Virus record (IMG/VR): IMGVR_UViG_3300048104_000707
Span: 1-27,011 of that record
Source of the DNA: a virus
Strand: one strand, 5' to 3'
DNA length: 27,011 bases
Shown: positions 1 to 27,011 of the stretch, in pieces
How the letters are laid out: the number at the start of each line of letters is the position of its first letter
How positions within the stretch are numbered: the stretch's first letter is position 1
Notes under the pieces: model-generated
The model's input: only the letters and a program-made list of their open reading frames with translations
What the model was told of the DNA's origin: nothing
Database searches by the model: none
Translations under genes and position numbers: made by a program

Positions 1-443
1 TCAGCGTTTCCACTAATCCATGCATTGTGGTCGGCAAATACATTGGCAACCGATTGGCGTGCGCCCTTAAACTTTTCATCATTCAGGGCGAACATGGCTT
101 GCTTTTGCTCCGCCGCCATTCTCGCCTTTGCCTCCTCAGTCTGAAGTGCAAGCTTCTGCCCTTCTACCTGTGCCGCTAGTACATTCTTTTGCCTCTGACC
201 TTCTAATGCAAATTGTGCATCTCTTTGCCGTTGCGCATTAATTGCATTATACACCCGATCCTTATTTGCCTCGATATGTCTATACTTATCAAACTCACGG
301 GTCTGCACGGGTTGACCATCCATCCTCTGCCCAATAGCAGGTGTATTCATGGTGGCTTGTTGAAGCTGTAACCCCTGTTGTTGAGGGTTAAATGCTTGCA
401 CAGTTGGTTGTGCAGATTGTCGAGCGGCTAATAATGGGTTCAT
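1..443 (-). CDS. Q/A-rich coiled-coil protein, partial (probable internal virion protein)
   Basis: An open frame runs from an ATG at 443 to the left window edge without a stop, so only the first 147 or so residues are visible and the C-terminus is missing. Its start overlaps the stop of the 686-residue gene as ATGA, which fixes the start. The N-terminus (MNPLLAARQSAQPTVQAF) is followed by glutamine-rich sequence, then from about residue 55 a long charged, Ala/Gln-rich stretch with heptad character that looks like a continuous coiled coil. I recognise no catalytic motif. Its place after the internal virion-like protein and the fibre chaperone suggests an internal (ejected) virion protein; this is positional inference only. 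There is no clear Shine-Dalgarno sequence, so translation probably depends on coupling with the upstream gene. Confidence 0.7.
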   Translation of the reverse strand, partial: MNPLLAARQSAQPTVQAFNPQQQGLQLQQATMNTPAIGQRMDGQPVQTREFDKYRHIEANKDRVYNAINAQRQRDAQFALEGQRQKNVLAAQVEGQKLALQTEEAKARMAAEQKQAMFALNDEKFKGARQSVANVFADHNAWISGNA

Positions 444-2500
444 GACCAAATATCTCTTATCTCCCTTATGCCATTTAATACATCAGGTGCCGCCCTTGCA
501 TAATCCGTCCAGTTCATACTAGGTGTTGGCGATGGTGCAGGTGAGAACATTGTTGTGGGTGCTGATAATTGACCCGAGGATGTATAAGGTGATGTGTTAC
601 GAATAAGTGGTCCCATTGGTGCAAGTGCCGCTTCTAGCTGTGTGGCTGGAAGTTGAGCGTACTGCATGCCAAGTGCTGGAATCATTCCCGTATTGCCGAG
701 TCTCATATTTGTAATGGAGCTCATAAGGTTACGCTCATCATCAAGTATGGATTGATCTATTCCAAGGTTTGCACCCATTGCGGATAGCATCTGGTCACCA
801 TAATCAAGACCACGCAATCTATTCTGAAGGTCAGCTTGAGCACCCATTACCTCTCCGGATCCCGGGTCAAGCTCTGACAATGTACTAAATCTATCTGCTC
901 CTATTTCTGCACCCAAGCGATCTGCATCGGTGTCTAAAATGTTTTCCATTCTGCCCGCGTAGTCGTACCCAAAGTTTCCATCAAGCACGCCCTCCAATTT
1001 TCTTGCCATTCCAACATCAGCACTGCCCCTTCTCTCGGCATCACGGATCATGGCATCAGCAAGTAAATCACCACGCTGTTGCCCAAGTTGTGACCGAATC
1101 ATAGCGTTCGCCATATTTTGACCCGTGCCTGTTCCTTGCCCCACACCTGCAGACCTTATGCCTCGCTGACTAGCATTTGCTGAGTTCTCAATATTTGCAC
1201 CAGCGGCTAAGGCTTTTGCTCTTTCTGCCTGTTGGATTCGATCCGCGGCTCCGTATTGAGCGTCTCTTGTGTCACTAAATCGACCTTCAAGCTCTCTATT
1301 TAATCCGATTCCTGCATCTCTTGTGTCAGCAAACCTACCCTGCAGTTCTGAGTTCTGGTCACGCTTGATTTGCTCAAGGCGAGATAACTCATCAAATGCG
1401 GAGTTTGTCAGCCCAGTTTGTAAAGCCTTTGAATCCCTTAATGCATTAGCATAGTTTGACCCTTCGGTTAATACATCATCAACTAGACCTTGGTTGGACA
1501 TAGCAGTGAGCATATTAAGATCCTGCTGGTCACCCGCTAGTTCATTAAATCCATCTTGGAATTGGCGATACCTATTTTCTAAACCACCGGGACCGCGATC
1601 ATAAATTGAACCAAGCTCGGACATTGCATCCAAGCTCATTCCCTTCATGCGATCCAATACGGGTTGGAAGTCATACATTCTTTGATCCGCAGACCCTAAG
1701 TAATCATTCGCATATTTCCCTGTGTTGTTAATGGTGTCATTAATAGTGTCCCCACTCTCCCGTAACCATTTGGGGAATGGATCCATGTCCTGCCCGCCCA
1801 AGGAGAAACCATCTTCATATGCATCATCTCCAGGCGAAGCCAGTAGGGTTTGCATGCGTTCTGTATCTGAGGGATCAAGCAAGCCTGTCTTTCCTCGACT
1901 AACAAGGTTAGTCATTAATCCCCGTTGGTTTGCTAAATCGTCTGTGCTCAAATTTGCTGCTCTATCTTTTGCGGCGTTCGCACGGTATTCAGCTCTTGCT
2001 TTATTTATATCCTCTCGCTGTTTCTGTCTACCACTTGTATCGCCTGAGTTGTTCTCTATTACCTTGTCCCCAATCGTCCATGCCAATGCACCAGGTAGCC
2101 CTCCCCCTGCTACGCCTACAATCGTACTTGCAAGGTCGTCCCATGTTGCATCACTAATTCCAAAAGTTTTAGAAGAATCTATCCCCAACCAGTCGTCCTT
2201 GACTGTATTTAATGCACCACCGAGGAATGTTTTATTCTTCATTCCAAGGAATTTATTGTCATCAATCCCTAGGACGTCATCTACGATCTTCTTCTTGAAC
2301 CATTTGAAGATTCCATAAGAAGGCACATCAGGGTTTTGTTGCTCACCCGATCCCGGTATAATTACCTCACCCGAGCCACCAATCGACTTAAGGATATCCT
2401 CCTCAAGTGGATTAATGTAAGCAATTCTTTCCTTGCCGAACTTCCCGTCTACCGGGGCACGCTCATTGAGTAATTTAGCAGCTTTTTGATACTTATCCAT
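440..2500 (-). CDS. Probable internal virion / structural protein, 686 aa
   Basis: Large soluble protein of unknown exact role. Residues 30-65 carry an NPLEEDIL...GGSGE...PGSGE segment ending in PSYGIFKWF, followed by a basic amphipathic stretch (KWFKKKIVDDVLGI) and the repeated phrases KFLG...KTFLGG. A short hydrophobic glycine-rich segment (about 122-143, STIVGVAGGGLPGALAW) could touch a membrane. Residues 155-190 and 365-500 are Ala/Arg/Gln/Asp-rich and predicted helical, and 385-415 hold a tandem duplication of ELxGRFxDTRDA. The C-terminus is Pro/Ser-rich. Length, helical content and place downstream of the fibre genes resemble ejection or internal virion proteins of short-tailed phages, but no domain is certain. 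The start at 2500 sits in the 3' arm of a perfect hairpin; the stop overlaps the next gene as ATGA. Confidence 0.8.
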   Translation of the reverse strand: MDKYQKAAKLLNERAPVDGKFGKERIAYINPLEEDILKSIGGSGEVIIPGSGEQQNPDVPSYGIFKWFKKKIVDDVLGIDDNKFLGMKNKTFLGGALNTVKDDWLGIDSSKTFGISDATWDDLASTIVGVAGGGLPGALAWTIGDKVIENNSGDTSGRQKQREDINKARAEYRANAAKDRAANLSTDDLANQRGLMTNLVSRGKTGLLDPSDTERMQTLLASPGDDAYEDGFSLGGQDMDPFPKWLRESGDTINDTINNTGKYANDYLGSADQRMYDFQPVLDRMKGMSLDAMSELGSIYDRGPGGLENRYRQFQDGFNELAGDQQDLNMLTAMSNQGLVDDVLTEGSNYANALRDSKALQTGLTNSAFDELSRLEQIKRDQNSELQGRFADTRDAGIGLNRELEGRFSDTRDAQYGAADRIQQAERAKALAAGANIENSANASQRGIRSAGVGQGTGTGQNMANAMIRSQLGQQRGDLLADAMIRDAERRGSADVGMARKLEGVLDGNFGYDYAGRMENILDTDADRLGAEIGADRFSTLSELDPGSGEVMGAQADLQNRLRGLDYGDQMLSAMGANLGIDQSILDDERNLMSSITNMRLGNTGMIPALGMQYAQLPATQLEAALAPMGPLIRNTSPYTSSGQLSAPTTMFSPAPSPTPSMNWTDYARAAPDVLNGIREIRDIWS
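1256..1348 (-). repeat. Tandem duplication within the 686-aa gene
   Basis: Two adjacent copies of a unit encoding ELxGRFxDTRDA, about 54 bp apart (residues about 385-415). The second half of each unit is nearly identical in DNA (tctcttgtgtca is shared on the plus strand), and the rest has drifted. It looks like a local duplication in the helical region. Confidence 0.7.
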
Positions 2501-2519
2501 GACGGGGTAGTCCCGTCAT
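2499..2519 (-). promoter_or_regulatory. Hairpin covering the start codon of the 686-aa gene
   Basis: A perfect 8-bp inverted repeat, ATGACGGG and CCCGTCAT on the plus strand, has a 5-nt loop. In the minus-strand mRNA the 3' arm includes the first two bases of the AUG at 2500. The stop codon of the chaperone gene (2521-2523) lies directly 5' of the stem, so a terminating ribosome would melt it. The arrangement fits translational coupling; this is an inference. There is no T-run, so it is not a terminator. Confidence 0.5.
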
Positions 2520-2520
2520 T

Positions 2521-2769
2521 CTAGGCGGACGGAGGCTGGGGAAACTCGCTAGGATTCTCGGAAGAAGGTAAGTCCCTTAATGCCTGACGATATGTAGCCC
2601 ATTCTACTTTCTTGGCATCACTCAATGGTGCATCTAAAGTTTGGGTCCAATCCGAATTTTTCAGCAACTTAATCCTTAACATTCTACTCTCGTTGATAAC
2701 AGGAGTAGGTAAATCAGCATCAAACAAGGAGTCTGGATCAAGTGTTGGTGTAGGAATTATATCACTCAT
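2521..2769 (-). CDS. Tail fibre assembly chaperone-like protein (Phage_tail_APC type), 82 aa
   Basis: The segment at residues 30-70 matches the known pattern of the phage tail assembly chaperone family (Pfam Phage_tail_APC): R...KLLKNSDWTQTLDAPLS, then a spacer, then VEWATYRQALRDLP and a proline-rich tail. The family is usually found next to receptor-binding fibre genes and helps the fibre fold or trimerise. Here it lies one base downstream of the 712-residue fibre stop (TAA C ATG), the expected place. The N-terminal 28 residues are acidic and Pro-rich and not recognised. No Shine-Dalgarno sequence is visible, and translation is probably coupled to the fibre gene. Confidence 0.9.
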   Translation of the reverse strand: MSDIIPTPTLDPDSLFDADLPTPVINESRMLRIKLLKNSDWTQTLDAPLSDAKKVEWATYRQALRDLPSSENPSEFPQPPSA

Positions 2770-2770
2770 G

Positions 2771-4909
2771 TTAAGTTAGTTTATAGAATGCTCTAGTTGG
2801 TTGATAAAGGCTTTGCTCAAGGGAAGCCCACCCGCGAAATGTTTGGGTACCTCCGTTGGTTGGGCCCGTTTTATAGTTCCCATTGGAGTCAGTTGTATCC
2901 GTAAGCCCTGGTATATTGTCCATGAGTCTACCATCTATTTGTACGAGCTCCACATGATTTGCTACCCATTGCTCGTAGTTAGTTTGGTCTGCTCCTGCAG
3001 TTGCATTAAATGAGGCTTCTAATCCCAATATATTAACTCCTTCAGTGTTCTGAATAGTATGACCAGGACAAGTGGTATATCTTTCCTGAAAAGCGGACCT
3101 AGCTAGATCACTCTGACTGGATAATCCTAATGTACACCCAGATTGCTGAAACCTTACCCCGGGAGTTTTCTTGGTGCCATTTGCATAGTCTGTTGGAAGT
3201 GTATGGCTTGTGTGCTTAACAAAAGGTCCAAAGTTATTTCCAGTTGTGGTAGATGAATCTGCGTTATTCCAGTATGTTCCCATCCACGACCCGGTATTGA
3301 TATGAACAGTTGAATCCCTGTAGAACTTTGCAAGTTGGAAATTACCACTATACACAATTCTTGGGTAGTCGGGATCTCCATTAAATCCTGACCCAACAGC
3401 ACCACCTGAAAGGTTGCCTAGTCCAGAATTATAACCAGCATAGTTGCCGAAAAGATGAACAGCGCCATTGGTCGATGGTCTAAGTATAGGTTGAGGATTA
3501 ACATCTCCGCCTGATCCAATTCTAAAGTCCCAGCCTACCTTTCTGTTGGCCTCGCCAATAGCCATATTAAACTTAGAATTATTGACTACATTAAATATGC
3601 CTGCGCCAAATCGTGTGGTGCCAAGTAGATCGACACCAATATAACCTGAGCACTGCAAAGTGCCGCCGTCAACACCAAGTAATGAACCTGCTGTATTCCC
3701 GCTGGCTTTAGTAACCTGAAACATTATGTTACTAAGCGTAAGATCACCTTTTTGTTGCATGATTCCGATGCCTCTGCTGGCGGCAAGGGTTACATTCCAT
3801 TTCGTATGGTTAGCATTATCCGGGCGTAAGCCTGTACCAACTATTTCCACCTTGTAAACATGAGGGCGTATCCATGTCTCAACACCTAAATCATCAAGTG
3901 TTTCAGTAACATCAGTCTCAAACACAATGTAAGCGAACATTTGTCTTGCACTAAAATGTGTGTAAATATATTTCTCAACAGTTCCAAAGTTTGCAAACTT
4001 ACCCTGTACTGTCTGATTCTCACCATTAAAGAAAGATGCAGAATTATCTACCGCAGTTATCCCTCTTTCCGTTGCGTAATTTGTAGTACCAGTGCTTGCG
4101 TTGATATAAAAAACAGTAATTTGAGGGGTTTCATTATGTACATTAATACTGGTACTTACCCCGCCACCTGTGGCAGAAATCGTAGTTCCTGAAATTGATA
4201 TTCCAGTACCTGCTGTGTATGTAGTATTGGTGTCTGTGTTTACCCAAGGAACCTCGACAAACATCTTACCACTAGCAAGTTCGACGGGATACTTCTTTCC
4301 GTTTTCAGAGTATCCAATCTTTACCAATCCTGCAGTACTTGAAGTAGCGGTAGAATAGGTGGTATTTGAATTGGACCAAGGTACATTAACAACTAATTGA
4401 TCAGCAGAATTATGCTGTACTGCATAGGTTCTTGATGCTGTGCTTGTAACACTATTTGCGCCTGTGTTTTGCTGTGTGTTACTACCTAGCTTACTTAAGC
4501 CAAGGCTGGAGGAACTAGCGGCTGAATAGGTTGTATTACTCCAAGGAACATTAACAACTGCTTGGTTTGCGCTATTTAATTGTATTCCGTAAGTTCTGCT
4601 TGCGGTAGTTGAAACACTATTTGCGGCAACAGATTGGTCAGTATTACTAAATAGCTCAATACCACCACGCACTGTATGAGTCGCAAGCGGGAGGCTGTAG
4701 TTATTTGCATTACTTGCGATACCGGAAAGCTTTGTTGTGTTGGTGCCAACTTCCCCGATGACTTCATTTACCTTTAGCCTAAGGTTTTCAAAATTGGTAT
4801 CAACATCATCATGTGACATCGGAACTCCCGAGCTGTTTGCCCGTAGCTTAATGCCACTACCGGTTGAATTTAAATTACTACTTCCGTCGTTTGCTAATGT
4901 CTGTGCCAT
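2771..4909 (-). CDS. Tail fibre / receptor-binding protein with tandem repeats and probable beta-helix, 712 aa
   Basis: Residues 20-50 (IKLRANSSGVPMSHDDVDTN and on to NFENLRLKVNEV) resemble the N-terminus of the 536-residue fibre in this window and probably form the virion attachment part. Residues 80-235 hold three copies of a Ser/Thr/Asn-rich unit with the core TASRTYxxQxNSAxQxVVNV followed by PWSN...TTYS; the third copy is more diverged. Residues 380-470 alternate short strands and glycine turns (GDLTLSNIMFQVT, GTLQCSGYIGV, FNVVNNSKFNM) as in parallel beta-helix fibres. The C-terminus is unrecognised and is the likely host-binding tip. The next gene is a fibre chaperone, which supports a receptor-binding role. 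The start is preceded by GTAAC directly against ATG, inside a repeated 25-bp element, with no Shine-Dalgarno sequence. Confidence 0.85.
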   Translation of the reverse strand: MAQTLANDGSSNLNSTGSGIKLRANSSGVPMSHDDVDTNFENLRLKVNEVIGEVGTNTTKLSGIASNANNYSLPLATHTVRGGIELFSNTDQSVAANSVSTTASRTYGIQLNSANQAVVNVPWSNTTYSAASSSSLGLSKLGSNTQQNTGANSVTSTASRTYAVQHNSADQLVVNVPWSNSNTTYSTATSSTAGLVKIGYSENGKKYPVELASGKMFVEVPWVNTDTNTTYTAGTGISISGTTISATGGGVSTSINVHNETPQITVFYINASTGTTNYATERGITAVDNSASFFNGENQTVQGKFANFGTVEKYIYTHFSARQMFAYIVFETDVTETLDDLGVETWIRPHVYKVEIVGTGLRPDNANHTKWNVTLAASRGIGIMQQKGDLTLSNIMFQVTKASGNTAGSLLGVDGGTLQCSGYIGVDLLGTTRFGAGIFNVVNNSKFNMAIGEANRKVGWDFRIGSGGDVNPQPILRPSTNGAVHLFGNYAGYNSGLGNLSGGAVGSGFNGDPDYPRIVYSGNFQLAKFYRDSTVHINTGSWMGTYWNNADSSTTTGNNFGPFVKHTSHTLPTDYANGTKKTPGVRFQQSGCTLGLSSQSDLARSAFQERYTTCPGHTIQNTEGVNILGLEASFNATAGADQTNYEQWVANHVELVQIDGRLMDNIPGLTDTTDSNGNYKTGPTNGGTQTFRGWASLEQSLYQPTRAFYKLT
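4205..4666 (-). repeat. Three tandem fibre-shaft repeats in the 712-aa gene
   Basis: Coding repeat of about 55-60 residues per unit. The conserved core is TASRTY..Q.NSA.Q.VVNVPW in units one and two and KYPVELASGKMFVEVPW in unit three, each followed by N-rich TTYS/T. Similar shaft repeats are common in fibres of marine phages (family knowledge, not searched here). Confidence 0.75.
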
Positions 4910-4934
4910 GTTACAATAATATTAGTGTTACAAT
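4910..4934 (-). promoter_or_regulatory. 25-bp tandem half-site element, copy 1
   Basis: On the plus strand two GTTACAAT octamers start at 4910 and 4927, 17 nt apart, in the gap before the 712-residue fibre. On the sense (minus) strand this reads ATTGTAACACTAA, then about five AT-rich bases, then TTGTAAC immediately before ATG. The same layout occurs at 9346-9370 and 24160-24184. It could be a phage promoter, a tandem protein-binding site or a translation-start signal. The remaining gap, 4935-4982, holds no gene that I can see. Confidence 0.55.
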
Positions 4935-4982
4935 TAAATTAGGTGATGAATTTCGTTAGGTCAAGCACCCATGTTTATAAAG

Positions 4983-5189
4983 TTAGGAGTTAAGTCCTGC
5001 CTCAAAGTCGTCAAGATCACCAAGGTTTTCGGAGTCTACCCTGAGTGTGCCATCAATGTTGACGTCATTAAATGTTTGGACTGCGGTAAATGTATTTGCG
5101 ACATTAAGGACGGTTGAGTTGCCCGTGGCAATTTCTGCCTTTACTGCTTGTCCAAGTTGGTGAAATACGGATGATGTAGTGTCGGGCAT
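4983..5189 (-). CDS. Small fibre-associated protein, 68 aa
   Basis: Short protein beginning MPDTTSSVFHQLGQAVKAEI, followed by an NVANTFTAVQTFNDVNIDGT segment of the type seen in fibre shafts (a beta-rich, trimerising style) and an acidic end. The first 15 residues resemble the N-terminus of the 35-residue gene at 8657-8764 (DTNSILYKIGKAIAD), so the two may be paralogous adaptor-type proteins. It sits one base after the stop of the 837-residue protein (TAA C ATG), with no Shine-Dalgarno sequence. The function is unknown; a short fibre or adaptor subunit is the best guess. Confidence 0.7.
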   Translation of the reverse strand: MPDTTSSVFHQLGQAVKAEIATGNSTVLNVANTFTAVQTFNDVNIDGTLRVDSENLGDLDDFEAGLNS

Positions 5190-5190
5190 G

Positions 5191-7704
5191 TTATAATAGG
5201 GCTGGAATTAATTTAGAGTTCTTGTCCATGCTTGCAATCTTAGCGTTAGCATTTAAGCCTGCTTCCACCTGTGGCTGAATGCTTGCTACTAATGCACCGG
5301 AGTCCATAGATATTGGCTTGTCACCATCCTCGGCGTACAGAACTGATGCCTGATCATCTCGGTAAAGCCTGCCATCCGATACTACGACTGCGTTACTACC
5401 TATGTTCTGTATCTTAATATCTGCATTATTAGTTACTACTTCGTAGTTTGCATTGTCAATAGCACGCATACCACCAAACCATAAGTCTACCCCATCTGCT
5501 GTTGTAGTGGAGTACACAAAGAATGCATAGATTTCCTTAACACTTGCTTTGCCATCCGCATCGGATACATCTACTCCCATTGGGTTGCTGTAGTCTGCAG
5601 TTAATGTTGATACAGTACTTCCATTTATAGCATTAGAGTTGTATATTTCATCTGATACTTGGTCTACTGAGAATGTAATACCCGTACTTGTCGCAACGCC
5701 TGTTACCTCAACAGGTAGCATAGCTTCTGCCCCTACTACACAAGTGCAACGAAGTCTGATAACATCTCCTTCTGCGATTTCAGTTTGGTCGTATGTACCA
5801 GTTGCATCTACATAAGTGCCTGATGTGCCAGATAATTTCTGTGTAATTACAAGTGAATCCTTAGTTAAATTATAAAGCTGTAGTCTTGTGGTCGCTTCCA
5901 CATTTTTTACTTCCCAGGGAAGAACCGTGGTGGATCCAAATGTACCAATGACTTCTGCACCATTAGATAAGGTGGTGGAGCCTGATGTACTTATATTGCC
6001 CACAAATGTGGTGGCTTTGATTGTTAAAGTGTTACCACTAATCGCAAATACCGAACCTGCGCTTGCGTCCACCACCACATCATAAGAGCCCGCATCTATA
6101 GTGTTACCATCACGGGCAACCAAGACTTCTGCTTCACCCGCATAGTTATCTACTAAGTATGCCTTTGCCCTATTGTAAAACTTCTGAGGTGTATCAATTA
6201 CTTGGTAGGCATCCGTAGTTGCTCTTGTGTCAGTAATTAGTGCATCGTCAAATAATACCCAATCAACTGCGAGTTCTCCTAATCCTTTAAGTGCTTGTGT
6301 TGAGGTGGACAATGAGTGCCCATAAGAGCAAAACTTAAATGTGAAATCGTCTGCATTAGAATTGGAATCAGACCTTCTGTCTACACGATAAAAGCCCCCA
6401 AAGTTAGCAGTGTCCCAGTCTGAGTAAGCGGGCCCTGTATTATCAGAACTGCTAACAGCCCAATATCCATTTGAACGAATGTGCATGCCGTAGATTGTAG
6501 CTGCATCTGAATCATTAGAATTATACTCGTGTATTTGTACTCCTGTCAGAACTTCAAATTTTGCTATATCACCGCTTGCATCTGAAGTTTTACTATAGAC
6601 CCCAGGGGTGCTGTAATCGTAAACCATATCACCATTAGCATTTACAACGCCTCTCGTTATGGTTGAATCACCTGAAGAGGCGTATCCGTTGGTAGTGTCA
6701 GAAGATTTACTTTTAAGAAATACTGCGTTTTTAGCGTATGTAGATGGATTGTCTTCCAAATATAATTTAACATCCTCAAGAGCCGTTCCGCTTGCGTCTT
6801 TAATATTAAATGATACTTCCTTCTTGATTGTGACTACACCACGCTGACCTGTATTGCCTCTAGTGTTACGCCACATCTTAACGACATCAGTTCCTGTAGC
6901 GGAGTTTATGACTTCGTACTCACGATGAGTCCTTCCAGTCATTCCGTCTGAGCCAATGTCGTAGTCGTTAATATTCTGCGACACATCAAACTCTCGGAGT
7001 GTGTGTTCCGTTATGTTCCCTGTGTTGATTACCTCGCCAATAGACGAATTAGCAAACTTAAATGTAGCGTTGAAAGCTGGAAGCAAAACAGCGACACCAT
7101 CAAATGTACCATCGAACGATCCGTTGCTATTGCCGAATGGATTACGCCACTCTAGTCCTGATGTAGTTCCTCGCCAAGTAGTACCTATAACATCGAGATT
7201 CATAGAACCAGTGCATGGTCTACCAGTCAGAATAACTCCACCTCTGCCAACAAAATTTGAGCCACCGCCATTGCCACTCATACAAGCATCACTTGGATGC
7301 CAGTTAGAAATCCTAGCTCCTGCAAAGATTAAACCTGTGCTTTTAGAATTAGTAGATGTACCTCTAGTTGCATTGGTTCTAGTAGTCCCGTAGTAATAAT
7401 AAGCTGGATTCGCATTCGTCCCGCTAATACTCATGGCAGTGGTTGAAGTAGAAGTTGTTAGTCCTGCATTCGTGTGCCGAAGGATAAGTATCTCAGTATC
7501 TGGATTATGATACAATGTGCCTTTGATGACTATCTTTACTGTAGATGCAATTTCGTAAACATCTATATGGTTTTCATTTATGTAATGAGTTACACCCGTC
7601 ATGCCTATTAAGCCACTAAGGTCATTTTCAGTAGTTCCTGCATCCACCTGTAAAACATTTCTGTTTCCTGCGGAGTGTGCGGATGGTAGATAGCTCCAAC
7701 TCAT
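5191..7704 (-). CDS. Adhesin-like structural protein, 837 aa
   Basis: Large Ser/Thr/Gly/Asn-rich, mostly beta protein without a signal peptide or membrane helix. Residues 40-220 look like an irregular beta-helix or sandwich with short strands and turns. Residues 290-375 (VSFNIKDASGTALEDVKLYL and a following ANGDMVYDYSTPGVYS) resemble carboxypeptidase regulatory-like, Ig-type modules. Residues 475-520 (ELAVDWVLFDDALITD and TPQKFYNRAKAYLVDNY) are helical, and 520-600 return to strands. The C-terminal part (about 725-815) resembles end modules of marine phage structural proteins that I recognise only loosely. Likely a fibre, spike or host-recognition subunit. The start shares its A with the previous stop (TAATG) and has AAAGGA about 9 nt upstream, one of the better Shine-Dalgarno sites here. 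Confidence 0.75.
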   Translation of the reverse strand: MSWSYLPSAHSAGNRNVLQVDAGTTENDLSGLIGMTGVTHYINENHIDVYEIASTVKIVIKGTLYHNPDTEILILRHTNAGLTTSTSTTAMSISGTNANPAYYYYGTTRTNATRGTSTNSKSTGLIFAGARISNWHPSDACMSGNGGGSNFVGRGGVILTGRPCTGSMNLDVIGTTWRGTTSGLEWRNPFGNSNGSFDGTFDGVAVLLPAFNATFKFANSSIGEVINTGNITEHTLREFDVSQNINDYDIGSDGMTGRTHREYEVINSATGTDVVKMWRNTRGNTGQRGVVTIKKEVSFNIKDASGTALEDVKLYLEDNPSTYAKNAVFLKSKSSDTTNGYASSGDSTITRGVVNANGDMVYDYSTPGVYSKTSDASGDIAKFEVLTGVQIHEYNSNDSDAATIYGMHIRSNGYWAVSSSDNTGPAYSDWDTANFGGFYRVDRRSDSNSNADDFTFKFCSYGHSLSTSTQALKGLGELAVDWVLFDDALITDTRATTDAYQVIDTPQKFYNRAKAYLVDNYAGEAEVLVARDGNTIDAGSYDVVVDASAGSVFAISGNTLTIKATTFVGNISTSGSTTLSNGAEVIGTFGSTTVLPWEVKNVEATTRLQLYNLTKDSLVITQKLSGTSGTYVDATGTYDQTEIAEGDVIRLRCTCVVGAEAMLPVEVTGVATSTGITFSVDQVSDEIYNSNAINGSTVSTLTADYSNPMGVDVSDADGKASVKEIYAFFVYSTTTADGVDLWFGGMRAIDNANYEVVTNNADIKIQNIGSNAVVVSDGRLYRDDQASVLYAEDGDKPISMDSGALVASIQPQVEAGLNANAKIASMDKNSKLIPALL

Positions 7705-8081
7705 TATGCGTAATCCTTTGTAATAGATGAGACATTACCATCCCCATCGTATGCTATTGTTTGTGTAAGGATGGTTGTATCATCACCATACTTCACCACG
7801 ACTTGTGTGAGATTTCCGCTTGTATAGGTGAAGGTTTTAGTCTCAAGTAAATCCCCACCATTAGTCGTGTACTTGGATTGCCCAGTGAGCACACCGCTTG
7901 TATATGTATTTTCTGTATAAGAATCTGCGTTACCCGTGGCTAGTGTTACAATATTATTGGACGCACCACGGACATATAACTTTGCATCCGCAGAGTTAAT
8001 AGCGACTTCACCCGCCGCAAGGTCGGAAGTGTCGGGGACTGAGCCCCGAACACTTGACCTCTTTGGAAGAATTTTAGCCAA
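7704..8081 (-). CDS. Small fibre protein with tropism-determinant-like N-terminus, 125 aa
   Basis: Residues 5-48 read KRSSVRGSVPDTSDLAAGEV, then AINSADAKLYVRGASNNIVTL. This is the LaxGExxxNxxDxxLYVxxG pattern of phage fibre N-terminal domains related to the Mtd N-terminal family. Residues 55-125 form a Thr/Tyr/Asp-rich segment with two or three copies of a YTSGxLTxxxxxY-like unit, resembling small beta-hairpin repeats. The start is a TTG at 8081, two bases after the upstream TAA; no ATG in frame would keep the conserved N-terminus. The stop forms TAATG with the 837-residue gene. Its neighbours upstream share the same N-terminal pattern, so it is probably a small fibre or attachment subunit. 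Confidence 0.75.
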   Translation of the reverse strand: MAKILPKRSSVRGSVPDTSDLAAGEVAINSADAKLYVRGASNNIVTLATGNADSYTENTYTSGVLTGQSKYTTNGGDLLETKTFTYTSGNLTQVVVKYGDDTTILTQTIAYDGDGNVSSITKDYA

Positions 8082-8083
8082 AC

Positions 8084-8623
8084 TTAGGAATACGTTCCGC
8101 CGTCAACGGATTGACTTGCTTGATCGAGAGCGGCAGTTGAGGAGAACCCAACCACAAATCCAGCATCAGTTGAACCAGTAACAGCAAGGTCACCACCAGC
8201 TTCTGCGGTCACTCCAGAGTTAGTGTTATCAATCTTATCCCAGTCCGTACCGTTATAAACAACAGAGTCGTCAATATTAACAAAGAATGAGGCAGTATCA
8301 GATGCGCCATTTTCTTTCACATAACCTGCGGTGTCAATTTTGTAGTAATCACCATTCTTAGGAGATGCTGGAAGCTCAGTAGCGGAAGTGGCACTTACAT
8401 CAGATGCTTGTCCATTACCGGACTGAACGCCTTTGTACGAAAAGGCAGACGTTAATGCGGTAGTAATCTTTTGATCAACTGCAGCATCATCAACGAACTT
8501 GATTGCGGCTGAGCCATCTCCGACAAACAATTCCTTGTCTGCAGTGTTACAGGAGATTTCTCCGAGCGTTGTAGGTGCGGATCCACCAGTGGTGGTTTTC
8601 CGTTTAATTTTAATAGTAGCCAT
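8084..8623 (-). CDS. Fibre protein with tropism-determinant-like N-terminus and DGGTY C-terminus, 179 aa
   Basis: Residues 1-42 (KIKRKTTTGGSAPTTLGEIS, then CNTADKELFVGDGSAAIKFV) match the same N-terminal fibre pattern as the genes on both sides. The middle part (about 65-135) contains ASPKNGDYYKIDTAGYV and SVVYNGTDWDKID, a beta-rich segment common in phage fibres, where a product is described by a short strand, a turn and a tryptophan. The protein ends SVDGGTYS; the 35-residue gene just upstream ends EIDGGTYE, so the two share a C-terminal tag. There is no Shine-Dalgarno sequence before the ATG at 8623. The upstream gap (8624-8656) holds only AT-rich sequence with a degenerate half-site (AGTGTTGAAA). 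Confidence 0.8.
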   Translation of the reverse strand: MATIKIKRKTTTGGSAPTTLGEISCNTADKELFVGDGSAAIKFVDDAAVDQKITTALTSAFSYKGVQSGNGQASDVSATSATELPASPKNGDYYKIDTAGYVKENGASDTASFFVNIDDSVVYNGTDWDKIDNTNSGVTAEAGGDLAVTGSTDAGFVVGFSSTAALDQASQSVDGGTYS

Positions 8624-8656
8624 TGTATTATATTAGTTAATTTTTAGTGTTGAAAG

Positions 8657-8764
8657 TTATTCGTAAGTTCCTCCGTCAATTTCTGTCTCGAGTGCGACAA
8701 TTCTTTTGACTGCGTCAGCTATAGCTTTGCCTATTTTGTAGAGTATGCTGTTTGTATCTGTCAT
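8657..8764 (-). CDS. Short protein of 35 aa with DGGTY C-terminus
   Basis: A short frame reading MTDTNSILYKIGKAIADAVK, then RIVALETEIDGGTYE and TAA. The ATG overlaps the stop of the 193-residue gene as ATGA, the junction type used throughout the operon. The N-terminus resembles that of the 68-residue protein at 4983-5189, and the last residues match the end of the 179-residue protein downstream. These three signs make it more than a chance ORF. It is predicted to form one amphipathic helix followed by a short tail. Role unknown; perhaps a small fibre adaptor or trimerising peptide. An alternative is that it is a remnant of a larger fibre gene. Confidence 0.65.
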   Translation of the reverse strand: MTDTNSILYKIGKAIADAVKRIVALETEIDGGTYE

Positions 8765-9342
8765 GGAGTTATAAGTTTAAAGTTTGCACGGACATACTGA
8801 TCACCCTGTATCGTTATTGCGGTTGTTGCACTAAGCTTGTTAGTATAAGGCTCGCTCCCCACTCCTTGCCATGAATCAAACTCATACCCTGAGAACGGAG
8901 TGGCTGTAAGATTTATTAAATCTCCCTGGCTAAATATATTATCATCCCCGTCGTGACTTGCGCTTCCGCCTGTCCCTGACGCTAAGGTTAATACATATCT
9001 AGGTGCTGTCCCTTGAAGACCTGCTATAAATTCATTTACCCCGTTATCTTCATATACTTTAAACTTAGCACCGAAATATTCTACCGCACTTGTTACTGAA
9101 TCTATATGCTCTGGCAGAACAGTGTCGTCATGCACTAAAGTACCTGGTGCTTCAGAGTCTCCAGTGGAATAAAAAGCTAGATCATTCCATGGTGTCACAC
9201 CATCGCCAATCTTCAATCTACGTGTGTCGAAATCCCAACCCGGTTCGCCTTCTAGTAAAACCGTATTCTCAGATTCCCATGAATCCTTACTGCCACGCCT
9301 GATCGACAATCTTGCGGTTACAAATCTACTTGGTTGTGGCAT
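8761..9342 (-). CDS. Fibre protein: tropism-determinant-like N-terminus plus InlB-type B-repeat, 193 aa
   Basis: Residues 10-58 (LSIRRGSKDSWESENTVLLE, then GEPGWDFDTRRLKIGDGVTP and WNDLAFY) closely follow the Mtd N-terminal signature found in many phage fibres, which docks the protein to the virion. Residues 115-190 (YVLTLASGTGGSAS, GDLINLTATPFSGYEFDSWQ, then TTAITIQGDQYVRANFKL) follow the divergent InlB B-repeat or 'bacterial repeat' pattern with its GYxFxxWxG core, a domain of bacterial surface adhesins. The middle is a linker. The likely role is host-surface binding. It starts at 9342, three bases after copy 2 of the 25-bp element, without a Shine-Dalgarno sequence; its stop overlaps the 35-residue gene. 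Confidence 0.85.
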   Translation of the reverse strand: MPQPSRFVTARLSIRRGSKDSWESENTVLLEGEPGWDFDTRRLKIGDGVTPWNDLAFYSTGDSEAPGTLVHDDTVLPEHIDSVTSAVEYFGAKFKVYEDNGVNEFIAGLQGTAPRYVLTLASGTGGSASHDGDDNIFSQGDLINLTATPFSGYEFDSWQGVGSEPYTNKLSATTAITIQGDQYVRANFKLITP

Positions 9343-9345
9343 TAT

Positions 9346-9370
9346 GTTACAATAAGTTTAGTGTTACAAT
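9346..9370 (-). promoter_or_regulatory. 25-bp tandem half-site element, copy 2
   Basis: Plus-strand GTTACAAT octamers start at 9346 and 9363, again 17 nt apart, and the element differs from copy 1 at only two positions. It fills most of the 43-nt gap between the 116-residue gene and the 193-residue fibre gene. Its position fits a signal starting transcription or translation of the second fibre module. Confidence 0.55.
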
Positions 9371-9385
9371 CTTTCAAGCTGTTTA

Positions 9386-9736
9386 TTATGCTTGATGCTC
9401 ATATATATCCCTTACCTTGCGCCCTGCATTACCTATGTCTGATGAATTGTTGGTGTAAGGAATTAAACTACCACTAGAATCAATCTCCCAAAATTGAATA
9501 AATCTTAAAAGTTGACCTACCTGCACATCAGTGAATTGCATTATTGATGACGATTCGGATAATTTCCTTGTAAGGGTCTCATTCTGAATTTCTAGGCTCG
9601 TGATCCTATCTTTTAATCGATCAAGATTCTCCCGAGTCTCGATCCACCACTCCCTCAATTCATCTGGAACTGCATCCTCTTCCGGAAACCTAACATCAGT
9701 ATCCCGCGCAAAACTTCTTACTACTGGAGTACTCAT
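9386..9736 (-). CDS. Coiled-coil structural accessory protein, 116 aa
   Basis: Residues 20-62 (acidic, then ELREWWIETRENLDRLKDRI and TSLEIQNETLTRKL) form a clear heptad coiled coil, probably a trimeric or dimeric stalk. The end, SDIGNAGRKVRDIYEHQ, resembles the closing strand phrase 'xIGxxxxxxRDIY' widely found in phage fibres and spikes before the C-terminal tip or chaperone domain. Its start overlaps the 905-residue nozzle-like gene as ATGA, so it is coupled to it. It may link the tail nozzle to fibres, or be a small fibre itself; no domain proves this. Confidence 0.7.
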   Translation of the reverse strand: MSTPVVRSFARDTDVRFPEEDAVPDELREWWIETRENLDRLKDRITSLEIQNETLTRKLSESSSIMQFTDVQVGQLLRFIQFWEIDSSGSLIPYTNNSSDIGNAGRKVRDIYEHQA

Positions 9737-12450
9737 CCTTGGTTGTATGTTTGGGTAGCCGACCTACTGTCTATTCCACTTACCTCAAAGGTGCGCCCAA
9801 CTATCTTAACGGGATTATTAACAACCACCGGTGATTCGGTCGAGAAAAACTCCTCCTGCCTTTCTATGTACCCATCCTCTCCAAATACTTCATCCGAGTA
9901 CTCAAGATCGGAGGTGACAATTATTTCATCCCTTATGTACGGAGCCCGCACATACATGGGTATCATATTCTCGTCCACTAAGTTATTAAGCTCTACATAA
10001 TCACGCTCCTTACCATCAACCACTTCCATGGTTTCTACTTGCTCAGTGCCTTGGGGTGCGGATGATGTACTAATCTTAACCCTTATCGGAGTAGTGCCAT
10101 ACTTACTAGATAGCTCAAGCTGATAAGACCTCACCTCTTTATCTGAAAAGGAATCACCAAAATCTATTAAGCCACTCTTCATGCGCGACTCATATCCAAA
10201 CCCTAGCCTGTTATAAATTCTGTACGACTCTCGCTCGCCCACCTTCGGAGGGCCATATCCGTATCGAACCAAGACCCCTCCGTACTTATAGTCATCCCTA
10301 TACTGAGTGCCTGGGTAAATAAATTCCCCTTCATTTGCCTGGTGTATTCCCATGATAAACCAAGCTTCCTCTGGACCCACCCTATTGTGCTTTGGTCGCC
10401 TAATGTAGGATGATGCAGTGAAAGATGCATCTATGGTTGAGAGCGTATTACTAATGTAATCATAGGCAATCGTGCCCCAAGCTAGTTTCGGTTGAGGCTG
10501 GGATGTTACATTTAATCCCCAGTACTCTTGATCTCCGGACACTTTCTTATCATCAGCGTACAACCCAAATCCGTTGGCGTATTCAAAGTTGGAATCGGAA
10601 TATATAATTTCTCCCGATTGGTCAACATACTCGCCTTTGCCGTTTTTTAATAAGCCTAACGGACAATTAATAAAAATCTCACGCGTTATTGGATTATCTA
10701 CCGCATATATATATTCCGATAATTCAGGCGGGACGGACTGCCAAAAAGGTGGACCGATCTCAAACATGCTAATTGGCTTAGGCTCAGTAGATGATCTTGT
10801 TATTGAGTAGATCCCACTATTCCCCATGAAGATATGTTGCTTACCATCCACATCTATAATGGTGTGCCTAAAGTCAGCAACCCTGCCACCTTTATATCTT
10901 GGCTCAATGGCAAACGGTACCTCTTGACTATTAGTTTTTGATATGAAAAAGAATCCTGAATCTCGGTAAACAACAAACTTGTCTGCCAATTCTTTCATTT
11001 TCAATATCCTTGATCCATCTTGCGAAAACTCGCGAAATGCAGCGGGTGACCTTAATTGCTCCGCATAGGGACGAAGAACAACGGTGTAATTACCAGCAGA
11101 CAAGGATAGAGCGGTTTCAGGATTTTGTAACACTAGGTCGTCCTGATTACTATCTACCAATAAGTAGTCAGCTGATAAATTAAAGTACTCATACTCCTGG
11201 TCATCAAATGTTCCATGCAACCCATCGGGTCCATAATCTATGGCATAAAAAGCATTAGGATCTTGGGGGTCTTTTGCATAAGCATCATCAGTTGATGAGC
11301 TATTGCTACCTTGGCTTAAAAAGATTCCACTAACTAATAAAGAGTTAGGCTTTTCATCGACAGATTTAATTGTAGCTATGGGGTCAACCATATTCAATGT
11401 GTACGCTTCATCTCCTTGGAATGTGCCTTCGTTGTAGAATTGATACATACTGCCGGGTGTTCCGACTTGGTAGTTGTAATCAAAAGTAAACTGATACTGC
11501 CCTGTAGCTTTAACGGTTAATGTACCAGGTAATCCACCGGACTCCATGACCACAGAGCTCCCAGCAATGACACCCGAGTTAAATAACTTTGGCTCACCTT
11601 CTGCTGAATACACCATTCGATACTGATACCTTTGCGTTCTTACGATGCCCGATTGATAAAGTATATTTGACTCAAGGGGACCATAGGGATCTGAGCCCTC
11701 AAACAATCGATCATAGCCCGCAACTATTACCGTCAAGTCAGCACAGAACAATCTATCCTGAAACACTCCTATAGTTCCGCAAGACACCACACCATTTTCC
11801 CTCAATCCGTACAGAGGTTCAGCTGCCCCCCACTCGCTTTTATATACAACGGGTAGGTCGACTCCATTATTTATAATGATATGGTTTTGTACATCAACGA
11901 TCTCCCACCGATAAGCACCACCCTCAAATGGATCTAGCAACCTTCCATTCTCATCTAGTTTATCAATGTAACTATTGAAGGTATAAATCGGGTCCCAGTA
12001 GAAGTCTTCTGCTTGCGCTAACCAGTATTCAGTTCCTGTTTCATCTGTTGCGTAAAGTTGTCCAGGAGATAAGTAGTTTTTAGCATAGGTATCTTCGGAT
12101 GTCTTTAGCCTCCAAAGCTTGTTACCCGCAATGACCACCAAAACAGGAGTTCCGTTAGTACCGGGAAACTGATGAATTGCGCGGATGGGGTACTGCGAAT
12201 CGATTGCATCGAAAGTATTAGAGTCTCCGTATGGCTTTAAATTTGTTCCTAATCCAAAAAGCTCCCAACCTTCTCGCCTTAATTCTCCATCGGTCTCCCT
12301 TCTAAAGTTTAACTTCTCGGTGTAATTAGCAGAGGAAGATAAGTAATTAGATTCCTGCGTGATCGGCACATCATCAGATGCGGATCCGATCAATGCACCA
12401 CCCTGTGCGGGGTGAATCGTAATATTCTTATATGGTTTACGCTTTGCCAT
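9733..12450 (-). CDS. Probable tail nozzle / stabilisation protein, 905 aa
   Basis: Residues 35-66 (NYTEKLNFRRETDGELRREG, then WELF) are typical of the start of short-tailed phage nozzle proteins (P22 gp10-like, T7 gp12-like), where the virion asks for a 'reference' strand before a beta-propeller. Residues 100-115, 224-240 (GTIGVFQDRLFCADL) and 485-550 (FVVYRDSGFFFISK, then HTIIDVDGKQHIFMGNSGIY) repeat the propeller-blade style. Three copies of the YA-D...EYW motif lie at residues about 131-143, 401-423 and 630-647. The N-terminal half of the tail tube is thought to be closed by such proteins. The assignment rests on pattern and genomic place, next to the connector and fibres. The start shares its A with the stop of the 1355-residue gene (TAATG). 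Confidence 0.75.
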   Translation of the reverse strand: MAKRKPYKNITIHPAQGGALIGSASDDVPITQESNYLSSSANYTEKLNFRRETDGELRREGWELFGLGTNLKPYGDSNTFDAIDSQYPIRAIHQFPGTNGTPVLVVIAGNKLWRLKTSEDTYAKNYLSPGQLYATDETGTEYWLAQAEDFYWDPIYTFNSYIDKLDENGRLLDPFEGGAYRWEIVDVQNHIIINNGVDLPVVYKSEWGAAEPLYGLRENGVVSCGTIGVFQDRLFCADLTVIVAGYDRLFEGSDPYGPLESNILYQSGIVRTQRYQYRMVYSAEGEPKLFNSGVIAGSSVVMESGGLPGTLTVKATGQYQFTFDYNYQVGTPGSMYQFYNEGTFQGDEAYTLNMVDPIATIKSVDEKPNSLLVSGIFLSQGSNSSSTDDAYAKDPQDPNAFYAIDYGPDGLHGTFDDQEYEYFNLSADYLLVDSNQDDLVLQNPETALSLSAGNYTVVLRPYAEQLRSPAAFREFSQDGSRILKMKELADKFVVYRDSGFFFISKTNSQEVPFAIEPRYKGGRVADFRHTIIDVDGKQHIFMGNSGIYSITRSSTEPKPISMFEIGPPFWQSVPPELSEYIYAVDNPITREIFINCPLGLLKNGKGEYVDQSGEIIYSDSNFEYANGFGLYADDKKVSGDQEYWGLNVTSQPQPKLAWGTIAYDYISNTLSTIDASFTASSYIRRPKHNRVGPEEAWFIMGIHQANEGEFIYPGTQYRDDYKYGGVLVRYGYGPPKVGERESYRIYNRLGFGYESRMKSGLIDFGDSFSDKEVRSYQLELSSKYGTTPIRVKISTSSAPQGTEQVETMEVVDGKERDYVELNNLVDENMIPMYVRAPYIRDEIIVTSDLEYSDEVFGEDGYIERQEEFFSTESPVVVNNPVKIVGRTFEVSGIDSRSATQTYNQG

Positions 12451-15400
12451 TATGCTGAGTATGGTTCAAGTACTGGGGTTATGGAAATGCTTGGATCAAA
12501 ATATAATGACTTCGTACCCATTCCGCTCCAGTTTAAGAAACCAATACTAAACCACTTGCATGTGCTAGATACTGTGAATGTATACTCGTAAGTAGTTAAT
12601 GTACTTGCGATTGATGAATTAGACCTGAGCCATGACATTCTTGTGTCCTCAACTACCGAACTTTCTGAGCTAGATGCACTATGGGATATTGCATACTTAC
12701 CTTCAGCTAAGTTTGAGTCGTATTGAAATAATCCAATATAAAATCCATCGGAGTCATAGGAGGAGGATTTAGCCCTAAGCGATACTTTATATTTACGCAC
12801 ATTAGTATGAGTGCGAAATGCTTTATATGTTGCCCCGATGCTTGCGTCAGAAGAATACAATCTAGCTAGTCTAGTGCTTGAGCTATAGGTGAGTACACTT
12901 GGTGAAGGATTTCCATAAGAAGCATACCAATCATTGAAGTCAATGAATTGACTTGTCAACTTGCCATCCATTTCAGACTCAGTGTAGTACCTGTCGTCAT
13001 GGGTGTGTGTTGTTGGCGTTCTTGCATTGGATAACCTAGAGTCATTACCTTTGCATACCGTGGTTGATGATGTTCCAGTAGGTATTCTAGCTATACCAAG
13101 AGTTCCGCTTGTTATATTGGAGGCACTATGGTTATGAGAGGATGAAGCATAAGAGCCCGCTACTTGAGCTCCAATATTTGACCTAGCTTGCGTCTTCTCA
13201 GTGGAGCTTAAGGACTGCGATGCATCAAACCTTACCCGCTTTCCAAGTGCAGTAGTAATAGTGGTTGAGAAATTTGCGTCATCTCCAAGCGCGGAAGCTA
13301 ATTCATCCAATGTATTAAGGGTAGCTGGCGCCGAGTCCACGAGTGCAGATATTGCTGCATCTACATCCTTTATCGGAAACGATGCGCCATTCCCTGTTCC
13401 GTTATGAGCGATCCACTTATCCTCAACTACGTCATATATAATAGATGGATTGTCAGCTAACCCAATATCTACAGTCAGACCCCTAGATACAGTTGAGGAT
13501 GACTCAAGCTCCCAATATTCTTGATCGCCCGCTACACTTGGATCATCTGCGTAAAGTTGTCCTACTTCGTTATACTCCTGGTATGCGTATCCACTGTCGG
13601 CACCACCTGTTGTTCCGTCCAAAGTTAATCCACTTTGGATAATGGTATCACCTTCATTTACTATGGTGTCACCCTCATTGGTGATATTATTTACTACCGC
13701 ACCAATTGTAACTACATCACTACCATTATACGCAACCCAGTCACCTGCCGATGGATCAAATCTAATGTATGGCATGTCATTCGTGCCATCATCTACTGAA
13801 ATACCTGTGGGCACTGCGGCATTATTGTATCTACCCTCAATTACTATATCAGTAGCACCAGCAACTCCCGAGGTCATAGCAACCCTAGTTTTAAGTGCAT
13901 ACGAGTTTAGTAGATTATTGGTTTCGGTTTTTGTGTACCCTGTCCCCGTTAATGCGTACCTGGAATTTGATTCAGACTTGGTGTAGGAGCTATCAAATGG
14001 CTCATATCGGCTATCTGATTCCGTCTTACTGTAAGAGTCTTTTAACTCATAAGAAACACCACCTCCATTACTAAATCCCCACTTAGATTCTTGTGTGTCG
14101 TACCTTAAGAATGGATTATTTGCTCCATCCCCAAGATTGATTACTAGACCCGTACTGCTTGTAGCTGACACTTGCGTAGACCAGTATTCAGCTTGTACAT
14201 CATCCGCAGTGCCTTCAGTTTCGTCAGGGCCGTAATCTATTGCGTAAAAACCCGCACCTTGCTCAAAAGCGTAACCTGATTGAGCTCCACCAGTTGTGCC
14301 ATCAAGAACTAAATCGGTACCTGTCTCACCGCTACTTCCATCTCCACCTCCAGCTCCCGTGCCTCCTAACCCATCAAGGTCAGTTTTAAGTGCATACACA
14401 GAAAGGTCTTCTATGAATGCTAAACTTCTTGTGGTTGCATCCTGTTGGAGGGTAAGTCGAGTCAATGACCCATAACTTGCCTTAAGTTTAACGCTTTCAG
14501 GTACAGAAGTTATAGTACTTCCGGCCCCTGCAAATTTATGGGCCTCCCAGAAGTCTATCTCGTGCGTATCAATTTCCTCGAGGGATGCTTCGTCTGTGGA
14601 TATATTCTCGGATACAAGACTTGGAGCGTACAGATACTTAGACCCATCTATATTTGTTTTTACCTCAAATACATTAGATACCTTTATCTCGGTAGCCTCA
14701 AGAGTTCCGCTAACAATTGTATCACCCTGGATATTAAAATCTCCAGTCGAGGAATAAAGGTTTTCATTAATTGTGGTACTGCCCGTAGATGTGAAATTGC
14801 TGACATTTGTATCACCCGCAATATTTACATCTCCATCTTCAGTAACCTCAAATATAGTGTCACCTTCGTTGGTTACATTTAATGACTTATTAATCGTGGT
14901 AGCACCAGCAATTGTGGTGTCACCTTCTTCGGTAACCTTAAATACGGTATCTCCCTCATTCTTTACGAATAGCTTTTGCTCAATCGTCGTATCACCCTCA
15001 ATGACGGTATTATCCTGAATGGTAACAATCTCGGTGCTAGATGATATATTTTCATTAACAATTGTATCACCTTCAATTGTTACATTCTCAACTATGGTAG
15101 ATGTTAAATGTACATCCCCTTCCTCGGTGAGATTTATTACATTATCTCCTGCCTGATTCGTAATATTAAAGTTTTCGGTGACATTTATATTCGTCACCTG
15201 AGGAAGCTCTACCTCATTTACTTCAATAATTTCACCAACTTCTGTTGCTATGCCCGCATCTACATCATCCTGCGTAGCTTCCCTTGAAATATAAACAGGC
15301 AGAAAGGGTATCTTTGCCCATGATGTTGATCCTGTCTTAAAGTAAAGATTACTTGAGTCGTACGCAAAATCACCTATAGCACCAGCAGAGTCACTATTAT

Positions 15401-16517
15401 CTAGTGGAGTAAAGGCATACCTAAGTGAGTCTATATAAAACTGAGTCCTGGTATCTGCCTCTGCTTTTGCATAAACATCAAAGAATGTAAGATCTATTCC
15501 GTGCGGATTAACCTCATTGAGGTGCTGATCTAGTAATACTTGTGGATTCAAGTTAGGTACATCACCTAATCCTAAATCTGACTTTGTAGTTCCATGTGGA
15601 TTACTTTGCCCCTTGTGTGATGTTAAGTCCGCTTGTACTCCATCTATCTCAAGTTGCGTTACTCCACCAGCTAGTGAAACTATTTCAGATGGTGTTAAGT
15701 TCTCGACTTTACTAAGTCCAACTTGTGCTTTTGTAACACTATGAGGGTTGTTGGTCAGATCGCTATGGTCTGCAACTAAAAGGTTTGTCTTTGCTTGTAT
15801 CTCAGAGCCCAGGTCTGTTATGTCGGCCGCTACATGAGTATGGTCGCTTGTGTCGATTCCGGTAATGAGGGTGTCTACTTCAGTCTTATTATATATATCT
15901 GAGTGTACATGAGCTGATGATGCCTTGTCCGCTAACTGCGCCTCAAGTGCATCTATCTCATCATTAAGCGTAGAAATGGAACTATTTACTCCCGATAAGT
16001 CTACTGAGCCACCGCTTGTATCTATTGCACTAATGCTTGCGATTAAACTATCCCGCACGCTATTAAGTTCAGCTATAGAAGCCTTTACATCTAGTGCTGA
16101 CTGCAAGCCAGATACATTTGATATTTCAATTCCCGCAGGAGAGCCCGTGGTATCTATATTATCAACCTGCCCCTGCAGGGCATCTATTTGCGACTGGTAG
16201 TTAGCTAGAACTAACCCATCTAATAAACCATCGGTAGTACTAAATCTAGTGTCTACTTCTGTTTTATTATAGTAGTTAGACGCAAAGTCTGCTTCCTCGC
16301 CCTCTAGTGATGCAACCCGTGATGTAAGAGCAACAATAGAATCATTTAGTACTTTCCCTAAAGATGCCGCTAATGGATCGGTGGTAGATGTAGATGTAAG
16401 GCTAGTTACTATATCCTCCACCAAAAGAGTAGAGTCTATTAGGTTTCCAAAATCTGCCTCATCGGGAGATGCCCCCGTTATGAAGTAACTCTTTAATGTA
16501 AGCCTATCCTGGATCAT
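12450..16517 (-). CDS. Giant repeat-rich tail fibre, 1355 aa
   Basis: Modular fibre. Residues 80-95 and 205-220 have YNKTEVDT motifs; 255-345 have NPH-type repeats (NPHSVTKAQVGLSKVENLT, NPHGTTKSDLGLGDVPNLN); 465-600 is a block of EGDTxI/V repeats; 828-870 has three YxKxExxxRY-like units. Three related beta units lie at about 735-820, 882-934 and 964-1045, each ending in NPxxxYDxxxxKWxxxNG or a variant; units one and three hold an inserted YA-D...EYW motif. Residues 1052-1116 (DAAISALVDSAPATLNTLDE, then SLSSTEKTQARSNIGA) are a shaft phrase common in phage fibres. Residues 1190-1355 are a probable jelly-roll carbohydrate-binding tip. The stop is TAATG-coupled to the nozzle-like gene, and the start overlaps the connector-like gene as ATGA. 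Confidence 0.9.
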   Translation of the reverse strand: MIQDRLTLKSYFITGASPDEADFGNLIDSTLLVEDIVTSLTSTSTTDPLAASLGKVLNDSIVALTSRVASLEGEEADFASNYYNKTEVDTRFSTTDGLLDGLVLANYQSQIDALQGQVDNIDTTGSPAGIEISNVSGLQSALDVKASIAELNSVRDSLIASISAIDTSGGSVDLSGVNSSISTLNDEIDALEAQLADKASSAHVHSDIYNKTEVDTLITGIDTSDHTHVAADITDLGSEIQAKTNLLVADHSDLTNNPHSVTKAQVGLSKVENLTPSEIVSLAGGVTQLEIDGVQADLTSHKGQSNPHGTTKSDLGLGDVPNLNPQVLLDQHLNEVNPHGIDLTFFDVYAKAEADTRTQFYIDSLRYAFTPLDNSDSAGAIGDFAYDSSNLYFKTGSTSWAKIPFLPVYISREATQDDVDAGIATEVGEIIEVNEVELPQVTNINVTENFNITNQAGDNVINLTEEGDVHLTSTIVENVTIEGDTIVNENISSSTEIVTIQDNTVIEGDTTIEQKLFVKNEGDTVFKVTEEGDTTIAGATTINKSLNVTNEGDTIFEVTEDGDVNIAGDTNVSNFTSTGSTTINENLYSSTGDFNIQGDTIVSGTLEATEIKVSNVFEVKTNIDGSKYLYAPSLVSENISTDEASLEEIDTHEIDFWEAHKFAGAGSTITSVPESVKLKASYGSLTRLTLQQDATTRSLAFIEDLSVYALKTDLDGLGGTGAGGGDGSSGETGTDLVLDGTTGGAQSGYAFEQGAGFYAIDYGPDETEGTADDVQAEYWSTQVSATSSTGLVINLGDGANNPFLRYDTQESKWGFSNGGGVSYELKDSYSKTESDSRYEPFDSSYTKSESNSRYALTGTGYTKTETNNLLNSYALKTRVAMTSGVAGATDIVIEGRYNNAAVPTGISVDDGTNDMPYIRFDPSAGDWVAYNGSDVVTIGAVVNNITNEGDTIVNEGDTIIQSGLTLDGTTGGADSGYAYQEYNEVGQLYADDPSVAGDQEYWELESSSTVSRGLTVDIGLADNPSIIYDVVEDKWIAHNGTGNGASFPIKDVDAAISALVDSAPATLNTLDELASALGDDANFSTTITTALGKRVRFDASQSLSSTEKTQARSNIGAQVAGSYASSSHNHSASNITSGTLGIARIPTGTSSTTVCKGNDSRLSNARTPTTHTHDDRYYTESEMDGKLTSQFIDFNDWYASYGNPSPSVLTYSSSTRLARLYSSDASIGATYKAFRTHTNVRKYKVSLRAKSSSYDSDGFYIGLFQYDSNLAEGKYAISHSASSSESSVVEDTRMSWLRSNSSIASTLTTYEYTFTVSSTCKWFSIGFLNWSGMGTKSLYFDPSISITPVLEPYSA
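14718..15125 (-). repeat. EGDT repeat block in the giant fibre gene
   Basis: Residues about 465-600 hold at least eight copies of a short [EQAD]GDT/V-x-[IVF] phrase (for example IEGDTIVNE, NEGDTVFKV, EEGDTTIAG, NEGDTIFEV), spaced irregularly. A short second cluster lies at residues about 948-960. The pattern suits a repetitive beta-solenoid or triple-stranded shaft. Confidence 0.75.
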
Positions 16518-17284
16518 CCTACTACAAATCCTCCTCCGCCAACGCCTGTGCTATTGGCGATCTGCTCTATCGACGATGTTTGATATTCTTTTCGGTTGAT
16601 AAATATTTGCGCCCTCTCCTTTTGATACATACCTAAGTATGCCTGATACTGCTGAAGGTCATTATCTACATCTCGCGCAAGGTGTGCTTTTACATACCCC
16701 GCTGATGCTTTTGCCTCCATCTCATCAAATATAACAGGTGTATTCTTTTCGTCATCCGTTGCTCTGTATATAGGTGTTGGGCGCAATTCTCCTTCAAAAT
16801 AGATATACATTGCCTCGTCCTCACGAAGCATGGGTGCAGTCCAAAACTTATTTTCCCCAAATGTTATACGACCAGGTATAGTAGATGTTCTTTCAGCTAT
16901 TCCTCCGTCGATAAGGGAGAATCTTGATTCCCATGGAATTGAGTTCGGGTAGTAATATCGAGATATGTCCTGACCATTATCGCTCGTTGCAACTCTCCGT
17001 ACAACCACTTGCTTAACCCGTACATTTGATATAGCAAAGTCACCCTTATGTACATTAAGATCCTCTGCATTTACCTCACTTAGGTCTTCAGGGTTAGGTT
17101 CTACTAATGAGCTTTCGGAGTAGAACTTGTATTGGTTCTGCCTAATTGCAGGGACATACCTTTGCATGTCTACAACTGAAGCAACAATAAGGGAATCAAT
17201 ATTTTCCTGAACTCCTCTGCCCTTTCTTTCGCTGTCCACAATAAGGAAGACGCGCACTTGATCGTTAAATTCCTGCCAATTCAT
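16514..17284 (-). CDS. Probable head-tail connector / tail tube protein, 256 aa
   Basis: Soluble alpha/beta protein: residues 1-60 are helical (MNWQEFNDQVRVFLIVDSER...VQENIDSLIVASVVDMQRYV), a middle part of strands has conserved-looking turns (ISNVRVKQVVVRRV, SIPWESRFSLIDGG), and residues 185-230 are helical again (EMEAKASAGYVKAHLARDVD). This architecture and its place just before the nozzle-like gene (with the giant fibre between) resemble tail tubular A or adaptor proteins of short-tailed phages, which bridge portal and nozzle. I cannot point to a diagnostic motif. The start has a strong GGAGGT six bases upstream and overlaps the upstream stop (ATGA). The C-terminal GGGGFVV is coded across the overlap with the fibre gene. 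Confidence 0.6.
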   Translation of the reverse strand: MNWQEFNDQVRVFLIVDSERKGRGVQENIDSLIVASVVDMQRYVPAIRQNQYKFYSESSLVEPNPEDLSEVNAEDLNVHKGDFAISNVRVKQVVVRRVATSDNGQDISRYYYPNSIPWESRFSLIDGGIAERTSTIPGRITFGENKFWTAPMLREDEAMYIYFEGELRPTPIYRATDDEKNTPVIFDEMEAKASAGYVKAHLARDVDNDLQQYQAYLGMYQKERAQIFINRKEYQTSSIEQIANSTGVGGGGFVVG

Positions 17285-17745
17285 CGTCTACCTCCGGGTG
17301 TGAAATAAAATCCTATAATTAGAGGCAATACTACTGTTGCTTCAAAGAGTGCAATGTGTCCCGTTGTAACGACCAGAGCGGTTTGCTCAGCTGGAAAACT
17401 GATGAGCCCGAAAAGAAACTCTCGCTTACCTTCTCCTGTGATGTTTGTTGTACTGACGAGTGGAACGCTGGGATAAATTGTTGTGATGCATGTGATGAAC
17501 GAGAGCGTGCACATTCCGATGAGCGCGAGCATCCTGCGTGTAGCCCTAGTGAAAGCGCCACTAGGACCGCTATTAAGTGCCTCTTGAAATTTAATTGCTT
17601 GTTCATTGTTTCTTGCCTCCCTTGCCATCTCCATCTCAAACTTTTGAGCACGAGCATCCGTGATGGCACCGAATACACCTTTAAGGATACTGCCCATTGC
17701 GGCAGACCCTCCGCCAGTTAAAAATAATGTAAGTAATTCAAACAT
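17281..17745 (-). CDS. Membrane protein, three-TM holin-like, 154 aa
   Basis: Three hydrophobic parts: residues 3-28 (amphipathic, glycine-rich, LLTLFLTGGGSAAMGSILKG), about 72-92 (LALIGMCTLSFITCITTIY) and 121-148 (TALVVTTGHIALFEATVVLP, then LIIGFYF). A charged helix (30-58) separates the first two, and the protein ends in GGRR. The glycine-rich start, charged helix, R-x-x-R-R before the second segment and the closing GFYF-xx-GR resemble the 'holin of 3 TMs' family (Pfam GTA_holin_3TM), which opens the inner membrane at lysis. No endolysin lies in the window, so the lysis role stays tentative; another membrane-bound virion role is possible. The start shares its A with the preceding stop (TGATG), and the stop overlaps the connector-like gene. 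Confidence 0.6.
   Translation of the reverse strand: MFELLTLFLTGGGSAAMGSILKGVFGAITDARAQKFEMEMAREARNNEQAIKFQEALNSGPSGAFTRATRRMLALIGMCTLSFITCITTIYPSVPLVSTTNITGEGKREFLFGLISFPAEQTALVVTTGHIALFEATVVLPLIIGFYFTPGGRR
17331..17606 (-). CDS. Possible embedded secreted/lipoprotein frame (spanin-like candidate), 91 aa
   Basis: Same-strand frame entirely inside the holin-like gene. It begins MNKQLNFKRHLIAVLVALSL, then GLHAGCSRSSE: a basic n-region, a 12-residue hydrophobic core and a cysteine at residue 26 in an LHAGC setting. The -3 histidine departs from the usual lipobox, so cleavage by signal peptidase I after LHA is an alternative. AGGGAGG lies about nine bases before the ATG. Outer spanins are commonly encoded inside other lysis genes, which is the reason to list it. 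The rest is Ser-rich without the proline richness often seen in Rz1. It may be a chance frame; confidence is low. Confidence 0.25.
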   Translation of the reverse strand: MNKQLNFKRHLIAVLVALSLGLHAGCSRSSECARSRSSHASQQFIPAFHSSVQQTSQEKVSESFFSGSSVFQLSKPLWSLQRDTLHSLKQQ

Positions 17746-19355
17746 CAGTTTAGTACCCTTAGTGCCCTATACCCCGCTCCCCCACTATCTGTGGGACCGA
17801 CTTCTACCTTCTTCCATGAATTATCGACCCACACCTCAAGAGGATTTTGCTTATCTGACCCCACCTTCATAACGCTATACCTAGTGCCATTATTATCAGA
17901 TCCTTTTATTTGATCTCCTTCATGGATAATCACTGCACCTTGAGTTGTCAGGTTAGCATTAGAAATGTCAATACCCTCCTTGAATACGCCACCACCAAGA
18001 CCACCTCCTGTGTTAGGACTTGTATATGCGGTAATCATACTATCTACCGGAACAGTACCCTCGGAGGATGCCACAAAACAATTAACATCTCGTTCTCCGT
18101 TATGCTCACGCATAATCCTACCAATCACGGAGTTCATCTTGGTGTCAAATGATACCGTTTTATTTCCGTAACCATCTTTGTCTGTGTCCTTAAGTCTTAC
18201 CTCGACACCAGACATTGTACCGTAAGCAGACCCAAGATTGGCAGCTTCTCCTTGAAATAGACCTACCTCATTATATCCACCAGGCTCAATTTCATGTAAC
18301 CCACCTACTGCGGTAAAACATTGAGCTGAACCGTTGTCGTATTTTCGTGTAGAAGATTGCACCCCCCAATGTATGGAGCCTGAGTAATCATATACACTTG
18401 TATCAACATACCCTCCCCCACTTACTTCAAAATCATATACCGCACCGGGCTCCATAGTGAAGTTCGCAATATCGGTGTCATGGTGAACCTGAACCACAGT
18501 TGCCGCTTTTGTACCCGCAAAGTTCCAAGGCCAACCGCCTTCTCCGTAAAAAGGAATGTAGCTTGTAGTACACCATTTCCATTGAGAGTCCGTACCTGGC
18601 TGAGACGAAGGGTTACCTACTTCAGCTTTGTAATATAAATAGTGTGTCCCAGAGATCGTACTTCTCGTATCAAGTACTTTTACAACATCACCCTGACTGT
18701 ACGAAGTTCCGCTAGACCAAAGTGGAGCAGTTGCCCTGTAATAAGGATGTGATGAGCCTTTCTGTATCTCAAATCTACCAAGAGGCATATCCACGACATA
18801 GTTTACCTGATCACCTAGTACAAAACTACCGCCACTACCAGTGGAACCGATAGGTGCATATAATGCATCTGACTCTACCTTCGTGTAATAAGCATCAAGT
18901 GCTGCACTAAAAACAACATCATTAACCGTGGAGGCTAAGGCAAAATCATCAAGTGAAGAGGCTAAGGCATAGTCATTCAGGTCGTTCTTTGCGGCAAAAT
19001 TCGCATTAACCTCGGTCTTCGTGTAGGCATCTATTTCGTCTGATTTCTTAAGATAGGTTGTATCTGCTACGGCGATAGTAAGGTAATCGTTAAACTTGGC
19101 ATCAAGAGTAGAGTAATTGGACTGTATATTTTCATTTATAACAGCAATCTCGGCACCATAGTCTACATCTGCCCTGACGACTTCAATGTCATCGACTAAT
19201 GAATTTACAGCGTACCTAAGGAGCTCAAAGTTGTTATCAAACTCAGTCCACGACATAGGGTCATCCTTGGCTGTACGTAAAGTAATATACTTTTGGTTTG
19301 TCGGAATATCGTTGGCAGAATAACCGGGGTAATTTGATGTAAGTTTAGTAGTCAT
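17745..19355 (-). CDS. Tail fibre with carbohydrate-binding-like segment, 536 aa
   Basis: Residues 20-60 (YITLRTAKDDPMSWTEFDNN, then FELLRYAVNSLVDD) resemble the N-terminus of the 712-residue fibre, suggesting a common docking domain. Residues 105-170 contain fibre-type units (DAYTKTEVNANF, YYTKVESDALYAPIG). Residues 211-262 (PLWSSGTSYSQGDVVKVLD, then YYKAEVGNPSSQPGTDSQWK) follow the pattern of small chitin/cellulose-binding CBM5/12 modules (W-x-x-G-x-x-Y-x-x-G-D-x-V...Y-x-A). Residues 290-440 are a beta-rich knob with several tryptophans and cysteines, perhaps the receptor-binding head. The C-terminal 40 residues form a further small strand unit. The start lies one base after the stop of the 250-residue gene. 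Confidence 0.85.
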   Translation of the reverse strand: MTTKLTSNYPGYSANDIPTNQKYITLRTAKDDPMSWTEFDNNFELLRYAVNSLVDDIEVVRADVDYGAEIAVINENIQSNYSTLDAKFNDYLTIAVADTTYLKKSDEIDAYTKTEVNANFAAKNDLNDYALASSLDDFALASTVNDVVFSAALDAYYTKVESDALYAPIGSTGSGGSFVLGDQVNYVVDMPLGRFEIQKGSSHPYYRATAPLWSSGTSYSQGDVVKVLDTRSTISGTHYLYYKAEVGNPSSQPGTDSQWKWCTTSYIPFYGEGGWPWNFAGTKAATVVQVHHDTDIANFTMEPGAVYDFEVSGGGYVDTSVYDYSGSIHWGVQSSTRKYDNGSAQCFTAVGGLHEIEPGGYNEVGLFQGEAANLGSAYGTMSGVEVRLKDTDKDGYGNKTVSFDTKMNSVIGRIMREHNGERDVNCFVASSEGTVPVDSMITAYTSPNTGGGLGGGVFKEGIDISNANLTTQGAVIIHEGDQIKGSDNNGTRYSVMKVGSDKQNPLEVWVDNSWKKVEVGPTDSGGAGYRALRVLN

Positions 19356-19356
19356 T

Positions 19357-20109
19357 TTAGTATGCTAATTTTGCTTCCTCCCATAATTTTTCAGACGCAA
19401 GCTTGGTTGTATCCCCTAGGTGTATTGTCGCTTCTGTAAATGAACCCGAGAAGTATCTTTCATTTACTTTACCTATGGTGATTCTGTTGAAATCGTTTGC
19501 AGTATCAGCAGAAACAAGATGCCCTTCACCACCATTATCGCTCTTCATCGATATGACCTGCTTGCCATTTTGGGCAGACTCAACTCCCGAAAACAACTGC
19601 ATTACCTTGTTGTTAGAGTTCGGGCTAATTGAGCCTATGTCGTTGTTAAAAGTAAACCGACTTGTTTTCTCACCGGGCTCAACCGTAATGGAGTCACTTG
19701 TTCCCCAGATCGCAAGCATGGGGCGCGGGAAATCGCTTTCACCGATGGCTGTTATAGTAAAATCTTTGTCGATAAATTGTGCAGGACTACCCAAAAACTC
19801 CAGGTATTGACCAAACCTAAATACTGCCCTGACTGCGCCATTGACTCTTTCAAGCGCTGGTTGCTTGAGCTCATCCTCTTGGATTAAATTAAACGCAGGG
19901 AAGCCATATTTTTCCTTTTGATCATACACTTCGATAAGCTTACTGCCTTCGCTAATATCACTTTCAGGGTAAAACTTTTCCGTACCTCCATCCCGAAATC
20001 GGAAAAAATTACCATCATACATATATCGCAGTTTACGATTTAATGATATAGCAAGTAGCGGATGGTACGCATCTGCCGGAAGCTTGTATTTTTTTGATAC
20101 AACAATCAT
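19357..20109 (-). CDS. Structural protein with laminin-G/concanavalin-like C-terminus, 250 aa
   Basis: The N-terminal 120 residues contain an aromatic region (NRKLRYMYDGNFFRFRDGGT) and a helix-strand mix that I do not recognise. The C-terminal half from about 120 to 250 (TITAIGES, then LAIWGTSDSITVEPGEKTSR, GKQVISMKSDNG, NDFNRITIGKVNERYFSGSF, then TEATIHLGDTTKLASEKLWEE) follows the LamG-like jelly-roll pattern, including the closing GxxxxxYFxGxxxEaxIhxxxL phrase and a final helix. Such domains bind sugars or other surface ligands. It is coupled upstream by ATGA with GGTGA six bases before the start. A fibre-head or virion-surface lectin role is inferred. Confidence 0.75.
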   Translation of the reverse strand: MIVVSKKYKLPADAYHPLLAISLNRKLRYMYDGNFFRFRDGGTEKFYPESDISEGSKLIEVYDQKEKYGFPAFNLIQEDELKQPALERVNGAVRAVFRFGQYLEFLGSPAQFIDKDFTITAIGESDFPRPMLAIWGTSDSITVEPGEKTSRFTFNNDIGSISPNSNNKVMQLFSGVESAQNGKQVISMKSDNGGEGHLVSADTANDFNRITIGKVNERYFSGSFTEATIHLGDTTKLASEKLWEEAKLAY

Positions 20110-20879
20110 ACGAGATCACCAAACCCATACCATGAGCCGTTTTTTCGATACACTGAGCAAACGGAGAACTGTTCCGATAAAATGTTACCTCGAGCGTTAA
20201 GGTTATTAAATGTTACGGTTTTGCCTGCCTCCGCATTTATGAAAGTAAATGAAACCCCATCGTCGGCGATCGAAGGGAGGGTTACTAATATATTAGCTGT
20301 AACAGGCGAGCAATGGTACACTGCACCACTATCCTCTTCACTTGGGGTAAAGTTATTTTCTTTGCTTTCTATCGATAAACTTAAGTTGGATACTCCCTTT
20401 ATGTTACCAGCAACTATATCTCCATTTGTAGAAACAGAGAAAGACCCATTGGCATAACTAATACTGGATGGCACTATTGTGCCGGTTACCTCTACTGTTC
20501 CATTTAGGTTTGTATCACCATCAATAGTTAGGTCCCCATACACGCGTGCATCATCTACATACAAGTTGTAGTTATGAACCGCAGACGGAATCCTTAGTGT
20601 ATTGTAGTTAGATATACTGAAATCAATGTAAGGCCTTATCTTATCACCCTCTAGTTGCCCTTCCCAGTATTCACTGCTTGGATAGACAAGTATATCTGTC
20701 ACCCATGGGGCGAATCCATCTGTGGGGTCTCCTCCGTCAAGGTGATTCAGGTTATGGTCAGCCTCCAGAACCTGGAGTGGGTACGCAGATATATCAGGTG
20801 CTTCGGATGATGATCCTTCAACAAAACTGATAAATTGATGAGCAGGCTGATTGCCCACGCTAATATCTGCTGAGGTCAT
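20106..20879 (-). CDS. Fibre-like structural protein, 257 aa
   Basis: The N-terminal 100 residues are acidic and mixed, with a GGDPTDGFAPWVTDILVYPS stretch. Residues 107-136 (VDDARVYGDLTIDGDTNLN, then GTVEVTGTI) are a solenoid-like strand repeat common in fibre shafts and similar in style to the EGDT block of the giant fibre. The C-terminal part (about 175-257: NNFTPSEEDSGAVYHCS, then ILVTLPSIADDGVSFTFINA and KTVTFNN) follows a module often found at the ends of phage tail proteins, with 'vtLP' and 'G-x-x-F-x-x-x-N-a' phrases. No enzyme signature. It is joined to both neighbours by ATGA and is likely a fibre or baseplate-type subunit of the same complex as them. Confidence 0.75.
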   Translation of the reverse strand: MTSADISVGNQPAHQFISFVEGSSSEAPDISAYPLQVLEADHNLNHLDGGDPTDGFAPWVTDILVYPSSEYWEGQLEGDKIRPYIDFSISNYNTLRIPSAVHNYNLYVDDARVYGDLTIDGDTNLNGTVEVTGTIVPSSISYANGSFSVSTNGDIVAGNIKGVSNLSLSIESKENNFTPSEEDSGAVYHCSPVTANILVTLPSIADDGVSFTFINAEAGKTVTFNNLNARGNILSEQFSVCSVYRKNGSWYGFGDLV

Positions 20880-21655
20880 CTTGAGTAAAATCCGCTAATT
20901 GATATTGTCTGTGTATTATCGGAGTAGTTCATCGCATCACTACCCAGGTTAATTATTTCGTACTCGGATGTTTCGGCGTTACACGGGTAAACATAATTGC
21001 CTCCATGTCCGATATGCTCCACTGAGTGATTAACCTTCTTGTGGTATATGATCGGATCGACAACGATATGCTTGTCTCCCTCTATTGCGATAATTGAGTT
21101 AGCTAAGTTAGCTGACCCGAACTGACCATCTTCATCGGTATCAATTGATACCTTGTCCTCGCCTTCCTCCTGAAGAAATGTATCAAACTTTGCGATTGTT
21201 GGGTTAAGGCGAATTGTAACTTTATATTTCGTGTTACTTTTAGAGTTAGATTCTGATATTGTAATGTATCCTGCCCCATCCATCCCAATCCGATCTACAT
21301 CATCGTACACAGAAAACTTAATCGAATATGCATCGGAGCTTGGTGTTACGACTGAAAACTCAACCTCTGCACCATCAAGAATTACTTCAGATGTTAATGA
21401 CCTATGTGCGGTAGCGGTAACTTTAGCGGCACCTGTTCCTTCAAGCTCAGATGACTCATACTCAATGCCTCCGGTCCATTCGGTGAAATCGACATCATCA
21501 AAATTATCAACTACCTCAGAGTAATGCCTGCGACGAATCCCAACCACTTTACCCGTGAAATTAGTTACCCTAAATGAGGTAGCCCGATAATACGGTATTG
21601 TGGTGTAGTTGTGATTTGTAGTCGCCGCGAATGTACCCGCCTTATTTAGATCCAT
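20876..21655 (-). CDS. Structural protein of unknown function, 259 aa
   Basis: Beta-rich protein with no domain I recognise. Two similar short phrases (PYYRATSFRVTNFTGKVVGI near the start and NLGSDAMNYSDNTQTISISG at the end) suggest a sandwich fold, and residues 75-170 alternate strands (GAAKVTATAHRSLTSEVILD, YKVTIRLNPTIAKF). Residues 167-185 are acidic (EEGEDKVSIDTDEDGQFGSA). Cysteine appears once (PCNAE). Its start overlaps the 3' end of the 55-residue gene by 14 nt and has AAGGA about nine bases upstream; the stop overlaps the next gene as ATGA. The place between head and fibre genes suggests a tail or fibre attachment part. Cellular enzymes look unlikely. Confidence 0.7.
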   Translation of the reverse strand: MDLNKAGTFAATTNHNYTTIPYYRATSFRVTNFTGKVVGIRRRHYSEVVDNFDDVDFTEWTGGIEYESSELEGTGAAKVTATAHRSLTSEVILDGAEVEFSVVTPSSDAYSIKFSVYDDVDRIGMDGAGYITISESNSKSNTKYKVTIRLNPTIAKFDTFLQEEGEDKVSIDTDEDGQFGSANLANSIIAIEGDKHIVVDPIIYHKKVNHSVEHIGHGGNYVYPCNAETSEYEIINLGSDAMNYSDNTQTISISGFYSR

Positions 21656-21809
21656 CTTTTTTGTCCTTCCCCTTTAGCTTTTGGTATATGCTAACACTCA
21701 GATGGATTGCCGTCAATACGGCGCATACAGTTGCTGTAACTAAATGTATAGTGTCGAGAGTAAAACTAGCAAATGTACCCGCAAGCCCGACAGCGGTATC
21801 CCTGTTCAT
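21642..21809 (-). CDS. Small membrane protein, 55 aa (holin-like candidate)
   Basis: A short frame starting at the ATG at 21809 with the ATGA junction to the 122-residue gene, and GAGG seven bases upstream. It reads MNRDTAVGLAGTFASFTLDT, IHLVTATVCAVLTAIHLSVS and IYQKLKGKDKKDGSK. Residues 6-17 are weakly hydrophobic, and about 20-42 form one membrane helix followed by a strongly basic tail (seven lysines in the last 12 residues). Small size, a membrane span and a basic C-terminus are holin-like features, but many phage mini-membrane proteins share them. It overlaps the start of the 259-residue gene by 14 nt. The junction type and complete helix make it a likely real gene. Confidence 0.7.
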   Translation of the reverse strand: MNRDTAVGLAGTFASFTLDTIHLVTATVCAVLTAIHLSVSIYQKLKGKDKKDGSK

Positions 21810-22174
21810 TTCTTGCCCTCAAGTGGATCCTCTACTTCTGCCTTACCGACCTTGACTAAATCCTGAGCCTTCTTTTTAGACTCCCCCGCTGGTTTGCTTT
21901 CTTTCTCTGCATACACTGCATTGGGATTTTTGTCTGCCTCCTGCTGTTGCGTCCCGAATAGACGATACGATACCGGGGGAAGCGTCAGCTTTTTTTTTAG
22001 CCCTTCGTAGGTTTCCTTGGAAAGTTCAGAAATTAAGTCACCGTGCATCTTGATTAGGATTTTAGCATCCTTATCTTCATATGCCCCAAACCCTCTCTCT
22101 TTTGACCCAATCATCAGAGAGTTGTAATCTGCCCCGTATTCGTAAGGTACCTTATTAAATAATAAATACTTCAT
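21806..22174 (-). CDS. Lysine-rich protein of unknown function, 122 aa
   Basis: First gene after the capsid gene. Residues 1-70 are a compact mixed region (MKYLLFNKVPYEYGADYNSL, then a KILIKMHGDLISEL helix); from 70 on the protein is hydrophilic, rich in Lys/Glu/Ala/Pro (KNPNAVYAEKESKPAGESKK) and probably unstructured. Decoration, head-completion and scaffolding accessory proteins can have this build, but no motif decides it. Translation begins about nine bases after a terminator-like hairpin whose G-rich 3' arm could serve as an unusual ribosome site. The stop overlaps the 55-residue membrane protein as ATGA. Function unknown. Confidence 0.7.
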   Translation of the reverse strand: MKYLLFNKVPYEYGADYNSLMIGSKERGFGAYEDKDAKILIKMHGDLISELSKETYEGLKKKLTLPPVSYRLFGTQQQEADKNPNAVYAEKESKPAGESKKKAQDLVKVGKAEVEDPLEGKK

Positions 22175-22183
22175 ATATAAAGA

Positions 22184-22232
22184 AACCCCACCCCCTCTCC
22201 CCCGGATATTCAGTGGAGAGGGAAGTAGGGTT
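22184..22232 (-). terminator. Terminator-like hairpin after the capsid gene
   Basis: On the sense strand an outer arm AACCC pairs with GGGTT and an inner 8-bp arm CCCTCTCC pairs with GGAGAGGG across a 14-nt loop, followed by the U-rich TCTTTATAT. It sits 12 nt after the capsid stop. The T-run is imperfect and there is no new strong promoter behind it, so partial read-through that keeps downstream genes at a lower level than the capsid is the likely effect. Confidence 0.6.
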
Positions 22233-22243
22233 CTGTTTAAGGA

Positions 22244-24139
22244 TTAAAGGTAAGATGACCAGCTTGTAGCATCTACATTTGCATCGAAATTCTCGATAAT
22301 CAAGTGACGGGCAGGAACATCCATCATGGTTGTCCATTTCGTGGAACGCAAAGAGTACTCAGTCTCTTTGTGCGCCATACGACACTTGTATTTCTCTTGA
22401 GTTTCAGGATGTGGTTGCTTGCGGGTTACTGCGTTAGTACCGGCAATACCGATTTTAACATCAGACCAATCAATGAACCACATTGCACGCAACACTTTGG
22501 ATGCTGTAGTGGCACCTACGATTGCTTGAGCAGAACGCTTTCCGTCAGACTTAATGACTTTATCTCCATCAGCAGGACCGTTAGCTCCGAAGAAGCTGGA
22601 CTGATGATTCAAGATGTCATCGAAGTAAGGATCATGGAAGACAGCTAACTGGCAACCAACTTCAGGAAGATCATACATGGAGTAGTTGAATAACAAGATT
22701 CCGTTATGAGTGATCTGCTGGTTGATTTGAGCATTGCGATCTAATCCCCAACCGTAACGAGCTTTGTAGTACTTATTGAATACTTCGAAAAGCTTGTTGT
22801 AGGTGAAGCGGTCAGTCATGCAGTCAATAACACTGATGTTTGATCCGTCTTGCTCACGGTTGCGTTTCAAGTAGTAGATGTCTGCCATTAACGACTCAAG
22901 GGTCAAAGCACCACCACCAGCGTTTTTGATTCGGCTAGACTCACGAAGCAATGCACGAATACCAAGTGCGTTTGACTTGTACTCAAGCGTGCAGGAATCA
23001 TCTTCCGGATCAGTAACAGCAGGAAGGTTCATGTAGGTTTCTGGAGTTTGATTCTCCGAGATAGCCTGATTGAACCAAGTGGCGCGTAACCATTGCTCTT
23101 GAGAAGCTTTTGCGGCAATCTTGTTTTGCTCAGCAAGCGGTTGATAAACCATGGACTTCAAGTAAGGATTCACGTCACCAGACATGATCTTCTGAAGGGT
23201 TTCCTTGTAAGTTTGGTCAACAGTGCGGGACTCACGGGTGGTTTGCAACCAGTTGACGATCAACTTTACGCTGAGGTCGGTGGGCTGATTTCTGCACCAT
23301 TCTTCAAAGTCGTTAACATTGTTGGCGATTGTTTGAACAACACCTTTAGTGATCTCATAGTCGAGTTTGCCAGCAAAGCCAGAACCTACATTTCCACGGC
23401 TTCCCCATTCTGCAAGAGAGTAACCGGATTCACCATTTGCTTTCTCTTGCTTGATGTCGGGACCGACAGGGCGAAGAGTAACTTTAGCTTTAGAAATTCC
23501 GCCAGCAGTAGCATCAGCAGAACCAATGATTTTAAACTGAGACTCAATTGGGTCTTCGTTTGAATCCCATGAGTTTGCAATTAAGAAACCGCCAGCCAAG
23601 AAGTAACGTTCGATGTGTTCGATTGGGGAAGCCCAGTCAGAAGCACCGAGGTTTACGGTAAGCTCTTGGTCACCACCACCGATTGTGTATCCAGAAACAA
23701 CAGGGGAGTTTTGATCGGCAGCTTTTCCGCCCTCTACTGCAAAGTACCCACTATTGATAACCGAACGCTGACGGCGTTGGATGTATGGAAGAATGATTGA
23801 TTGCTCGGAAATATTTACACGATTAATCAACGGCTTGATATTAGTTACTGAACTATTAAGAAGAGCAACTAAGCCACGCTCTTGCACACCAAGCATTTTT
23901 GCTTCTGCAGAGCTAGCTATCACGCGAGCTAAATCAATCTCTTTATTAGAAAGAGCTTCAAATTCCGCAGGAGTTAAACCCTTGATGGATGCGTTAGTAA
24001 GTGTGCAACCAGTGGAATCATCTACTTTAATGATACGCCCAAACCCAGCATCACGCGTAAGGTTAGAGCTAGTGATTGCGGTGTTTCCCGGCTCAACAGA
24101 TTGACCTGGAGTGGGCATGTTTGGATCGCTTATAGCCAT
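22244..24139 (-). CDS. Probable major capsid protein, 631 aa
   Basis: Assigned by place (portal, acidic scaffold, then this) and composition: a soluble alpha/beta protein without repeats, with a helical N-terminal region (LTPAEFEALSNKEIDLARVI) followed by long mixed strands. It contains aromatic-rich segments (FEVFNKYYKARYGWGLDRNA; MYDLPEVGCQLAVFHDPYFD) and a C-terminal strand (MMDVPARHLIIENFDANVDA). A HK97-type fold cannot be shown by eye. At 631 residues it is much longer than the usual 300-400, so it may carry an inserted or extra surface domain. It has its own 160-nt leader with copy 3 of the 25-bp element and a hairpin after it, as expected for the most abundant product. No Shine-Dalgarno sequence precedes the ATG. 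Confidence 0.75.
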   Translation of the reverse strand: MAISDPNMPTPGQSVEPGNTAITSSNLTRDAGFGRIIKVDDSTGCTLTNASIKGLTPAEFEALSNKEIDLARVIASSAEAKMLGVQERGLVALLNSSVTNIKPLINRVNISEQSIILPYIQRRQRSVINSGYFAVEGGKAADQNSPVVSGYTIGGGDQELTVNLGASDWASPIEHIERYFLAGGFLIANSWDSNEDPIESQFKIIGSADATAGGISKAKVTLRPVGPDIKQEKANGESGYSLAEWGSRGNVGSGFAGKLDYEITKGVVQTIANNVNDFEEWCRNQPTDLSVKLIVNWLQTTRESRTVDQTYKETLQKIMSGDVNPYLKSMVYQPLAEQNKIAAKASQEQWLRATWFNQAISENQTPETYMNLPAVTDPEDDSCTLEYKSNALGIRALLRESSRIKNAGGGALTLESLMADIYYLKRNREQDGSNISVIDCMTDRFTYNKLFEVFNKYYKARYGWGLDRNAQINQQITHNGILLFNYSMYDLPEVGCQLAVFHDPYFDDILNHQSSFFGANGPADGDKVIKSDGKRSAQAIVGATTASKVLRAMWFIDWSDVKIGIAGTNAVTRKQPHPETQEKYKCRMAHKETEYSLRSTKWTTMMDVPARHLIIENFDANVDATSWSSYL

Positions 24140-24159
24140 AATATTATATTGATTTGTTA

Positions 24160-24184
24160 GTTACACATTAATTCGTGTTACAAT
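24160..24184 (-). promoter_or_regulatory. 25-bp tandem half-site element, copy 3
   Basis: Plus-strand half-sites GTTACA at 24160 and GTTACAAT at 24177 keep the 17-nt spacing of the other copies. Sense strand: ATTGTAACACGAA, then AT-rich, then TGTGTAAC. It ends 20 nt before the capsid ATG, and a TATAAT lies between, too close to the start for an ordinary leader. It is the best-placed candidate for a capsid transcription signal. Confidence 0.55.
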
Positions 24185-24198
24185 CATAATAACATGGC

Positions 24199-24296
24199 GA
24201 ATGCCGTAAAAAGGCATTCAGTAGCATTTTTACCTAAATTCCCCAATAATGGGGTTTAAGTGATACTTTTAGCGATTTCCTAAAACAGTGTTTTAG
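24199..24296 (-). other. Structured intergenic leader before the capsid gene
   Basis: Three stems occur in the 160-nt gap after the scaffold gene: CTAAAAC-agt-GTTTTAG (24280-24296, 7 bp), CCCCA-ataa-TGGGG (24241-24254, 5 bp) and GAATGCC-gtaaaaa-GGCATTC (24199-24219, 7 bp). None has a following T-run on the sense strand. They could shape or stabilise the capsid mRNA, mark a processing site, or slow read-through. No convincing gene is present here. Confidence 0.5.
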
Positions 24297-24299
24297 AAA

Positions 24300-25679
24300 C
24301 TACAAACCAAGTGTATTGAATAATGCGTTTGTTTGTACAGGCTTAGGTTTTGAGTCAACCTGCGTTCCCTGTCTTGGAGTTGCATTAACAACGGGAGGCT
24401 TTGCTTTGGGACGCGCCACCTGTTTTACAGGTTGTTGCTTTTCAGTAACTTGTGCATCACCCCTACTGTAACCCGCCGCTTCCATTTGCTTGCGATGGTT
24501 ACTAATTCCCATGGTAATCATATCTTGATAACGCAAAACCAATAGCTTCATCAGGTCATTGTCTGACCATGTATAGTATTGGCTTCTTTTATTTTCAGGT
24601 ACCTGGAAGTAACGCTCTCTTCTCATGAAAACTTTGCCATCCTGCTCTGTTTGACCTGATTTAATGAAATTACTTTGCTCCATCTCAAGCCATTCATTTA
24701 AATCTTTGTGAATTGGATTGTTTTCTACATCTAACTGAGTCGCTGGATCTAAGAATATATCCGTAAGTGCATCCGCGTGTGTAAGCATTTTTTGCGTCAT
24801 CCCCTCGAGGATCTGAAACTCAAATGGATTCTCTTCGGATAATTTCTTAATTGCCTCATCTCCACCTTCAGCAAGTTTTTCCCGGTACTCTTCTGGGATA
24901 ACTCTCTGCTGTGCGATTCTTCTAAAGTTTGCTTTGGCTTCATTTAATTTAGGAGCAGATTCAAAATGGCTTACCTTTTTCTTTAATTCTTGTATTTCCT
25001 TTTGGTGTGCCCGGGATGCTCTTGCTTCCGCCTCCTCAATAATCATCTCACGATTAACCTTCTCTTCGTCTAGCTTTGTAAATGAAGGTCTGTTCTTCTT
25101 GATGAATGATGCGTACTCTTCATCCGTACTTGGGTCAAAATGAACATCTTCATCAATTCTCTTATCAAGATAAGCCTTACTCTTTTTAAGGTATGACTTA
25201 AATTGAGAAGACTTCCCTTTGTGCCCATCTAGCTTTCCCTCAGCATACTTTACTTTCTCATAAAGTGCTCTCTCTTCAGGAATCAATGAATCAATAAATT
25301 CTTTTTCTTCAGGGTCATCTTTAGGTTCTTCCCTTAAATTAAACGCCGGTTGCTTAGCTACATCCTCGGGCACCTCGGGGTCTACCACTTTTCGTAACTT
25401 CTTTTTCTTTGGCTCTGCTTTTTCTGGCTCCTGCTCTACCGGTTCCGATTTAGCTTCAGCCACTTCTTCAGCTGGTGCTTCTTCAGATAAATCTAATTCA
25501 TCAACTGCGTCAGAAATACTTATTGGCTTACCAATATCTTCCTCTACTTGCTCTTCAACCTCTTGGGTTGTTTCTTCTGCCACATCAAATAAGGTCTTAA
25601 ATAAAGGGTTATCAGCCCCCTGCTTAATTGGCTGTTCAGCCACTTGCTCTTCAGTTGATTCTTGGTTTTCTTCGCTCAT
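24300..25679 (-). CDS. Scaffold-like protein, 459 aa
   Basis: Very acidic first 90 residues (many Glu runs, no structure expected), a short basic patch (KKKKLRKVV, about 91-99), a helical middle and a long coiled coil at about 203-245 (REMIIEEAEARASRAHQKEI, then QELKKKVSHFE). The second half is Pro/Lys/Gln-rich and closes with NALFNTLGL. The sequence between portal and capsid genes, charge pattern and coiled coil fit a capsid scaffolding protein, which guides assembly and then leaves the shell. The phrase NPLFKTLFD near residue 24 echoes the last residues. The start overlaps the portal stop as ATGA; stop TAG at 24300. Confidence 0.75.
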   Translation of the reverse strand: MSEENQESTEEQVAEQPIKQGADNPLFKTLFDVAEETTQEVEEQVEEDIGKPISISDAVDELDLSEEAPAEEVAEAKSEPVEQEPEKAEPKKKKLRKVVDPEVPEDVAKQPAFNLREEPKDDPEEKEFIDSLIPEERALYEKVKYAEGKLDGHKGKSSQFKSYLKKSKAYLDKRIDEDVHFDPSTDEEYASFIKKNRPSFTKLDEEKVNREMIIEEAEARASRAHQKEIQELKKKVSHFESAPKLNEAKANFRRIAQQRVIPEEYREKLAEGGDEAIKKLSEENPFEFQILEGMTQKMLTHADALTDIFLDPATQLDVENNPIHKDLNEWLEMEQSNFIKSGQTEQDGKVFMRRERYFQVPENKRSQYYTWSDNDLMKLLVLRYQDMITMGISNHRKQMEAAGYSRGDAQVTEKQQPVKQVARPKAKPPVVNATPRQGTQVDSKPKPVQTNALFNTLGL

Positions 25680-27011
25680 AATTGTACTTGTTGTTCAGGT
25701 GAAGTCATTGCTTGTTGCTCGGGCGCTATTGGAGGTCCTTCTCCTTCAACACCTGGTGCGACCTCCCCTTCTTGTATATCCTCCTCTTTTTCTGCTTTCT
25801 GCAAGAGGGCTTGTATTACCTGCATAACCTGAGGCCACTGCTCTTTAAGCTTTGTTACAAATTGTTCGTTACCGACATTATTCAGCTCCTGCTCTTGGTC
25901 GGCTTCGTCCGTTTCTAATTTAAGATCATGAGCGCCGGACATACGGAATATTTCGTTGAACATGGTAAATACACGCTCTTTACCGAGTGCCTGTGCCATA
26001 TCCGGAACTTGCAGTAACTGCATAATTAACTGACCCAATACTTGTGCCGACTGAGTGTCTCTTGCTCTTTCGGCTCCATCTCGCCCACTAAACAGATACT
26101 CATATATAAGGCTCTCGGGTTTTCCTATAACATTCCTTTTTGATATATTTTCACCACCAGATGTTTCAACATCGAATCCCGCTTCTCTAATGATATTCTC
26201 AGAGTACCTACCTTTGATAGGAACAATAAAAGAATCTGAAGAACAAGAAACTAAATGCTCGTACAAAACCTTCTTCATGGCACCACGCATATCGTCTATA
26301 CCTTCAGATATAAAAGAGTAGATAGCGTTTGTTGTGTTACTTATTTCAGCTACTTCGGTTGCACTAATTTCTCGTGGAGCGGGCTGTCCTAACTCTTGTG
26401 GAGAAAGGATCAGCAAACGCTCGACGAGATTTAGCAACTGGAGGATTGCTTGGATCGACTGATTGACACCAGCAGAAAGTTCTTTTTGTACATCAACTAC
26501 CTTAATGAAGTCGTGATTATTGATCCCTAAATCAGCAGCTTTTTGCCCTGAATAGAAGAGTGCTTTAGGTTTAGCGTAAAATGTGTCATCAGACAGAGCA
26601 TCTTTGATGTACTCCTTTACATCATCATCTAGTGCGTCTTGATCTATAGCAAAGATCTTAAACATGCTCATCTTCATCTGCTCGAGCATTGAACTAAGTA
26701 TGTTAGTCAACTGGTCTTGGTATGGCATAATTTCATGAGCAACTGATATATTCGCCATGCGATCATCATTCTCATTGATTCCACCATAGATAGCTGGAAG
26801 CGAAGGAAGGTATTCCGCATATACTACAGTCTCGTCACTTGCTACCGTAAGCTTTAACCATACCTCGTGCGGATATTCACCCAACCCATCACGCTTTGGG
26901 TTTACCTTCATGCACATTTGCGTAACAAACATACCTTTGTCTTCTTCCTCTGCCGCATAGATACCAACCTGTGCGGTACGCTCATTCCTGAACGCATAAG
27001 TATCATTCACC
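25676..27011 (-). CDS. Portal protein, C-terminal part (partial)
   Basis: Open frame running to the right window edge; the first codon in view (27008-27010) is GTG inside a longer frame, so the N-terminus is missing. The visible 444 residues fit the stem, wing and C-terminal part of a phage portal. An ALxxDTFYAKPKALFYSG region leads into PREISATEVAEISNTTNAIY, then a long helix with GAMKKVLYEHL, the type of helix that lines portal channels in short-tailed phages. The last 60 residues are acidic and Gln/Pro-rich (VEGEGPPIAPEQQAMTSPEQ). The portal is the dodecameric ring through which DNA enters and leaves; the scaffold and capsid genes follow directly. It is coupled to the scaffold gene by ATGA. 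Family assigned by pattern and order. Confidence 0.7.
   Translation of the reverse strand, partial: VNDTYAFRNERTAQVGIYAAEEEDKGMFVTQMCMKVNPKRDGLGEYPHEVWLKLTVASDETVVYAEYLPSLPAIYGGINENDDRMANISVAHEIMPYQDQLTNILSSMLEQMKMSMFKIFAIDQDALDDDVKEYIKDALSDDTFYAKPKALFYSGQKAADLGINNHDFIKVVDVQKELSAGVNQSIQAILQLLNLVERLLILSPQELGQPAPREISATEVAEISNTTNAIYSFISEGIDDMRGAMKKVLYEHLVSCSSDSFIVPIKGRYSENIIREAGFDVETSGGENISKRNVIGKPESLIYEYLFSGRDGAERARDTQSAQVLGQLIMQLLQVPDMAQALGKERVFTMFNEIFRMSGAHDLKLETDEADQEQELNNVGNEQFVTKLKEQWPQVMQVIQALLQKAEKEEDIQEGEVAPGVEGEGPPIAPEQQAMTSPEQQVQL

Follow-up and report, generated by a model that had tools for sequence, protein, structure and literature searches.

What does it mean that an uncultured phage carries the same short, tyrosine-rich peptide several times over in two adjacent proteins of its tail? 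Short-tailed phages must link the sensing of a receptor by their fibres to nozzle opening, through contacts that are known for a minority of lineages. The window, i.e., the whole stretch of DNA that was analysed, is a virus record of 27,011 bases whose minus strand bears a cluster of structural genes. In this cluster the gene of the nozzle protein P0001 (9733-12450, minus strand, 905 aa) adjoins that of the long tail fibre P0002 (12450-16517, minus strand, 1355 aa), with the fibre gene directly upstream. A first-pass annotation had noticed a YA-D...D-x-EYW motif that recurs five times in the two products taken together, and had considered a metal-binding or a protein-docking loop. We have sought this element in the records of 13 related viruses (6-81 kb), in 2.9 million contigs of viral origin and in some 85,000 genomes.

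The two tail proteins

The earlier label "nozzle-like" for the 905-aa protein was borne out. P0001 matches PHROG 3287 (E 7.6e-9), as do all 14 of its aligned relatives, several of which give a second colinear match in their N-terminal half; since nozzle gp17 of phage SU10 falls in the same family (8e-116), the assignment is supported. The alignment of SU10- and LUZ24-type nozzles is colinear with the P0001 family at about residues 170-240 and 470-597 (hhalign E 8e-4 for 470-597), while positions of about 163-197 of the SU10-type profile align to P0001 residues 240-470. The gap between the colinear matches indicates that P0001 has about 200 extra residues near 245-465 (11056-11718, minus strand, limits approximate), a region absent from SU10/LUZ24-type nozzles. 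AlphaFold gave a poor overall model for P0001 (mean pLDDT 38), of which residues 80-217 match propeller blades at Z 7-8. When this part was compared with VIA-align, the hub or nozzle proteins of phages Pa223 (9nwi), VP1 (8zkk) and P22 (8u10) were among the best matches, with borderline Z scores of 8.1, 7.6 and 7.0 over 69-84 aligned residues; their chains measure 471-521 aa against 905 aa for P0001. No sequence similarity was obtained by hhalign of P0001 against the single sequences of T7 gp12 and P22 gp10, and Foldseek searches with the models of the nozzle and the fibre module returned nothing significant. A portal fragment, P0018 (25676-27010, minus strand), matches SU10_portal weakly (Pfam PF23899, E 0.0016, below the cut-off), and so does the portal of the related record L036 (E 8.5e-5, likewise under the Pfam cut-off). 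The weak portal match is consistent with the tail type read from nozzle and fibre, and these matches suggest that the lineage, which has no cultured members, makes a virion distantly like that of SU10.

The second protein deserves its name of giant fibre: it matches tail and tail-fibre families of PHROGs, and its residues 1053-1170 match the tail collar fibre of PDB entry 9d93 (E 2e-11). The shaft contains a repeated domain of the pattern LTLDG...GLTVDxG..NPSIxYD....W..xNG. Two modules delimited by alignment, at 14025-14348 and 13356-13664 (minus strand), enclose the element, and a further copy of the domain at 13719-13808 (minus strand; TGISVDDGTNDMPYIRFDPSAGDWVAYNGS), recognised by a profile of the flanks (E 1.6e-4), has no element upstream. 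In the 108-residue model of the first module (pLDDT 65), the YA..xxYA part with its AFEQ/GFYA strands is a hairpin.

Within the fibre gene, stretches of 19-37 nt are directly repeated (14645-15090, minus strand) and code for the recurrent 'EGDT' units of the shaft. The fibre of L015 (6265-10005, plus strand) has many copies of a repeat of about 40 aa with 'ATQEDVDxGxATSVGETI' at its core, that of L007 a few and that of the window one; by this comparison the repeat is one that expands. The fibre-like protein P0005 (17745-19355, minus strand) has kept its N-terminus and last 41 residues in L005 and L010 around an unrelated middle, a case of an exchanged middle between fixed ends. Downstream of the nozzle gene, the small protein P0010 (8761-9342, minus strand) combines the N-terminal domain of a major tropism determinant (PF18454) with a divergent InlB B-repeat (PF18998), and is likely a receptor-binding accessory.

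The element, its copies and its ancestry

One element is present in five copies, three in the nozzle and two in the fibre. The motif had been placed at 12022-12060, 11182-11250 and 10510-10563 in the nozzle gene, which translate on the minus strand to QLYATDETGTEYW, FYAIDYGPDGLHGTFDDQEYEYF and LYADDKKVSGDQEYWGLN, and at 14181-14249 and 13509-13556 in the fibre gene, which translate likewise to FYAIDYGPDETEGTADDVQAEYW and LYADDPSVAGDQEYWE. All five were found at these positions to within 3 bases, the last being one codon off (QLYADDPSVAGDQEYW corresponds to 13512-13559). The half of the motif that had been described is real, but a strict D-x-E-Y-W occurs in two of the five copies only, and the element is longer: a second YA precedes it by 7-12 residues in every copy (TYAKNYLSPGQLYATD.., AYAKDPQDPNAFYAID.., EYANGFGLYADD.., GYAFEQGAGFYAID.. 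and GYAYQEYNEVGQLYADD..). Aligned with the copies of related contigs, the full element reads [GTAE]-YA-x(4-14)-[LFK]Y[AS]xD-(acidic loop)-[ED]Y[WF], and spans about 22-41 residues. Its loop has two common forms, a long one (DYGxDxxxGTxDD) and a short one (DPxxxGDQ), each of which is found in the nozzle as well as in the fibre. All on the minus strand, the long form is carried by copy 2 at nozzle site 2 (11182-11283, AYAKDPQDPNAFYAIDYGPDGLHGTFDDQEYEYF, aa 390-423) and by fibre copy 4 (14181-14276, GYAFEQGAGFYAIDYGPDETEGTADDVQAEYW, aa 748-779), and the short form by copy 3 at nozzle site 3 (10519-10584, EYANGFGLYADDKKVSGDQEYW, aa 623-644) and by fibre copy 5 (13512-13592, GYAYQEYNEVGQLYADDPSVAGDQEYW, aa 976-1002). 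Copy 1 at nozzle site 1 (12022-12090, TYAKNYLSPGQLYATDETGTEYW, aa 121-143) is the most divergent, with the loop DETGTE.

The loop forms bear directly on the suggested metal binding. The spacing of acidic residues in the long form, D-Y-G-x-D-x-x-x-G-T-x-D-D, is EF-hand-like, as a calcium-binding loop that stiffens nozzle and fibre would require. In a loop of the EF-hand or TSP3 type every copy would be acidic at position 1, at 3 or 5, and at 12; here D1, D5 and D12/13 are present in the long forms only, and neither the short form (DDPxxxGDQ) nor nozzle copy 1 has the spacing, which argues against calcium as a shared function. No Pfam calcium family matched either. Metal binding as the common role was accordingly abandoned, and a calcium loop is very unlikely.

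The likeness between the copies clearly exceeds chance. A motif regex gave five matches in the 18 translated proteins of the window against 0.012 in residue shuffles (maximum 1); as it was designed after the copies had been seen, a profile built from other phages is the better test. Such a profile of fibre copies retrieved nozzle copy 2 of the window (E 3.1e-6) and, weakly, nozzle copy 3 (E 0.025), along with both fibre copies (E 9.6e-13 for copy 4 and 0.0099 for copy 5). Conversely, a profile of the nozzle copies of other phages retrieved the LYADD copy of the window fibre, copy 5 (E 7.9e-6), and reversed sequences gave no match below 0.38. Against the family profile nozzle copy 2 reached E 1.2e-15, while nozzle copy 1 was matched only by a profile that included its own relatives (E 3.2e-6). 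The cross-detection with empty reversed controls rules out a low-complexity or chance match, a doubt that had been raised together with the motif. Shared ancestry of the five copies, as one homologous element, is well supported by these comparisons.

The first-pass annotation was also right in that the peptide, not the DNA, is kept. In the FYAIDYGPD pair six of the nine codons differ synonymously, and in the long-form pair codons differ at 10 of 15 identical residues; at the copies there is no repeated DNA beyond a 34-nt match of 74% identity, nor a palindrome. Retention of the peptide under such codon divergence favours a function. Recent DNA duplication, gene conversion and a palindromic mobile element are ruled out by the same observations. 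Rickettsia palindromic elements are short in-frame inserts that bring a similar peptide into different proteins and consist of palindromic, repeated DNA, which is lacking at the copies described here.

The distribution of the element is narrow. Whole-record searches of the 13 relatives located it in nozzle and fibre genes only. Among the viral contigs, DNA patterns of the short and long form hit six and eight stretches, respectively, all of this lineage, and in the genome collection the long-form pattern hit one contig, L026; as these patterns demand exact key residues, diverged relatives may escape such a scan. L026 is binned as 'uncultured archaeon' and carries a matching phage nozzle and fibre. 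An archaeal origin was rejected because the contig encodes the same two phage proteins, i.e., phage DNA in a cellular bin. In a tblastn search of 50,697 cultured-phage records, nozzle, portal, capsid and module gave no match, whereas T7 gp12 as positive control hit 2,533 records. Among the records searched, the element is restricted to two genes of one uncultured phage lineage.

An optional insert in nozzle and fibre

Comparison of the relatives shows the element to be an optional in-frame insert in the fibre shaft domain and in loops of the nozzle, given that domain copies lacking it occur in the same fibres (window fibre, L003, L010, L012) and that close relatives differ by indels at sites 2 and 3. 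Site 1 is present in every nozzle that covers the position, and its sequence has diverged in the outgroup (L013, L014 and L036). At site 2, which lies within the extra residues of P0001, the long loop is shared by the window group with L005 and L007, and is not seen in L009, L010 and L012. Site 3, located right after the strand REIFINCP, is present in the window, L004, L006, L007, L010, L011, L012 and L026, and its whole loop is missing from L003, L008, L005 and L009. In a nozzle tree built without the element sites, L009 groups with L010/L012/L026 (support 0.96), and has probably lost site 3 and the fibre modules.

The presence of the element in the fibre goes along with that at nozzle sites 2 and 3 in the lineages compared. 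All five lineages with module-bearing fibres have site 2 or site 3 of the nozzle occupied by a full copy, and none of the three with module-free fibres does (Fisher p 0.018 with close relatives collapsed, a statistic that covers few lineages and ignores relatedness). The co-occurrence can also be read as one shared loss combined with common descent. Nozzle site 1 is kept in L009, whose fibre has no module. In this phage a fibre stub of 409 aa precedes the nozzle, and a giant open frame of 1985 aa (12664-18618, plus strand), the start of which resembles P0010, follows it; the receptor-binding part may have moved into this frame.

Such gain and loss invites the explanation that the element is a recombinable loop without special function, which recombination has carried from loop to loop among the clustered tail genes, and which persists since it folds well and does no harm. 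Sites 2 and 3 come and go among relatives, the copies reside in neighbouring genes, and mosaic inserts are a familiar feature of phage tail proteins. The codon differences and the lack of a DNA repeat described above imply, however, an old origin of the copies and retention of the peptide, and at site 3 the motif residues of the window and L007 have outlasted the divergence of the intervening loop. We therefore regard a loop that is simply tolerated as unlikely. The insert can also be compared with phage Ig-like domains, folds of about 90 aa that are found in many phages and across unrelated structural proteins. In both cases one module is borne by different virion proteins, but the present element is a hairpin of 22-41 aa in two genes of one lineage.

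A candidate contact between fibre and nozzle

We propose as the likeliest reading, with a probability of roughly 40%, that the element is a duplicated contact hairpin, which couples fibre and nozzle or binds both to one partner. Its parts would be a beta-hairpin, predicted for YA..xxYA, then an acidic loop of variable form and, at the end, the acidic-aromatic [ED]Y[WF]. Duplicates of it have been inserted in frame into nozzle loops and into the shaft domain that is repeated along the fibre. Exposed at the surface, it would serve as a contact patch, where fibre and nozzle copies meet or both grip one third partner, either in the stowed state of the fibre or during the rearrangement of the tail that precedes or effects DNA delivery. 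That the element is confined to two adjoining components of the tail points to their contact with each other or with a common partner. The cross-detection of the profiles, the occurrence of both loop forms in both proteins, the insert nature, the co-occurrence in five of five against none of three lineages, the position of the fibre gene and the dock of SU10 also speak for the proposal. Fibres normally attach via their N-terminus; as the fibre copies are located at aa 748-1002 of 1355, far from that end, a contact with the nozzle would need a folded-back fibre.

A precedent is found in SU10, whose nozzle has an aromatic dock loop with three Trp that the fibre trimer clamps by its Tyr-Ile-Tyr; after triggering, the nozzle proteins alternate with the fibres, one next to the other (PMC9509320). 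SU10 and several relatives have a short tail fibre gene in the same slot, directly upstream of the nozzle gene. The pair of SU10 gp17 and short tail fibre gp16 resembles the one studied here in the PHROG 3287 nozzle, the gene order and the insertion of domains or loops into the propeller, a core that is putative for P0001. It differs by its single dock loop with three Trp, which is not known to be a constant feature of the whole family, and its Ig-like nozzle domains. The profile alignment to P0001 ends at aa 597, and by eye no Trp triplet follows IDASF. No Ig family matched P0001 by sequence, against several for SU10 gp17, although a diverged Ig fold could escape such a match; PHROG 3287 members of 513-516 aa are too short for Ig-like nozzle domains. 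In this lineage it is the same hairpin peptide that is repeated in nozzle and fibre. A pseudo-threefold dock, in which the three nozzle copies would serve a fibre trimer, was rejected since the number of nozzle copies varies. It is doubtful, too, that the copies form a lineage-specific homotypic hairpin zipper, in which nozzle and fibre copies would bind each other, clamp the long fibre to the tail and release it upon host contact.

A serious rival to the contact hairpin is an adhesive surface loop, by which nozzle tip and fibre would bind one host-surface ligand with no mutual contact, comparable to the Ig-like domains distributed over unrelated virion proteins. Both proteins face the host during infection, and Tyr, Trp and Asp are abundant in the element. 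In addition, we infer that site 1 is situated between the first propeller strands and the match at 170-240, in the interval that is taken up by the Ig-like nozzle domains in SU10 (PMC9509320). Yet the modules are nearly identical between the window and L003 while the C-terminus of the fibre differs, so that they do not behave as the variable host-range part. Moreover, the element matched no binding module known from Pfam, from PHROGs or from the sequences of the PDB, and PDB profile searches gave chance-level matches only, to RCC1 and designed 'Cake' proteins. We consider adhesion to a shared host ligand somewhat unlikely.

The sharing of modules and contacts between nozzle and fibre are already known from podovirus tails; what is described here is a genuine, lineage-restricted element common to both proteins. 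The recurrence of the hairpin in nozzle and fibre suggests, short of proof, that it helps these proteins to work jointly, putatively by docking. If the element is merely a tolerated loop, it offers a modest example of tail mosaicism. A peptide that nozzle and fibre alone have in common marks candidate points of contact between them, and indicates that a small insert, and not just a whole domain, can be reused across the proteins of a phage tail.
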